Assembly (NCBI RefSeq): GCF_035621355.1
Contig: NZ_CP141769.1
Location: forward strand, 2,356,001 to 2,420,000
DNA from: Thiobacillus sp. SCUT-2
GTDB taxonomy: Bacteria > Pseudomonadota > Gammaproteobacteria > Burkholderiales > Thiobacillaceae
DNA: 64,000 nt
Direction: 5' to 3'
Shown: positions 1 to 64,000 of the stretch, piece after piece
Layout: each line of letters starts with the position of its first letter
Position numbering within the stretch: the stretch's first letter is position 1
Notes under the pieces: model-generated
What the model saw: only the letters and a program-made list of their open reading frames with translations
What the model was told of the DNA's origin: nothing
Databases searched by the model: none
Made by a program: the position numbers and the translations under genes

Positions 1-699
1 GCGCGGCCCGCCGCGCCGACCAGCCGGCCGGCCATGATCTCGGCTTCGTGGCGCGGCGCCGCCTGCGGCAACTCGGGCTCGGCGTAGCCCTGCGGGTACA
101 GCGGCCTCCCCTCGGCATCGTATTTGTCGGTCGCCCCCAGCGTGTGCAGCAGTTCGTGCGCGACGACGATGTCGTTCTGCCGCATCTGGCGCGGGTCGGC
201 GAAAACGTGCACCACGCCGATCAGGCCCTTCTGCAACCCCAGCGAATGCTCCAGCGGCACGCCGTCCTGCGGCGCGTGATAGAGCAGGAAGAGCTTGATC
301 CTTCCCAGCTGCGGCAGCCATCCGTCCGTGTGCCGGTACACCCACGCACGCAGCTTCAGGCTCCACCATGCGATCTTCAGAACGTTGCCATCGCGCGGCG
401 GCGCCGGCGGTTTCTCATGCAGTTCCGGCAGCAGGCTGATCTGCACGGCAGGCGCTTGCCGGACGCCGTAGCGCGCGGTCTCGCGCTCGATAAACGCGCC
501 GATGTCGTCGAAGTCGCTCGCCCGCAGCGCACGGATCGCGTCCGCCGCCTGCGCCGAGCCGTCGCCGTTGACCGGAATCACCGCCACGTCGAGTGGCGCG
601 CGCCAGCCCCGCACCATGAACTGCTCGAGTTGGGTCAGGCCGAACGCGGCAGCGAGGATCCCGAGCAGGAGCAGGATGCGGATGCGGCGAAACGTCATG
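1..699 (-). CDS. Membrane-anchored metalloprotease-like protein (C-terminus outside window)
   Basis: The gene starts at 699 and runs off the left edge, leaving 233 codons. An N-terminal hydrophobic segment at about residues 5-20 suggests a signal anchor with a periplasmic body. Near residue 181 it carries HELLHTLGATDKYD, an HExxH zinc motif extended to HExxHxxGxxD as in metzincin-like peptidases. It lies 31 bases downstream of the DUF748 gene on the same strand and is probably its operon partner. The zinc motif is seen directly; protease activity is inferred, and the family could not be named. Confidence 0.7.
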
Positions 700-730
700 C
701 GAGGTCTTCTGCGCGAGTCATTGCGTCGTC

Positions 731-3700
731 TCACGGCCCAGCGGGCGCGGGCTCGGCCACAGGCAGCGACCGCGCGCCGAGCGTGAGCTTGCTGCCCACC
801 TGCTTGTCGCGAGCCGCCTGCTTCGCCGGCTCGCCGAGGCTGACGCGGCTGGCATCGAGGCCGAGGCGAAGCAACTCGGCGCGCATCGCCTGGCCGCGCG
901 CCTGGGCGAGCTTGACGAGCGCGTCTTCGCCGACCGCGGTCTGCCGCGTCAGCCGTTCCAGCAGTTCGGCATGGAAAGGCGAGAGCGGGCCGGTGTCGCG
1001 CGTCTTGAAGCGGCGCGCGAGCCGCTCGACCATCTCGCTCTCCATGACACGCGCGGCGGCGCCGGCATTCGGATCGCGGAAGCTCGCGCGCAGCTTCTCG
1101 TACGCATCCTTGCCCGCCACCGCGGCGTAGCGGTCCTCGAGCCAGGTCTGGACGCGGTAGTTGTTGACGTCCACCGGGCCGGGGGCCTCGCCGGGGGCGA
1201 GCTTGATGCCGGCGGCCGCCGCGGCCTCGCGCCGCATCGTCTGCTCCTGCAGCGCACGGCGATCCGCATCGGGATCGTAGCCCGGCATCACGGTGAGCGT
1301 GAGCGCAGGCCGCTTCGCCAGCGCGTCGGCGATCGCCTTGAGCTTTTCCTGTTCCGGCGGCAGCAGCGCGCTGCTGCCCGGGTCGAAGTCGATCGCCTCG
1401 AGCTTCTCCGAGCTCACCCCGAGCAGCTTGCCGATCGCCCGGAAAGGCGCGGTCACGAGCTTGGTCAGCACGTTGACGAAGGCCTTCCAGATGATGCGGC
1501 CGTAGCTGAACTGCGGATCGTCGAGGCTGCCGGAGACCGGCAGGTCGAGGTCGATGACGCCGTGGCTGTCCTGCAGCAGCGCGATCGCGAGGTCGAGCGG
1601 CAGCTTCAGCGCGTCCGGGCTGTCGACGCGCTCGCCGAGCTTCAGCTGGTTGACGATGAACTTGTTCTCGCCTTCGAGCTGGCGATTCTTGATCTTGTAT
1701 TCGAGGTCGACCGAAAGCTTGCCCGAATCGATCCGGCGACCGGCGAACTTGCCCGAGTAGGGCGTCAGCCGGGTCATCTCCAGGTTGCGGAAGGCGAGCG
1801 TGAGATCGGTGAAGTCGGTCGCGCGGAACGGCTGGAGCGTTCCGCGCACGCGCGCCGAGCCATAGTCGTCGACCTTGCCGTCGAGTTCGACCTGGGCCGT
1901 CGTCGCGGGGTCGGTCGACAGGCCCGTGATGACGCCGCCGAGGTCGTGCATGCGCGTGCCGAACTGCGGCGTCAGCGAGAGGTCGGCGAATTCCGCGTTG
2001 GCGCCGACGATGCGCAGGCGCTCGATCGAAACCGGGAACGCCGGCGCCTCCGGCTGCGGCGCCGGCTTCCGCGCCCCGGTCGGGCCCGCCGGGGCGGGGG
2101 CGGCCTTCGCCGGCGTGCGCAGGATGCGCTGCAGGTTGACCGACTTGTCCTCGAAGATGATCACCTTGCCGAACGGATGGGTGGCGACGAGCTCCTTCAT
2201 CGACAGCCGGTTCGGGCCGAGGCTGACGCGCAGGCTGTCGGACGCCAGCCGTTGCCAGCCGAGGAAGGCGTCCTCGGTCTCCTCCTCGGTGATCGCCAGG
2301 TCGTCGACCGCGAAGCCGCCGCGGTAGGCGAGCTTCACGCCGGCCTTCGCGCGGGCGAAATCCAGGCGGCCGCGGGTCGACGCCGCGCCTGAATGCAGAT
2401 GCAGGCGCGCGAAGCGGTTGACGTAGGGGGCGAAGGGCTCCAGCGCCAGCCCCGCGAGGCGCACGTCGAGCCGCCCCGACGCCTGCCCCGGCACCACCGT
2501 GCCGCTGGCGTTGAAGCGCCCCCCCTGCCTGACCGCGAATCCGGCTTCGAGCGGCACCGCCTTGTCGAGATCGAGGCTCAGGTCCTTCAGCGTGACGAAG
2601 CCGTCGGTGACGTCGAGCCGCACCGGCTTGGCCGGGGACTGGTCGACGATGGCGACCTCGGCGCCGTCGAGCGCGAGTCGCCCGAGGCGGACGTCGAAAC
2701 CGGGACCGGCCGCCTCGCCGCCGCCCGCCGCCGGCGCCGCCGCCGGCGCGGCCGCCGCCTTCTTCAGGATCGCTGCCCAGTTGAGCGCGCCGTTCTTCTC
2801 CAGCACCACGCCGGTCTGGACGCCCTTCAGCTCGACGGCATCGATGGCGAGCTGCCTGTCCGCCAGCTTCAGCTGCGCGTTGACCAGCGCCGCGTGCTGC
2901 AGCGCCGCCACGGGCTGCGAACCCGATTCGACCCTGACCGGGCCCACCGCGGCGTTGACCGGGCCGACGTCGATCGCGGCCGTGGCGCCCACCGTGCCGT
3001 TCAGCGCCGCGGTGAGGCCGAAGCCTTCGGCATCGACCTGCAGCGGCGTGGCGAAGCCGCGGTCGGTGAACCGCGCCGACCAGTCGGCCAGCCGGATGTC
3101 GTGCACGCCGACCGTCCACGGTGCGGCCGGCGCAGCCGCCTTGCCTGGCGCCGGCTGCGGCGCAGGGGCGCCGGGCTCGACGGCGAACAGCGTCTGCCAG
3201 TCGAGCACGCCATGCGCATCGCGCGTCGCCGCGAGCTTCGCGCCGGTCAGGCTGACGCCGGCGATGTCGACCGTGCGTTTCGCGAGGTCGAAGCCGGCGT
3301 TGCCGACGCGCGCCTCGGCCAGCTGCAGGACCGGTGCGCTGCCGCCGCGCGGCGCCAGCGCAAGATTCTGCACGACGAGGTTGGCGCCGCTCACCTGCAC
3401 CCAGGGCACGTCCTGCCCTGCCTGGTCGCGCACCATGGCAAAGCGGTAGCGCAGGCCGGCGGCAAGCGTCCCCGACGGCAGTTCGAAGTTGCGCGGGCTC
3501 TTGATCACGCGCAGCAGGTTGCCGAGCCGCACGCCCTGCAGCGCGAGCTCGCCGCGCGAGGCGACCGGGTTCAGGCCGACGTCGCCCTTCCATCTGAGCG
3601 TGCCGCCCTGCTCGGGCAGCTTCGCCGCGAGAAGGTAGTCGCCGCGGTCCTCGGGCAGCGTGGAGAGGCCGTCGAGCTCGATGCCGAGCGGCTCCAGCAC

Positions 3701-4216
3701 CACCGAGAACGGCTTGCCGGGGCGGTTCGCGTCGACGTAGGTGAGGTGGCCCTGCGCGATCTTGATGTGGTCGATCAGCACCCGCGCGATCGTATCCGAC
3801 GGCGGCTTCTTGTCCTCGTTGAGCCTGGCGATCAGGTCCGCCCAGTTGAGCTTGCCGCCGGGGCGGATTTCTACGGTGGCGTGCGGCGCATCGAGGCGGA
3901 GGTCGCGGATGCGCCAGGCCCAGCGGAAGAGACCCGTCGTGTCGACGTTGACATAGAGCCGCTCGAACGCCGCCAGCGGGGCGCCGCTTTTTTCCGTCAG
4001 GCTGAGTCCGTCGACGGTGGCCTCGAGCGTGAGCGGATTGAATTTCACCTGGCGCACGCTCAAGCGGCTGTCGAGCTGCTTCTCGCCCACCCACGGCAGC
4101 AGCTTCTGCGCCAGCGGGTCGATCAGGAAGAAGCCGAAGACGAGGTAGAACCCGAACAGCCCGGCGGCGATCAGGAACGGCAGGCTCAAGACGATTTTGA
4201 CGACGCGTCCCCACAT
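731..4216 (-). CDS. DUF748 / AsmA-like envelope protein (1161 aa)
   Basis: A very long protein with one N-terminal transmembrane segment (about residues 7-32), then a repetitive beta-rich body typical of AsmA-like DUF748 proteins, with Ala/Pro-rich linkers near residues 350-370 and 490-505. The C-terminal third contains DFDPGSSALLPPEQEKLKAI, reminiscent of an OmpA-type domain. Related proteins are thought to span the periplasm and assist lipid transfer between membranes; that role is inferred here. It sits 18 bases after yjgA on the same strand. Long antisense reading frames across it are products of high GC. Confidence 0.85.
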   Translation of the reverse strand: MWGRVVKIVLSLPFLIAAGLFGFYLVFGFFLIDPLAQKLLPWVGEKQLDSRLSVRQVKFNPLTLEATVDGLSLTEKSGAPLAAFERLYVNVDTTGLFRWAWRIRDLRLDAPHATVEIRPGGKLNWADLIARLNEDKKPPSDTIARVLIDHIKIAQGHLTYVDANRPGKPFSVVLEPLGIELDGLSTLPEDRGDYLLAAKLPEQGGTLRWKGDVGLNPVASRGELALQGVRLGNLLRVIKSPRNFELPSGTLAAGLRYRFAMVRDQAGQDVPWVQVSGANLVVQNLALAPRGGSAPVLQLAEARVGNAGFDLAKRTVDIAGVSLTGAKLAATRDAHGVLDWQTLFAVEPGAPAPQPAPGKAAAPAAPWTVGVHDIRLADWSARFTDRGFATPLQVDAEGFGLTAALNGTVGATAAIDVGPVNAAVGPVRVESGSQPVAALQHAALVNAQLKLADRQLAIDAVELKGVQTGVVLEKNGALNWAAILKKAAAAPAAAPAAGGGEAAGPGFDVRLGRLALDGAEVAIVDQSPAKPVRLDVTDGFVTLKDLSLDLDKAVPLEAGFAVRQGGRFNASGTVVPGQASGRLDVRLAGLALEPFAPYVNRFARLHLHSGAASTRGRLDFARAKAGVKLAYRGGFAVDDLAITEEETEDAFLGWQRLASDSLRVSLGPNRLSMKELVATHPFGKVIIFEDKSVNLQRILRTPAKAAPAPAGPTGARKPAPQPEAPAFPVSIERLRIVGANAEFADLSLTPQFGTRMHDLGGVITGLSTDPATTAQVELDGKVDDYGSARVRGTLQPFRATDFTDLTLAFRNLEMTRLTPYSGKFAGRRIDSGKLSVDLEYKIKNRQLEGENKFIVNQLKLGERVDSPDALKLPLDLAIALLQDSHGVIDLDLPVSGSLDDPQFSYGRIIWKAFVNVLTKLVTAPFRAIGKLLGVSSEKLEAIDFDPGSSALLPPEQEKLKAIADALAKRPALTLTVMPGYDPDADRRALQEQTMRREAAAAAGIKLAPGEAPGPVDVNNYRVQTWLEDRYAAVAGKDAYEKLRASFRDPNAGAAARVMESEMVERLARRFKTRDTGPLSPFHAELLERLTRQTAVGEDALVKLAQARGQAMRAELLRLGLDASRVSLGEPAKQAARDKQVGSKLTLGARSLPVAEPAPAGP

Positions 4217-4234
4217 GATCGGCTTCCCCTTCTT

Positions 4235-4798
4235 TTACTTGTTCTGCATCGCCTCGCGGATGACCCGGAAGACTTCGCGGAAAGCCTTCGGCGGCTTGCC
4301 GCGCGCCGCCTCCTCGCGCGCATTGCGGATCAGCTGGCGCAGGCGGGTGGCATCCGCCTCGGGAAAGGTGTCGAGAAACAGCGTCAGCGCCTCGTTGTCG
4401 GCGATCAGCTTGTCGCGCCATTTCTCGGCCTGGTGGAGCTTCGCATTCTCCGCGGCGGACACGCCCTTGAAGGCGTCGAGCTGCGCCTGGATCGGCGCGG
4501 GGTCGATCGCGCGCATCAGCTTGCCGATGTACTGGCGCTGCCGGCGCAAGGCACTGTTCTGGGTGATCTTGCGGCAGGCGGCGACGGCCTCGCGCAGTTC
4601 CTCCGGGAGTTCGATGCGCTTGAACTGCGCGTCGGGCAGCTTCACCAGTTCGGTGCCGAGATCCTGCAGGGCCTCGACCTCGCGCTTCTTCTGGCTCTTG
4701 CTGGGGCCGGAATAGACCTCGTCGGGGTCGAATTCGGGTTCGGCGTCGGGGTCGATCAGGCGCACGGCGGGGCTTTCGGTTGCTGTTATTATCGGCAT
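4235..4798 (-). CDS. yjgA: Ribosome-associated protein YjgA/DarP (DUF615)
   Basis: 187 residues with the acidic N-terminus and the conserved PSKSQKKREVEALQDLG segment of the DUF615 family, followed by a helical body ending REVFRVIREAMQNK. Family members bind late 50S ribosomal precursors and help large-subunit maturation. The start is placed at ATG 4798 (MPIITATES); an upstream in-frame ATG at 4870 would overlap the divergent pmbA start and adds a non-family extension. It is divergent from pmbA, with about 70 bases between starts. Confidence 0.9.
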   Translation of the reverse strand: MPIITATESPAVRLIDPDAEPEFDPDEVYSGPSKSQKKREVEALQDLGTELVKLPDAQFKRIELPEELREAVAACRKITQNSALRRQRQYIGKLMRAIDPAPIQAQLDAFKGVSAAENAKLHQAEKWRDKLIADNEALTLFLDTFPEADATRLRQLIRNAREEAARGKPPKAFREVFRVIREAMQNK

Positions 4799-4868
4799 TG
4801 TAGTTTCTGCCCGGCCAAAACGGGCCTTGACGAACGTACCGCGCGCCACTTTCCACCAGCCAGCCGAC

Positions 4869-6209
4869 ATGTCCCGCTCACAATTCAGCTATACCCGCGA
4901 CCAGCTCGCCGCCCTCGCCCGGATCGTCATCGAGCATGCCGCCCGCCAGGGCGCGACCGCGGCCGACACCGAAATCTCCGAGGGCGTCGGGCAGAACGTC
5001 AGCGTGCGCCAGGGCGAGATCGAGACGATCGAGTACAACAAGGACAAGGGCGCCGGCGTCACCGTCTATCTGGGCCAGCGGCGCGGCCACGCGTCGACGT
5101 CCGACCTGTCGGAAGCTGCTCTGAAGAGCGCCGTCGACAAGGCGCTCACGATCGCCCGCTACACCGCCGAGGACGAGGCCGCCGGCCTGCCCGACGCCGA
5201 CCGCCTTGCGAAGGACGTGCCCGATCTCGATCTCTACCACCCGTGGACGCTGACCGTCGAGGAGGCCGCCGAGCGCGCGCGCGCCTGCGAGGCGGCCGCG
5301 CTGGCGGTCGACACGCGGCTGACCAACTCGGAAGGCGCGGGCGTGTCGACCCACGCCTCGCACTTCATCTACGCCAACAGCCTCGGCTTCTGCGACGGCT
5401 ACGCCGGCTCGCGCCACGGCATGTCGGTCGCCGTCATCGGCGAGGACAAGGGCGCGATGCAGCGCGACTACTGGTACAGCAGCGCCCGCAACGCGCGCGA
5501 CCTCGAATCGGCCGAGACCGTCGGCCGCATCGCCGGCGAGCGCACCGTGCGCCGGCTGAACGGCCGCAAGCTCGACACGCGCACCTGCCCCGTACTGTTC
5601 GAGGCGCCGATCGCCACCGGGCTCATCGGCAACTTCGTCGGGGCCGTGTCGGGCGGCAGCCTCTACCGCAAGTCCTCGTTCCTGCTCGACAGCCTCGGCA
5701 AGCAGGTCTTCGCCCCGCTCGTGAACATCCGCGAGGCGCCCTTCCTCCCCGCGGGCCTCGGCAGCGCCCCCTTCGACAGCGAAGGCGTCGCCTGCCTCGA
5801 GCGCGACATCGTCAAGGGCGGCGTCCTGCAGGGCTACTTCCTGTCGACCTATTCGGCGCGCAAGCTCGGCATGCAGACCACCGGCAACGCCGGCGGCAGC
5901 CACAACCTGCTGGTCGCGCCCGGCGAGCACGACCTCGCCGGCCTGCTCAGGGAAATGGGCACCGGGCTGCTCGTCACCGAACTGCTCGGCCACGGCGCCA
6001 ACATGGTCACCGGCGACTATTCGCGCGGCGCCGCCGGCTTCTGGGTCGAGAACGGCGAGATCCAGTACCCGGTCGAGGAGATCACCATCGCCGGCAACCT
6101 CGCCGAGATGTTCAAGGGCATCGTCGCGATCGGCCGCGACATCGAGAAGCGCGGCTCCAAGCAGGTCGGCTCGATCCTGATCGACCACATGACGGTGGCC
6201 GGCAACTGA
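4869..6209 (+). CDS. pmbA: TldE/PmbA metalloprotease subunit
   Basis: 446 residues matching PmbA/TldE: an N-terminal domain with EISEGVGQNVSVRQGEIETI, and a C-terminal domain with GLGSAPFDSEGVA, GNAGGSHNLLV and the terminal LIDHMTVAGN. PmbA pairs with TldD; the zinc-binding HExxxH motif belongs to TldD, and this subunit lacks it as expected. The complex degrades unfolded peptides and processes modified peptides such as microcins. No tldD is in the window. The start at 4869 was chosen over 4827 because MSRSQFSY begins the family-like region. The stop overlaps the next start (TGATG). Confidence 0.93.
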   Translation: MSRSQFSYTRDQLAALARIVIEHAARQGATAADTEISEGVGQNVSVRQGEIETIEYNKDKGAGVTVYLGQRRGHASTSDLSEAALKSAVDKALTIARYTAEDEAAGLPDADRLAKDVPDLDLYHPWTLTVEEAAERARACEAAALAVDTRLTNSEGAGVSTHASHFIYANSLGFCDGYAGSRHGMSVAVIGEDKGAMQRDYWYSSARNARDLESAETVGRIAGERTVRRLNGRKLDTRTCPVLFEAPIATGLIGNFVGAVSGGSLYRKSSFLLDSLGKQVFAPLVNIREAPFLPAGLGSAPFDSEGVACLERDIVKGGVLQGYFLSTYSARKLGMQTTGNAGGSHNLLVAPGEHDLAGLLREMGTGLLVTELLGHGANMVTGDYSRGAAGFWVENGEIQYPVEEITIAGNLAEMFKGIVAIGRDIEKRGSKQVGSILIDHMTVAGN

Positions 6210-6820
6210 TGCTCGCCGCAAGCCGCTTCTTCATCGCGGTTTGCGTCGCCATCCTGCTCGCCGCGTGCGACCGCGCGCCGACGCTGCCGCGGCTCAGCCC
6301 GCACGACGTCATCCTCGCCTTCGGCGACAGCCTCACCCACGGCACCGGCGCGACCGACGCGACCGCCTACCCGGCGGTGCTGGCCTCGCTGACGGGCCAC
6401 ACGGTCATCAACGCCGGCGTGCCGGGCGACACCACCGCGTCCGGCCTCGCGCGCCTGCCCGGCGTGCTCGCCGAATACCGGCCGCGCCTCGTGCTGCTGT
6501 GCCTGGGCGGCAACGACATGCTGCGCCGGCTGCCCGCCGCCGCCACCGAGAACAACCTGCGCCTGCTGGTTGGGACCATCCGCGCAAGCGGCGCCGAGGT
6601 CGTACTGATCGGCGTGCCCGAGCCCCGGCTGTTCGGCGGCGCGCCCGATTTCTACGCCCGCGTCGCCAGCGACATGCGGCTGCCGCTCGAGGACGCCGTC
6701 TTCAACGAAGTGCTGAAGGACAACCGCCTGAAATCCGACCCCGTCCACGCCAACGCCGCCGGCTACCGCGTCGTCGCCGAGCGGCTGAACGCCTTGCTGC
6801 ACGAGGCCGGCGCCCTGTGA
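6209..6820 (+). CDS. tesA: GDSL-family esterase/lysophospholipase (TesA-like), lipoprotein
   Basis: 203 residues. The N-terminus ends in LLAAC, a lipobox, so the mature protein is probably lipid-anchored. All SGNH blocks are visible: AFGDSLTHGTG (Ser nucleophile), NAGVPGDTT (Gly), GGNDMLR (Asn) and DPVHANAAGY (Asp/His). The family hydrolyses acyl-CoA, lysophospholipids and aryl esters in the periplasm. It is translationally coupled to pmbA (TGATG) and its stop overlaps the GTG start of dctQ, implying one transcript. True substrates are unknown. Confidence 0.88.
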   Translation: MLAASRFFIAVCVAILLAACDRAPTLPRLSPHDVILAFGDSLTHGTGATDATAYPAVLASLTGHTVINAGVPGDTTASGLARLPGVLAEYRPRLVLLCLGGNDMLRRLPAAATENNLRLLVGTIRASGAEVVLIGVPEPRLFGGAPDFYARVASDMRLPLEDAVFNEVLKDNRLKSDPVHANAAGYRVVAERLNALLHEAGAL

Positions 6821-7356
6821 AGGCGCTGCTCGCGCTGGCCCGCGGCATCGACGCCGTGACCGAGCGCGTCGGCCGCGCCGTCATCTGGCTCGTGCTCGTC
6901 GCCACGCTGGTGTCGGCCGGCAACGCGCTGGCGCGCTATGCGCTCGGCGAAAGCTCCAACGCGTGGCTGGAGATCCAGTGGTACCTGTTCGGCGCGATCT
7001 TCCTGCTGGCGGCCGGCTACACGCTCAAGCACAACGGCCATGTGCGCATCGACATCTTCTACAACCGGCTCGGCCCGCGCGGACAGGCCTGGATCGACCT
7101 CGCCGGCGGCCTGCTGTTCCTGCTGCCGATGGCCGGGCTGCTGGCCTGGCTCGCCTGGCCGATGTTCCACGAGGCCTGGGTCACGCACGAGCTGTCGCCG
7201 GATGCCGGCGGCCTCGTGCGCTGGCCGGTGAAGCTGCTGCTGCCGGTGGGCTTCGCGCTGCTGGCGCTGCAGGGCGTCGCCGAGGTCATCAAGCGCGTCG
7301 GCGTGCTCCGCGGCCATCTCGTGCTGCCGCGCGAGGCGCCGGAAGAGGAGGTCTGA
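6817..7356 (+). CDS. dctQ: TRAP transporter small permease DctQ
   Basis: 179 residues with four predicted transmembrane helices and the DctQ signatures WLEIQWYLFGAIFLLAAGY and HVRIDIFYNRL. It is the small membrane subunit of a tripartite ATP-independent periplasmic transporter, probably importing organic acids with Na+. The start is GTG 6817, inside the stop of the upstream esterase gene, and the stop overlaps dctM. The matching solute-binding subunit is not adjacent; a lone dctP lies at 16204-17289. Confidence 0.92.
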   Translation: MKALLALARGIDAVTERVGRAVIWLVLVATLVSAGNALARYALGESSNAWLEIQWYLFGAIFLLAAGYTLKHNGHVRIDIFYNRLGPRGQAWIDLAGGLLFLLPMAGLLAWLAWPMFHEAWVTHELSPDAGGLVRWPVKLLLPVGFALLALQGVAEVIKRVGVLRGHLVLPREAPEEEV

Positions 7357-8762
7357 TGGCGGCGGCGCTGCTCGCGAACATCGCGCCGCTGATGTTCGTC
7401 GGCCTCGTCGTGTTCGTGCTGCTCGGCTACCCGGTCGCGTTCGCGCTCGCGGCCAACGGGCTCGCGTTCGCCGGCCTCGCGATGCTGGCGGGCCAGTTCG
7501 ACCCCGCGCTGCTGCAGGCCCTGCCGGAGCGGGTCTACGGCATCGTCGCCAACCCCACGCTGCTGGCCATCCCCTTCTTCGCCTTCATGGGGCTGATCCT
7601 GGAGCGCTCCGGCATGGCCGAGGACCTGCTCGACACCATCGGCCAGCTGTTCGGCGCGATCCGCGGGGGGCTGGCCTACGCGGTGATCCTGGTCGGCGCC
7701 CTGCTCGCCGCCACCACCGGCGTGGTCGCCGCCTCGGTCATCGCGATGGGCCTGATCTCGCTGCCGGTGATGCTGCGCCACGGCTACGACAGGCGGCTGG
7801 CGTCGGGCGTGATCGCCGCCTCGGGCACGCTGGCGCAGATCATCCCGCCGTCGCTGGTGCTGATCGTGCTGGCCGACCAGCTCGGGGCACCCGTCAGCGC
7901 GATGTACAAGGGCGCCCTGCTGCCCGGCCTCGCGCTGGTCGGCGTCTACCTGCTCTATGTTCTCGGCACGACGCTGCTGCGGCCGCACGCCGCACCCGCG
8001 ATGCCGGCCGCCGCGCGCACGCTGCACGGCCGGGCGCTGCTGCTGCGCGCGCTGACGACCCTGCTGCCGCCGCTGGCGCTGATCTTCCTCGTGCTCGGCA
8101 CGATCTTCCTCGGCATCGCCACGCCCACCGAGGGCGGCGCGATGGGGGCCGCCGGCGCGTTGGTGCTCGCGCTGGCGCGCGGCCGCCTCTCGCGCCTGCA
8201 GCTCACCCAGGCGCTGGACAGCACCACCCGGCTGACCACCTTCGTCATCTTCATCCTGATCGGGTCGACGATCTTCACGCTGGTGTTCCGCGGGCTCGAC
8301 GGCGACGTCTGGGTCGAGCACCTTTTCAACCGGCTGCCCGGCGGCACCGTGGGTTTCCTGCTCGCGGTGAACGTGCTGGTGTTCGTGCTCGCCTTCTTCC
8401 TCGATTTCTTCGAGATCGCCTTCATCGCCGTCCCGCTGGTCGCGCCCGTCGCCCACAAGCTCGGCATCGATCCGGTCTGGTTCGGCGTCATGCTCGCGGT
8501 CAACATGCAGACCGCCTTCATGCACCCGCCGTTCGGCTTCGCGCTGTTCTACCTGAAGAGCGTGGCGCCGCGGAGCGTCCGCACCGCCGACATCTACTGG
8601 GGCGCCATCCCCTTCGTGCTGATCCAGCTCGTCATGGTCGCGGTCGTGCTGGCCTTCCCGCAGGTCGTGCTGCGCGACGCCGCGCCCGAGGCGAGCAGCG
8701 TCAAGGACATTCCCGTCGACGTCGACCCCGACGGCGGCTACCTGCCCGCCGAGTGGCGCTGA
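7356..8762 (+). CDS. dctM: TRAP transporter large permease DctM
   Basis: 468 residues, strongly hydrophobic with a dozen or so transmembrane helices, carrying DctM hallmarks such as ASGTLAQIIPPSLVLIVLAD, GIATPTEGGAMGA and NMQTAFMHPPFGFALFYLKS. It is the ion-coupled permease subunit of a TRAP transporter. It starts at ATG 7356 overlapping the dctQ stop. The C-terminal tail (residues about 440-468) is soluble and acidic. Confidence 0.94.
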   Translation: MAAALLANIAPLMFVGLVVFVLLGYPVAFALAANGLAFAGLAMLAGQFDPALLQALPERVYGIVANPTLLAIPFFAFMGLILERSGMAEDLLDTIGQLFGAIRGGLAYAVILVGALLAATTGVVAASVIAMGLISLPVMLRHGYDRRLASGVIAASGTLAQIIPPSLVLIVLADQLGAPVSAMYKGALLPGLALVGVYLLYVLGTTLLRPHAAPAMPAAARTLHGRALLLRALTTLLPPLALIFLVLGTIFLGIATPTEGGAMGAAGALVLALARGRLSRLQLTQALDSTTRLTTFVIFILIGSTIFTLVFRGLDGDVWVEHLFNRLPGGTVGFLLAVNVLVFVLAFFLDFFEIAFIAVPLVAPVAHKLGIDPVWFGVMLAVNMQTAFMHPPFGFALFYLKSVAPRSVRTADIYWGAIPFVLIQLVMVAVVLAFPQVVLRDAAPEASSVKDIPVDVDPDGGYLPAEWR

Positions 8763-8863
8763 GCACGGGCTGCCGCGGGCGGCCCGAATCGTGAGAAAAT
8801 AATGCCCCTCGCGCACCGGCATCCTGCCGAGCGCCTTCCCATTCCCCACGCAAGGACTGAACC

Positions 8864-9190
8864 ATGAGCGAACTCATCATCGAAGACCTCGTCGTCGGCA
8901 GCGGCGACGCCGCCAAGGCCGGCCAGTACGTGACGGTGCACTACACCGGCTGGCTGACCAACGGCCAGAAGTTCGACTCCAGCCTCGACCGCAACGATCC
9001 CTTCGAATTCCGCCTCGGCGCCGGCCAGGTCATCCCCGGCTGGGACCAGGGCGTGGCCGGCATGCAGATCGGCGGCAAACGCAAGCTGACCATTCCGCCG
9101 GAAATGGCCTACGGCGCGCGCGGCGCCGGCGGCGTGATCCCGCCGAACGCCACGCTGGTGTTCGAAGTGGAACTGCTGGCGACCAACTGA
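8864..9190 (+). CDS. FKBP-type peptidyl-prolyl cis-trans isomerase
   Basis: 108 residues forming a single minimal FKBP domain with no signal peptide, so cytoplasmic. Active-site residues are visible in [26 protein letters not shown] and the closing VFEVELL. It catalyses prolyl isomerisation and acts as a folding helper. A 101-base gap separates it from dctM; that gap holds an imperfect GC-rich hairpin at about 8765-8785 and an AT-rich stretch (gagaaaataat) near 8793 that could be a promoter. Confidence 0.95.
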
Positions 9191-9221
9191 GTCCCTCCAT
9201 CCGCACTTCGCGGATACCCTC

Positions 9222-11582
<2,361 letters not shown>

Positions 11583-11615
11583 GCAGTGTTCGGCCTCCCG
11601 CACGCCTGAATCGCC

Positions 11616-11951
11616 ATGACCACGCCCAGCGAGATCCTCCGCGCCAAGCTCAACCTCGAAACCGCCCGGCTCGCCTGGCCCGAGCTCGAGCGTCACTTCG
11701 CGCGCGGCGTCGTCGTCAAGGTCGCCGCCGGCATGGACCTCGTCGACGCTGCGCTGCAGGTCGCCGAGAACAACACCGCCGCGGTGCAGGCCTGGCTCGC
11801 CGACGGGCGCCTCGCGAAGGCCGAACTTGCTGATGCCGAGGACTGGCATGCGCGCCAGCCGGCGTTCTGGGCGGTGGTCGTCGCGCCGTGGGTACTGATC
11901 CAGGAAGTGCAGAAGGAACCGGATTCCCAGGCCGGCGCGTCGTCGACCTGA
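11616..11951 (+). CDS. DUF2288 family protein
   Basis: 111 residues with the DUF2288 pattern: a start LRAKLNLETARLAWPELERH, then VDAALQVAENNTAAVQAWL and a C-terminal FWAVVVAPWVLIQEV. It is soluble and cytoplasmic, with no known function. It lies 33 bases after ygiQ on the same strand. A short GC hairpin follows the stop codon. Confidence 0.85.
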   Translation: MTTPSEILRAKLNLETARLAWPELERHFARGVVVKVAAGMDLVDAALQVAENNTAAVQAWLADGRLAKAELADAEDWHARQPAFWAVVVAPWVLIQEVQKEPDSQAGASST

Positions 11952-11952
11952 C

Positions 11953-11966
11953 GGCCCTTCAGGGCC
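11953..11966. terminator. Putative hairpin terminator between convergent genes
   Basis: GGCCCTTCAGGGCC forms a 6-base stem with a 2-base loop directly after the DUF2288 stop, followed by a weak T-run (gttttg) on the plus strand. It lies between convergent genes and may end the plus-strand transcript. Confidence 0.45.
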
Positions 11967-11981
11967 AGGAAGTTTTGAGGT

Positions 11982-12467
11982 TCAGTCCCGGGGGGCTTGC
12001 CAACCGGGATGCTGGAAATAGCGCCCATACGCGTTCAGCGCCTGCAGCACGCGGACGGCACCGTCGTGGCGGGGATTCGCGGTCTTCCCTTCCATCGTCT
12101 CGGCCCCCGCCATCAGGTCGGCGAGCACCAGGTGGAGCATGGCATCGGCTTTCGGCTCCAGCTTGCAGTGCGCGACCGTGAAGGCCACCTTCTGCTTGAT
12201 CGTCGCCGCCAGCGCCTGGTACGCCGCATTGTCGAACTGACCCCCGTGGATCAGCGGCACGGCCTGGGTCATTGCCCGGTTGATGTCGCTCATGGCCTGG
12301 CGCAGCGGCGCGTCGGTTGCCCACTTCTTCCCTGCATTGAGTTCCAGCTTCTGCACGCCGGCGCCGCCATGGCCGGCGTGCGAATGGTCGGCGCCTTCGG
12401 CGGCGTAGCCGCTTGCCGAAACGGTGAAGGCGAAGGCGGCCAGCAGGACTGCGAATTTCGTTCTCAT
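11982..12467 (-). CDS. Small exported helical protein of unknown function
   Basis: 161 residues. The start at ATG 12467 (MRTKFAVLLAAFAF) gives a normal signal peptide cleaved near SGYAAEGA; the longer frame to 12515 does not. A His-rich stretch HSHAGHGG follows the cleavage site, then LELNAGKKWATDAPLRQAM and a helical body with one Cys (VAHCKL). The pattern suggests a periplasmic four-helix bundle, and the His-rich start could bind metal. I do not recognise a characterised family. A good ribosome site (AAGGAAGG) precedes the start. Confidence 0.75.
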   Translation of the reverse strand: MRTKFAVLLAAFAFTVSASGYAAEGADHSHAGHGGAGVQKLELNAGKKWATDAPLRQAMSDINRAMTQAVPLIHGGQFDNAAYQALAATIKQKVAFTVAHCKLEPKADAMLHLVLADLMAGAETMEGKTANPRHDGAVRVLQALNAYGRYFQHPGWQAPRD

Positions 12468-12558
12468 CGAACCTTCCTTTGGGTGGGCGGGTGGAACGCC
12501 GAATCTGCGCGCCAAAGCTTAAGCGCGGCTTAACCGTGAAAGCGGCAGCGTCCGGCAG

Positions 12559-12580
12559 AAGGCCCGCGATCGCGGGCCTT
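12559..12580 (-). terminator. Strong GC palindrome downstream of DUF302 gene
   Basis: The 22-base perfect palindrome AAGGCCCGCGATCGCGGGCC (plus TT) sits 20 bases beyond the stop of the minus-strand DUF302 gene, giving a 10-base stem. The downstream T-run on that strand is short (CTTCT), so termination is likely but not certain. Confidence 0.6.
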
Positions 12581-12599
12581 CATGCGGATGTCAGCGCGT

Positions 12600-12995
12600 T
12601 CAGGCGGCGAGGCTGTCCTTCACGCGCATCAGGCGTGCGCGGGCCTCGGTCGCCACGCCGTGCACGGCGGGATTGGCGACCAGCTTGACCATGATGCCGG
12701 GGTCGAGGAAGGACACGGTCACCTTGCCGTCGGCTTCCTCGCGCACGACGACATTGCACGGCAGCAGCATGCCGACGTCGGGCTCGGCGCTGAGCGCCTG
12801 GTGCGCCAGCGGCGGATTGCAGGCGCCGAGGATGCGGTAGGGACGGCCGTCGACGTTGAGCTTGGCCTTCATCGTGGCCTGCACGTCGATGTCGGTCAGC
12901 ACGCCGAAGCCTTCGGCCTTGAGGGCAGCCGTGACCTTCTCGACGGCGGCGGCGAAGGGGCCGCTGATCTGGGTATCGAATCCGTATTCGCTCAT
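12600..12995 (-). CDS. DUF302 domain protein
   Basis: 131 residues filling one DUF302 domain: [36 protein letters not shown], and [20 protein letters not shown]. There is no signal peptide. DUF302 proteins are small alpha/beta proteins of unknown role, often near redox or sulfur genes. The two Cys (GACNPP and LPCNVV) are family-typical. Its start is preceded by GAGGAG. Confidence 0.9.
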
Positions 12996-13067
12996 GGTTT
13001 GCTCCTCAGTGATGAAAATCGGTCCGCCATTCTACCGGCGCGACATGACAGAGAGTCCCTTGCGCCC

Positions 13068-13538
13068 TCAGGGTTCCAGCGACTGCCGCTCCATTTTCTG
13101 CCACAGCCGGTAGACCGGGTCGGACCACAGCGACTTGATGTAGGCGACCACGTCCTGCATCTCCCGCTCGGAGAGCTTGCCCTTCCACGCCGGCATCCGG
13201 CCCTGCCCCGGCGCGCTGCCGTCGCGGATCGTCGCCAGCAGCACGGCGGTCGGGTGATGCCAGGCATGCGCGCTGTCGTCGAGCGGGGGCGGCGGAAAGT
13301 AGCCCTCCGCGTCGCGGAAGCGCCAGTCGCCGGGCGGCCCCTTGCCGTCCGCGCCATGGCATTCCATGCAGTGCGCCACGTAGACCGCCTTGCCGCGCGC
13401 CACCTGCGCGGGATCGAGCTGGCGGTCGAGCGGTGCGCCGTCCGCCTGCGAGGTTTCCGCCGAAGAAACGGAGCGGTCGCCGCACCCGGCGAGCACCAGT
13501 CCGGCGAACGCGACTGCGATCAGGTTCGATGGCTTCAT
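13068..13538 (-). CDS. c-type cytochrome lipoprotein
   Basis: 156 residues. The start at ATG 13538 gives a lipobox signal (VLAGCGDRS), so the protein is probably membrane-tethered in the periplasm. One heme site CMECH lies near residue 60; the axial Met is likely in RMPAWKGKL, followed by the class I cytochrome helix DVVAYIKSLW. It probably carries electrons to or from a periplasmic redox enzyme not identified here. Its start overlaps the stop of the Mut7-C gene by 4 bases. Confidence 0.9.
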   Translation of the reverse strand: MKPSNLIAVAFAGLVLAGCGDRSVSSAETSQADGAPLDRQLDPAQVARGKAVYVAHCMECHGADGKGPPGDWRFRDAEGYFPPPPLDDSAHAWHHPTAVLLATIRDGSAPGQGRMPAWKGKLSEREMQDVVAYIKSLWSDPVYRLWQKMERQSLEP

Positions 13539-14329
13539 TCGGTTTTCCTCCGGCCTTCCGATTCGTCGAGCGCGGCCGGATCGCCGTCCGCATTCGCCAG
13601 CACGCCGTCCAGCAGCCGCCGCATGTTGCGAAAGTGCGAACCTTCCCAGTAGACGCGGCCGCACGCATCGCAGATCGAGAACCGCGCGTAGTGTTCGCGC
13701 ACCTTCGGCGGCAGCCGGTCGATCACGCTCGCCTTGTCGACCGGACGCAGCGGCACGTTGCAGTGCAGGCACAGCGTGAACGGCTTGGCGCTCCGCGCAA
13801 GGTCGAGCCGCTCGACGACTTCCCGCAGCTGCGCCTCGGACTTCAGCGCGTGCACGTAGCAGCCGTGCGTCACCGCGCGGCGCTTCAATAATTCACGATC
13901 GCGCGTCAGCACGATGCGGCCGTCGTGCTCGCAGATCGCCACGATGTCGTCGTCGCGGAAGTGGTTGTCGTAGAGCGTGTCGAAGCCGAGCATGCGCAGC
14001 ATGTGCGCGAGCCCGCCGAGATGCGCATCGGCGACGAAGCACATCTCGCGCAAGGGATGGTCTCGCACCCGCAGCAGCGGCGTCACGTCCATCGCCTCGA
14101 AGCGCGGGTACACCGCCACGCGGTCGCCGTCCTCCAGGATGCGATCGAAGCCTACCGACTCGCCGTTGACGAGGATCAGCTCCACCTCGGTATGCGGCAC
14201 GCCGAGCGCCTCGATCATGTGCTTGGTCGTCGCCCGCCGCGCGCACGGCACGCTGAATTCCTGCTTGCGCCGCTTCGGCGCGAGGAAGTCGTTGAGTTCT
14301 TCGTAGAAGCGGAAGGTGGCGGTGACCAT
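13535..14329 (-). CDS. Ubiquitin-like / Mut7-C RNase domain fusion protein
   Basis: 264 residues in two parts. Residues 1-80 form a beta-grasp domain (TFRFYEELNDFLAPKRR, VNGESVGFDRILEDGDRVAVYP). Residues 90-250 form a Mut7-C type PIN-like domain with FVADAHLGGLAHMLRMLG, DDIVAICEHDGRIVLTRDREL and a zinc ribbon (CLHC and CDAC). The family is predicted to be an RNase, from domain comparison only. It is coupled by ATGA overlap to the downstream cytochrome gene. Confidence 0.88.
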   Translation of the reverse strand: MVTATFRFYEELNDFLAPKRRKQEFSVPCARRATTKHMIEALGVPHTEVELILVNGESVGFDRILEDGDRVAVYPRFEAMDVTPLLRVRDHPLREMCFVADAHLGGLAHMLRMLGFDTLYDNHFRDDDIVAICEHDGRIVLTRDRELLKRRAVTHGCYVHALKSEAQLREVVERLDLARSAKPFTLCLHCNVPLRPVDKASVIDRLPPKVREHYARFSICDACGRVYWEGSHFRNMRRLLDGVLANADGDPAALDESEGRRKTE

Positions 14330-14417
14330 GCGGTATTGTCGCCATTTGGCGGGGAGCGGAAAAGCCGCTTAATATGCCCCTCGCGGCCATGCTCCCGCTC
14401 ACTAGGAGTCCCCAAGC

Positions 14418-14783
14418 ATGCAACTACCGGAAACCTGGATGGCGATCACGGCTTTGACGGTACTGGCCTTCGCCGTTCTGGGCGGCGCCCTGACCGCCTA
14501 TGTGCGTCTGGCCGAGAAGAACACCCCCATCGACACGGGACTGCTGCACGGTCGGGCAGGCGCCGCCGCCGCGCTACTGCTGCTCGCCGCGCTGCTCATG
14601 GGCGGCGAAACCAGCCAGCACGTCAAGCCCGCGCTGGGCTTGCTGGCGCTGACCATCATGGGCGGGACGGCCCTGTATTTCCTGATCCGCAGGAAGGGCA
14701 TCCTGCCGAAGAGCGTGATCCTGCTGCATGCCGCGTTCGCGCTCGGCGCCGTCTATACCCTGGTGTTCGGGCTGCCGATCTGA
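14418..14783 (+). CDS. Small integral membrane protein
   Basis: 121 residues with four hydrophobic helices (about residues 7-30, 45-62, 68-88, 98-119). Helices 2 and 4 each begin with a His (LLHGRAG and ILLHAAF), a spacing that could allow heme or quinone binding, but nothing else supports this. An AGGAG ribosome site precedes the start. Family not recognised. Confidence 0.75.
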   Translation: MQLPETWMAITALTVLAFAVLGGALTAYVRLAEKNTPIDTGLLHGRAGAAAALLLLAALLMGGETSQHVKPALGLLALTIMGGTALYFLIRRKGILPKSVILLHAAFALGAVYTLVFGLPI

Positions 14784-14889
14784 ACCGTTGCCCCGCATCG
14801 AAGGCGCGAGGCGACAAGCGGGGACCGGGCCGTCTCTCGACTGGCCGCACCCAGCGTGATCCGCACGCCCTACACGAAAGGACCCGCAC

Positions 14890-15360
14890 ATGAAAGGCCT
14901 CGTCCCCGCCGCCATCCTCGCCGCCAGCCTGCTATGGGTCACCTCGCCCACCCTGGCCGACGAAGTCGGTTGCGTGACCACCGCATGGAAAATACTCGGC
15001 GCCAACCACAAGGTCTGCGTGGACGCCTTCCACGACCCCAAGGTGCGGGGCGTCACCTGCCACGTCAGTCAGGCGAGGACGGGGGGCGTATCCGGATCGC
15101 TCGGCCTCGCCGAGGATCCTTCACAGTTCTCGCTCTCGTGTCGGCAGACCGGGCCGATTTTGCTGCCTGCCAAGCTACCGAAGACGGAAACCGTGTTCAG
15201 CGAAGACACGTCCATTCTCTTCAAGGAAACCCGCGTCCTTCGCATGTGGGACAGCGCGAATCGCACCCTCGTTTACCTTGCAATCAGCCGCAAGCTGATC
15301 GAGGGCGCGCCGGCAAGCAGCCTGTCCACGGTGCCGGTCATGCCCTGGGGTAGGCCGTAG
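14890..15360 (+). CDS. creA: CreA family periplasmic protein
   Basis: 156 residues with a signal peptide cut after TLADE, then the CreA pattern KVCVDAFHDPKVRGVTCHVS and a paired Cys at LSCRQTG. The function of CreA is unknown; in E. coli its gene lies beside creBC, but no two-component genes accompany it here. The start is preceded by AAAGGA, and 106 bases separate it from the upstream membrane protein gene. Confidence 0.88.
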   Translation: MKGLVPAAILAASLLWVTSPTLADEVGCVTTAWKILGANHKVCVDAFHDPKVRGVTCHVSQARTGGVSGSLGLAEDPSQFSLSCRQTGPILLPAKLPKTETVFSEDTSILFKETRVLRMWDSANRTLVYLAISRKLIEGAPASSLSTVPVMPWGRP

Positions 15361-15453
15361 GATCCATCCGACGCCAAACGAAGCATTTCCCTGGCCAATG
15401 AGCCCCTGCGGGGTTCGCTCGCGAACAGCCCCGACTCGTCGCCCTCACGCCAG

Positions 15454-16077
15454 CTAAATCCGGCTCGCGGTCCGTCGCATCACGTCCGCCGCGCGCTGCA
15501 TCGCCCACTTGACCGGCAGCGGCAGCGGCGCGCCGCCGTGGTCGACGGCGGTCTGCGCGTGCTTGATCTCGTCGAGCTTCATCTGTTCGACGACTGCCCG
15601 GCTCCTGGCGTCGGCAACGGGCAGCTTCTGCAGGTGGCCGTCGAGGTGGGCCTCGACCTGGCGCTCGGTTTCGGCGAGGAAGCCGAGGTTCCACTTGTCG
15701 CCCAAGAGGCCGGCGACGACCCCGATGCCGAACGCGCCGCCGAACCACAGCGGGTTCAGCAGGCTCTTGCGGCCGCCGAGCTCGTTGATGCGCTGCTCGC
15801 ACCAGGCGAGGTGGTCGGTCTCCTCGCGCGCGGCCTGCTCGAGTTCCTCGCGCACGCCTTCGTTCTTCGCGGTGAGCGCCTGCCCGGCGTACAGCGCCTG
15901 CGCACAGACTTCGCCGACGTGGTTGACGCGCATCAGCGCGGCGGCCTGGGCCTTGTCGGCCTCGGAGAGGTCGGCCTCGGGGCCGGTGCCGGGATAGGGG
16001 CGGCCGGCGTGCGGCGTGGCGAAGACGGTGCGCAGGCCGAGGTCGAAGGTGGTGATGAGCTGGTCGAGTCGGTTCAT
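15454..16077 (-). CDS. coq7: Demethoxyubiquinone hydroxylase Coq7
   Basis: 207 residues of a Coq7 di-iron monooxygenase. The duplicated metal motifs are present: [35 protein letters not shown] and DEIKHAQTA. It performs the O2-dependent C6 hydroxylation of ubiquinone biosynthesis at the membrane surface. The window also holds the O2-independent ubiTUV genes, so the cell can hydroxylate the quinone ring with or without oxygen. Confidence 0.94.
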
Positions 16078-16129
16078 GGGGTGCCTCGTTGTCGGGTCAG
16101 CGCAGGTTTGGCGGGAGTGCGGCCCTCTC

Positions 16130-16169
16130 CCCGCCTCCCCTCTCCCGCGTGCGGGAGAGGGGAGGCGGG
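16130..16169. repeat. GGGAGAGGG palindrome, copy B (intergenic)
   Basis: A perfect 19-base inverted repeat around GT, with arms CCCGCCTCCCCTCTCCCGC and complement, between dctP and coq7 on the same strand. It lacks a T-run. It is the longest and most intact copy of the repeat family in the window. Confidence 0.92.
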
Positions 16170-16203
16170 CGGTCCGGGGGCATTCAGATCTTTTCGCAGC
16201 CGA

Positions 16204-17289
16204 TCACTTTACGTAGTAGTTGAAATTCGCGTAGGCCGCCTCGGCGATCTTGAACCACTGGAACTCGGTGTCGCGGAACGCCTTCCACGAGCGGTAGATC
16301 GCGGCGAATTCGGGATTGGTGCGCGCCTCCTCCTCGTACATCTGGAACGCCGTGCGGCGCGCGGCGAGCATGATGTCCTTGGGGAAGGCATGCAGCTGCA
16401 CGCCTTGCCCGGCCAGGCGCAGCATGGCGGGCGGGTTCTTGGCGTCGTATTGCGCGAGCATCAGCTGGTTGGCTTCGGCGGTGGCGACCTCGAAGGCCTG
16501 GCGATAGGCGTCGGGCAGCGCGCGCCAAGACGCCTCGTTGACGTAGAAGGAAAGCTGCGGCCCGCCTTCCCACCAGCCGGGGTAGTAATAATGCTTCGCG
16601 ATCTTGTGGAAGCCGAGCTTCTCGTCGTCGTACGGCCCGACCCATTCGGCGGCGTCGATCGCGCCGCGTTCGAGCGCGGGGTAGATGTCGCTGCCGGGCA
16701 GCGTCTGCGGCACGGCGCCGAGCTTCGCCATGATCTGGCCGCCGATGCCCGGGATGCGCATCTTCAGGCCCCGGAGGTCGGCGAGCGAGTGGATCTCCTT
16801 GCGGAACCAGCCGCCCATCTGGGTGCCCGTGTTGCCGCCGGGGAACTGCACGACGTTGTACTTCGCGTAGAGCCGGCGCAGCGCCTCGAGGCCACCGCCC
16901 GCATACATCCAGGCATTCTGCTGGCGGGCGGTCAGGCCGAACGGCACGGCGGTGTCAAAGGCCAACGCAAGGTTCTTGCCGACGTAGTAATAGCCGGCCG
17001 AGTGGCCGCATTCGGCGGTGCCGTTGCCGACCGCATCGAGCACCTGCAGGCCGGGCACCAGCTCGCCCCCGGCGAAGACGCGGATCTGGAAGCGGTCGCC
17101 GGTGAGCGCCGCAACGCGCCGGGACAGGGTTTCGGCGGCCCCGTAGATGGTGTCCAGACTCTTGGGAAAGCTCGACGCCATGCGCCAGCGAATCGTCGGC
17201 AGCGAAGTCGATGCGGCGGGCGCGGCCTGTGCCGCCGCGAGCGGCAGCATGGCCGCGCCGGCGCCGGTCAGGAAATCTCGTCTTTGCAT
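16204..17289 (-). CDS. dctP: TRAP transporter solute-binding protein DctP
   Basis: 361 residues with a twin-arginine type N-terminus (MQRRDFLTGAGAAMLPLAAA) and a complete DctP fold: IRWRMASSFPKSLDTIYG, GLKMRIPGIGGQIMAKLG, ALERGAIDAAEWVGPYDDE. It captures a carboxylate-type substrate in the periplasm for a TRAP permease. It stands alone, about 7.4 kb from dctQM and on the opposite strand; whether the two work together is inferred. Confidence 0.92.
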   Translation of the reverse strand: MQRRDFLTGAGAAMLPLAAAQAAPAASTSLPTIRWRMASSFPKSLDTIYGAAETLSRRVAALTGDRFQIRVFAGGELVPGLQVLDAVGNGTAECGHSAGYYYVGKNLALAFDTAVPFGLTARQQNAWMYAGGGLEALRRLYAKYNVVQFPGGNTGTQMGGWFRKEIHSLADLRGLKMRIPGIGGQIMAKLGAVPQTLPGSDIYPALERGAIDAAEWVGPYDDEKLGFHKIAKHYYYPGWWEGGPQLSFYVNEASWRALPDAYRQAFEVATAEANQLMLAQYDAKNPPAMLRLAGQGVQLHAFPKDIMLAARRTAFQMYEEEARTNPEFAAIYRSWKAFRDTEFQWFKIAEAAYANFNYYVK

Positions 17290-17380
17290 GGTCGGTCTCG
17301 GGTTTTCGGGGATTATACGAGGCGGCCGGGAAACCGCCGCGTGTTAAAATTGGGCCTTTTCCAGCCCTGCCCGAACCGCC

Positions 17381-18625
17381 ATGTTCAACCGCCAAGACAC
17401 CCTCGCCAAGACCGACCCCGACCTGTGGGCCGCGATCCAGAAAGAAGACCAGCGCCAGCAGGATCACATCGAGCTGATCGCGTCGGAAAACTACACCAGC
17501 CCGGCGGTGATGCAGGCGCAGGGTTCGCAGCTCACCAACAAATACGCCGAGGGCTACCCCGGCAAGCGCTACTACGGCGGTTGCGAATACGTCGACGTCG
17601 TCGAGCAGCTGGCGATCGATCGCGTCAAGGCGCTGTTCGGCGCCGAGGCGGCCAACGTGCAGCCCAACTCCGGTTCTCAGGCCAACCAGGCGGTGTTCAT
17701 GGCCTTCCTCAAGCCTGGCGACACCATCATGGGCATGAACCTCGCCGAGGGCGGCCACCTCACCCACGGCATGGCGCTCAACATGAGCGGCAAATGGTTC
17801 AACGTCGTCGCCTACGGCCTCAACGAAAAGCAGGAAATCGACTACGACAGGATGGAAGCGCTGGCGCGCGAACATAAACCCAAATTGATCATCGCCGGCG
17901 CCTCGGCCTACGCGCTGCGCATCGACTTCGAGCGCTTCGCCAAGATCGCCAAGGAAATCGGCGCGATCTTCATGGTCGACATGGCGCACTACGCGGGCCT
18001 GATCGCCGCCGGCGTCTACCCCAACCCGGTGCCGCACGCCGACGTCGTCACCTCGACCACGCACAAGACCCTGCGCGGCCCGCGCGGCGGCATCATCCTG
18101 ATGAGGGCCGAGCACGAGAAGGCGATCAATTCCGCGATCTTCCCCGGCCTGCAGGGCGGCCCGCTGATGCACGTCATCGCCGGCAAGGCGACGGCGTTCA
18201 AGGAAGCCGCGAGCAAGGAATTCAAGCATTACCAGGAGCAGGTGCTCGCCAACGCGCTGGTGATGTGCAAGGTGCTGATCGAGCGCGGGCTGGCCATCAT
18301 CTCCGGCCGTACCGAGAGCCACGTGTTCCTGGTCGACCTGCGCGCCAAGAACCTCACCGGCAAGGAAGCCGAGGCGCTCCTGGGCCGCGCCCACATCACG
18401 GTCAACAAGAACTCGATCCCCAACGACCCGCAGAAGCCCTTCGTCACCAGCGGCATCCGCATCGGCACGCCGGCGATGACGACGCGCGGCTTCAAGGAGC
18501 TCGAGGCCGAGCAACTCGCCCACCTGATCGCCGACGTGCTCGACGCGCCGAACGACGAGGCGGTGATCGAGCGCGTGAAGGGCGAAGTGGCGAAGCTGAC
18601 GGCGAAGTTTCCGGTGTATGGGTGA
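17381..18625 (+). CDS. glyA: Serine hydroxymethyltransferase
   Basis: 414 residues, full length. Family landmarks include [21 protein letters not shown], the [14 protein letters not shown] segment and the pyridoxal-phosphate lysine in [16 protein letters not shown]. It interconverts serine and glycine, feeding one-carbon folate metabolism in the cytoplasm. Its TGA stop lies inside the first heptamer of a GTGAGCG-type repeat that fills the gap to nrdR. Confidence 0.97.
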
Positions 18626-18716
18626 ACGGTGAGCAGGAAGCAGTGAGCGGTTAGTGCCGCTCACCACTTACCCCTTACCGCTCACCACTTACCCCTTACC
18701 GCTCACCGCTCACCAA
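18622..18716. repeat. GTGAGCG heptamer repeat array 1 (glyA-nrdR gap)
   Basis: Imperfect 7-base repeats (GTGAACG, GTGAGCA, GTGAGCG) run from the glyA stop, then after TTAGTG turn into the complementary strand form (CGCTCAC, CACTTAC) repeated to the nrdR start, including a duplicated CTCACCACTTACCCCTTACCG block. The whole gap can fold as one long hairpin without a T-run. Confidence 0.85.
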
Positions 18717-18718
18717 GA

Positions 18719-19201
18719 ATGAAATGCCCCTTCTGCGGCTCCCTCGATACCCAGGTCATCGACTCCCGCGTCAACGAGGCGGGTGACGCGATCCGTCGCC
18801 GCCGGCGCTGCGTCGCCTGCGACAAGCGCTTCACCACCTGGGAGACCGCGGAGCTCAGGCCGCCGCAGATCGTCAAGACCAACGGCACGCGCGAGGACTT
18901 CTCCGAGACCAAGCTGCGCGAAGGCTTCCGCCGCGCGCTGCACAAGCGGCCGGTGTCGACCGAGCTGGTCGACGCCGCCGTCGAGCGCATCCGCCAGCAG
19001 CTGCTGACGCGCGGCGAGCGCGAGGTGCCGGCGCGCGAGATCGGCGAGCTGGTGATGCACGAGCTGAAGAAGCTCGACAAGATCGCCTACATCCGCTTCG
19101 CCTCGGTTTACAAGAGCTTTCAGGACCCGGACGACTTCCGCGAGATGCTGCAGGACCTGGAGCGCACGCCCTCGCAGGGCGTGGACGACCTCTTCGAATA
19201 A
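18719..19201 (+). CDS. nrdR: Transcriptional repressor NrdR
   Basis: 160 residues: N-terminal zinc ribbon (CPFCGS and CVACDKRF) and an ATP-cone ([20 protein letters not shown]). NrdR senses dATP/ATP and represses ribonucleotide reductase genes through paired boxes. Two matching boxes lie before nrdD at 24023-24070 in this window. NrdR is followed 10 bases later by ribD, a common proteobacterial order. Confidence 0.96.
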
Positions 19202-19211
19202 GCAGGCCGCC

Positions 19212-20300
19212 TTGAGCACGCCCCGCTTCTCCGCTGCCGACCACGCCCACATGGCGCGCGCGCTGCAGCTCGCGGCCCGCGGCCTCTACACCACCACCCC
19301 CAATCCGCGCGTCGGCTGCGTCATCGTCCGCGACGGTGCCGTCGTCGGCGAGGGCTGGCACGAACGCGCCGGGGCGCCGCATGCCGAGGTCCACGCGCTG
19401 AAGGCTGCCGGGGTGGCGGCACGCGGCGCCACCGCCTACGTCACGCTCGAACCCTGTTCGCACCACGGCCGCACGCCGCCGTGCGCCGAGGCGCTGGTCG
19501 ACGCCGGCGTCGCCCGCGTGGTGGCCGCGATGACCGATCCCAACCCGCTGGTCGCGGGCCGCGGCATCAGCATCCTGACGCTGGCCGGCATCCGGGCCGA
19601 GGTCGGCCTGATGGAAGCCGAGGCGCGCGCGCTCAATGCCGGCTTCGTCTCGCGCATGACACGGCAGCGCCCCTGGGTGCGGCTGAAGACGGCGTCGACG
19701 CTCGACGGCAAGACGGCGCTCGCCAACGGCGCCTCGCAGTGGATCACCGGCGCGGCCGCGCGCGCCGACGTGCAGCGGCTGCGCGCGCGCGCCTGCGCGA
19801 TCCTCACCGGCAGCGGCACGGTGCTCGCCGACAATCCGCGCATGAACGTGCGCGACTTCGACATCGGCCGCCAGCCGCTCCGGGTCGTCGTCGATTCCGG
19901 CCTGCGCACGCCGGCCGATGCCGCGATCCTGCCCGCGCTGATCGCCTGCCGTCACGCCGAACCGGGGGCGCGCGCCGCGCTCGAAGCCGCCGGTGCCGAA
20001 GTCGTCGAGTTTCCGGAGGCAGACGGCCGCGTCGACCTCGCCGCGCTGCTCGCGCGGCTCGCGCAGCGCGGCATCAACGAGGTGCACGTCGAAGCCGGCG
20101 CCGCCTTGAACGGTGCGCTGCTCACGGCCGGGCTCGTCGACGAGTGGGTGGCCTACGTCGCGCCGATGGCGGTGGGCGACGACGCACGCGGGCTGTTCGC
20201 GGGGCCGCCACTGATGGCGCTGGCCGATGCAGCACGCTTCAGGCTGCACGACGTGCGCCAGGTTGGCGACGATCTGCGCCTGACGTTGCTGCCGACGTGA
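19212..20300 (+). CDS. ribD: Riboflavin biosynthesis deaminase/reductase RibD
   Basis: 362 residues with an N-terminal deaminase domain (zinc motifs HAEVHAL and EPCSHHGRTPPC) and a C-terminal reductase (RPWVRLKTASTLDGKTAL, EAGAALNGALL). It carries out the second and third steps of riboflavin synthesis. The start is taken as TTG 19212, 10 bases after nrdR, because MSTPRFSAADHAHMARAL fits family N-termini; ATG 19251 is the alternative. It is separate from the ribE-ribBX-ribH operon at 40.4 kb. Confidence 0.94.
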   Translation: MSTPRFSAADHAHMARALQLAARGLYTTTPNPRVGCVIVRDGAVVGEGWHERAGAPHAEVHALKAAGVAARGATAYVTLEPCSHHGRTPPCAEALVDAGVARVVAAMTDPNPLVAGRGISILTLAGIRAEVGLMEAEARALNAGFVSRMTRQRPWVRLKTASTLDGKTALANGASQWITGAAARADVQRLRARACAILTGSGTVLADNPRMNVRDFDIGRQPLRVVVDSGLRTPADAAILPALIACRHAEPGARAALEAAGAEVVEFPEADGRVDLAALLARLAQRGINEVHVEAGAALNGALLTAGLVDEWVAYVAPMAVGDDARGLFAGPPLMALADAARFRLHDVRQVGDDLRLTLLPT

Positions 20301-21043
20301 GCGGCTTCAAGGATCATTTCTCGTCGGCGTCGGATCGTTACGCCGCCTATCGTCCCGCCTACCCCGCGACGCTGTTCGCCTGGCTCGCCAACCAGTGCGC
20401 AGAACACGACACCGCCTGGGACTGCGCGACCGGCAGCGGGCAGGCGGCGCTCGGGCTCGCGGCGCATTTCCGTGCCGTCGTCGCCACGGATGCCTCCGCC
20501 GAGCAGCTTCGCCATGCGCAGGCGCATCCCGCCGTCACGTATCGCGTCGCGCCCGCCGAAGCGAGCGGGCTGGCCGATTGCAGCGTCGACCTCGTCACCG
20601 TCGCGCAGGCCGCGCACTGGTTCGACCTGCCGCGCTTCCACGCCGAGGTCGCGCGCGTGCTGAAGCCCGGCGGCGTCATCGCGCTGTGGGGCTACGGGCG
20701 CATGGTGCTGCCGGGCGCCCTGGACGCCCCCTTCCAGCGCTTCTACTCGGAGACGGTGGGCCCCTACTGGCCGCCCGAGCGCGCGCTGATCGACGACGCC
20801 TACCGCAGCCTCGCCTTTCCCTACACGGAAATCGACGCGCCGCCCTGCTTCATCGAAGTCGAGTGGACGCTGCCGCGGCTGGTGGACTATCTGTCTACCT
20901 GGTCGGCGGTGAAGCGCTATCGCGCGGCCGAGGGACACGATCCGCTGCCCGCGCTGGAAACGGCACTCGCTCCGCTGTGGGGGGGAGCGGATCGGCCGCG
21001 GCGGCTGCAGTGGCCGCTTTTCCTGCGCGTCGGTCGGCGCTGA
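20297..21043 (+). CDS. Class I SAM-dependent methyltransferase
   Basis: 248 residues starting at GTG 20297, inside the ribD stop. Methyltransferase motifs: AWDCATGSGQAALGLA (motif I), VVATDASAEQLRHAQ, SVDLVTVAQAAHWFD and VLKPGGVIALWGYG. The opening FKDHFSSASDRYAAYRPAYP is typical of a widespread small family whose substrate is unknown. It overlaps ribD by 4 bases and is convergent with nrdG. Confidence 0.9.
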   Translation: MSGFKDHFSSASDRYAAYRPAYPATLFAWLANQCAEHDTAWDCATGSGQAALGLAAHFRAVVATDASAEQLRHAQAHPAVTYRVAPAEASGLADCSVDLVTVAQAAHWFDLPRFHAEVARVLKPGGVIALWGYGRMVLPGALDAPFQRFYSETVGPYWPPERALIDDAYRSLAFPYTEIDAPPCFIEVEWTLPRLVDYLSTWSAVKRYRAAEGHDPLPALETALAPLWGGADRPRRLQWPLFLRVGRR

Positions 21044-21044
21044 C

Positions 21045-21737
21045 TCAGGCGCGCACGGACAGGTCGTCGAACAGCCCCGCCAGATCGGCGCCCAGCGCGG
21101 AGAGCGGGCGCGCACGCGTCGCGGTACGCCGCAGCACCTCGTCGCCGCACCCCTGGCTGCGAAACGCCTGCAGGACATAGCGCTTCACGCCGCGCGCGGC
21201 GAGCTCGCCGGCCAGCGCGGCGACGTCGGCATCGTCGAGCAGGGCAGGATGGATCGTCGTGCGGATCTCATGGTCAACGCGCGCGTCCAGCAGCAGCTGC
21301 AGCCCGGCCCCGGCGCGCTCGCCGCTGCCGGCATCGCCGGTGATGCGCGCATACCCGGCCAGCGGCGCCTTCACATCGAATCCGACCCAGTCGACCAGCG
21401 GCAGCACCGCCGCGAGCTTCTGCGGAATCATGCCGCCGGTATGCAGCCCGATCTTGAAGCCGAGCGCGCGCACCTCGCGCATCGCGTCCGGCAACGCCGG
21501 CTGCAGGGTCGGCTCGCCGCCGGAGAACACGACGCCGTCGAGCAGGCCGCGGCGGCGCTGCAGGAAGGCCATCACCTCGGCCCAGGGAATTTCCGATTCA
21601 CCGCGCGCGGGAATCAGGCCCGGGTTGTGACAGTAGCCGCAGCGCCAGGGGCAGCCCTGGCAGAACACGACCGCGGCCAGCATGCCGGGCCAGTCGGTGG
21701 TCGACAGCGGCGTCAGGCCGCCCACGCGAAGCGTCAT
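21045..21737 (-). CDS. nrdG: Anaerobic ribonucleotide reductase activase NrdG
   Basis: 230 residues, a radical SAM activase with cluster motif CPWRCGYC (preceded by another Cys, CQGC) and GGEPTLQP. The start at ATG 21737 (MTLRVGGLTPLSTTDWPG) fits the family; the longer frame does not. It generates the glycyl radical on the class III reductase under anaerobic conditions. It is third in nrdD, glycyl-radical ORF, nrdG, 50 bases after the small ORF. Confidence 0.94.
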   Translation of the reverse strand: MTLRVGGLTPLSTTDWPGMLAAVVFCQGCPWRCGYCHNPGLIPARGESEIPWAEVMAFLQRRRGLLDGVVFSGGEPTLQPALPDAMREVRALGFKIGLHTGGMIPQKLAAVLPLVDWVGFDVKAPLAGYARITGDAGSGERAGAGLQLLLDARVDHEIRTTIHPALLDDADVAALAGELAARGVKRYVLQAFRSQGCGDEVLRRTATRARPLSALGADLAGLFDDLSVRA

Positions 21738-21787
21738 GTTTGGCCGTGGCGAAGCGTCATGTTCAGTGCCGGCGCAGCAAGGCCGCG

Positions 21788-21976
21788 TCAGCCCATCCGG
21801 CACTGGCTTTCGACGAAGAAGCGGCGCTCGCGATGCTCGCTCTTCTTGCCCTTGTTGAAGCTGGCAACCGGGCGGTGGTAGCCCATCACGCGGGTCCAGA
21901 CTTCGCAACGGGTGCGCTCCTCGTCTTTCAGGGCAGAGGCGTCGAGGGCTTTGGCGATAACGGACAGGTCGGTCAT
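21788..21976 (-). CDS. nrdD: Separate glycyl-radical segment of class III ribonucleotide reductase
   Basis: 62 residues. The core is RTRCEVWTRVMGYHRPVASF followed by NKGKKSEHRERRFF. RVMGY matches the RVxGY glycyl-radical motif, which in one-piece NrdD lies at the extreme C-terminus. The neighbouring large NrdD stops just before such a domain would begin. An AAAGGAG ribosome site 8 bases before ATG 21976 shows it is translated in its own right, 16 bases after the large gene. It probably docks with the large subunit and carries the radical glycine. Confidence 0.88.
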   Translation of the reverse strand: MTDLSVIAKALDASALKDEERTRCEVWTRVMGYHRPVASFNKGKKSEHRERRFFVESQCRMG

Positions 21977-21992
21977 TTCAGTCTCCTTTCGG

Positions 21993-24008
21993 TCAGGCAA
22001 CAACGGCGGGTTTGCGCGACAGGGCCTCCTCGTCGCACTTGGGGCAGAACTCGTGCTCGCCGGCGAGATAGCCGTGCTTGGGGCAGATCGAGAACGTCGG
22101 CGTCACGGTGATGTACGGCAGGCGGAAGCGCTCGAGCGCGCGCCGCACCAGCTTCCTGCAGGCGTCGGTCGACGAGATGTGCTCGGACATATAGAGGTGC
22201 AGCACGGTGCCGCCCGTGTACTTGCGCTGCAGGTCATCCTGCCGCTCCAGCGCCTCGAAGGCGTCGTCGGTGTAGCCGACCGGCAGCTGGGTCGAGTTCG
22301 TGTAGTAGGGGGAATCTTCCGTGCCGGCCTGCAGGATTCCGGGGTAGCGCTTGGCATCCTCCTTGGCGAAGCGGTAGGTCGTGCCCTCCGCCGGCGTCGC
22401 CTCGAGGTTGTAGAGATGGCCGGTCTCCTCCTGGAAGCCGGCGATGCGCGCGCGGATGTGGTCGAGCAGGCGCAGCGCGAAGTCGTGCCCCCACTCGGTC
22501 GTGATGTCGTGCGCGTCGTCCGTGAAGTTGCGGATCATCTCGTTGACGCCGTTGACCCCGATCGTCGAGAAATGGTTGCGCAGCGTGCCGAGGTAGCGCT
22601 TGGTGTAGGGGAACAGGCCGCTATCCATCAGGCGCTGGATTTCCTTGCGCTTGATCTCGAGGCCGTTGCGCGCCATGTCGAGCAGCGCGTCGAGGCGGCG
22701 GATCAGCGCGGGCTCGTCGCCCGCGTATTCATGGCCGAGGCGCGCGCAGTTCACCGTCACCACGCCGACGCTGCCGGTCTGCTCGGCCGAGCCGAACAGG
22801 CCGTTGCCGCGCTTCAGGAGCTCGCGCAGGTCGAGCTGCAGGCGGCAGCACATGGAACGGATGTGGTTGGGCTTCATCTCCGAATTGATGAAGTTCTGGA
22901 AGTACGGCAGGCCGTAGCGCGCGGTCATGGCAAACAGGCGCTCGGCGTTTTCCGACTCCCAGGGGAAGTCCGGCGTCATGTTGTAGGTCGGGATCGGGAA
23001 GGTGAACACGCGGCCCTTGGCATCGCCGGTGGTCATCACCTCGATGTAGGCACGGTTGATCATGTCCATCTCGGCCTGAAGTTCGCCGTAGGCGAACGGC
23101 ATCTCCTCGCCGGCGATGACCGGCACCTGCTCGCGCAGGTCCTCCGGGCAGGTCCAGTCGAAGGTGAGGTTGGTGAACGGCGTCTGCGTGCCCCAGCGCG
23201 AGGGCACGTTGAGGTTGTAGATCAGTTCCTGGATGCACTGCTTCACCGCCTCGTAACTCATGCCATCCTTGCGGATGAAGGGCGCCATGTAGGTGTCGAA
23301 CGAGGAGAAGGCCTGCGCGCCGGCCCATTCGTTCTGCAGCGTGCCGAGGAAGTTGACGATCTGCCCGACGGCGGAAGACATGTGCTTCGGCGGGCCCGCC
23401 TCGACCTTGCCCGGCACGCCGTTCAGCCCCTCGTGCAGCAGGGTGCGCAGCGACCAGCCGGCACAGTAGCCGGCGAGCATGTCGAGGTCGTGGATGTGGA
23501 TCGAGCCGTCGCGGTGCGCCTCGCCGAGCTCGGGCGGATAGACGTGATTGAGCCAGTAGTTGGCCACCACCTTGCCGGAGACGTTGAGGATCAGGCCGCC
23601 CAGCGAGTAGCCCTGGTTCGCGTTGGCATTGACGCGCCAGTCCTGGCGGCTGAGATATTCGTTGATCGAGGCCTCGACGTCGACGACGGTCTTGCGGTCC
23701 TCGCGCAGCTTCTTGTGCGAGTCGCGATACGCGATATACGCACGCGCGGTCTGCAGGTGGTTCGCGGCGATCAGGCTCTGCTCGACCACGTCCTGGATGC
23801 GCTCGATGTCCGGCGCGGCGTTGCGGAAGCTGTGCGCCATCACCTTGATGACCTGCGCGGTCAGCAGATCGGCTTCGTCGGGGCCGAACTCGCCGGCCGC
23901 CTGGCCAGCGCGCAGGATGGCCGAGCGGATCTTGGCCGCGTCGAACGCCGTGCGACGGCCGTCGCGCTTGATGACTTCACGGGGAATCGCTGCTATCACT
24001 GAATTCAT
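21993..24008 (-). CDS. nrdD: Anaerobic ribonucleoside-triphosphate reductase, large part
   Basis: 671 residues. Residues 8-100 are an ATP-cone (IPREVIKRDGRRTAFDAAKI). The catalytic barrel includes QNEWAGAQAFSSFDTYMAPF, FTNLTFDWTCPEDL and IRSMCCRLQLDL. A zinc segment near the end reads ICPKHGYLAGEHEFCPKC. The chain ends EEALSRKPAVVA without a glycyl-radical motif, which is supplied by the next ORF. It reduces ribonucleotides to deoxyribonucleotides without oxygen. Confidence 0.95.
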   Translation of the reverse strand: MNSVIAAIPREVIKRDGRRTAFDAAKIRSAILRAGQAAGEFGPDEADLLTAQVIKVMAHSFRNAAPDIERIQDVVEQSLIAANHLQTARAYIAYRDSHKKLREDRKTVVDVEASINEYLSRQDWRVNANANQGYSLGGLILNVSGKVVANYWLNHVYPPELGEAHRDGSIHIHDLDMLAGYCAGWSLRTLLHEGLNGVPGKVEAGPPKHMSSAVGQIVNFLGTLQNEWAGAQAFSSFDTYMAPFIRKDGMSYEAVKQCIQELIYNLNVPSRWGTQTPFTNLTFDWTCPEDLREQVPVIAGEEMPFAYGELQAEMDMINRAYIEVMTTGDAKGRVFTFPIPTYNMTPDFPWESENAERLFAMTARYGLPYFQNFINSEMKPNHIRSMCCRLQLDLRELLKRGNGLFGSAEQTGSVGVVTVNCARLGHEYAGDEPALIRRLDALLDMARNGLEIKRKEIQRLMDSGLFPYTKRYLGTLRNHFSTIGVNGVNEMIRNFTDDAHDITTEWGHDFALRLLDHIRARIAGFQEETGHLYNLEATPAEGTTYRFAKEDAKRYPGILQAGTEDSPYYTNSTQLPVGYTDDAFEALERQDDLQRKYTGGTVLHLYMSEHISSTDACRKLVRRALERFRLPYITVTPTFSICPKHGYLAGEHEFCPKCDEEALSRKPAVVA

Positions 24009-24022
24009 CGGAGTCTCCTCTT

Positions 24023-24079
24023 CACCAACATCTTGTGTTCACCATGGAAGAACAATACGACATCTTGTGGGTGAGTCAA
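24023..24079 (-). promoter_or_regulatory. nrdD promoter overlapped by paired NrdR-type boxes
   Basis: On the minus strand a TTGACT -35 (24074-24079), 16-base spacer and TATTGT -10 (24052-24057) precede nrdD. Two copies of ACATCTTGTG, at 24028-24037 and 24060-24069, lie 32 bases apart, about three helical turns, as NrdR boxes do. One fills the promoter spacer and the other sits just downstream. Their TTGTGT halves match the NrdR consensus. Repression by the NrdR encoded at 18719 is inferred. Confidence 0.7.
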
Positions 24080-24151
24080 GGGGAATTTAAGGTTAGAAAA
24101 TCCTGATACACTTAAACATGTATTTATTCAGCAACTTAAAGGAGCCCGACC

Positions 24152-24589
24152 ATGAGCACGATCCTGGATTTTCTCGGCAGCGACCACCGCGCCTGCGACG
24201 ACCTGTTCGCCTCCGCCGAAGCGGCGGCCGCGCAAAAGAACTGGGACAGCGCGCGCAAGCTGTTCGCAGAGTTCGACGCGGCGATGGCCCACCACCTCGC
24301 CATGGAGGAAACGGTCCTGTTCCCCGCCTTCGAGGCGCGCACCGGCATGAGCGCGGGGCCGACCCAGGTCATGCGCATGGAGCATGAGCAGATCCGCGGC
24401 CTGCTTCGCGACATGGCCGGCGCGGTCGCGGCAGCCGACCACCATGCCTACCTCGGGCTGTCGGAAACGCTCAACATGCTGATGCAGCAGCACAACCTCA
24501 AGGAAGAGAACATGCTCTACCCGATGTCCGACCAGGTGCTGGCGGTCGACCGCGACGGCCTGATCCGCTCGATGCAGGCGGTCGCGTGA
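24152..24589 (+). CDS. Hemerythrin-domain protein
   Basis: 145 residues forming one hemerythrin four-helix bundle: SDHRACDDLF, MAHHLAMEETVLFPAFE, MRMEHEQIRGLLRDM and QQHNLKEENMLYPM supply the His/Glu/Asp di-iron ligands. It is cytoplasmic and binds O2 or NO, or senses oxidative/nitrosative state. It is divergent from the anaerobic reductase operon and coupled by GTGA overlap to a DUF2249 gene. An AAAGGAG ribosome site precedes the start. Confidence 0.93.
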   Translation: MSTILDFLGSDHRACDDLFASAEAAAAQKNWDSARKLFAEFDAAMAHHLAMEETVLFPAFEARTGMSAGPTQVMRMEHEQIRGLLRDMAGAVAAADHHAYLGLSETLNMLMQQHNLKEENMLYPMSDQVLAVDRDGLIRSMQAVA

Positions 24590-24819
24590 GCGCAGTGCCC
24601 GACGAGGTCCTCGTCGACGCCCGCGGCCTCGAGCCGCCCGAGCCGCTGGAGAAGGTCATGCAGGCGCTCGCCCTGCTGCGCCCCGGGCAATCGATCCGCC
24701 TGCTGCTGCACCGCGAGCCGTTTCCGCTCTATGGCCTGCTGGCCGAGCGCGGCTTCCGTCACTCCGCCAAGATGGAGCAGGACGGCAGCTACGTGATTCT
24801 CATCCGGCCGGCGGCCTGA
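24586..24819 (+). CDS. DUF2249 protein (TusA-like fold), copy 1
   Basis: 77 residues starting at GTG 24586. The segment VDARGLEPPEPLEKVMQAL aligns by eye with the TusA sulfur-carrier motif DxRGLxCPxP, but the catalytic Cys position is Pro (PPEP). The chain ends SYVILIRPA like TusA-type proteins. It is therefore probably a binding or regulatory relative that cannot carry a persulfide at that site. It is coupled to the hemerythrin gene. Confidence 0.85.
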   Translation: MSAVPDEVLVDARGLEPPEPLEKVMQALALLRPGQSIRLLLHREPFPLYGLLAERGFRHSAKMEQDGSYVILIRPAA

Positions 24820-24832
24820 CGTCTCGCATCGC

Positions 24833-26107
24833 ATGCAGGCCGGGCTTTCCTTCGAGCAGGCACCCCCCCTTGCGCTGCCGCTCCGCTTCTTCCTCACGGC
24901 GCCGCTGTTCCTGCTCGCGGCCGGTGCGCTGATCGCGATGGCGCCGCAGGCGCTGGCGTCCCGCTGGACGCCCGAGGCGCTCGCCCTCACCCACGCCATT
25001 ACGCTCGGCGTGCTCGCGATGACGATGCTGGGTGCGCTGACGCAGATGCTGCCGGTCGTGGCGGGGGCGACGCTGCCCGCCGCGCGCGTCGTCGCACGCC
25101 TGGCCCACATCGCGCTGACGCTCGGCACGGCGGCGCTGCTCGCCGCGTTCCTCGGCGCGGGGCCGGCGGTGTTCGGTGTCGCCCTCGTGCTGCTCGGCAC
25201 CGCGTTCGCGATCTTCCTGGCGGCGGCGGCGCGCAGTCTCGCACGGGCCGTCACGAATGCGACGGTCAACGGCATGCGGCTCGCGGCGGCAAGCCTCGCC
25301 GCGACCATCGTGCTCGCCGGCGCGCTGGCACTGCCCCGGGCCGGCTGGGTGCCCGGCACGCCGGGCATGGCGACCGTCGGCGCGCATGCCACCTTCGGCC
25401 TCCTGGGCTGGGTCCTGCTGCTGGTGGTCGGCGTCGCCTACCAGGTGGTGCCGATGTTCCAGCTCACGCCGCCCTACGCGCCGCGCCTGAGCCGCTGGCT
25501 GGCACCCGGGCTGTTCGTCATGCTCGTCGTCCGCGCGGCGGCGCCCGTCTTGCCGGCGGCCGTGGCGGATGCCGCGGCCGTCGCCCTGGCCGGCGGCATC
25601 CTCCTGTTCGCGGGCGCGACGCTGCGCCTGCAGGCGCGTCGACGGCGGAAGATCGCCGACGTGACGCTCGATTACTGGCGCCTCGGCATGACCAGCCTGG
25701 TCGCCTGCGTGGGCGTCTGGCTCGCCGCATGGCTGGCGCCGGCGTGGCGCCACAGCGATGCCTATCCGCTGTTGCTGGGCGTGCTTTTTCTCGGCGGCTT
25801 CGCGCTGAGCGTGGTCAGCGGCATGCTCTACAAGATCGTTCCCTTCCTCGCCTGGTTCCACCTGCAGGCGCAGACGCAGGCGCGCGCGGGCAGCATCCCG
25901 ACGATGAAGGACATGATTGGCGAACGCTGGGCACGCTGGCAGTTCCGCGCCCACCTGGCGGCGTGCGCGCTGCTCGCGGGCGGCCTGGCCTGGCCCGCGC
26001 TGCTTCGTATGGGGGGAGTGCTGCTGATGCTGTCGGCGCTGCTGCTCGCGCTCAATCTGGCGTCCGCGGTGCGGCGGTTCGCCCGCCACGGCGGGCGCTT
26101 CCGCTGA
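24833..26107 (+). CDS. Polytopic membrane protein, NnrS/heme-copper-oxidase subunit I-like
   Basis: 424 residues, about 12 transmembrane helices. Conserved-looking intramembrane His residues occur in LTHAITLGVLAMTMLGALTQ, VGAHATFGLLGWVLLL and FLAWFHLQ, each near the pattern G-x2-x-P(V/M) (TQMLPVV, YQVVPMF, YKIVPFL) seen in heme-binding subunit I-like and NnrS-like proteins. It lies 13 bases after the DUF2249 gene, so it is co-transcribed with hemerythrin. A heme or NO-related role is inferred only. Confidence 0.7.
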   Translation: MQAGLSFEQAPPLALPLRFFLTAPLFLLAAGALIAMAPQALASRWTPEALALTHAITLGVLAMTMLGALTQMLPVVAGATLPAARVVARLAHIALTLGTAALLAAFLGAGPAVFGVALVLLGTAFAIFLAAAARSLARAVTNATVNGMRLAAASLAATIVLAGALALPRAGWVPGTPGMATVGAHATFGLLGWVLLLVVGVAYQVVPMFQLTPPYAPRLSRWLAPGLFVMLVVRAAAPVLPAAVADAAAVALAGGILLFAGATLRLQARRRRKIADVTLDYWRLGMTSLVACVGVWLAAWLAPAWRHSDAYPLLLGVLFLGGFALSVVSGMLYKIVPFLAWFHLQAQTQARAGSIPTMKDMIGERWARWQFRAHLAACALLAGGLAWPALLRMGGVLLMLSALLLALNLASAVRRFARHGGRFR

Positions 26108-26126
26108 GGCCGCCGCGGCGGCGGCC
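26108..26126. terminator. Hairpin between convergent genes
   Basis: GGCCGCCGCGGCGGCGGCC forms a 7-base GC stem with a 5-base loop in the 27 bases separating two convergent genes. It has no T-run, so its use as a bidirectional terminator is only likely. Confidence 0.45.
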
Positions 26127-26134
26127 GGCTTGGG

Positions 26135-26461
26135 TCAGCCCGTGCTCCAGGCGCGCGGACGCTTCATCCCTGCAATCTTGCAGGCCTGCTTGACGTAGCC
26201 GTACGCGAACAGGCGGAACAGCGCATTGCGCGCATCGGAGCCGAGCCGATCCGACAGGTGCTTGATCACATAGCGCGCATCCGGCGCGATCTGGTGCTCC
26301 TCGTAGAAGGCCCGCATGAAGCGGATCACGTCCCAGTGGTCGTCGGTGAGGCTGACGTTCTCCGTGCGCGCGAGGCGTTCGGCGACGTTCTCGTTCCATT
26401 CGTTGGGCTCGATGAGGTACCCTTCCTCGTCGAGTGTCGGCATCGTGACTTCTGCATCCAT
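26135..26461 (-). CDS. DsrC/TusE-like protein retaining only the inner cysteine
   Basis: 108 residues matching the DsrC/TusE family: DEEGYLIEPNEWNENVAERLA, LTDDHWDVIRFMRAFYEEHQ, FAYGYVKQACKIAGMKRP. DsrC proper ends in a flexible arm with two Cys, one in QACKIAG and one at the penultimate position. Here the inner Cys is kept, but the tail reads PRAWSTG, with no terminal Cys. It cannot form the DsrC intramolecular disulfide and may be a regulatory relative. The start at 26461 has a GAGGAG site. Confidence 0.88.
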   Translation of the reverse strand: MDAEVTMPTLDEEGYLIEPNEWNENVAERLARTENVSLTDDHWDVIRFMRAFYEEHQIAPDARYVIKHLSDRLGSDARNALFRLFAYGYVKQACKIAGMKRPRAWSTG

Positions 26462-26550
26462 GGTTCAAGCTCCTCATTCAAGCCCGGCGCGCCGCGCCAG
26501 GTACGTCAAGAAAACTGCAAGATCGAAATAATCCGATTCGCTGTTCACGC

Positions 26551-27120
26551 TCACGAGAGCACCGGAAGCAGCCCGAGCATGACCAGCACGACCCAAGCGA
26601 CGAGTCCAAGCGCCGTTACCACGTAGGCGATGTCGAGGGCGATGAGGGGCTCGTTGACATCGAGGACGAACTGCACGCCCCGGAAGATGAGCAAGACCGA
26701 TGCCGCCAGGCCGAACACGAGGCCGGCCACGATCGCCAGCGGATTCGGGATGAAGAGCACGAGCGCGGACAGCCACAGGGGAATGGGCGCCACGGTGGCG
26801 AGCGTGAAGGCGTCATGCTCGTCGGCGGCGACGCCCTTGGAGAGGGCGATCGAACGGATCGCCCACGCCATCAGCGGAACCGTGGCCAGTTCGGCCAGCA
26901 GGAAGAACAGTGCGGCCGTATTCCATGCCTGAATTTCCACGCTGGGGAGCAGCGTGGCGCCCAGGTGACGTCCTGCGTATTCGAGCATCAAGGGCGGAAT
27001 CAGCGAGAATGGCGCGGCGAACATGGCGAAACGCCGGAACCGCGAGGCGCGCCGACCCGCCAGCGCGTCCCAGCCCTCGGAGGACGAGGTAAACAAGGTA
27101 TGAAACGGCAGAATGTTCAT
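26551..27120 (-). CDS. Yip1-family membrane protein
   Basis: 189 residues with five or so transmembrane helices and Yip1/DUF1282 features (FHTLFTSSSEGWDALAGRR, then AWAIRSIALSKGVAADEHDAF). ATG 27120 is preferred over 27135 because AAGGAG lies about 7 bases before it. Bacterial Yip1 proteins have no settled function. It is upstream of the DsrC-like gene on the same strand (89-base gap) and divergent from marR, sharing the palindromic region at 27213-27231. Confidence 0.8.
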   Translation of the reverse strand: MNILPFHTLFTSSSEGWDALAGRRASRFRRFAMFAAPFSLIPPLMLEYAGRHLGATLLPSVEIQAWNTAALFFLLAELATVPLMAWAIRSIALSKGVAADEHDAFTLATVAPIPLWLSALVLFIPNPLAIVAGLVFGLAASVLLIFRGVQFVLDVNEPLIALDIAYVVTALGLVAWVVLVMLGLLPVLS

Positions 27121-27212
27121 GTGCATCTCCTTCACCGAGACACGCGACCGCCCGACTCGAGGGCTGGTCGCGCAACCAGCGGATCGGCGCGCCGCACCGG
27201 TCCCGAGTCGTT

Positions 27213-27235
27213 TATATCATGTTGTGATATATAAT
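27213..27235. promoter_or_regulatory. Palindromic operator overlapping the marR -10 box
   Basis: TATATCA-TGTTG-TGATATA is a perfect 7-base inverted repeat with a 5-base centre, typical of MarR-family operators. A TATAAT -10 for the marR gene (27230-27235) overlaps its right arm. It lies between the divergent marR and Yip1 genes, so a MarR dimer here could control both; that is inferred. Confidence 0.65.
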
Positions 27236-27261
27236 CCACTTCACCCGCCGAGTCAAGAACA

Positions 27262-27684
27262 ATGCCGTCAGCCCGCCTGAACAAGAAGGAATTCGAAACC
27301 CTCTCCGACTTCCGCTACCAGTTGCGCCGCTTCCTGCGCTTCAGCGAGGAGGCGGCGCACCGGCACGGAATCACCCATCTTCAATACCAGCTGCTGCTGC
27401 ACACCCGCGGCTTTCCGGGACGCGAGTGGGCGACGGTGGGCGAGCTCGCCGAACGGCTGCAGGCCCACCACCATGGCGTCGTCTCGCTGATCTCGCGCTG
27501 CGAAAAGCTCGGCCTGGTGCGACGGGAGGTCGGGCGCTCCGACCGGCGCGCGGTGGAGGTGCATCTGACTCCCTCCGGCAATCGCATGCTGAACCTGCTT
27601 GCCGCGCTGCACCGCGACGAACTGCTGCGCCTGCAGGGCATCTTCCGCGTGCCGGGCGCGGCGGATCTCGACGCCGGCACCTGA
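27262..27684 (+). CDS. MarR-family transcriptional regulator
   Basis: 140 residues with a winged helix: HLQYQLLLHTRG, ATVGELAERLQAHHHGVVSLI (recognition region), LVRREVGRSDRRAVEVHLTPSG (wing). MarR proteins are dimeric, usually autorepressing sensors. It starts 27 bases after the TATAAT overlapped by a palindrome and precedes a DUF2249/NnrS-like/FmdE-like operon it may regulate. Its ligand cannot be predicted. Confidence 0.92.
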   Translation: MPSARLNKKEFETLSDFRYQLRRFLRFSEEAAHRHGITHLQYQLLLHTRGFPGREWATVGELAERLQAHHHGVVSLISRCEKLGLVRREVGRSDRRAVEVHLTPSGNRMLNLLAALHRDELLRLQGIFRVPGAADLDAGT

Positions 27685-27752
27685 GCCTGTGCGGCGCCGA
27701 TCGGCGCTGCGATGGCCGCAGAAAAAATCCGCACGAACGAAAATTTCTCGCC

Positions 27753-27758
27753 TATAAT
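27753..27758 (+). promoter_or_regulatory. TATAAT -10 element upstream of DUF2249 copy 2
   Basis: A perfect TATAAT lies 33 bases before the start codon of the 84-residue DUF2249 gene, with no recognisable -35, suggesting activator dependence. The adjoining ATGCATT resembles half of an NsrR-type site, but no matching second half is present. Confidence 0.5.
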
Positions 27759-27791
27759 ATGCATTCCATTTACTTCTTTTGGACGACAGCC

Positions 27792-28046
27792 ATGAATGCT
27801 CACCTTCATCTCCGCCAGGACCAGGTCTACCCGTTCGACGCGCGCGGCATCGCCAAGCGCTTTCGCCATGCCGCGATCTTCGGCGCGCTCGACGCGCTGA
27901 CCGGCGGCGAACGCATGCGCTTCGTCAACGACCACGACCCCCTGCCCCTGCTCGACCAGTTGCGCAACCGCTACGGCGAGGCCGTGACGATCCAGTATCT
28001 CGCGCGCAACCCCGGGGAGATCGTGATCGACTTCATCCGCAACTGA
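27792..28046 (+). CDS. DUF2249 protein, copy 2
   Basis: 84 residues. VYPFDARGIAKRFRHAAIF aligns with the TusA-like DxRG start of DUF2249, again without the sulfur-carrying Cys; the chain contains no Cys at all. The region RMRFVNDHDPLPLLDQLRNR matches the family core. ATG 27792 is used since it lies just after a promoter-like TATAAT and begins the family region. It is followed 9 bases later by an NnrS-like gene, repeating the DUF2249-membrane protein pairing at 24.6 kb. Confidence 0.85.
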   Translation: MNAHLHLRQDQVYPFDARGIAKRFRHAAIFGALDALTGGERMRFVNDHDPLPLLDQLRNRYGEAVTIQYLARNPGEIVIDFIRN

Positions 28047-28055
28047 GCACCTGCC

Positions 28056-29183
28056 ATGCTTCCGGCGCAGGTGTTCCTGGCCCTGGTCGCGTTCGTCGCG
28101 GCCTTGCTGGGAGCCCTGGATGCCGGCCGCGCGGCCACGCTGCACCTGATCCTGGCCGTCGGCGCCATGCCGCTGATCTTCGGCGCGATGGGCCATTTCA
28201 TCCCGGTTCTGACGCGCACGCACGGCGCCCCTGCGGTCCCCGCCGCCCTGGCGGGACTCGCACTCGCGGGCGGCGCGCTGGCGGTGTCGTCCTTCGCCGT
28301 GCCCGCACTGGGCACGGCCCGCTACGTGGGCGCCGGCCTGGCCGCGTCGGCCGCGGCACTCCTGCTGGCCTGGACCCGGCGCCGCCGTCGCGGGATGCTG
28401 GGCCGGCCGCACCCCGGCCTGGCCTGGTACGAGGCCGCGCTTGCGTGCCTCTTCGTCGCCCTGCTGGCGATTCTGGCGGGCGCGATCTGGCCGCAGCACG
28501 CCGTCGCGCTGCGCCGCCTCCATCTCCATCTCAACACGCTCGGCTTCATCGGGCTCACCGCCTGGGGCACGCTCGCGGTGCTGCTGCCGACCGCCGCCGG
28601 CAAGCCGGACCCGGACGCCGCGGCCCGCCTGCGCCGCGATCTGCCGTGGGCAGTCGCCGGGATCGCCCTCGTCGCCACGGGCGCGGCCTGGCTGGCGCCG
28701 CTCGCGGCCGTCGGCGCGGCGGTGCTGGCGCTTCCGCTGGCCCGCACCGCCACCGCCTGGCTCCGGCGCTATCGCGTCGAGCTGTTCGCATGGCACGGCG
28801 CGTCGCCGCTGCTCGGCGCCGCATTCGCCGGCTATGCGATCAGCCTGGCGCTCGGCGCCGCTGCCGCGGTCCGGCCGTCGCTGACACCGACATCCGCCTT
28901 CGTGCTCGCCTTTCTGCTGCCGCTGGTGTCCGGCGCGGCCAGCCATCTGCTGCCGGTATGGCTGCGCCCGGGGCGGCAGGGCGACTGGCACGCCGCGTTG
29001 CGTAGCCGGCTCGGACGCTTCGCCGGCGCGCGCGCACTTCTCTTCTGCGGCAGCGGCATGGCCGCCGGCCTGGGACAGGGGTGGGGGCTGCCGCTCGGCG
29101 GCGCCGTGATGCTGTGGTTCCTGTTGCAGGCGGCGGCAGCCGTCGTCCGCGCCAAGGTGTTCGAGAAGGAGGTTTCCGCATGA
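28056..29183 (+). CDS. Polytopic membrane protein, NnrS/heme-copper-like
   Basis: 375 residues, about 10-12 helices. His-bearing helices include TLHLILAVGAMPLIFGAMGH, LHLHLNTLGFIGLTAWGTLA and GAASHLLPVWL, recalling NnrS and subunit I-like heme proteins. It is distinct in sequence from the protein at 24833 but of the same general type. Its stop overlaps the next gene (ATGA). A role in NO response or metal/heme handling is an inference from family appearance and neighbours. Confidence 0.7.
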   Translation: MLPAQVFLALVAFVAALLGALDAGRAATLHLILAVGAMPLIFGAMGHFIPVLTRTHGAPAVPAALAGLALAGGALAVSSFAVPALGTARYVGAGLAASAAALLLAWTRRRRRGMLGRPHPGLAWYEAALACLFVALLAILAGAIWPQHAVALRRLHLHLNTLGFIGLTAWGTLAVLLPTAAGKPDPDAAARLRRDLPWAVAGIALVATGAAWLAPLAAVGAAVLALPLARTATAWLRRYRVELFAWHGASPLLGAAFAGYAISLALGAAAAVRPSLTPTSAFVLAFLLPLVSGAASHLLPVWLRPGRQGDWHAALRSRLGRFAGARALLFCGSGMAAGLGQGWGLPLGGAVMLWFLLQAAAAVVRAKVFEKEVSA

Positions 29184-29806
29184 CTTACCCGGCGTTTTAC
29201 GATGCCGCGCCGCGCATCGTCCTGTACGACCCGCTTGCCGAACTCCTGGGCGCCGCCGCGGGAGGACGGATCGAGTACCGCTACGTCGACGCGGTCAAGC
29301 TCGCCGGCCACTCCTGCCCCACCGTGGCGGGCGCCTACCTGATGACGCGCAAGGCGCTGGCCCGGCTCTACCCGGACGACTTGCCCCTGCGGGGCGGCAT
29401 CCGTGTCGAATTCGGCGCGACACAGGCGGACGGCGTCACCGGCGTCATCGCAGCGGTCGCCGGCCTGCTGACCGGCGCGGCCGGCGACGGCGGCTTCAAG
29501 GGAATCGGCGGCCGCTTCAGCCGCCGCAACCTGCTGGCGTTCGGGCTTGGCGGCGACACGTCCCTCCGCTTCACCCGCCTCGACAGCGGCGCGCGCGTCG
29601 AGGTCGCCTACCACCCCGAAATCGTGCCGGTGCCGGCGGGGCTGCAGACCCTGCTGCCCGGCGTGCTCGCGGGCTCCGCAAGCGCGGCCGAACGCGCCGA
29701 CTTCGCACGGATCTGGCAGGCACGCGTCGAGCGCATCCTCATCGAGCACGGCGACGACCCGGCGCTGGTGACGTGCGGCGACGATGCCTCGCCGGCCGCG
29801 CCTTAG
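29180..29806 (+). CDS. FmdE-like domain protein
   Basis: 208 residues. The motif VKLAGHSCPTVAGAYLMTRK matches the FmdE (formylmethanofuran dehydrogenase subunit E-like) domain, where the His/Cys help bind metal. No methanogenesis genes are present, and FmdE domains also occur alone in bacteria with unknown roles. A second Cys lies only at the C-terminus (VTCGDD). It is coupled to the NnrS-like gene by ATGA overlap and overlaps the convergent tetR by 4 bases. Confidence 0.78.
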   Translation: MTYPAFYDAAPRIVLYDPLAELLGAAAGGRIEYRYVDAVKLAGHSCPTVAGAYLMTRKALARLYPDDLPLRGGIRVEFGATQADGVTGVIAAVAGLLTGAAGDGGFKGIGGRFSRRNLLAFGLGGDTSLRFTRLDSGARVEVAYHPEIVPVPAGLQTLLPGVLAGSASAAERADFARIWQARVERILIEHGDDPALVTCGDDASPAAP

Positions 29807-30435
29807 CTTCTCGGCGCCCAGCCCGAGATCAGGGCCGAGATGACGGCATCGGCCTGCTCCGCCAGCACGAAGCGCTGATCCGAGAGCACCCAGCGGAAGG
29901 CGAGTCCCTGGACGGCCGCGATCAGGATGCAGGCGTTTTGCTGGGGAACGACGTCTGCGCGGATCTCGCCCTGCGCCTGCGCGGCCGCGATGAGGTCGGC
30001 GATGAACTGCAGGAAATACTGCACGAGCGCATTCATGCGGTCACGGAAGACCGGGTCGCCGCTTTGCAGTTCTTCGGAAAAAAGCAGGCGCGGAATGCCC
30101 GGCTGCTGCTGGATGAAATTCAGATGCGCGCGGATGACGGCCTTCAGCCGCTCCAGCGGGCCCAGCCGCTCGAGGCCCAGGCCGGCCATTTCCCGCTGCA
30201 GCCGCGCCTGGATGGTGTCCACCAGCGCGACCAGGACGTGGCTCTTGTTGCCGAAGTGCAGGAACAGGGTCGGCTGGGCAATGCCGACCGCCTGCGAAAG
30301 CGAACGCGTCGTGAGCCTGGCCACGCCCTCATGGCGAATGATGTCCATGGCCGCCTCGATGATGTCATGGCGGCGGACTTCCGCGGACTTTCTTTTTTTT
30401 ACGGCCACAATGCGTCCATCCAGGGCAAACGGCAT
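29803..30435 (-). CDS. TetR-family transcriptional regulator
   Basis: About 210 residues with an N-terminal helix-turn-helix (ARLTTRSLSQAVGIAQPTLF then LHFGNKSHVLVALV) and a helical ligand domain. The start is uncertain: ATG 30435 lacks a ribosome site, while a GTG about 10 codons later has GGATGG before it. It is last in a minus-strand run cytochrome c'-like, FadL-like, DUF2892, TetR, and probably controls that run. Confidence 0.88.
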   Translation of the reverse strand: MPFALDGRIVAVKKRKSAEVRRHDIIEAAMDIIRHEGVARLTTRSLSQAVGIAQPTLFLHFGNKSHVLVALVDTIQARLQREMAGLGLERLGPLERLKAVIRAHLNFIQQQPGIPRLLFSEELQSGDPVFRDRMNALVQYFLQFIADLIAAAQAQGEIRADVVPQQNACILIAAVQGLAFRWVLSDQRFVLAEQADAVISALISGWAPRS

Positions 30436-30545
30436 GAAAAACAACCGGGTGCATGCGGCTGTCGAGCGTCGCCGAAGGCACCCGGAAGCGGAAAGCGGCG
30501 GCAGCAGCGAGGGCCGCTGCCGAAAGGTACACCGTCAGGCCGTTT

Positions 30546-30752
30546 TCAGGAACAGCAGCTGCCTTCCCTGAGGCCCGCCTTTTTCAGCATGAACGCCAGC
30601 GGGCAGAAGCCGGTCACGCCGCTTTGCGCGAGGTTGGCGCCGACGAAGGCGGTCAGCCACAGCCATGCGGGGTTGCTGCCGAAATGGGCAAGGGCAAGGC
30701 TTGCGAGCACTACCAGGCCTGCCACGAGATGTACGGTACGGTCTACGGTCAT
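30546..30752 (-). CDS. DUF2892 small membrane protein
   Basis: 68 residues with two transmembrane helices, beginning MTVDRTVHLVAGLVVLASLA and ending with GFCPLAFMLKKAGLREGSCC. The DUF2892 family often accompanies rhodanese-like domains; no such domain is attached here. The GxCP motif and terminal Cys pair could be redox or thiol sites. It lies 60 bases after the FadL-like gene and has a GGAG site. Confidence 0.88.
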   Translation of the reverse strand: MTVDRTVHLVAGLVVLASLALAHFGSNPAWLWLTAFVGANLAQSGVTGFCPLAFMLKKAGLREGSCCS

Positions 30753-30812
30753 GTGAATCTCCTTTTGTCGACGTCAGGGTTCAAGGGCAGCCGGCCCGCG
30801 CCGGCCACCCGC

Positions 30813-31979
30813 TCAGAACTGGTAGGAAACGTTGAAGTTGTACTGGTTCTGGTGGATCTCGATCTTGTTGTAGGGCGCGACGCTCGACGTCAGCTCATTG
30901 CTGAAGGCGTGCGTGTAGGCGAAGGTGCCGCTGACCTTGTCGCTGAACTTGCGCGTCAGGCCGACCGACAGGTGGTTCTCGACGATCGCGGTGGAGCCGA
31001 GGTTCATGTTGACGCTTTCGGCGCCGAACGGCGATTTGCCGTAGTTGTAGCCGACGCTCACCGCCATCTTGTTGCCCAGGTCCTTCTTCACGCCGAGCGC
31101 GTACACCGTCTGATCCTTCCAGCCGAAGTTGAGCGTGGCCGGGAAGCCCGGGGGCGGGTTCGTCACGGGAATGCGCTTCATCACGTCGGCGAATGCATAG
31201 CGCTTGACGTCGAATTCGACCTGCAGGCCCGGCATCGGCTTGAACGACAGGCCAAGCGCGAGCGAGGCCGGCATGTCCATGTCGAAGCTGGTGCGGCCGC
31301 TGGGCGTGTTGTATTCCATCCGGGCGACGTCGGTCTTCGTCGTGTACACCAGGCCGGCCTGCCATCTGGGAGAGATCTTGTAGGTGGCGCCAACGGTCGC
31401 ACCCAGGCCGAACTGCTGGTTCTGCGGCAGCGCGACGTAATTGCCGCCGCCGCCCGGCAGCGACATCGCCAGGCTCTGGTTGACGAGATTGAGCGACGCG
31501 CCCAGCGTCAGCGCGTCGGTGACCTTGAAGGCAGCGGCCGGGGTGAAGCGCAGCACCTGCTTGGTCGTCACTACCGGCTGGTTCCCCGCCGCCGCCATGG
31601 CGTCCGCCACGTTCACGCCCATGCCGGCGATGCCCCCCATGCCCATGCCGAGGAACAGGCGGTCGTTGACGTTGAACGCGACGGCACCGCTCGGCATCAT
31701 GTACCAGTTCGAATCGCTTTCCTGGCCGTTGACCTCGCGCGGCGGGTTCAGGAGCCCGAAGCCCAGATCCATCCGCACCTCCTTCATGCCGAGATCCGCG
31801 ATGCCGGCCGGATTGACCATCACCGCCAGCGCGTCCCGGGCCTGCGCGACGGTGGCGCCGCCCATCGCAGCCTGGGCCGCCGACAGCGCCATCATCTGAT
31901 CGCCGTTGGTGGCATGTGCCGTGACAGGTAAAGAGCAGGCGGCCGCCGATGCGGCCGCAACGAATGTCCGCTTATTCAT
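30813..31979 (-). CDS. OmpP1/FadL-family outer-membrane transporter
   Basis: 388 residues with a signal peptide ending TAHATNG, giving the ATNG-like mature start of FadL proteins, then AAMGGATVAQARDALAVMVN with the NPAG motif typical of the N-terminal hatch, and a beta-barrel ending in Phe (NVSYQF). It passes hydrophobic substrates through the outer membrane. Clustering with a TetR regulator suggests a substrate-induced operon. GAGGAG precedes the start. Confidence 0.9.
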   Translation of the reverse strand: MNKRTFVAAASAAACSLPVTAHATNGDQMMALSAAQAAMGGATVAQARDALAVMVNPAGIADLGMKEVRMDLGFGLLNPPREVNGQESDSNWYMMPSGAVAFNVNDRLFLGMGMGGIAGMGVNVADAMAAAGNQPVVTTKQVLRFTPAAAFKVTDALTLGASLNLVNQSLAMSLPGGGGNYVALPQNQQFGLGATVGATYKISPRWQAGLVYTTKTDVARMEYNTPSGRTSFDMDMPASLALGLSFKPMPGLQVEFDVKRYAFADVMKRIPVTNPPPGFPATLNFGWKDQTVYALGVKKDLGNKMAVSVGYNYGKSPFGAESVNMNLGSTAIVENHLSVGLTRKFSDKVSGTFAYTHAFSNELTSSVAPYNKIEIHQNQYNFNVSYQF

Positions 31980-32003
31980 GTTCTGGTCTCCTCGAAAGGG
32001 GTA

Positions 32004-32600
32004 TCACTTCGAAACGGGGGACAGCAGGTTGGCCGAGATGCCGGGCGTGCCGCGGAATTTCTGATGGCAGGCGACGCATCCGGTCATGATGTCGCTCATG
32101 TGGGACGCCGCTCGCGGCAGATCGCCCGCATCCGCCGCGTCGGCCAGCTTGAGCGCGCTGCCCTCGACGATCTGGTTCATCGCCGGCAACACCGCCAGGT
32201 CGGCATCGTTGATCTTGTCCAGCGGGAAGTAGGGCAGCAGCCCGCCCTTGGGAATGCGATGGTTGGCCAGGCGGCGGGCCGCTTCGGACGCCTGCTCCGC
32301 GTTGTCGGTCGCCAATGCCGCCGCGACGGCCTGGTAGTCCGACAGGATCTCCTGCATGACCTGCCGCAGGGTCGTCTCCTTGGCCCGCCGCGTATGACCC
32401 GCGTGCAGCTTCTGGATGGTGCCCTTCAGCTGCGGCGACAACGCCATCACCTTCTGCCGCAGCTCGGGCGTGTAGGTCTTCATCATCTGCTGCATTTCGG
32501 CCGGCATCGGGGCCGCGCCCTGGGGCGGTTCGGCCAGGGCAGCACTCGCGGACGCGAGGCCGCCGGTCAGGATCAGGGAAGTCATCAGCGCTTTCTTCAT
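32004..32600 (-). CDS. Cytochrome c'-like periplasmic protein
   Basis: 198 residues. A signal peptide ends ASAALAEPP (start ATG 32600 with GGAG site). A single heme site, CVACHQKFRG, lies near the C-terminus, the position typical of cytochrome c' four-helix bundles. Cytochromes c' bind NO and CO. It heads the run with FadL-like, DUF2892 and TetR genes. Heme attachment is strongly supported; NO binding is a family inference. Confidence 0.8.
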   Translation of the reverse strand: MKKALMTSLILTGGLASASAALAEPPQGAAPMPAEMQQMMKTYTPELRQKVMALSPQLKGTIQKLHAGHTRRAKETTLRQVMQEILSDYQAVAAALATDNAEQASEAARRLANHRIPKGGLLPYFPLDKINDADLAVLPAMNQIVEGSALKLADAADAGDLPRAASHMSDIMTGCVACHQKFRGTPGISANLLSPVSK

Positions 32601-32633
32601 GGGAATCTCCGCAGGAAATCTCGACAGGAAAAT

Positions 32634-32657
32634 ACATATGATCATTTGCTCATATGT
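32634..32657. promoter_or_regulatory. Palindrome upstream of cytochrome c'-like operon
   Basis: ACATATGA and TCATATGT form a perfect 8-base inverted repeat separated by 8 bases, 34 bases before the start of the cytochrome c'-like gene. A related half (TTATATGT) follows at 32666. It is a candidate operator for the TetR regulator encoded at the end of the same run. Confidence 0.55.
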
Positions 32658-32924
32658 TCGCTTGATTATATGTGGAGGCCGATTTTATGCAAGCAGATCG
32701 TGAAGTCCTGATTCAGGAGCCGTTCCACGGCTGCCGCAACGCGAGCCGGTGCCATCCACGCGGCGTGCGGATACAATCCTGCTGTTCAAGCAATGAATCA
32801 CCCGCCAGGCGGGATGCGGGGATCAATCCTGCGTGCCATGCGTGCCCGCCCCCGGAACGCACCGGCGCGCGGCATTGGACGCCCTTCATGGGCAGCCCCG
32901 TCGACGGAAACCAGAGGACCAGTA
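32658..32924. other. Intergenic region upstream of NMO-family gene
   Basis: The space between the divergent cytochrome c'-like and flavoprotein genes. It holds an AT-rich segment next to the palindrome, then GC-rich sequence with a possible TACAAT -10 (32772-32777) for the flavoprotein gene. No gene or riboswitch was seen. Confidence 0.5.
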
Positions 32925-34169
32925 ATGAAACGCGTGGATGACTTCCGCCTGCGCTTCGGCAAGCAGGAATTGGTGCCGATCGTCATCGGCGGGATGGGGG
33001 TCGACATCTCGACCGCCGAACTGGCGCTCGAGGCGGCACGACTCGGCGGCATCGGGCACATTTCCGATGCCATGGTGCAGACGGTGTCGGACCGCCGCTT
33101 CGATACCAAATTCGTCAGCGCCAAGCTGAAGCAGTACAAATACAACGTCGCCAGCAGCGACAAGTCGGCGGTGCAGTTCAACCTCGGCGTGCTCGAAGAG
33201 GCGACGCGCAACCATGTCGGCAAGACCATGGAAGCCAAGCGCGGCGACGGCATGGTCTTCATCAACTGCATGGAGAAGCTGACCATGAACGCGCCGCGCG
33301 ACACGCTGCGCACCCGGCTCAGCGCCGCGCTCGACGCCGGCATCGACGGCATCACGCTGTCGGCCGGCCTGCATCTGGGCTCGTTCGCGCTGATCGAGGA
33401 CCACCCGCGCTTCCGCGACGCCAAGCTCGGCATCATCGTCTCGTCGGCGCGCGCGCTCGCGATGTTCCTGCGCAAGAACGCGCGCCTGAACCGCCTGCCC
33501 GACTTCGTCGTGGTCGAAGGCCCGCTCGCGGGCGGCCACCTCGGCTTCGGCATGGACTGGGCGCAATACGACCTCGCCACCCTAGTCGCCGAGGTGCTCG
33601 CCTATCTGAAAAGCGAGCACCTGGAGATTCCGGTCATCGCCGCCGGCGGCATCTTCACCGGCAGCGACGCGGCCGGTTTTCTCGAGCGCGGCGCGGCGGC
33701 GGTCCAGGTCGCGACCCGCTTCACGGTCACCCGCGAGTGCGGCCTGCCCGACAAGGTCAAGCAGGAATACTTCAAGGCCGGCGAGGACGACATCGAGGTC
33801 AACACGATTTCGCCGACCGGCTATCCGATGCGCATGCTGAAGGGCAGCCCCGGCATCGGCGCGGGCATCCGTCCCAACTGCGAGGCCTACGGCTACCTGC
33901 TCGACGCCAGCGGCAAGTGCGCCTACATCGACGCCTACAACCGCGAGGTGGCGCTGCACCCCGACGCGAAGAAGCTTTCGGTCAAGGACAAGACCTGCCT
34001 GTGCACGCACATGCGCAACTTCGACATCTGGACCTGCGGCCAGACCGCCTGGCGCCTGAAGGACACCACGCGGCGCCTGACGGACGGCAGCTACGGCTTG
34101 CTGGGCGCCGAACACGTCTTCCACGACTACCAGTTCAGCGTCGACCAGAAGGTCGCCTTGCCGCCCTGA
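32925..34169 (+). CDS. NMO/2-nitropropane dioxygenase-family flavoprotein
   Basis: 414 residues. FMN-barrel features: PIVIGGMGVDISTAELALEA, VVVEGPLAGGHLGFGMDW, IPVIAAGGIFTGSDAAGFLE and the phosphate loop GAAAVQVATRF. The C-terminal 100 residues carry several Cys (GKCAYID, KTCLCTHMR, WTCGQTA), more than usual for simple nitronate monooxygenases. The start at ATG 32925 has AGAGGA; an upstream in-frame ATG at 32793 adds a non-family leader. Likely an FMN-dependent oxidoreductase; substrate unknown. Confidence 0.86.
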   Translation: MKRVDDFRLRFGKQELVPIVIGGMGVDISTAELALEAARLGGIGHISDAMVQTVSDRRFDTKFVSAKLKQYKYNVASSDKSAVQFNLGVLEEATRNHVGKTMEAKRGDGMVFINCMEKLTMNAPRDTLRTRLSAALDAGIDGITLSAGLHLGSFALIEDHPRFRDAKLGIIVSSARALAMFLRKNARLNRLPDFVVVEGPLAGGHLGFGMDWAQYDLATLVAEVLAYLKSEHLEIPVIAAGGIFTGSDAAGFLERGAAAVQVATRFTVTRECGLPDKVKQEYFKAGEDDIEVNTISPTGYPMRMLKGSPGIGAGIRPNCEAYGYLLDASGKCAYIDAYNREVALHPDAKKLSVKDKTCLCTHMRNFDIWTCGQTAWRLKDTTRRLTDGSYGLLGAEHVFHDYQFSVDQKVALPP

Positions 34170-34290
34170 GCGCAACCCCTTGCCGACTGCCGCGCAGCGG
34201 CCCGCGCGAGCGCAAGCGGGACGGGGCCGCCCGTGCCGCATGCACGCCACGCTTGCGTACGCCCTGATACCCTGACCACGCCCTGCCGCG

Positions 34291-35202
34291 ATGACTTCGC
34301 CTTCCGCCAACCGCTGGCTCCCCCTGATCGCCCTGGTCGTCCTTTCGCTGATCTGGGGCTATACCTGGGTTCTCGCCAAGCAGGGCCTGACCTACGCGCC
34401 CCCCTTCGCCTTCGCCGCGGAACGCTGCGTGGGCGGCGCGCTGGCGCTGTTTCTCGCACTGCGGTTGACGGGACGGCCTGCCCGCCTCGTCGCGCCGCGC
34501 GCCACGCTGGGAATCGGGCTGGCCCAGGTGACCGGCTTCATGGCGTTCCAGACCTGGGCACTGGTCGAGGGCGGGCCGGGCAAGACCGCCGTGCTGATCT
34601 TCACGATGCCGATCTGGACGCTGCTGATGGCATGGCCGCTGCTCGGCGAGCGCATCCGCGGCGCGCAGTGGCTCGCCGCCGCCAGCACCCTGGCCGGCCT
34701 CACGTTCATCATCGAGCCCTGGGACCTGCACGCCAGCGCCCTGAGCGAGCTGCTGGGCATCCTGGCCGCCCTGTCGTGGGCGATCGGCACCATCCTGATC
34801 AAGCGTCTGCGCGCCCGCCACGAGGTCGACCTGCTCGCGCTGACCGCCTGGCAGATGGCGCTCGGCGCGCTCCCGCTGGTCGTGCTCGCGTTCGTCGTCC
34901 CCGAGCGCCCGACCGCGTGGACGGCGTCCTACATGGGCATCCTCGCCTTCATGTCGGTCGCGAGCACCGCGCTGTGCTGGTGGCTGTGGATCTACATCCT
35001 CGATCGCGTGCCCGCCTGGGAAGCGAGCCTGTCGGTGCTCGGCACCCCGGTGGTCGCGATCCTGTCGTCGCGCCTCCTGCTCGGCGAGGCCTTCAGGATG
35101 ACGGAGATTTCCGGCATCCTGCTGATCGGCGGCGGCCTCGCGCTGCTCTCCCTGCTGGGCTGGCTGGCGACGCGCCGCGCCGCGTCGGCTGCCCTCCGGT
35201 AG
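34291..35202 (+). CDS. EamA/DMT-family transporter
   Basis: 303 residues with ten hydrophobic helices in two EamA repeats: LIWGYTWVLAKQGLTYAPPF opens the first, and LLGILAALSWAIGTILIKRL the second. Such proteins export small metabolites or amino acids from the cytoplasm; the substrate is not predictable. It is convergent with ubiT, 12 bases away. Confidence 0.92.
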   Translation: MTSPSANRWLPLIALVVLSLIWGYTWVLAKQGLTYAPPFAFAAERCVGGALALFLALRLTGRPARLVAPRATLGIGLAQVTGFMAFQTWALVEGGPGKTAVLIFTMPIWTLLMAWPLLGERIRGAQWLAAASTLAGLTFIIEPWDLHASALSELLGILAALSWAIGTILIKRLRARHEVDLLALTAWQMALGALPLVVLAFVVPERPTAWTASYMGILAFMSVASTALCWWLWIYILDRVPAWEASLSVLGTPVVAILSSRLLLGEAFRMTEISGILLIGGGLALLSLLGWLATRRAASAALR

Positions 35203-35214
35203 CCCCGCCGCCGT

Positions 35215-35667
35215 CTACGCGGCCATCATGCGCTGCACGGCCTGCGCGAGCGGCCGCGGCAGCCTGCCCAGCACCGCTTCGGGTTCGAGCGCGTCAAGCA
35301 GGTTCTTCACGACCAGCCCGAGCTCGGTATCACCCTCGCTCACCAGGCGGCGGCTGAAGAACAGCGTATCGGGATCCTCGCGGCGCGCGAGCAGCCGCAG
35401 GAAATCGCCCGCCGTCGCGCTGACCGTGAGCTCGGGCGCGCCGGCATGCGGCGCGAAGCCGCGCGCCGTGACCGTGAAGCGCACGCCGAGCCCGAGATCC
35501 TTGACACGGATCGCATAGCGCCGCCCCACCAGCGGCTGCCAGTCGAGCGCCTGCAAGGCGGGCCACAAGAGGCGGTTGGCGGCGACGCAGAACGCCAGGC
35601 TGGGCGGCGTCACCGGCAGCCTGGCGACCACGGCGGCAACGGAAGTCGGTACGGCGAGCTTCAACAT
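35215..35667 (-). CDS. ubiT: UbiT, SCP2-domain factor for O2-independent ubiquinone synthesis
   Basis: 150 residues with an SCP2 lipid-binding domain (NRLLWPALQALDWQPLVGRR, FTVTARGFAPHAG, LFFSRRLVSEGDTELGLVVK). UbiT (YhbT) is needed with UbiU and UbiV to make ubiquinone without oxygen and probably binds prenylated intermediates. The start at ATG 35667 has GAGGAG. It is the last gene of the ubiU-ubiV-queD-ubiT group, 13 bases after queD. Confidence 0.9.
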   Translation of the reverse strand: MLKLAVPTSVAAVVARLPVTPPSLAFCVAANRLLWPALQALDWQPLVGRRYAIRVKDLGLGVRFTVTARGFAPHAGAPELTVSATAGDFLRLLARREDPDTLFFSRRLVSEGDTELGLVVKNLLDALEPEAVLGRLPRPLAQAVQRMMAA

Positions 35668-35680
35668 GGCGATCTCCTCA

Positions 35681-36127
35681 TCAGGACGGCCGCAGCGCGT
35701 CGGCCCAGTTGTTCGGCGTCTCGTAGAGGCGCACCCGCTCCAGCCGCAACTGGTTGCCATAGGTGTCGCGGTAGGCTCCGTCGAGCAGCCGGAAGGCCTC
35801 GGCCGCCAGGTTCTCGGCCGTGGGAACGCAGGGCAGCACCACGGTCTTGTGACCCGGCAGCGTCGCAAGAAAGTCGAGCACGGCGCGATCGCCCTGGTAG
35901 GCGAGAAAGGCGTGGTCCCACGGCTCGACCACCATCCGGTTGGCGATGCGCTTGACCTCCGAAAAGTCCATGACCATGCCCTCTTCCGCCGCCCCCTCGG
36001 TGCGGATGATCGCGCCCGACAGCGTGATCTCGATCGCATAGCGGTGGCCGTGGAGATGGCGGCACTGGCTCGCATGGCTGGGAATGCGGTGGCCGGCGTC
36101 GAACTCGAGCCTGCGCGTGATCAGCAT
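35681..36127 (-). CDS. queD: 6-carboxy-tetrahydropterin synthase family protein QueD
   Basis: 148 residues. The catalytic Cys and zinc His are in CRHLHGHRY; other landmarks are MVMDFSEVKRIANRMVVEPW DH-containing segment and PTAENLAAEAFRLL. QueD makes 6-carboxy-tetrahydropterin on the path to queuosine. The other queuosine genes, queE and queC, lie about 17 kb away. Here queD starts 1 base after the ubiV stop, embedded between two ubiquinone genes, an unexpected pairing. Confidence 0.93.
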   Translation of the reverse strand: MLITRRLEFDAGHRIPSHASQCRHLHGHRYAIEITLSGAIIRTEGAAEEGMVMDFSEVKRIANRMVVEPWDHAFLAYQGDRAVLDFLATLPGHKTVVLPCVPTAENLAAEAFRLLDGAYRDTYGNQLRLERVRLYETPNNWADALRPS

Positions 36128-36128
36128 C

Positions 36129-37022
36129 TCAGTCCTGTTCCACCGCGACGTGGTCGAGGCCCGCGCGGCCGTGCCAGTAGCCGTCGACCGCCGGGCCGGG
36201 CATGAAGCGCGCGAGCGAACCCGCCGCCCCTGCGTCGCCGTCGAGCGCCGCGCGGAAGGCCTCGACCACGCGTTCCATGTGGCGCGATTGCGGCGACAGG
36301 CGCAGGCTCGCCACCCCGAGTTCGCGCAGCGCCGGCAACTCGCCGATCAGGCTGTAGACGCCGGCCGACTGCGTCTGGATGCCGTTCAGCGTGAGGAAGG
36401 GCTCGCCCTCCCGCGTCGTCAGCGGCAGCCCGTCGGGATGGTCGAGGCAACGGAACTGGCAGTCGTCCTTTGGCAGGTTGTAGTGGCGCGCGGTGAAGCA
36501 GCGCGCGGAATACGCCAGCGGCAGGCGGCCGTAGGCGAACACCTCGGTTTCGACGCCGGCCGGTGCATGCGCCAGCAGCGTCGCGAGCGCGGTGCGCGAC
36601 ATCTCCACCGGCGGCAGCCAGCGTTCGGCGCCGAGCCCGGCGAGCACGTCGAGCGTCTCGTGGTTGTACACGTTGAGCGTGGGGCCGGCGACGAAGCGTG
36701 TGCCCGCCTCCGACAGCAGGCGCACCGCGCCCCATTCGTTGGCCTCGACGCGGAAGCGGCCGTCGCCGACGATGCGGCGCAGCGTCTTCAGGTCGGACTC
36801 CGACTCGATCAGCGTCTGGCTCGACAGCACCACCTCCTTGCCGGCGCGGTCGAGCTGCTCGGCGAGCGCCAGCCAGTCCTGCAGGCGCAGCAGGTGGCGC
36901 CGCGAACAGACGCTCTCGCCCAGGTGCACGCGCGCCACCGGCCAGCCTGCGGCGGCGTCGTAGAAGCGCTGCACGTCGTCGCGCGACCAGTAGTACAGCA
37001 GGGGGCCGAGGCTCAGGTTCAT
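36129..37022 (-). CDS. ubiV: UbiV, U32-family protein of O2-independent ubiquinone synthesis
   Basis: 297 residues of the U32 peptidase-like family. Four Cys suitable for a 4Fe-4S cluster are visible: one in SVCSRRHLL near residue 40 and three in a C-x12-C-x3-C arrangement near residues 180-197 (CFTARHYNLPKDDCQFRC). UbiV forms a complex with UbiU that hydroxylates ubiquinone precursors without O2. It lies 7 bases after ubiU. Confidence 0.94.
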   Translation of the reverse strand: MNLSLGPLLYYWSRDDVQRFYDAAAGWPVARVHLGESVCSRRHLLRLQDWLALAEQLDRAGKEVVLSSQTLIESESDLKTLRRIVGDGRFRVEANEWGAVRLLSEAGTRFVAGPTLNVYNHETLDVLAGLGAERWLPPVEMSRTALATLLAHAPAGVETEVFAYGRLPLAYSARCFTARHYNLPKDDCQFRCLDHPDGLPLTTREGEPFLTLNGIQTQSAGVYSLIGELPALRELGVASLRLSPQSRHMERVVEAFRAALDGDAGAAGSLARFMPGPAVDGYWHGRAGLDHVAVEQD

Positions 37023-37029
37023 GGCGTCC

Positions 37030-38031
37030 TCACTTCCAGGGCCGATGATAGGCGCCGAGCGTGTGCGTCTGTCCTTCCGACAGCTTGCCGAGCTCGGCCT
37101 GCCAGGCTGGCGTCGGGCGGAAGCCTTCCGGATTCCGTTTCGCCGCGTCGATGGCGGCGCGCCACACCTTCGTCACCTGCGTCACGTAGGCCGGGCTGCG
37201 CTGGCGTCCCTCGATCTTGATCGCGGAGATACCCATCTTCAGCATCTCCGGCAGCAGGTCGAGGGTGTTGAGGCTGGTCGGCTCCTCGATCGCGTAGTAG
37301 GTCTCGCCGCCGACCGCGAAGCGGCCCTTGCACAGCGTCGGATAGCCGGCCTTCTCGTCGCGGCCGTAGCGGTCGAGCAGCACGCCGTTCAGCCGCGACT
37401 CGAGGCCGTCCGGCGTCTCCTTCCACTGCACCGCCTTCGCCGGCGAGCACACGCCCGCCGAATTCGGCGACTCGCCGGTGCAGTACGACGACAGCAGGCA
37501 GCGTCCCTCGACCATCACGCACAGGCCGCCGAAGCCGAACAGCTCGATCTCGACGTCGGTGTGCTTCACCACGTTCTCCACCTGCGGCAGCGACAGCACG
37601 CGCGGCAGCACCGCGCGCTGGATGCCGAAGTGCTCGCGGTAGAAGTTCACCGCCTCGTAGCTCGTCGCCGAGCCCTGGACGGAGAGATGCAGGCGCAGCT
37701 GCGGATGGTGCTTCACCGCGTAGCGCATGAGACCCGCGTCGGCGAGGATCACCGCGTCCATGCCGAGCTTCGCCGCGCGGTCGATCGCGCCGGTCCAGCG
37801 GGTCCAGGTGTCGGGCTGCGGATAGGTGTTGAGCGCGAGTAGCACGCGGCGGCCGCGGTCGTGCGCGTAGCGCAGCCCTTCGGCCGCCTGGGCCTCGTCG
37901 AAGTTGAGGCCGGGGAAGGCCCGCGCGTTGGTGTTGTCGCGGAAGCCCATGTAGACGGCGTCGGCGCCGTGGTCGATCGCGGCCTTCAGCGACACCAGGC
38001 TGCCCGCCGGGCACACCAGATCAAGCGGCAT
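37030..38031 (-). CDS. ubiU: UbiU, U32-family protein of O2-independent ubiquinone synthesis
   Basis: 333 residues. The U32 start MPLDLVCPAGSLVSLKAAID and the four cluster Cys are present: GLCVMVEGRC, GVCSP and TLCKGRF. It is the partner of UbiV in anaerobic ring hydroxylation. Its start overlaps the stop of the upstream radical SAM gene by 11 bases, so the genes are translated from one message. Confidence 0.95.
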   Translation of the reverse strand: MPLDLVCPAGSLVSLKAAIDHGADAVYMGFRDNTNARAFPGLNFDEAQAAEGLRYAHDRGRRVLLALNTYPQPDTWTRWTGAIDRAAKLGMDAVILADAGLMRYAVKHHPQLRLHLSVQGSATSYEAVNFYREHFGIQRAVLPRVLSLPQVENVVKHTDVEIELFGFGGLCVMVEGRCLLSSYCTGESPNSAGVCSPAKAVQWKETPDGLESRLNGVLLDRYGRDEKAGYPTLCKGRFAVGGETYYAIEEPTSLNTLDLLPEMLKMGISAIKIEGRQRSPAYVTQVTKVWRAAIDAAKRNPEGFRPTPAWQAELGKLSEGQTHTLGAYHRPWK

Positions 38032-38962
38032 GGCTCTCCTCCTTCCAGGTCCGGCCCGCCCGCGCGCCCTGCCGCGTGCCGCGCCGTTCGAGTTCGCGGT
38101 TGATGCCGTTCAGCACGTCCCACTTCTTCGCGCACCACGCGGGCGCCAGCAGGATGTCCGGCGCGGCGGTGCCGGTGACGCGGTGGTAGACGACCTCCCA
38201 CGGCGTGCGTTCGATGAGGTCGGCGGCGATGCGCACGTATTCCGTTTCGGCGAGCGGCACGTAGTCGCCGTACTTCCAGTCGATCGCGAGCCGCGTGTGC
38301 TTCACCACGTGGAGCGGATGCAGCTTGAGTCCGTCCACCCCGACCTCGAGCACGCGGTCGAGGCTGGCGTGGCTGTGCCCCTCGGTCTCGCCCGGCAGGC
38401 CGACGATCAGGTGGCAGCAGACCGGAATGCCGCGCGCACGCGCCGCGCGCGTCGCCGCCTCGTACTCGGCGAAGCCGTGGCCGCGGTTGACGCGCGCCAG
38501 CGTGTCGTCGAACGCCGACTGCAGCCCGAGCTCGAGCCACACCTCGTGCCCGCGGTCGCGGTATTCCGCGAGCAGGTCGAGCACCGGCGGCGGCACGCAG
38601 TCGGGGCGCGTGCCGATCGACAGGCCGATGACGTCGGGGGCGGCGAGCGCCGTGTCGTACAGCGCGCGCAGTTCGTCGACGTGCGCATACGTGTTGGTGT
38701 ACGCCTGGAAATAGGCGATGAAGCGGCGCGCGCCGGTGCCGCGCGCGATGCGCCCGCGTGCCCGGTCGAACTGGGCCGCGAGCGGGGCCGGATCGCGCGC
38801 GCCGGGGGCGAAGGACTTGTTGTTGCAGAAGGTGCAGCCGCCGATCCCCTTGCTGCCGTCGCGGTTGGGGCAGGTGAAGCCGGCGTCGAGCGCGATCTTG
38901 TGCACCCGCTCCCCGTAGCGCGCCAGCATGGCGTGGCCGAAGGTGTGGATGCGGTCGCTCAT
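38021..38962 (-). CDS. yhcC: YhcC/TIGR01212-family radical SAM protein
   Basis: 313 residues beginning MSDRIHTFGHAMLARYGERV, with a radical SAM cluster built from CPNRDGSKGIGGCTFC (Cys at first position, then GCTFC) and GLPGETEGHSHASLDRVLE. The reaction is unknown. It overlaps ubiU by 11 bases and follows a flavoprotein gene by 5 bases, which ties it to the anaerobic ubiquinone operon in this organism. Confidence 0.92.
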   Translation of the reverse strand: MSDRIHTFGHAMLARYGERVHKIALDAGFTCPNRDGSKGIGGCTFCNNKSFAPGARDPAPLAAQFDRARGRIARGTGARRFIAYFQAYTNTYAHVDELRALYDTALAAPDVIGLSIGTRPDCVPPPVLDLLAEYRDRGHEVWLELGLQSAFDDTLARVNRGHGFAEYEAATRAARARGIPVCCHLIVGLPGETEGHSHASLDRVLEVGVDGLKLHPLHVVKHTRLAIDWKYGDYVPLAETEYVRIAADLIERTPWEVVYHRVTGTAAPDILLAPAWCAKKWDVLNGINRELERRGTRQGARAGRTWKEESHAA

Positions 38963-38967
38963 CGCGT

Positions 38968-40158
38968 TCACGCCGCCGAGGCCTCGAGTTCCGGCGCCGC
39001 GTGTTCGGGCCTGACGCCGGTGAGCAGATGCTCGATGAGTTCGCGCACCGTGCGCATCTCGCGCCCGAACGGCAAGGACTCGGAGCCGCGGAAGAATAGG
39101 CCCTTGGCGACGTCGCCCTTCAGGGCCGCGACCAGCTGGGCGTCGATGCAGAACTGCCCGGCCTTCTCGAGGCCGTCGCGCAGGCCGCATTGCGCCAGGC
39201 AGTGCAGGCCGATCGCGCAGCGGCCGGGATCGGCCTTGGCGCAGCCCTGCAGCTTCGCCTCGCGCTTCAGGTAGTTGGCGAGCCACGGCGTCTTCACCGC
39301 GCGCGCAGGGAGTCCCGCGACGCTCATGAACGTGACGATGTCCTCCGGCTTCGCATCGAGCAGCACGCGCTTGAAGTTGGGATGGGCGTCGCCCTCCGCC
39401 GTCACGGCGAACGGCGTGCCGACCTGCACCGCGCTCGCGCCCATCGCCAGCGCCGCGAACAGCTTCTCGTGACTGTTGATGCCGCCGCCGACGATCAGGG
39501 GAATCTGCCCGGGCGCGATGCCCATCTCCGCGAACGCCTTGGACACGGCCGGGATGACCTCGGCGAAATCGAATTTCGCATTGCCGAGATCGGCAGGGTT
39601 CGGCGCGCCGAGATGGCCGCCGGCGTAGCGCGGGTGCTCGATGACGATGGCATCCGGTAGCCGGCCCTTGCGTGCCCACTTCTTGAGCACGACAGCGACG
39701 CCGCGGGCATCCGAGAGAATCGGGATGAGCGCCACGTCCGGATGGCCGTCGGCAAGCTCGGGCAGGTCGAGCGGCAAGCCGGCCCCCATCACGATCGCCT
39801 GCGCACCCGATGCGCATGCCTGCCTGACGTAGGCCGGATGCGCTTCCACCGCCTTCATCACGTTGACCGCGACGAGGCCGTTGCCGCCTGCGAGCGCGAG
39901 CGCGGCACGCACCTCGCGGTCGAGCGCGATCAGATTGCGGCGGTTGAGTTCGTCCCTGTCGCGGCTCGGCGCTGCCGTCTCCGACAGGTCGGCATGGTGA
40001 TGCCTGAGGTCGATGCTCGCGATCGTGCCCATCGCGCCGGTCCGCGCGACCGCACCCGCCAGGCGATGCGCCGACACGCCCACGCCCATGCCGCCCTGGA
40101 CGATGGGCAGCAGGCGCCTTCCCCGGATCGAGAAGCTTGGCAGCGAAGGGAGCGACAT
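38968..40158 (-). CDS. NMO-family FMN oxidoreductase
   Basis: 396 residues. PIVQGGMGVGVSAHRLAGAV, VIEHPRYAGGHLGAPN, IPLIVGGGINSHEKLFAALA and GASAVQVGTPFAV define the FMN barrel. The C-terminal part is rich in Cys (LQGCAKADPGRCAIGLHC, AQCGLRDG), suggesting an iron-sulfur site. It heads the minus-strand operon leading into yhcC and ubiUV. It shares family but not close sequence with the flavoprotein at 32925. Substrate unknown. Confidence 0.87.
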   Translation of the reverse strand: MSLPSLPSFSIRGRRLLPIVQGGMGVGVSAHRLAGAVARTGAMGTIASIDLRHHHADLSETAAPSRDRDELNRRNLIALDREVRAALALAGGNGLVAVNVMKAVEAHPAYVRQACASGAQAIVMGAGLPLDLPELADGHPDVALIPILSDARGVAVVLKKWARKGRLPDAIVIEHPRYAGGHLGAPNPADLGNAKFDFAEVIPAVSKAFAEMGIAPGQIPLIVGGGINSHEKLFAALAMGASAVQVGTPFAVTAEGDAHPNFKRVLLDAKPEDIVTFMSVAGLPARAVKTPWLANYLKREAKLQGCAKADPGRCAIGLHCLAQCGLRDGLEKAGQFCIDAQLVAALKGDVAKGLFFRGSESLPFGREMRTVRELIEHLLTGVRPEHAAPELEASAA

Positions 40159-40420
40159 GGCGTGGACTCGAACCCGCGCGAGCGGTATGGCTATATGACG
40201 ATTCGCTTATCCTAAATTACTCGTACGCGGTTTGTCCAACGACTCCGCGCACCGGAGTCGCGACGAACGGAACGCCGTGGCGCTGCCGTAACCGCGTTCG
40301 GTGCGCCCGCGGATCGTGCGAGGAATGCGCCGTTGCGGCCGCCACCCTTACGTCCGGGTGGTTCACCCGCCCCGCCTAAACGCCTACAATGGCGGGTCTC
40401 GACTGGCTGGCCCTTCACGC

Positions 40421-41026
40421 ATGTTCACCGGCATCATCCAATCCATCGGCCGCATCCACGAATACGAGGCACGCGGCGCCGACGCACGCATGGTCATCCT
40501 CGGCGGCGGGCTCGACTTCTCCGACGTCGCGCTGGGCGACAGCATCGCCGTCAACGGCGTCTGCCTCACCGCCGTCGCACTCGCACCGGACAGCTTCACC
40601 GTCGACGTCTCCGCCGAAACGCTGCGCGTCACCGCAGGCTTCGTGCCGGGCGCCGAGGTCAATTTGGAAAAGGCGCTGCGGCTGGCCGACCGCCTCGGCG
40701 GCCACCTGGTCTCGGGCCACGTCGACGGCGTCGGCACGGTGCACCGCTTCGCCCCCGTGGGCGAATCGCATCTGCTGGAGATCGACGCGCCGCACGAACT
40801 CGCGCGCCACATCATCCGCAAGGGATCGATCACGGTGAACGGCGTGTCGCTGACGGTAAACAAGGTGGACGGCACGCGCTTTGCGCTGAACCTCATTCCG
40901 CACACGCTGGAAATGACGAACCTGAAGCACCTGCAGGCAGGCCACCGCGTCAACCTCGAAGTCGACATGATCGCGCGCTACGTCGAGCGCATGATGCAAT
41001 TCACGAATACAACGGACAAAGATTAA
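40421..41026 (+). CDS. ribE: Riboflavin synthase alpha chain
   Basis: 201 residues with the two tandem lumazine-binding repeats ([12 protein letters not shown]...; [11 protein letters not shown]). It converts two 6,7-dimethyl-8-ribityllumazine to riboflavin. The start at ATG 40421 begins the universal MFTGI. It heads ribE-ribBX-ribH-nusB-thiL-pgpA-pncC; ribBX follows immediately with no gap. The 262 bases upstream hold a TACAAT about 35 bases before the start but no recognisable FMN riboswitch. Confidence 0.96.
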
Positions 41027-42112
41027 ATGAGCCTCGCCTCCACTCTGGAAATCGTCGAAGAACTGAAGGCCGGCCGCATGGTCGTGCTGGTCGACGAGGA
41101 AGACCGCGAAAACGAGGGCGACCTCGTGATGGCCGCCGAGCACGTCACCCCCGAGGCGATCAACTTCATGGCGAAGTACGGCCGCGGCCTGATCTGCCTC
41201 ACGCTGACCGACGCGCGCTGCCGCCAGCTCGGCCTGAAGCAGATGGTGTCCGACAACCAGACGCCGCACGGCACCGCGTTCACCGTCTCGATCGAGGCCG
41301 CCGAAGGCGTCACCACCGGCATCTCGGCGGCCGACCGCGCGGTCACCATCCAGGCCGCGGTGAAGAAGGACGCCAGGCCGACCGACATCATCCAGCCCGG
41401 ACACATCTTCCCGCTGCGCGCCCAGCCCGGCGGCGTGCTGGTGCGCGCCGGCCACACCGAGGCCGGCTGCGACCTCGCCGGACTCGCCGGACTCGAACCG
41501 GCCGCGGTGATCTGCGAGATCCTCAAGGACGACGGCACCATGGCACGCCTGCCCGACCTGATCCCGTTCGCGCAGGAGCATGGCCTCAAGATCGGCGCGA
41601 TCGCCGACCTCATCCACTACCGCAGCCAGACCGAGAGCCTGGTCGAGCGCGTCGCCGACCGGCTGATCCAGACCGTGTACGGCGCCTTCCGCCTGATCGC
41701 CTACCGCGACACCAGCGCCCGCGAAACCCACCTCGCGCTGGTCAAGGGCGAGATCCACGCCGACCGCGAGACCCTGGTGCGCGTGCACGAACCGCTGTCG
41801 GTGATGGACTTCCTCGACGTCACCGGCGGCGGCCATTCGTGGCCGATCATGGGGGCGATGGAGCGCATCGCCGAGTCCCAGTCCGGCGTGATCGTGCTGC
41901 TGCACCGCCCGGAAACCGCCGAGGCGCTGCTGCACCGCATCAATCCGCCGCCGGTGGGCGGCCACAAGTACGACCTGCGCGACTACGGCATCGGCGCCCA
42001 GATCCTGCGCGACCTCGGCGTCGGCAAGATGAAGCTCCTGGCGAGCCCGCGCAAGATGCCGGCCATGGACGGCTTCGGCCTCGAAGTCACCGGTTATTCC
42101 GAAAAAGCATGA
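41027..42112 (+). CDS. ribB: DHBP synthase with degenerate GTP cyclohydrolase II domain (RibBX-type)
   Basis: 361 residues. The N-terminal half is an intact DHBP synthase ([30 protein letters not shown]). The C-terminal half looks like cyclohydrolase II ([32 protein letters not shown]) but lacks the three zinc-binding Cys, having [19 protein letters not shown] where active enzymes have a Cys-rich segment. Such hybrids make DHBP but are not expected to open GTP; a separate ribA is therefore needed elsewhere. Confidence 0.93.
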
Positions 42113-42133
42113 GTCACTAAAGAAGGACGCACG

Positions 42134-42604
42134 ATGGGAACCAACAAGGACAACTTCTCCGAGCTCGACCCCGCCTACCAGGGCAAGGGCATGAAGATCG
42201 GCATCGTCATGAGCCGTTTCAACCGCGACATTTGCGAGGGCCTGCTGTCGGCCTGCGAGGCCGAGTTGCTGCGGCTTGGCGTTGCGAGGAAGGACGTGCT
42301 GCTGGTCAACGTGCCCGGCGCGCTGGAACACCCGCTGGCATTGCAGGAACTGGCGCTGTCCGAGAAATACGATGCGCTCATCGCGCTCGGCGCCGTGGTC
42401 CGCGGCGACACCTACCATTTCGAAGTCGTCTCGAACGAGTCGGCGCGCGGGATCATGAATGTCCAGCTGAAGACCGGCGTGCCGATCGCCAACGCCATCC
42501 TCACCGTCGATACCGAGGAACAGGGCCACAAGCGCATGGCCGAGAAGGGCCGCGACGCCGCGCGCGCGGCGATCGAAATGGCCAACCTGCTGAAGCGCCT
42601 GTGA
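42134..42604 (+). CDS. ribH: Lumazine synthase
   Basis: 156 residues with the RibH core [54 protein letters not shown] and [11 protein letters not shown]. It condenses DHBP with the pyrimidine from RibD to form lumazine, normally as a capsid-like oligomer. AAGGA precedes the start. Its stop overlaps an ATG of a short repeat-derived ORF leading to nusB. Confidence 0.97.
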
Positions 42605-42711
42605 TGAACATGGCGCCCAACTCCGATCACGCGCACGCGCATCGCCCTCTCCCCGCCCTCTCCCCTCGAGGGAGAGAGGGACAAGGCCTCTCCTCGAGAG
42701 GTGAAGCCTGA
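42604..42711 (+). CDS. Short repeat-derived leader ORF between ribH and nusB
   Basis: 35 codons starting [20 protein letters not shown], coupled by TGATG overlap to ribH at its start and to nusB at its end. The latter half is encoded by a diverged GGGAGAGGG palindrome. It may be the remnant of an N-terminal NusB extension shifted out of frame by repeat insertion, or a coupling ORF. No protein family is suggested. Confidence 0.35.
   Translation: MNMAPNSDHAHAHRPLPALSPRGREGQGLSSRGEA
42656..42680. repeat. GGGAGAGGG palindrome, diverged copy D
   Basis: CCCTCTCCCCTCGAGGGAGA plus GAGGG, an imperfect inverted repeat, followed by a second small palindrome CCTCTCCTCGAGAGG at 42687-42701. Both lie in the ribH-nusB junction. 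Confidence 0.65.
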
Positions 42712-43163
42712 TGGCCGGTTCCCGCAAGATCGCGCGCGAGTTCACGCTGCAGGGCCTGTACGCCTGGCTCGTCGGCGGCGCCGACGTCACCTTGATCGCC
42801 GCCACGCTCAAGGAAGACGAGCAGTTCCGCCGTGCCGATGAAGATTATTTCCGCGCCCTGCTCTACGGCGTGCTGAAGGAGGAGGACCTGCTCAGCGCGC
42901 GCCTCGCGCCGCTGCTCGACCGCCCCGTCGCCGAGCTGTCGCCGATCGAGCGCGGCATCCTGCTCATCGGCGCCTACGAGCTGCTGCACTGCCCCGACGT
43001 CCCCTGGCGTGTCGCCATCAACGAAGGCGTCGAACTCGCCAAGAAATTCGGCGGCACCGACGGCCACAAGTACATCAACGGCGTGCTCGACAAGCTGGCG
43101 CAGGACGTGCGCGCGGTCGAGATCGCGCATGCGAAGAAGAAAGGCGTGAGCGGTGAGCAGTAA
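42711..43163 (+). CDS. nusB: Transcription antitermination factor NusB
   Basis: 150 residues: RKIAREFTLQGLYAWLVGG, LSPIERGILLIGAYELLHCP and INEGVELAKKFGGTDGHKYI are NusB landmarks. It binds boxA RNA with NusE in rRNA antitermination. Its last residues, GVSGEQ, and its TAA stop are encoded by the start of a GTGAGCG heptamer array, so the repeat has rewritten the C-terminus. Confidence 0.96.
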   Translation: MAGSRKIAREFTLQGLYAWLVGGADVTLIAATLKEDEQFRRADEDYFRALLYGVLKEEDLLSARLAPLLDRPVAELSPIERGILLIGAYELLHCPDVPWRVAINEGVELAKKFGGTDGHKYINGVLDKLAQDVRAVEIAHAKKKGVSGEQ

Positions 43164-43206
43164 GCAGTGAGCGGAATCCGCTCCCCGCTCACCGCTCCCC
43201 GTTCAC
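43145..43206. repeat. GTGAGCG heptamer repeat array 2 (nusB-thiL gap)
   Basis: GTGAGCG, GTGAGCA, GTAAGCA, GTGAGCG units run from inside nusB, then the complementary form CCGCTCACCGCTCCCCGTTCAC leads to the thiL start. The gap folds as a hairpin around GGAATCC. Confidence 0.8.
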
Positions 43207-43210
43207 CCCC

Positions 43211-44164
43211 ATGGAATTCGACCTCATCGCCCGCCACTTCACGCGCGCCACGCCCGGCGCCGTGCTGGGCGTAGGCGACGACTGCGCGCTGCTCGCCCCG
43301 TCGCCGGGCATGCAGCTCGCGGTGACCTCCGACATGCTGCTCGAAGGACGCCACTTCGCGCCCCAGGACAGCCCCGCCGGCATCGGCCACAAGGCGCTCG
43401 CGGTGAATCTCTCCGACCTTGCCGCGATGGGCGCGACGCCGCGCTGGGCGACGCTGTCGATCGCGCTGCCGGCGGCCGACGACGCCTGGCTGGCGGCGTT
43501 TGCGCGCGGCTTCTTCCGCATGGCCGAGCTCCACGGCATCGAGCTGGTCGGCGGCGACACCACGCGCGGCCCGCTGACGATCGCCATCACCGCGATCGGC
43601 GAGATCCCGCCGGGCCAGGCGCTGCGCCGCAACGGTGCGCAGGCAGGCGATGACGTGTGGGTGTCCGGCGTGATCGGCTCGGCGGCAGCCGCGCTGGCCT
43701 ACCGCCAGGGGCGGCTCTTCATGGAGCAGATCGACGCCGCCAAGGTCCTGCCCGCGCTCTACCTGCCGGCGCCGCAGATCGCGCTCGGCATTGCGCTGCG
43801 CGGCATCGCGACCAGCGCGATCGACATTTCCGACGGCCTCCTGGCAGACCTCGGCCACATCCTCGAACGCTCGAGCGCCGGAGCCCGGCTGGAATTCGCC
43901 GCGCTGCCCGTGCTGCCCGTGCTACAGGCGTACCTGCACGAACCGGTGGCGCGCGAGTGCGTGCTCGCCGGCGGCGACGACTACGAACTGTGCTTCACCG
44001 CGCCCGCCGCGCGACGCGACGCGGTGCGGGCGGCGGCCGAAACGGCCGGCGTCGCCGTGACGCGCATCGGGCACATCACCAGCGGGCCCGGCCTCACGGT
44101 CGTCGCCCCCGATGGCCAGCCGCTCCCCGTCGACAAGACCGGTTATGACCACTTCGACGAATAA
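43211..44164 (+). CDS. thiL: Thiamine-monophosphate kinase
   Basis: 317 residues starting MEFDLIARHFTR, with VGDDCALLAPSPGMQLAVTS, KALAVNLSDLAAMGATPRWA, GGDTTRGPL and GGDDYELCFTAP. ThiL phosphorylates thiamine monophosphate to the active cofactor. The stop lies inside pgpA. The nusB-thiL-pgpA order is common in proteobacteria. Confidence 0.96.
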   Translation: MEFDLIARHFTRATPGAVLGVGDDCALLAPSPGMQLAVTSDMLLEGRHFAPQDSPAGIGHKALAVNLSDLAAMGATPRWATLSIALPAADDAWLAAFARGFFRMAELHGIELVGGDTTRGPLTIAITAIGEIPPGQALRRNGAQAGDDVWVSGVIGSAAAALAYRQGRLFMEQIDAAKVLPALYLPAPQIALGIALRGIATSAIDISDGLLADLGHILERSSAGARLEFAALPVLPVLQAYLHEPVARECVLAGGDDYELCFTAPAARRDAVRAAAETAGVAVTRIGHITSGPGLTVVAPDGQPLPVDKTGYDHFDE

Positions 44165-44675
44165 GCCCTCTCCCGCAAGCGGGAGAGGGGATGGGGAGAG
44201 GGCCACCCTCGAATTCCTGTTCGCCCACCCCGCGCACCTGATCGCGTTCGGCTTCGGCACCGGCCTCGCCCCCAAGGCGCCCGGCACCGTCGGCACGCTG
44301 CTCGGCCTGCCGCTCTACTGGCTGGTCGCGGCCGCCGCCCCCGGCACCGCCGCCCGTCTCACGCTCCTCGTCGCCGCCTTCCTGGTCGGCGTCTGGGCCT
44401 GCGCGCGGGCCGGCCGCGCGCTGGGCGTCGCCGACCACGGCGGCATCGTGTGGGACGAGATCGTCGCGTTCGCGCTCATGCTCCTGTTCACACCGGCCGG
44501 CTGGGCGTGGACGACGGCGGCCTTTGCGCTGTTCCGCCTGTTCGATATCCTGAAGCCATGGCCGATCCGGCTCGCCGATCGCCGGCTGAAGAACGGCTTC
44601 GGCGTGATGTTCGACGATCTTCTCGCGGCGGGCTATGCCATCGCCGCCATCAAGGGACTGCAATGGCTCGTGTAA
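44145..44675 (+). CDS. pgpA: Phosphatidylglycerophosphatase A
   Basis: 176 residues with the PgpA signature FGTGLAPKAPGTVGTLLGLP, DHGGIVWDEIVAFALML and LADRRLKNGFGVMFDDLLAA. It dephosphorylates phosphatidylglycerophosphate at the inner membrane. The start at ATG 44145 lies within thiL. Residues 7-18 (KPSPASGRGDGE) are encoded by a GGGAGAGGG palindrome, so the repeat is part of the translated N-terminus. Its stop overlaps pncC by 13 bases. Confidence 0.92.
   Translation: MTTSTNKPSPASGRGDGERATLEFLFAHPAHLIAFGFGTGLAPKAPGTVGTLLGLPLYWLVAAAAPGTAARLTLLVAAFLVGVWACARAGRALGVADHGGIVWDEIVAFALMLLFTPAGWAWTTAAFALFRLFDILKPWPIRLADRRLKNGFGVMFDDLLAAGYAIAAIKGLQWLV
44166..44189. repeat. GGGAGAGGG palindrome, copy C (inside pgpA)
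   Basis: CCCTCTCCCGC-AA-GCGGGAGAGGG, an 11-base perfect inverted repeat, followed at once by a second partial arm (GGGGAGAGGG). It begins 1 base after the thiL stop and is translated as the PgpA N-terminus. Confidence 0.9.
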
Positions 44676-45160
44676 GCGACGAAGAACTGCATCAACTCGC
44701 GTTGGAGCTCGGCGACAAGCTGCGCGCGCGCGGCTGGATGCTCGCCACCGCCGAATCCTGCACCGGCGGCTGGGTCGGCCAGCTCGTCACCGCGATCCCC
44801 GGCAGCTCGCACTGGTACGAGCGCGGCTTCATCACCTATGCCAATGCGGCCAAGGTCGAGATGCTCGGCGTGCCGGAGGAACTCCTCGCCACGCATGGCG
44901 CCGTCTCGGAAGAGACCGCGATGGCGATGGCCGCAGGGGCCCTGACGCACAGCCGCGCCCAGGCCACGCTCGCGATCTCCGGCATCGCCGGTCCCGGCGG
45001 CGGCACCCCGCAGAAGCCCGTCGGCCTGGTTTGCTACGGCTGGGCGCTGGAAGACGGCACCGTGATGTCGTCCACCTGCCGCCTCGACGGCGATCGCGAG
45101 GAGATCCGCTCCCGCGCGGTGGCGGCGGCGCTCCGGGGACTGATCGAATTGGTCGCGTGA
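44663..45160 (+). CDS. pncC: Nicotinamide-nucleotide amidase PncC (CinA C-terminal family)
   Basis: 165 residues of the CinA C-terminal type: WMLATAESCTGGWVGQLVTA, GSSHWYERGFITYANAAKVE, ISGIAGPGGGTPQKPVGLV. PncC deamidates NMN in pyridine nucleotide recycling. It is the stand-alone form without the N-terminal CinA domain. The TGA stop is within the first heptamer of repeat array 3. Confidence 0.95.
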   Translation: MARVSDEELHQLALELGDKLRARGWMLATAESCTGGWVGQLVTAIPGSSHWYERGFITYANAAKVEMLGVPEELLATHGAVSEETAMAMAAGALTHSRAQATLAISGIAGPGGGTPQKPVGLVCYGWALEDGTVMSSTCRLDGDREEIRSRAVAAALRGLIELVA

Positions 45161-45266
45161 GTGGTGAGTGGTGAGTGGTGAGTGGTGAGCGGTGAGCGGT
45201 GAGCGGTGAGCGGTGAGCGGTGAGCGGCCAGGATTTTTCCGCTTCCAGCTCACCGCTTACCGTTCA
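45157..45266. repeat. GTGAGTG/GTGAGCG heptamer repeat array 3
   Basis: Ten perfect tandem heptamers (four GTGAGTG then six GTGAGCG, 45157-45226) start at the pncC stop. After 21 unrelated bases, complementary units (GCTCACCGCTTACCGTTCAC) run into the 3' end of the convergent WYL gene and encode its last residues and stop. Confidence 0.95.
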
Positions 45267-46153
45267 CTGAACGCCCACGCCGCGAACGGCTCGATCTCGT
45301 CGCGGTTCAACAGCATCAATTGATAGGCGCTCGGGTTCAGGCTGTGGTCGACCGTCGTGTCGACGCCGAGGCGCTGCAGCACGTAGCCGAGCAGTGCGCG
45401 CCGCACGCTGATCTCGACCACGTCCCCGCTCGCGCCATAGTCGAGCAGCAAACTTTCGCGCCTCACAGCGTCGAGCCCGCGGTGGGGGGCGAGCCGCAGG
45501 CTCACCGTCTCCACCCAGTCGTCATCGTATTGCTCGCCCGATTCGGCCGGCGTCTCCAGGCATTCGGCCGCCATGACGCGCGACAGCACGAAATCGCGGA
45601 AGTCGCAGCTGTCCTCGGCGTAGGCGCGCACGTGCCAGCGCAGCCCCGTGTTGACCAGCGTGTGGGGCTCGAGGATGCGCGCGCCCTGGCTGTCGCGGCC
45701 TGACAGCGACCGATAGGCGACGCGCAGCTTGCGCCGGCCATGGATCGCGCGCGTGATCTGCGCCAGGGTCTGCGCGCCCGGCAGGCGCGCCGGGAGCGGC
45801 AGCGCGGCCGTCGGCAGGCCGTAGACGAGGGCCTCACCATAGGGACCGTTCGCCACCGCGAGATTGGCGGCGATGACCGGCAGCACCGCGGCGGGTGAAA
45901 GGTCGGCGAACGCCGGCGCGAAGCCCGCGGCGGGCACGAAGCCGAACACGCCGTGGTGGTAGACGAGGTTGCCCGGCGCGAGGTCGCCGTAGAGCTTGAG
46001 GTCCTTGGTCGCCGCCGGATCCGACAGGCCGAAGGCGCGCGCGACGTCGCTGCGCGTCACGACGCCGGCGTAGAAGGCCATGATCTCGATGTACTGCAGC
46101 CGCTGGCGCGTCGCCCACTTCACGTCCAGCCGCATTTTTTCCTTGGTATTCAT
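45257..46153 (-). CDS. WYL-domain regulator, BrxR/CapW-like
   Basis: 298 residues. The N-terminal winged helix reads RQRLQYIEIMAFYAGVVTRS followed by DVARAFGLSDPAATKDLKLY and APGNLVYHHGVFGFVPA, closely resembling BrxR/CapW regulators by eye. A WYL domain follows (LRVAYRSLSGRDSQGARILE, LVNTGLRWHVRAYAEDS), then a C-terminal WCX-like region. WYL proteins often sense nucleic acid. The start at 46153 avoids a spurious upstream extension. It is divergent from recA; no defence genes are adjacent. Confidence 0.88.
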   Translation of the reverse strand: MNTKEKMRLDVKWATRQRLQYIEIMAFYAGVVTRSDVARAFGLSDPAATKDLKLYGDLAPGNLVYHHGVFGFVPAAGFAPAFADLSPAAVLPVIAANLAVANGPYGEALVYGLPTAALPLPARLPGAQTLAQITRAIHGRRKLRVAYRSLSGRDSQGARILEPHTLVNTGLRWHVRAYAEDSCDFRDFVLSRVMAAECLETPAESGEQYDDDWVETVSLRLAPHRGLDAVRRESLLLDYGASGDVVEISVRRALLGYVLQRLGVDTTVDHSLNPSAYQLMLLNRDEIEPFAAWAFSER

Positions 46154-46186
46154 GGAGCTCGCTCCGCTCGAGCCGGTTTGCGTGAA

Positions 46187-46214
46187 ATTATAGGGAGCCG
46201 CCGCCCGAATACAA
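46187..46214 (-). promoter_or_regulatory. Predicted promoter of the WYL regulator gene
   Basis: On the minus strand TATAAT (46187-46192) with a 16-base spacer and TTGTAT (46209-46214) lies 34 bases before the WYL start codon. Confidence 0.5.
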
Positions 46215-46235
46215 TCTGCCAACTTGTATTTTTTA

Positions 46236-46282
46236 TGTAGGTGATATTTTTTATTGACATTATGGAAAGTACCACCTACAGT
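46236..46282 (+). promoter_or_regulatory. recA: recA promoter within a TGTAGGTG inverted repeat
   Basis: TTGACA (46254-46259), a 17-base spacer and TACAGT (46277-46282) form a strong sigma-70 promoter 66 bases before recA. TGTAGGTG (46236-46243) and CACCTACA (46273-46280) form a perfect 8-base inverted repeat enclosing the -35 and overlapping the -10. No CTGT-N8-ACAG LexA box is visible in the intergenic region. Confidence 0.7.
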
Positions 46283-46347
46283 GCAAGCCATGCAGACGCC
46301 GCGACGCCTGCCATCCACGCAAACCGATTGATCAGGAGAGAGAAACC

Positions 46348-47380
<1,033 letters not shown>

Positions 47381-47403
<23 letters not shown>

Positions 47404-47836
47404 GGCCGGCGAACTGCGCGAGCGCGCGCTGCGCCTGCTGGCGCGGCGCGAGCACAGCCGCGCGGAACTCGCCCGCAAGCTCGAGCAGGCGGGATTCGCC
47501 GCCGAGGACATCGCCCCGCTGCTCGACGATTTCGAAGCCAGGACCTGGCTGTCCGATCGGCGTTTCGCCGAAAGCTGGGTCGCCGACCATCGCGCCAAGG
47601 CGGGCAGCGTCAAGCTCGCCTACGACCTGCGCCAGCGCGGTGTGGCCGATGAGGTCATTCAGGCGGTGCTGCGTGAGAGTCGCGACAGCGAGATCGAGCG
47701 GGCGCGCGAAGTGTGGCTGAAGAAATTTCACTGCGTCGCCGCCGACGCCTCCGAGAAGGCCAAACAGATGCGCTTCCTGCAAAGTCGTGGATTCAGCCCC
47801 GATGTGATCCGGAGCGTCATCACGGCTTGCGATTGA
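47381..47836 (+). CDS. recX: RecA regulator RecX
   Basis: 151 residues with three-helix RecX repeats: [39 protein letters not shown], and [16 protein letters not shown]. It modulates RecA filaments. It overlaps recA by 23 bases and is translated in another frame, implying coupled expression. Confidence 0.94.
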
Positions 47837-47891
47837 TCCGCCCTCGGAGTTGCGTTGCAACACCCAGCGCGGGCAAGCGCCACGCTACTCC

Positions 47892-49871
47892 TTACAATGT
47901 GTCGGCAATGCGCTTAAGGCGCATATCGATGCCTTCGCTGAAATTGGCATCAAGAATCAGTGGCTTACCCGTTTCAGAATCAGACCGAACGGCCCTCAAT
48001 TTCCTTTCAATCAAATCCAATTCGGGAATTTGCCGAGGTGCCGCACGTTGGCGCAGCAATTCAACTACAAGTAGCTGCTGGTCACGACGACTAAGAACGT
48101 GCTGCATGGATACAGCGAGCAGTTGTTGTGCCTGCTGCAAATGCCTCTCGGCCACATCAAGACGTGAAAGTGCGATCATACTGTCGACATGAAATGGGTC
48201 CACACGCAAATTCTGCATAAGGATTTCGCGCGCACGCGTCAACGCAACGCCGGCATCAAGCAAATCCCGATATTGAATCAGCGTGCGCGCCTCCCGCACG
48301 CCGTAGGCCGGACTATTGGCCGTTTGGGCACGCACAAGCTCATAACGGTCAAGCGTCTCCCGCAGCAATTCCCTCTGAAAATTCCCGCCACTCATGCGGA
48401 TTACGTCGCTGTCCTTCAGGGCTGCTTCGCTGGCTTGCAGCATCACCTCCTGCGCAATCCCCGAGCTTGGACGAACAGCAGAAATGAGCTTTGCCACTTG
48501 ATAGGCATTGCCTGCTGGCCAAACCATGCGCATGAGCGCAAGGCCCGGCTGCGCCCCCGTCAGGACGGACTGAGCCAACAACTGAAGCAATAATGGGCCC
48601 GCCAAAAGCAGAGCCATGAAACCGGCTACCATAAGCTTCGTAGCCCGCCCAATCTGAGACAACCGATTCGTGTTTACATGAACAACCTCCGTCGTGGTGC
48701 TGAGCTGAACAGCACGGGCAGCCAACAATCCCGCCAGAACATTCATGAAAGCGAAGTAAAAAATGAAATTCAGGCTGGCATGGATGAACAAGGCCAGCAC
48801 CGCCAGCAATAGTCCGGTAGCCTCCATCGCATGTGAATTAGGCTTCGTTGCCACGCTGCGTTTCAATTGCACAACTAAACCTGCGAAGATTCCGAGCATC
48901 AGGACTAGAGCAGGGACGCCTCCCTCTGCCGTGAGCTGAATGTAATCATTGTGCGCATACCTGCCGGCGGTGGTGTTTTCTCGCGGATCGCGGTACGCAG
49001 GATACTGAGCCGCAAAAGTTCCCCAACCTGTTCCGGCGATTGGGTGATCACGCGCAATCAGGGCAGCCGATTTCCATAAGTGCAGACGTGCGCTGGCCGA
49101 GGCATCCGCCTCGAGGTTCAGCGTGCGGTGCCCCACGTTCAACCCCAGCAGAGTGGCGGCCCCCGTATAGCCCGTCAGCGCAATCGCCAGCACAAAAACG
49201 AGTGCTGGTTTGTTCCGCGTATTTCGGTATCCGGCCCACAAGAGGATGGGCATCAATAGCAGCCAGGTCAGCGTTGCGCCGCGCGATTCAGCCGCAAACA
49301 GCGTCATCGCGATTAATAGCAACCCCAGTGCCGCCGGAACCAAGCGCCAATACGGGCCACGATCACTTACTCTTCCAATGAAGTGAGCGCTGCCCATGAA
49401 CCAGAACAGATTCAGCAGCGCCGCAAAGGCATTCTTGTCGACCAAGGGTCCGATGGGCTGGCCGTTGCCAAAGCCGGAAATTACCTGCCCAAGCCCCCAC
49501 AGCGCAAACACCGGGCCAGTCAACAGCAAAACAACGCGCAAGGCGTTCCAGATCTTCGTGGAATTGCGGGTTATGCCCCAAGCAAGGTAGGCAATCGGCA
49601 ACCCGGCTAGCACCCAGGACGTCAACCAACTGACGTTCGCTGCGGCGCTCGACACAGTAACAACCGCCAGCCAAGCCAGATAGACCAGCATCCACACGCT
49701 CATGGGGTAGACCGGCCAACGACCACAGGCGAATGTCCGCCTCAATACCAAGGCCACCCAGATCAGCAATAGCAGCCCCGTCAAGGCTGCGCCAACGAAC
49801 ACAAAACCAGAGGCGACGGTCGCGCCAATCAGGATCACGTAAATCGGATCAGTGGGAAGTTTCAAGCGCAT
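47892..49871 (-). CDS. O-antigen ligase-like membrane protein, candidate pilin glycosylation ligase
   Basis: 659 residues with 11-13 transmembrane helices and a large periplasmic loop holding the ligase motif RYAHNDYIQLTAEGGVPALV (H-N/D-x-E-G). A hydrophilic C-terminal domain of about 200 residues resembles TPR-like tails of PglL/TfpO-type ligases. It is next to and on the same strand as a type IV pilin gene, which suggests that it glycosylates the pilin. Base composition is clearly lower in GC than all neighbours, a sign of recent transfer. Confidence 0.8.
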   Translation of the reverse strand: MRLKLPTDPIYVILIGATVASGFVFVGAALTGLLLLIWVALVLRRTFACGRWPVYPMSVWMLVYLAWLAVVTVSSAAANVSWLTSWVLAGLPIAYLAWGITRNSTKIWNALRVVLLLTGPVFALWGLGQVISGFGNGQPIGPLVDKNAFAALLNLFWFMGSAHFIGRVSDRGPYWRLVPAALGLLLIAMTLFAAESRGATLTWLLLMPILLWAGYRNTRNKPALVFVLAIALTGYTGAATLLGLNVGHRTLNLEADASASARLHLWKSAALIARDHPIAGTGWGTFAAQYPAYRDPRENTTAGRYAHNDYIQLTAEGGVPALVLMLGIFAGLVVQLKRSVATKPNSHAMEATGLLLAVLALFIHASLNFIFYFAFMNVLAGLLAARAVQLSTTTEVVHVNTNRLSQIGRATKLMVAGFMALLLAGPLLLQLLAQSVLTGAQPGLALMRMVWPAGNAYQVAKLISAVRPSSGIAQEVMLQASEAALKDSDVIRMSGGNFQRELLRETLDRYELVRAQTANSPAYGVREARTLIQYRDLLDAGVALTRAREILMQNLRVDPFHVDSMIALSRLDVAERHLQQAQQLLAVSMQHVLSRRDQQLLVVELLRQRAAPRQIPELDLIERKLRAVRSDSETGKPLILDANFSEGIDMRLKRIADTL

Positions 49872-50000
49872 GAGTAAAGCTCAATTAAATGGCCGTTGGC
49901 TTAATGTAGGCATTATGCGCGACCAGACTCAATGCACGCCCACCCTTGAGTGAATCCAGACAAACGCTAACGCAATGACCCGCCTCAGGTGGATATCGCG

Positions 50001-50030
50001 AAGAAAGAAAAAAGCCGCTCGAGAGCGGCT
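50001..50030 (-). terminator. Rho-independent terminator of the pilin gene
   Basis: AGCCGCTC-GA-GAGCGGCT (50013-50030) forms an 8-base stem; on the minus strand it is followed by TTTTTCTTTCTT. It lies 25 bases beyond the pilin stop. Confidence 0.88.
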
Positions 50031-50054
50031 TCTTTGTTACAGAACTCAAAACAA

Positions 50055-50513
50055 TCAGCAAAACGGTCCGCCGGTGGCCGTCACACAGGTGCCACTTTTT
50101 CCCCAGGAAATTGCATTGTTGGAACCCGCGGCGCCCGGCGTGCCCGTCAGAATATACGTCAGACCGTTCAGGACGCTATCGCTCGACTTGGCAATCATCG
50201 TAATAGTCACGGATGCGGCGCTATTCGCCGTCACGCCCGACCCTGTGTCAACGGTGGTGGGATTCGCACCAGCGGCAGTCGTCAGGCCAGGAACGCCGTT
50301 GGATCCGGCGCCACAGTTGGCCAGCGTTCCCTGATCCTGGAAGCAGGTTTCCACTGCAAGCTTGACTGCGGACGCGCCCTGAACAACCTCGGAAAAACGC
50401 GCCTTGCGAGTATAGTTTTGATATGAGGGAATAGCGATCGCCGCCAGAATACCGATGATCGCCACGACGATCATCAGTTCGATGAGGGTGAAACCTTGTT
50501 GAGCTTTACGCAT
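50055..50513 (-). CDS. pilA: Type IV pilin
   Basis: 152 residues. The prepilin start MRKAQQGFTLIELMIVVAII has the peptidase cut G/FTLIE with Glu5, then a hydrophobic stalk. Two Cys pairs (ETCFQ and LANCG; GTCVT and the final Cys) can form disulfides, including a C-terminal loop. The Ser/Thr-rich head could be glycosylated by the adjoining ligase. It starts at ATG 50513 with a GGAG site, behind a sigma-54 promoter. Confidence 0.93.
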   Translation of the reverse strand: MRKAQQGFTLIELMIVVAIIGILAAIAIPSYQNYTRKARFSEVVQGASAVKLAVETCFQDQGTLANCGAGSNGVPGLTTAAGANPTTVDTGSGVTANSAASVTITMIAKSSDSVLNGLTYILTGTPGAAGSNNAISWGKSGTCVTATGGPFC

Positions 50514-50860
50514 GTCAAATCTCCTTTGGTTGGGCAAGATGAACACGAGCCTCCCGTGTCTGGAGCTTTAACGAGCAGTCGCCGTGCCAACTTTAGGGGC
50601 GGCTCCCAATTTTCCCGGAAACCTCCCCGAATCGCGCGCCAGCCCTTGCACCCGCGCGCTGCGGCATCGCGCGCTGGTGGAAGGACTTGCCCCCTTGCGG
50701 CGCATCCGGGCGCGCACCGCCTGCCCCTAACCGGCAGCAGCTGACAATTTTCGTCACCCAGGGCGGCCCCATGAGCCGCCACCAGCCTCCCGCAGCCCGG
50801 CGGCTTGCATGCGTTTGCGGCGTGGACTGCCGGGAAGCGGAGCGGAGACATCGCGTCCGC
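50514..50860. other. Long intergenic region upstream of the pilin
   Basis: About 350 bases between the pilin start and the tRNA-Lys terminator. It contains the pilin leader and sigma-54 promoter at its left end; the rest is GC-rich with no convincing gene, and may hold upstream activator (PilR/NtrC-type) sites that could not be pinpointed. Confidence 0.5.
50574..50590 (-). promoter_or_regulatory. Sigma-54 promoter of pilA
   Basis: On the minus strand TTGGCACGGCGACTGCT matches the -24/-12 consensus YTGGCACGRNNNTTGCW with one mismatch. It lies 61 bases before the start codon, placing transcription start near 50562. Pilin genes are commonly sigma-54 dependent through PilSR. Confidence 0.85.
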
Positions 50861-50861
50861 C

Positions 50862-50893
50862 AAAAGCAAAACGGCCTGCATCGCTGCAGGCCG
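50862..50893 (-). terminator. Terminator after tRNA-Lys
   Basis: CGGCCTGCA-TCGC-TGCAGGCCG (50872-50893) gives a 9-base stem; on the minus strand TTTTGCTTTT follows. It ends transcription of the tRNA 10 bases upstream. Confidence 0.88.
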
Positions 50894-50902
50894 CTTGGAT
50901 AC

Positions 50903-50978
50903 TGGTGGGTCGGGCGAGATTCGAACTCGCGACCAACGGATTAAAAGTCCGCTGCTCTACCGGCTGAGCTACCGACCC
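50903..50978 (-). tRNA. tRNA-Lys (UUU)
   Basis: 76 bases with encoded CCA. Acceptor arms GGGTCGG and CCGACCC pair; the D-loop has AGCTCAG; the anticodon loop CTTTTAA carries UUU (Lys); the T-arm has GTTCGAATC. It is a lone tRNA with its own promoter and terminator. Confidence 0.97.
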
Positions 50979-51030
50979 CGGGATTTGAACCGCTGCCTGA
51001 CGGCAGAAGCCCTACCCGCGAAAGCCCGAG

Positions 51031-51060
51031 ATTATAGCCGAAGCTCTCGATCCGGGTAAA
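51031..51060 (-). promoter_or_regulatory. Promoter of tRNA-Lys
   Basis: On the minus strand TTTACC (51055-51060), an 18-base spacer and TATAAT (51031-51036) precede the tRNA by about 52 bases. Confidence 0.65.
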
Positions 51061-51118
51061 GTGGCGCGCGCATTTTTTGCATGAGAAACGCGTCGCTGGC
51101 CGGCCACTGGCGTCGGCC

Positions 51119-52300
51119 TCATGAACGCATCATCAGGTAGTACTGCACCTTCATCGTGAGTGCGGCGCCGGCGATGATCGAGGCCAGGACGATGAAGGAC
51201 GACACGGCCAGCGTGGAGACGCCGGTGATGCCCTGCCCGATCGTGCATCCCATTCCCAGCACGCCGCCGAAGCCCATCAGGACGGCGCCGACGAGGTGGG
51301 TGACGAAGTCGCGGAACGAGGCGAACCACTCGATGCGGAAGCTGCGCGACAGCAGCGACCACAGCAGCGAGCCGGCGAGCACGCCGACCAGCGCCATGAC
51401 GCCGAACGTGAGCAGGGTATGGTTGAACTTGCCCGCGGCGTAGCCCAGCGCCTGTCCCATCGGATTGATGAAGGTGAAGGACTGCGGCGAGAGCGGCGCG
51501 GCGTCGGCCGGACGCACGGCATCGGCGGGCGAATAGAAGTCCCAGTTCTGCACGTAGGCCTGCAGCGACATCATCTCGCCGTCGGCGTTGATCCGCACGT
51601 TGCTGGTCACGTACCACGCGGCGAGCACGGCCAGACCCACCACGAGGCCGCCGAGGATGTTGTCGAAGCTGCCGCGGAAGTCGGCCGACTTGAACACCCA
51701 CACCAGCAGCAGGCCGCCGACCACGGCGCCCGACACGATGCGGCCGGTGGCGGCCTTGTCGCCGAACAGCAGCGAGCCGAGATCCTGGTGGGTGGCGAGC
51801 GAGAGCGCGGCCGGGCGGGTCCAGGGATAGAACAGGGTCGAATAAAGCGTCTTGTCGCTGCCCGGGAAGGGGTTGACCATGAAATAGGCGATCACGCCGA
51901 TGATCACGAACACCATGATCGACTTCAGGTTGCCGCCGCCGATCCGGATCAGCGCCTTGTTGCCGCATCCCGAGGCGAGCGTCATGCCGATGCCGAACAT
52001 CAGGCCGCCGAGCAGGCTCTCCAGCCACGGCAGCGAGGTCTGGCGGTAGGGCGGGAAGGTGTTGGTGACGTCCACCAGGCCGGCCGCCTCGAGACCCATC
52101 ACGCCCAGCACGGCGACCGCGATCGCGAACCCCCAGGCGCGCAGGCGGCCGGTGTCGCCCATGTTGACCCAGTCGGAGACGGCCCCCATGGTGCAGAAGT
52201 TGGTCTTGTTGACGACCGCGCCCATGATCAGGGCGATGCCAAAGGTCGACCACAGGAAAAACGATTGCGCGCTCGCAAAATTCTCGTAGGTCAGGGTCAT
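51119..52300 (-). CDS. yeeE: YeeE/YedE-family sulfur-compound transporter
   Basis: 393 residues with multiple helices in two pseudo-symmetric halves. The conserved Cys of thiosulfate transporters appear in VNKTNFCTMGAVSDW, TLASGCGNKALIRIGGG and GVLGMGCTIGQGITGVS. It probably imports thiosulfate or a related sulfur anion. No TusA/YeeD-type partner is adjacent. The start at 52300 is preceded by GGAGG. Confidence 0.9.
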   Translation of the reverse strand: MTLTYENFASAQSFFLWSTFGIALIMGAVVNKTNFCTMGAVSDWVNMGDTGRLRAWGFAIAVAVLGVMGLEAAGLVDVTNTFPPYRQTSLPWLESLLGGLMFGIGMTLASGCGNKALIRIGGGNLKSIMVFVIIGVIAYFMVNPFPGSDKTLYSTLFYPWTRPAALSLATHQDLGSLLFGDKAATGRIVSGAVVGGLLLVWVFKSADFRGSFDNILGGLVVGLAVLAAWYVTSNVRINADGEMMSLQAYVQNWDFYSPADAVRPADAAPLSPQSFTFINPMGQALGYAAGKFNHTLLTFGVMALVGVLAGSLLWSLLSRSFRIEWFASFRDFVTHLVGAVLMGFGGVLGMGCTIGQGITGVSTLAVSSFIVLASIIAGAALTMKVQYYLMMRS

Positions 52301-52482
52301 CGGTGTGTTCCTCCGTGGGTGTCGATCAAGGCCGCCCGGCCTCGAAGCCCGACAAGCAGCGGAATCTTAAAGGGTTTGCGCGCGCCTCAGGCTGGATAAT
52401 AAATACCAGTCCGGCACGGTATGAGCCGACCGCCGCTCGAGCGGGAGGTACGCCGGGTGCAGGCGGCTCCGGCGACGCGTGT

Positions 52483-53163
52483 TCAACCCGCGTCAGCGTA
52501 GCGCGTGGGATCGGGCACGCCGGCCGCGCGAAACCCTTCGCGCCGCAGGCGGCAGGCATCGCAACGACCGCAGGCCCGCCCCTCGTCATCCGCCTGATAG
52601 CAACTCACGGTCTGCGCATAATCGACGCCGAGCGCGACGCCGCGGCGGATGATCTCGGCTTTCGAGAGCTGCTGCAGCGGCGCGTGGATGCGCAGCTTCG
52701 CGCCTTCGACGCCGGCCCGGGTTGCGAGGTTGGCCATGTGCTCGAACGCGGCGATGAACTCGGGGCGGCAGTCCGGATAGCCCGAATAATCGACGGCGTT
52801 GACGCCGATGAAGATGTCGCGCGCGTCGAGCACCTCGGCCCAGGCGAGCGCCAGCGCGAGCATCACGGTGTTGCGCGCGGGCACATAGGTGACGGGGATG
52901 CCGCTCGTCGGGCGCTCCGGAACGGCGATCGAGGCGTCGGTCAGCGCCGAGCCGCCGAAGTCGCCGAGCCCCAGCCGCACCACGCGGTGCTCGGCCGCGC
53001 CGAGCGCCCGTGCGACGCGGGCGGCGGCGTCAAGCTCGGCGGTATGGCGCTGGCCGTAGTCGAGGCTCAGCGCGTGGCAGGCATAACCCTGCCCGCGCGC
53101 GATCGCCAGAACCGTGGCGGAGTCGAGCCCGCCCGACAGGAGGACGACGGCACGCGCGCTCAT
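52483..53163 (-). CDS. queC: 7-cyano-7-deazaguanine synthase QueC
   Basis: 226 residues: [17 protein letters not shown] (PP-loop), [32 protein letters not shown], and the zinc site [20 protein letters not shown]. It makes preQ0 for queuosine. ATG 53163 overlaps the queE stop. Coordinates exclude an upstream frame extension that is queE read out of frame. Confidence 0.96.
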
Positions 53164-53873
53164 CGTCCCTTCGCGTTGCCCCACAGGATCTTGTGCAGCT
53201 GCACCTGCATCCGCACCGGCAGGCGGTCGGCGAGGATCCACTCGGCGAGCTGCACCGGCGGCAGCTCGCCCTGCACCGGCGAGAATAGCACCGGACTGAT
53301 GCGATCGAGATGCTGCGCACGCAGGACCTCGCGCGCCCATTCGTAGTCGGCGCGGTTGGCGAGCACGAACTTGATCTCGTCGTGCGGCGTGAGATGCGCG
53401 AGATTCTCCCAGCGGTTGCGCGCCGCCTCGCCCGACTCGGGCGGCTTGACGTCGACGATGCGCGACACGCGCGGGTCGACCTGGCTGACGTCGAGCGCGC
53501 CGCTGGTCTCGAGCGATACCGAATAGCCGGCATCGCACAGCGCGGCCAGGAGCGGCAGGCAGTTCTTCTGCGCGAGCGGCTCGCCGCCGGTGACGCACAC
53601 GGTCGGCACGCCGTATTCGGCCACGCGTGCCAGCAACGCCGACAGGGTGACGGTCTCGCCGCCCTGGAAGCTGTAGGTCGTGTCGCACCAGCGGCAGCGG
53701 AGCGGGCAGCCGGCAAGGCGGACGAACACGGTCGGCAGGCCGGCGCGGCTGGTCTCGCCCTGGAGCGAGAGGAACACCTCGGTGAGCCGCAGCGTAGGCG
53801 CATTTGCGCCGACGTCACCGGGGCTTCCGCTCGCGGCCGCCTGCGGGCGGAGCATGGTCGACGACTCGGACAC
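53160..53873 (-). CDS. queE: 7-carboxy-7-deazaguanine synthase QueE
   Basis: 237 residues with [20 protein letters not shown], the radical SAM motif [10 protein letters not shown] and [16 protein letters not shown]. It converts 6-carboxy-tetrahydropterin (QueD product) to the deazaguanine core. The first 25 residues are poorly ordered, and ATG at codon 7 is a possible alternative. Translationally coupled to queC, 5 bases after cpoB. Confidence 0.94.
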
Positions 53874-53878
53874 CGGCG

Positions 53879-54688
53879 TTACTTCAGTGCAGCGAGCCGG
53901 CGCGCGGCCAGCTTGGCCGCCTCGGTGCCGGGGTGCTTCGCCACCAGCTCCTTGAGCGTCTTGCGTGCAGCGTCCAGTTCGTTCAGCGCGATCTGGCTGC
54001 TGGCGATATTGAGTTTGGCGTCGGGCACCTTGGGACTGTCGGGGTAGGCCGCCACCAGCTTCTGCTGCTGGGCGAGCGAGGTCTTGTAGTCCTTCAGCGC
54101 GTAATAGCCGTAGCCGATCCAGTACTGCGCGTTGGCGGCCAACGTGCTGCCCGGATAGGCCTTGAGGAAATCCTGGAAGCCGGCAATCGCCGGCTGGTAC
54201 TTGGCGTCGCGGAAGAGCGCGAGCGCCGCCTCGTAGCTGCGCGTCTCGGCCACCGGGTCGGCTTTGGGCTTCGCTGCCGCGGCGGGCGGCGATTCAGCCT
54301 GGGCGCCGGCGTCCGGCTGTGCGGCGTCGGCCGCCGGCTTGCCGGCCTTGGCGAGCTCGGTGAGACGCTGGTCGAGATCGGCGTAGAGGTCGTTCTGCCG
54401 CTTGCCCAGCGTGTCGAGCTGGTTCGCCTGCACTTCGAGCTGGCCGCGCAGGCGGGCCACTTCGGCCTTCAGCGCCTCCATCTCCTTCAGCAGGTCCAGC
54501 ATCGGCTGGTTCTGCTGCATCGCCGCGTCCAGCTTGCCGAGGCGCACGTCGAGCGCGTCGACCCGCTGCTGCAGCGCCTGCTGGCGGCGGGTCAGTTCCT
54601 CGTCGTTGCCGAACAGCGCTGCCTGCGCCGGCTGGGCCAGCGCAAGCAGGGACGCCGCGAGCAGGCCGTACGGCCGGATCGATTTCAT
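53879..54688 (-). CDS. cpoB: Cell division coordinator CpoB (YbgF)
   Basis: 269 residues: signal peptide to AQPAQAALFG, a coiled coil at about residues 35-110 (LTRRQQALQQRVDALDVRLG), an Ala/Pro linker, and TPR repeats (YEAALALFRDAKYQPAIAGF, AQYWIGYGYYALKDYKTSLA). CpoB links Tol-Pal to peptidoglycan synthesis at division. Its start overlaps the pal stop. Confidence 0.94.
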   Translation of the reverse strand: MKSIRPYGLLAASLLALAQPAQAALFGNDEELTRRQQALQQRVDALDVRLGKLDAAMQQNQPMLDLLKEMEALKAEVARLRGQLEVQANQLDTLGKRQNDLYADLDQRLTELAKAGKPAADAAQPDAGAQAESPPAAAAKPKADPVAETRSYEAALALFRDAKYQPAIAGFQDFLKAYPGSTLAANAQYWIGYGYYALKDYKTSLAQQQKLVAAYPDSPKVPDAKLNIASSQIALNELDAARKTLKELVAKHPGTEAAKLAARRLAALK

Positions 54689-55227
54689 TTCTCGTCGCTG
54701 TAGACGATGTCGGTGCGGCGGTTCTCGGCGTAGGCGGCTTCGGTGTGGCCGTCATTGCGCGGCTTCTCCTCGCCGAAGCTGACCGCTTCCATCTGGCCAT
54801 CGCTCACGCCCAGCACGGACATCGTCTTGCGCACCGCCTCGGCACGCTTCTGGCCCAGCGCGAGGTTGTATTCGCGGCTGCCGCGTTCGTCGGTGTTGCC
54901 CTGCAGGGTCACGTGCAGCTCGGGCTTCGACTTCAGGAAGCCGGCATGCGCCTCGAGCATCGGACGGTACTCGTTCTTCACCACGTAGCTGTCGAAGTCG
55001 AAATAGACGCTGCGCTTGGCCAGGGGGCTCGCCGGATCCTTGCGCGGATCGCTCATGGCGTTGCCGGCGACGCCGCCGGCGCCCACGCCCGTGGTCTCGG
55101 CGCCGGCCTGGCCGGTCGTCGCGGCCGCGCCGCCGCTATGGTCCTCGACGGTCGCCTTGGTGCCGCCGGTGGTGCCGCACGCGGACAGGGCCAGCGCGAG
55201 CAGCGCGGGCAACAGAATCTTGTTCAT
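54685..55227 (-). CDS. pal: Peptidoglycan-associated lipoprotein Pal
   Basis: 180 residues with a lipobox (LALSACGTTG), a Gly/Ala-rich linker, and an OmpA-type domain (RSVYFDFDSYVVKNEY, LQGNTDERGSREYNLALGQK). It anchors the outer membrane to peptidoglycan with TolB. ATG 55227 has GGAGAGA. The unusually long Gly/Ala/Thr linker spans residues 20-60. Confidence 0.97.
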   Translation of the reverse strand: MNKILLPALLALALSACGTTGGTKATVEDHSGGAAATTGQAGAETTGVGAGGVAGNAMSDPRKDPASPLAKRSVYFDFDSYVVKNEYRPMLEAHAGFLKSKPELHVTLQGNTDERGSREYNLALGQKRAEAVRKTMSVLGVSDGQMEAVSFGEEKPRNDGHTEAAYAENRRTDIVYSDEK

Positions 55228-55316
55228 CGATTTCTCTCCTTGGTAGTGAATTAAACGAATAAAAACCAGGTTCAACGGGCGGGCAAGCCTGCCCGGTTTC
55301 TGCTGACAAATGCCTG

Positions 55317-56609
55317 TCACGGCCCCCACGCCGGCTCGCGCGCGTCGACACCGGATTCCGAAAGTCGCGCATGGGTCCTGCCATCGAGGCTCGCGGTGCC
55401 GAGGATACCGTGTCCGCCCTGCACCGTCGCATACAGCACGGCCTGGCCGTTGGGGGCGAAGCTCGGCGACTCGTCGCGGTCGGTGTCGGTCAGCACCCGC
55501 GTCTGCCCCGAGGCCAGTTCCTGCAGTACCACGTGGAAGCGTCCCTCGTCGCGCGCGATGTACGCAAGATAGCGCCCATCCCGGCTGAGCGCGGGGGACA
55601 CATTGTAACTGCCGCCGAAGGTCACGCGCTTCGCCTCGCCGCCGTTTGCCGGCATGCGGTAGATCTGGGGGCTGCCGCCGCGGTCCGACGTGAAATAGAG
55701 GCTCTTGCCGTCGGGGGAGAAGACCGGCTCGGTATCGATGTCGCTGCTGCGCGTGAGGCGGGTCAGTCCGCCGCCGTCCGCGTTGATGAGATAGATCTGC
55801 GAGGCGCCGTCGCGGGTCAGCACCACGGCCAGCCGCTGGCCGTCCGGCGTCCAGGCCGGTGCCGAGTTGGAGCCCTTGAACGCGGCGAGCTTGCGACGCT
55901 GTCCGGTCTGCAGCGACTGCACGTAGACGACCGGCTTCCTGTCCTCGAACGACACGTAGGCGATGCGCGTGCCGTCGGGCGAGAATGCCGGCGAGATCAC
56001 CGATTCGCGCGAGCGCATCACCGTGCGCGGATTCTGCCCGTCCGCGTCGGCCACCCGCAGCTCGTAGCGGCCGCCCTGCTTCTGCACGTAGGCGATGCGG
56101 GTGCTGAACGCGCCGGGAATGCCGGTCAGCTTCTGGTAGATCAGGTCGGCGATCTGGTGCGCCGTGGCACGCCACTGGCCCGGCGTGATGGTGTAGCTGT
56201 AGCCCTCGAGGCGGGTCTGCTTGAGCACGTCCATCAGGTAGAAGCGGACTTCGAGCCGCCCGCCCGGCAGCGCTGTGACCTGCCCCACCACCATGGCGTC
56301 GGCGCCCTTGCCGCGCCAGACGCCGTAGTCGATCTGCGGCGGCGCGACCGGCTGGGGCGCACCCGCGACGTCCACCAGCCTGAACTGGCCGGTGCGGTTG
56401 AGGTCGTCGCCGATGATCTCGGTCAACCCGGGCTGCGGCTGCCCGGCAGACGCCTGGAACGGCACCAGCGCGACGGCAATCCGGCTGGCCGCCCCGCCGA
56501 TCACCTGGATTTCCATCGCCGCGCGCGCAGAAAACGGCGCGCTCAGGAGCGCAAGGCAGAGCAGGGGGAGCAGCAGGACGGCTCGCAGCATGGATGCAGG
56601 CACGGGCAT
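55317..56609 (-). CDS. tolB: Tol-Pal system beta-propeller protein TolB
   Basis: About 430 residues: signal peptide, an N-terminal domain (ALVPFQASAGQPQPGLTEII) and a WD-like propeller with repeated SPDG motifs (PAFSPDGTRIAYVSFEDRKP, EPVFSPDGKSLYFTSDRGGS). It works in the periplasm between TolA and Pal. ATG 56609 is taken as the start; 56645 and 56591 are alternatives. Confidence 0.95.
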   Translation of the reverse strand: MPVPASMLRAVLLLPLLCLALLSAPFSARAAMEIQVIGGAASRIAVALVPFQASAGQPQPGLTEIIGDDLNRTGQFRLVDVAGAPQPVAPPQIDYGVWRGKGADAMVVGQVTALPGGRLEVRFYLMDVLKQTRLEGYSYTITPGQWRATAHQIADLIYQKLTGIPGAFSTRIAYVQKQGGRYELRVADADGQNPRTVMRSRESVISPAFSPDGTRIAYVSFEDRKPVVYVQSLQTGQRRKLAAFKGSNSAPAWTPDGQRLAVVLTRDGASQIYLINADGGGLTRLTRSSDIDTEPVFSPDGKSLYFTSDRGGSPQIYRMPANGGEAKRVTFGGSYNVSPALSRDGRYLAYIARDEGRFHVVLQELASGQTRVLTDTDRDESPSFAPNGQAVLYATVQGGHGILGTASLDGRTHARLSESGVDAREPAWGP

Positions 56610-56696
56610 GAATTCAAACGCTTTCTTGACGGGCGAGTCTAACATAGCGCGCCGCGGGGCCGGGATGCACGGCCCCCTCCTCCGGCTTCGCGCGGA

Positions 56697-57550
56697 TCAC
56701 TCTTTGGGGCGATGAACGAAGGAAAGTTCCGGAACGAACGCGGCGCGCGCATCGCGATCGCCCGGCAGCGGCAACGGCGACGACTTTTCGATCGCACGCA
56801 CCACCGCGTCGTCGTAGGCCGGGTTGCCGCTGGACTGCGTCACCCGGACGCTCAGCACCTCGCCCGTCGGCAGCAGCTTCACGGCGCAGCGCACCTGCGG
56901 GTTGCCCTTGAGGTTGTCGGGCAGACGGGTATTGCCGCGGACCTTCGCGCTGATCAGGTCGCGATACTGGCCGATCACGCTGGCCGCCGCCGCCTGGCGC
57001 TGGCTGGCTGCCCGCGCTTCGGCGAGCCTGGCGAGGCGCGCGTCGTTGGCCGCCGTCTCCGCCGCGACCTGCTGCTTCATCTCCTCGACCTCCATCTGGC
57101 GCATCAGCGCGAGCCGCTTCTGTTCCGCCAGTTCCTTCTCGCGCGCCGCCTTGACGGCCTCGGCGCGCGCCTTGTCCTCGGCTTCGCGCTGGGCCTGCTG
57201 CTTCTTCAGGCGCTCCGCCTCGGCCTTCCTCTTTTCGAGCGCGATGTCGGGCGCCTTGGGCGGCGGCGGCTCCTTCTCGACCGGCCGCGGCGGCGGCGCG
57301 GCCTTTTCCACCGGCTTCGGCGCCGGGGCCGGCTTCTGCGGTGCGGGAGGCTTCACCGGCTGGGGGCGGGAGGCCGGCGCATCCGGCAGCGTGTTCCACA
57401 GGTCGACGCTGACCGCGGCGGGCTGCTCGGTCTGCCACGAAACGCCGAACACCAGCAGCAGGACGAACAACAGGTGCACGCCGAGCGCCAGCGCCGCGGC
57501 GAGCAGTCTGGGGGCGGGGCGGGCGCCGAGCGGTGCGTCGGCGGCGAAAT

Positions 57551-57554
<4 letters not shown>
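56697..57554 (-). CDS. tolA: Tol-Pal system protein TolA
   Basis: 285 residues. One N-terminal transmembrane helix (about 19-40), a Pro-rich part, a long Lys/Ala/Glu helix (residues 98-190, with repeated EKKAEAERLKKQQAQREAED-like content), and a TonB-like C-terminal domain (CAVKLLPTGEVLSVRVTQSS). It transmits the proton-motive force from TolQR to Pal. Overlaps tolR by 4 bases. Confidence 0.94.
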
Positions 57555-57961
<407 letters not shown>

Positions 57962-57964
57962 CGG

Positions 57965-58660
57965 TCAATCCGCCTTGGCCGTCACCTGGCGCTGCAGGAT
58001 GTTGGAGAACTCCTCCATGAAGCTTTCCATGCGGTTGGCGAGGCGGTCGATGTCGTGCGTGTAGCGGTTGTAGCCGACGACGGCGGGAATCGCCGCGAAC
58101 AGGCCCATCGCGGTGGCAATCAGCGCCTCCGCGATGCCGGGCGCGACCTGCGCGAGCGTCGCCTGCGCCACGCTCGACAACCCCATGAAGGCGATCATGA
58201 TGCCCCACACCGTGCCGAACAGGCCGACGTAGGGCGAGACCGAGCCGACCGTCGCCAGAAAGGCCAGATGCGACTCGAGGCCGTCGAGCTCGCGCTGGTA
58301 GCTCGCGCGCATCGCGCGGCGCGTACCGTCGATGATGGCGTTCAGCGACTGCCCCGCCTGCGGCCGCAGCTTCAGGAACTCGCGGAAGCCGGCCTCGAAG
58401 ATGCGTTCGATCTCGCCCGCGCCTTCGCGCTGGCCGGCCACGCGCTGATAGATGGCGTTCATGTCGCCGCCGCCCCAGAATTCGCGCTCGAAGCTGTCGG
58501 TCACGCGGACCGCGCGCTTGATCGCGAACATCTTGATGAAGATGAACCACCACGACATCAGCGACGCGCCGAGCAGCAGCGCCATGACGATCTGGACCGG
58601 GAGCGAGGCGTTGAGGACGAGATGGAACAGCGAGAGGTCTTGACCGAGTTCGGGTTTCAC
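57965..58660 (-). CDS. tolQ: Tol-Pal system protein TolQ
   Basis: 231 residues with three transmembrane helices; conserved ExbB/TolQ region FLATVGSVSPYVGLFGTVWG then AEALIATAMGLFAAIPAVVG. Forms the proton channel with TolR. Overlaps ybgC by 4 bases. Confidence 0.97.
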   Translation of the reverse strand: MKPELGQDLSLFHLVLNASLPVQIVMALLLGASLMSWWFIFIKMFAIKRAVRVTDSFEREFWGGGDMNAIYQRVAGQREGAGEIERIFEAGFREFLKLRPQAGQSLNAIIDGTRRAMRASYQRELDGLESHLAFLATVGSVSPYVGLFGTVWGIMIAFMGLSSVAQATLAQVAPGIAEALIATAMGLFAAIPAVVGYNRYTHDIDRLANRMESFMEEFSNILQRQVTAKAD

Positions 58661-59057
58661 GTTGCGGGGGCCAATGCTTGAAGAATGGGCTCGGGTATTT
58701 TAACGGGTTTGAAACGCGCCGCATCGACACAGGCGAGCGTCACCACGGCCTGTGCCAGACGGTCGGCGCCGCGCATAAGTTCCTGCTTCACGCTCAGGCT
58801 GGCGCGCCCCATTTCGTGCAGGCGGACCGACACGTCGAGCTGCTCGTTGAAGCGCGCCGGCGACAGGTAGTCGATCTCCACCCGCCGCACCACGAAGACG
58901 ACGCCCGCGTCGTCGCGCAGCACGTCCTGCTCGAAGCCGTGAACGCGCAGCCATTCGCTGCGCGCGCGCTCCATGAACTTGAGGTAGTTGGCGTAGTAGA
59001 CGACGCCGCCGGCGTCGGTGTCTTCCCAGTACACCCGCACCGGCCAGACGAAGGCCA

Positions 59058-59058
<1 letters not shown>
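58657..59058 (-). CDS. ybgC: Tol-Pal-associated acyl-CoA thioesterase YbgC
   Basis: 133 residues of hotdog fold, RVYWEDTDAGGVVYYANYLK with the catalytic Asp, then FVVRRVEIDYLSPARFNEQL. It hydrolyses acyl-CoA and is usually the first gene of the tol operon, as here. The start overlaps the ruvB stop (TGATG). Confidence 0.95.
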
Positions 59059-60086
<1,028 letters not shown>

Positions 60087-60118
60087 GGGGGTGGTGCCGG
60101 AGGACTGTCCGGGCCATT

Positions 60119-61624
60119 CTAACCCGCGCCGTCGCTGCCGGGTTCGACGTACTGCACCATGCGGCCGCGCCCCCGCTCCTTGGCCTGGTACAGCGCGTGG
60201 TCGGCGCGCATCAGCGCGTCGTCGATCGAGTCGCGCGACGCGGGGCCGAGCCAGGTCTGCCCCGCGCTGAGGCCGGTCTGCAGATCGAGGCCGAAGGCGT
60301 TGAGTTCGCTGCGGAAGCGATCGCTCAGGCGCTGGTACCAGGCGTCCAGCCCGGCCGCGTCGAGATCGGTCAGCAGCACGACGAACTCGTCGCCGGCAAG
60401 GCGCGCCGCGAGATCCGCGCGCCGCGTCAGGTCCTTCAGTGCCTGCGCGAGCGCGAGCAGCACCTGGTCGCCGACCGCATGTCCGAAGCGATCGTTGACG
60501 CCCTTGAAGTGATCGATGTCGAGCATGACCAGCGCAACCCGATGCTGCCGCTCCGCCATCCCCTGCGCCTGCGGGAAGCGGGTCTCGAAGGCGCGCCGGT
60601 TGGGCAGCGCGGTGAGGGGATCGGTCAGGCTCAGCCGCTCCAGCCGCGCGCGCTGCTCCTGCAGATGCCGCGCGGTGAGGTTGATGTCCTCCGCCACCTG
60701 CTCGAATTCGACGTAGTGGGGCATGATCGTCGGCACGGGCTCGTTGCGCGCCAGTGCCTTCAGGGCATCGAGGGTCGACACGATGTCGCGCACCATCGTG
60801 CGGCGCAATTGCACGATCCCGATCACCAGCACCGCCAGCACCGCACCCAGCGTCAGCAGTCCGGCCACGACCTGGCGCCCGCCGCTGCGCGTGAGCCATT
60901 GCACGGGGCTCTGCACGACGAGCGTCCAGCCGGTGTCCGCCACCGGCAGGCGGACCTCGCGCATCGCGCCGCGCTGCAGCCCGTGGCCGACGATCGGCCT
61001 GCCCTCGGCATCGAGCAGGGCGATGGCGTGTTCCGGCAGGATCGAACCGTCGATCGCGCGCTGCAGCGGGTCGAGGCGCACGCTCAGGAAGATCCCGCCC
61101 AGGAGCATGCCCCGGACGTCATGGACGGCGGCCACGAAATCGACATGCTCCGCGCCGGCCTGCTGGCGATGCACCAGCAGCCTTCCGTCCGTCAGCGCGC
61201 CGGGCCGGCGCAGGTCGCGCTGGCAGGCCGGGCCGATCCGGAACGACGCGGCGTCGCCCACCACTTCGCCGTGCGCATCGACGAGCGCCAGGCCGAGTAT
61301 CTCCGGCAGCAGGCGCTGGCGGGCACGCACCCACGCCTGCTGCGCCTCGGGCGTGCCGAAGGCCAGCACGTCGGCCAGTTCGCGATCGCGTGCCGCGTTG
61401 TCGAGCAGGGTACGGTAGTCACCCAGCCGGCGCACCAGATTGCCGCGCGCCTGCTCGGCTTCGTAGCCGATCAGGCGTTGCTGTTCTTCGCGCGTGGACT
61501 CGAGGCTGAACCACAGGCTCAGGCCGATCCCCGCGCCGAAGATGCCGACGACGCCCAGCAGCAACCCCATCAGGTGGCGCTGCAGGGAGGCCGATGGCCG
61601 GACGGTTTGCGCGGGAAGCGGCAT
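60119..61624 (-). CDS. Membrane diguanylate cyclase with periplasmic sensor region
   Basis: 501 residues: transmembrane helices at about 20-40 and 250-272 enclose a periplasmic Cache-like sensor; then a HAMP-like linker and a GGDEF domain ([36 protein letters not shown]). The active-site loop is AGDEF rather than GGDEF, a tolerated variant, and RRAD five residues earlier is a canonical inhibitory site. It makes c-di-GMP in response to an unknown signal. Inserted between ruvA and ruvB. Confidence 0.93.
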
Positions 61625-61633
61625 GAAGCGGAA

Positions 61634-62209
61634 TCAGGATTTCGACAAGAGCCGCAGCGCCTGCCGGATCGCCTCGCCGACCGGAAGATCGGCCGGCAGC
61701 TGGCGCAGCGCCTCGTTCGTCTCACGTTCGTTGTAGCCGAGCGCGAGCAGCGCCTGGCGGACGTCGTCGGACACGCCGGCCGGCCCCGCCGCAGCGATTG
61801 CGCCGGCGAACACCGGCTTGCCCTTCAGCTCCAGCAGCAGGCGCTCGGCGGTCTTCTTGCCGATGCCGGGCACCTTGACGAGGCGGCCGACTTCCTGCGC
61901 GGCGATCGCCGCCGACAGGTCGTTGACCGACAGCCCGGACAGCACCGACAACGCGGTCTTGGCGCCGATGCCCGAAACCTTCAGCAGTTCGCGGAACGCG
62001 GCACGCTCGGTCTCGCTGCCGAAGCCGTACAGCAGGTGCGCATCCTCGCGGACCGCGAGATGGGTAAGCAGGCAGACCTTCTCGCCCGTCGCCGGCAGGT
62101 TGTAGAAGGTGCTCATCGGCACGTCGATTTCGTAGCCGACGCCGTTCACGTCGACCAGCACCTGCGGCGGCTGTTTGGCGGCGAGGATGCCGCAGATTCT
62201 TCCGATCAT
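61634..62209 (-). CDS. ruvA: Holliday junction binding protein RuvA
   Basis: 191 residues: [20 protein letters not shown], two HhH motifs ([38 protein letters not shown]) and a C-terminal RuvB-binding domain. The start overlaps the stop of a small upstream ORF. Confidence 0.96.
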
Positions 62210-62355
62210 CGGGCTTGGCCCATCTTCGAGTTCTCCGTGTACATCAGCATAGCCGCAAGCATCAGCGCCTGAACATGCGTCGCCGGAAGATCGCACACGA
62301 CGGGACTGGCGAGCCGCGCGCGCGTCGGCTCGACCGGCCCCGCGGCGGCGCTCAT
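62206..62355 (-). CDS. Small ORF coupled between ruvC and ruvA
   Basis: 49 residues beginning [20 protein letters not shown] and ending [17 protein letters not shown]. Its ATG overlaps the ruvC stop and its TGA overlaps the ruvA start, both as 4-base ATGA junctions, which favours real translation. The middle ([18 protein letters not shown]) looks helical. No family was recognised; it may only serve to couple ruvC and ruvA translation. Confidence 0.5.
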
Positions 62356-62867
62356 ACCAGCCGCCCGCCCTTGACGCGATAGCCCGCGGTCGACTGCGTG
62401 CCCAGGCGGCTGCCGTGTGCGTGGGCGATGGCGCACGCGAGCGCATCGGCCGCATCGGCCTTGGGGGCTGCCGGCAGCGCGAGCAGGCGCTTGACCATCT
62501 CCTGCACCTGCTCCTTGGCCGCCTTGCCGTGCCCGACGACGGCCTGCTTGATCTGCAAGGCGGTGTATTCGGCGACCATGAGTTCGTTCGTCACCGCGGC
62601 GCAGATCGCGGCGCCGCGCGCCTGCCCGAGCAGCAGCGTCGATTGCGGGTTGACGTTGACGAAGACGATCTCGACCGCGCAGGTGTCGGGGCGGTAGGTG
62701 GCGATCACCTCGTTGAGCCCGGCGAACAGGACGCCGAGCCGCGTTGGCAGCTCGCCCTCGCCGCTCTTGATGACGCCGCTCGCGACGTAGGCGAGCTTCT
62801 GCCCGGTCTGCTCGATGACCCCGAAGCCGGTGAGCCTCAAGCCGGGGTCGATGCCGAGAATGCGCAA
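62352..62867 (-). CDS. ruvC: Holliday junction resolvase RuvC
   Basis: 171 residues: [20 protein letters not shown] with the first catalytic Asp, [20 protein letters not shown], and [18 protein letters not shown] with the last acidic residues. It cleaves Holliday junctions. It lies 1 base after yebC. Confidence 0.96.
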
Positions 62868-62868
62868 G

Positions 62869-63600
62869 TTACTCCGGCAGCACGGCGTTGGTGTAGACCT
62901 CCTGCACGTCGTCGAGACTTTCGAGCGCGTCCAGGATCTTCTGCATCTTCACCGCGTCGTCGCCGGCGAGTTCGGTCTCGGCCTCGGGGCGCATGGTGAT
63001 CTCGGCCACGGCCGGCTTGAAACCCGCCTTCTCGAGCGCCTCCTTCACCGCCTCGAAGGCCTTGGGGTCGGGTGAGGTCAGCACCTCGATCGAGCCGTCC
63101 TCGTTGGGGATGATGTCGTCGGCGCCGGCATCGAGCGCGACTTCCATCACCGCCTCTTCGCTCGCGCCCGGCTCCAGGATGATCTGGCCAACGTGCTTGA
63201 ACTGGAACGCCACGCAGCCGTCGGTGCCCATGTTGCCGCCGTGCTTGACGAAGGCGTGGCGCACGTCGGCGACGGTCCGCACCTTGTTGTCGGTGAGGCA
63301 GTCGACCATCACCGCGACGCCGCCGATGCCGTAGCCCTCGTAGCGCGCTTCCTCGTAGTTCACCCCTTCGAGCTGGCCGGTGCCGCGCTTGATCGCGTTT
63401 TCAATGTTGTCCTTCGGCAACGAGTCGGCCTTGCCCTTCTCGATCGCCAGCCGCAGCCGCGGGTTCATCGCGGGGTCGCCGCCGCCCATCTTGGCGGCCA
63501 CGGTGATTTCCTTGATAAGCTTGGTGAAGATCTTGCCGCGCTTGGCATCCTGGCGACCCTTGCGGTGCTGGATGTTGGCCCACTTCGAATGTCCTGCCAT
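62869..63600 (-). CDS. yebC: YebC/PmpR-family protein
   Basis: 243 residues: [60 protein letters not shown]. YebC family proteins act as translation or transcription regulators. It is the first gene of the ruv cluster; the start at 63600 is the universal MAGHSKW. Confidence 0.96.
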
Positions 63601-63625
63601 GTTGATTCCGACGCAAAAAAACGTA

Positions 63626-64000
63626 ATGCGCGATTTTAGCACCGCAGCCCCCGCCCTCCGCCCCCCGACCGTTAGGCTTGGCGTCGATCTCGGCGGCACC
63701 AAGATCGAGCTCGTCGCGCTCGACGGCGGGGGCCGCGAAATCCTGCGCCGCCGCGTGCCGACGCCGCAGGGCGACTATCTCGCCACGGTGGCCGCGGTCG
63801 CCGCCCTGGTGCACGCGGCCGAAGTCGAACTCGGGCAGCCCGGCAGCGTCGGCATCGGCACCCCCGGCGCGATCTCGCCCGCCAGCGACCGGATGAAGAA
63901 CTGCAACTCGACCTGCCTCAATGGCCAGCCGCTGCAGGAGGACCTCGAACGCGCGCTCAACCGTGAAGTGCGGCTCGCCAACGACGCCGACTGCTTCGCG
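63626..64000 (+). CDS. ROK-family sugar kinase, N-terminal part (cut by window end)
   Basis: 125 codons visible to the right edge. [20 protein letters not shown] is the ATP-binding DxGGTK motif; [20 protein letters not shown] and LANDADCFA follow the ROK pattern. It probably phosphorylates a sugar such as fructose or N-acetylglucosamine. The ATG at 63626 is 25 bases from the divergent yebC start; there may be another start. Confidence 0.85.

Follow-up and report, generated by a model that had tools for sequence, protein, structure and literature searches.

Two gene modules pairing a cysteine-less DUF2249 protein with a membrane protein of predicted heme-copper oxidase fold in Thiobacillus sp. 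SCUT-2

We analysed a stretch of 64,000 nucleotides of Thiobacillus sp. SCUT-2 (NZ_CP141769.1, positions 2,356,001 to 2,420,000; below called the window), taken from a genome of 3.01 Mb on one contig (C1). Within the window, 8.4 kb hold every gene named in a preliminary description of the DNA, namely hemerythrin, DUF2249, 12TM, Yip1, DsrC-like, MarR, FmdE-like, cytochrome c'-like, FadL, DUF2892 and TetR genes (Table 1). By their neighbourhoods these genes form four units: module A, module B, a DsrC-like/Yip1/MarR group and a TetR/DUF2892/FadL/cytochrome c' group. Three assignments (FmdE, Yip1 and, narrowly, cytochrome c') stay under the Pfam cut-off. Since the module B gene scores 14.8 bits against the curated PF02663 cut-off of 22.9, we term it FmdE-like only. 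Upstream lie the anaerobic ribonucleotide reductase genes nrdDG (21045-24008) and downstream U32-peptidase and SCP2 genes (35215-38031), which are probably the oxygen-independent ubiquinone genes ubiUVT. The stretch between nrdDG and the probable ubiUVT is part of a cluster of anaerobic genes. Imperfect inverted repeats (32634-32673), possibly the site of a regulator, lie upstream of the cytochrome c'-like gene.

Table 1. Genes and sites of the locus, in window coordinates.
Feature	Unit	Position	Strand	Evidence
Hemerythrin HHE protein	Module A	24152..24589	+	PF01814 82 bits
DUF2249a, Cys-less, TusA-like fold	Module A	24586..24819	+	PF10006 63.8 bits, TusA 36.6 bits
TM1, predicted 12-helix heme-copper-oxidase-fold protein	Module A	24833..26107	+	AlphaFold2 model, VIA, alignment n=46
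DsrC-like protein without penultimate Cys	MarR regulon	26135..26461	-	PF04358 112 bits (112.4)
Yip1-like membrane protein	MarR regulon	26551..27135	-	PF04893 24.6 bits, cut-off 28.6
Likely MarR operator, TATATCA-N5-TGATATA		27213..27231	.	Perfect 7-bp inverted repeat
MarR regulator		27262..27684	+	PF12802 49 bits
DUF2249b, Cys-less	Module B	27792..28046	+	PF10006 91 bits
TM2, predicted 12-helix heme-copper-oxidase-fold protein	Module B	28056..29183	+	AlphaFold2 model, VIA, alignments
FmdE-like protein with GHSCP motif	Module B	29180..29806	+	PF02663 14.8 bits, cut-off 22.9
TetR regulator	Separate cassette	29803..30444	-	TetR_N 38.7 bits
YgaP-like/DUF2892 membrane protein	Separate cassette	30546..30752	-	PF11127 54 bits
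FadL-type outer membrane protein	Separate cassette	30813..31979	-	PF03349 66 bits
Cytochrome c'-like protein with C-terminal CxxCH	Separate cassette	32004..32645	-	PF01322 25.1 bits, cut-off 26.5

The pairing of DUF2249 with a polytopic membrane protein, previously noted as occurring twice, is real, but the genome contains it three times. The third unit has the order FeS_assembly_P-DUF2249-TM3-hemerythrin and lies about 6 kb past the end of the window (genome 2426275-2428428; L004:8276-10429); TM3 has the size of a 12-helix protein and the hemerythrin gene is downstream. Neither DUF2249a nor DUF2249b contains a single cysteine, in agreement with the preliminary description. At the position of the TusA CPxP cysteine the module A protein reads PPEP, and PPxP is found across 34 of 34 homologs; with this Cys absent from the window protein and the 34 homologs, DUF2249a does not qualify as a TusA sulfur carrier. 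The module A hemerythrin shows partial likeness to the Fe-S repair proteins RIC/YtfE (35.6 bits, where the cut-off is 204.7).

No Pfam or NCBIfam family matches TM1 or TM2 above its cut-off. AlphaFold2 models (mean pLDDT 95.3 for TM1 with an alignment of n=46, and 87.1 for TM2 with n=17) contain 12 long helices each. Comparison by Foldseek and VIA-align gives, for TM1, a Z score of 35.2 against CcoN over 394 residues at 3.0 Å and of 32.5 against NorB; for TM2 the values are 31.3 (358 residues, 3.0 Å) and 28.6. The heme-copper oxidase/NO reductase (HCO/NOR) fold is predicted with confidence for nearly the entire chain of both proteins. Local profile comparisons agree with this in part. Neither protein matches the NnrS model PF05940 at E values up to 1 or the COX1 model PF00115, but several local profile scores exceed the reversed controls, which scored 12 to 20: TM3-NnrS 52, TM1-NnrS 45, TM1-TM2 42.5, TM1-HCO 42 and TM2-NnrS 36. 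Not clearly above control are TM2-HCO, TM1-TM3, TM2-TM3, TM3-HCO and NnrS-HCO, where the HCO profile is a weak probe because its four sequences all come from this one genome. By profile, none of the three membrane proteins comes as close to NnrS as TM3. That TM1 or TM2 could be a true NnrS was rejected, as the Pfam NnrS model has its only match in the genome elsewhere.

The catalytic set of HCO/NOR enzymes comprises six His. The membrane proteins do bear His, as had been described, and the invariant ones are present in both predicted proteins. The alignment of TM1 (n=46) leaves just two invariant His, H54 in helix 2 and H185 in helix 6. These two would be enough for one heme and form a putative cofactor site; TM1 as a catalytic oxidase was rejected because the set of heme and metal His is incomplete. 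Aligned with HCO, TM1 has H185 at the position of the first His in the HFH heme motif; aligned with TM2, its H54 matches H30 and its H185 matches H156. TM2 has more such residues: His 30, 47, 119, 156, 158 and 312 are invariant or nearly so in the alignments. Pei, Li, Kinch and Grishin reportedly described heme-copper-oxidase homology (HCOH) families in 2014, and most 12-helix HCOH proteins are said to carry two His. The few conserved His of TM1 (two) and the somewhat larger number in TM2 (H30, H119, H156, H158 and H312) agree with such families, and as modelled the membrane proteins of modules A and B belong to this NnrS-like class.

Neighbourhoods were surveyed in 40 genome regions and 80 named loci. 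The order hemerythrin-DUF2249-TM1 is kept far beyond Thiobacillus, the genus that supplies the nearest named relatives of TM1. Hemerythrin stands next to TM1 in 79 of the 80 loci, and DUF2249a is matched in 72 of them by tblastn (a few more by HMM). Both are stable partners of TM1, and the linkage of module A in other genomes, on which the earlier proposal depended, is borne out. Module B consists of DUF2249-TM2, often with the FmdE-like gene, which adjoins TM2 in many Thiobacillus loci; it is found near module A in some loci only. Among 100 relatives, homologs of TM1 occur in 56, of TM2 in 35 and of TM3 in 9, and no plasmid homologs of TM1 or TM2 were found.

The two remaining groups vary in presence and shift in position among loci, and the TetR cassette does so irrespective of modules A and B. 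The yip1-like gene adjoins the DsrC-like and MarR genes in several Thiobacillus. The operator pattern TATATCA-N5-TGATATA, derived from the window (itself one of the 29 loci, some of which, L178 and L289, are overlapping copies), precedes 26 of the 29 marR homologs with at most three mismatches, the next best sites in these loci usually having four or five. Among the loci scanned, it matches only before marR/yip1/dsrC. The most likely targets of MarR are its own gene and dsrC/yip1, and not modules A and B. A single system spanning 24.1-32.6 kb was rejected because in other genomes the cassettes separate and occur independently of one another, and because the MarR operator does not reach beyond its own genes in the loci scanned. 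The MarR/Yip1/DsrC and TetR/FadL/cytochrome c' groups adjoin modules A and B as units of their own.

The DsrC-like protein is one of 8 DsrC homologs in the genome. It belongs to the DsrC fold family (PF04358 as in Table 1, TIGR03342 104.9 bits, both above the curated cut-offs), and its C-terminal arm reads KQACKIAGMKRPRAWSTG. This arm, nearly invariant within the order, occurs both in the window copy and in the one encoded immediately before nnrS: the upstream Cys (QAC) is kept and the chain ends in RPRAWSTG. Alignments with paralogs and homologs show the penultimate Cys to be absent, which places the protein outside the DsrC/TusE sulfur carriers. The suggestion that sulfur-carrier relatives at this locus have lost key cysteines is thereby upheld for both the DsrC-like protein and DUF2249a with its PPxP. 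DsrC homologs that lack CysA go by the name RspA.

A DsrC-like gene is present in 24 of 31 NnrS loci, or 23 of 30 if the duplicate of the genome's own NnrS locus is left out (L106 = L250). In most Thiobacillus a CysA-less DsrC-like gene is situated directly upstream of nnrS, near narG (L111-L138; in the own genome at about 1341218-1342753). Beyond the NnrS loci the DsrC-like gene is usually found beside a MarR gene of the window type and only sometimes near NnrS. We further observe that the pairing of a DsrC-like gene with a divergent MarR gene, with a palindrome shared between them, is conserved across many genera of the order (L283-L322), mostly away from NnrS and from modules A and B. A literature search yielded no paper joining DsrC with NnrS. 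One might speculate that the CysB-only DsrC-like protein (KQACKIAGMKRPRAWSTG), under MarR together with Yip1 at TATATCA-N5-TGATATA, is a regulatory partner of NnrS or related oxidase-fold proteins that links sulfur/thiol status to NO handling in sulfur-oxidising denitrifiers; we consider this unlikely.

The relation to NO and denitrification that was proposed beforehand is strong in other genera, both in nir, nor and nnrS neighbours and in DNR/FNR boxes. HMM searches reaching about 10 kb from module A find NirS (>400 bits) in 13 and NnrS in 9 of the 80 loci. An oxidase/NOR-type gene is located about 2.7-3.2 kb from module A in 8 of the 80. One of these, checked in PDB, is NorB (759 bits to NorB of P. 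aeruginosa), and three more look NorB-like by their first residues and NCBIfam. In five loci (L196, L206, L208, L217 and L299) module A has a gene for a Crp/Fnr-type regulator as its neighbour; the one compared in PDB is closest to DNR. By whole-genome coordinates, eight relatives have TM1 no more than about 15 kb from nirS, and two have it at such a distance from nirK. Co-occurrence points the same way: nirS or nirK is present in 14 of 15 genomes with TM1 against 6 of 25 without (p ~4e-5). These 40 genomes were sampled at the level of the order with one per family, which lessens the effect of shared descent without removing it.

Upstream of hemerythrin, a DNR/FNR-type box (TTGAT-N4-ATCAA, at most one mismatch, within 160 bp) is present in 27 of 57 non-Thiobacillus loci, often at 55-75 bp; 200 shuffles gave 0.62 on average and never more than 3. 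Through its nirS/norB/nnrS neighbours, these boxes and the nirS/nirK co-occurrence, TM1 shares the denitrification context of the HCOH families; for TM2 this context was read from loci found with TM1. None of the 21 Thiobacillus loci has the box before module A. A DNR/FNR box for the window copies was rejected, none being present at one mismatch near modules A or B.

The genome of strain SCUT-2 itself contains narG, with a true NnrS nearby, and no nirS was found in it. A nirK-like gene (C1:446535-447368) is divergent, scoring 193 bits against a cut-off of 296. A divergent nirK-like gene is also seen in several Thiobacillus relatives without nirS and in some with nirS. There are four COX1-family genes, one of which, by its length, may be a quinol NOR.

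What might modules A and B do? We give about even odds (roughly 0.5) to the reading that they protect the cell from, or buffer, the NO of anaerobic nitrate/nitrite respiration by means of a heme in the membrane protein, the hemerythrin and DUF2249 as an adaptor. NO would arise during this respiration and would be taken up, as such or as nitrosyl-iron, at a heme held by two His of the membrane protein and, in module A, also at the di-iron site of the hemerythrin. The cytoplasmic, Cys-less DUF2249 protein would act as adaptor between the soluble and the membrane parts. To this common scheme module A would add the di-iron hemerythrin and module B the FmdE-like protein. Heme binding, NO as the ligand, buffering without catalytic turnover and the adaptor role of DUF2249 are what we would expect from the predicted fold, the invariant His, the conserved triplet, the linkage to nir, nor and nnrS and the DNR/FNR-type boxes elsewhere, and the co-occurrence with nitrite reductases. 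Several observations argue against a role in NO handling. Modules A and B are placed among anaerobic ribonucleotide reductase and probable ubiquinone genes, not among denitrification genes; neither the window nor the 21 Thiobacillus loci have a DNR/FNR box; the own genome has narG but lacks nirS and carries only a divergent nirK-like gene; and the direct profile similarity of TM2 to HCO does not rise above control.

Linkage to nir and nor genes also speaks for modules that, rather than protecting the cell by binding NO themselves, act as assembly or repair factors: they would load or mend the heme, copper or iron centres in reductases of nitrite and NO, or repair damaged Fe-S or di-iron proteins. 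The partial RIC/YtfE likeness of the hemerythrin and the neighbours FmdE-like (module B) and FeS_assembly_P (the third unit, module C) suggest the same. However, the RIC likeness is far under its cut-off and there is no single target enzyme, the linkage being to nirS in some genomes and to nirK in others. We regard this explanation as unlikely. It might also be argued that one of the membrane proteins, TM1 or TM2, reduces NO or O2 as a divergent enzyme, turning over with electrons from quinol or cytochromes, given the fold they have in common with NorB and CcoN and the several conserved His of TM2, including an HxH (156, 158) reminiscent of oxidase heme ligands. Two invariant His in TM1 against six in HCO/NOR, and the missing COX1 Pfam match, make such an enzyme distinctly unlikely.

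A sensory function is improbable in our view: DUF2249 and the membrane protein would sense nitrate, nitrite or O2 and relay the signal, as proposed for DrpA/DUF2249 proteins. Excerpts of PMC6282519 and PMC11218638 do present Thermus DrpA/DrpB, with their DUF2249 domains, as proposed nitrate sensors, but no output domain, kinase or regulator is constant in the modules. Very improbable is the original idea that DUF2249, the DsrC-like protein, the membrane proteins and cytochrome c' make up one NO/sulfur-responsive redox system. Its genes are adjacent in several Thiobacillus, and the same DsrC subfamily lies directly upstream of nnrS in most NnrS loci (24/31) and near NnrS in L299, L303, L307 and L314. 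Nonetheless, the cassettes are apart in other genomes, the operator is present only at marR/yip1/dsrC, and both carriers (DsrC-like and DUF2249) miss the sulfur-binding Cys.

Denitrification releases NO and N2O, yet next to the genes for nitrite and NO reductases there are several conserved accessory genes that still await a tested role. The hemerythrin-DUF2249-oxidase-fold triplet holds together as a unit and in many genera carries DNR/FNR-type sites, so that its function can be tested directly. The preliminary description had presented the whole locus as one undescribed system, and this is not supported: the cassettes assort independently, and an excerpt of PMC11218638, referring to Pei et al. 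2014, already associates DUF2249 with hemerythrins and the heme-copper oxidase superfamily, so the class of the TM1 and TM2 modules is already known. What is new here is a better documented context for a member of a known, denitrification-associated DUF2249/oxidase-fold class. Our literature search found no paper joining DUF2249 with NnrS.

Among DUF2249 proteins of known context, excerpts of PMC6282519 tie those of Thermus to nitrate respiration; DrpA and DrpB, with DUF2249 domains, are linked to it and proposed as nitrate sensors (also in excerpts of PMC11218638). Like modules A and B, DrpA/DrpB and the haloarchaeal proteins have DUF2249 and are expressed or placed with genes of nitrate respiration or denitrification; in contrast to the modules, these excerpts describe no membrane partner or hemerythrin for them. 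The DsrC-like protein shares with DsrC/TusE the PF04358 fold and with DsrC the C-terminal arm with its upstream Cys, whereas the penultimate Cys is lost; TusE is the reverse, having kept only the penultimate Cys (PMC3397948). In DsrC of A. vinosum it is the penultimate Cys that binds sulfur, and its conservation is described as strict (PMC3397948), so that a conserved DsrC subfamily departs from the published statement that this Cys is always kept.

NorB and CcoN resemble TM1 and TM2 in predicted fold over nearly the whole chain; TM1 differs in having two invariant His and not the full set of heme and copper ligands, and in the lack of a COX1 Pfam match. With NnrS (PF05940) the two proteins share profile scores of 45 and 36, above the reversed controls, and the NO/denitrification context, but they have no Pfam match, and the separate true NnrS of the genome is at C1:1341218 (403.6 bits). 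At the level of the class, TM1 and TM2 have in common with the HCOH families the predicted 12-helix heme-copper oxidase fold, the few conserved His, the denitrification context and the association with DUF2249.
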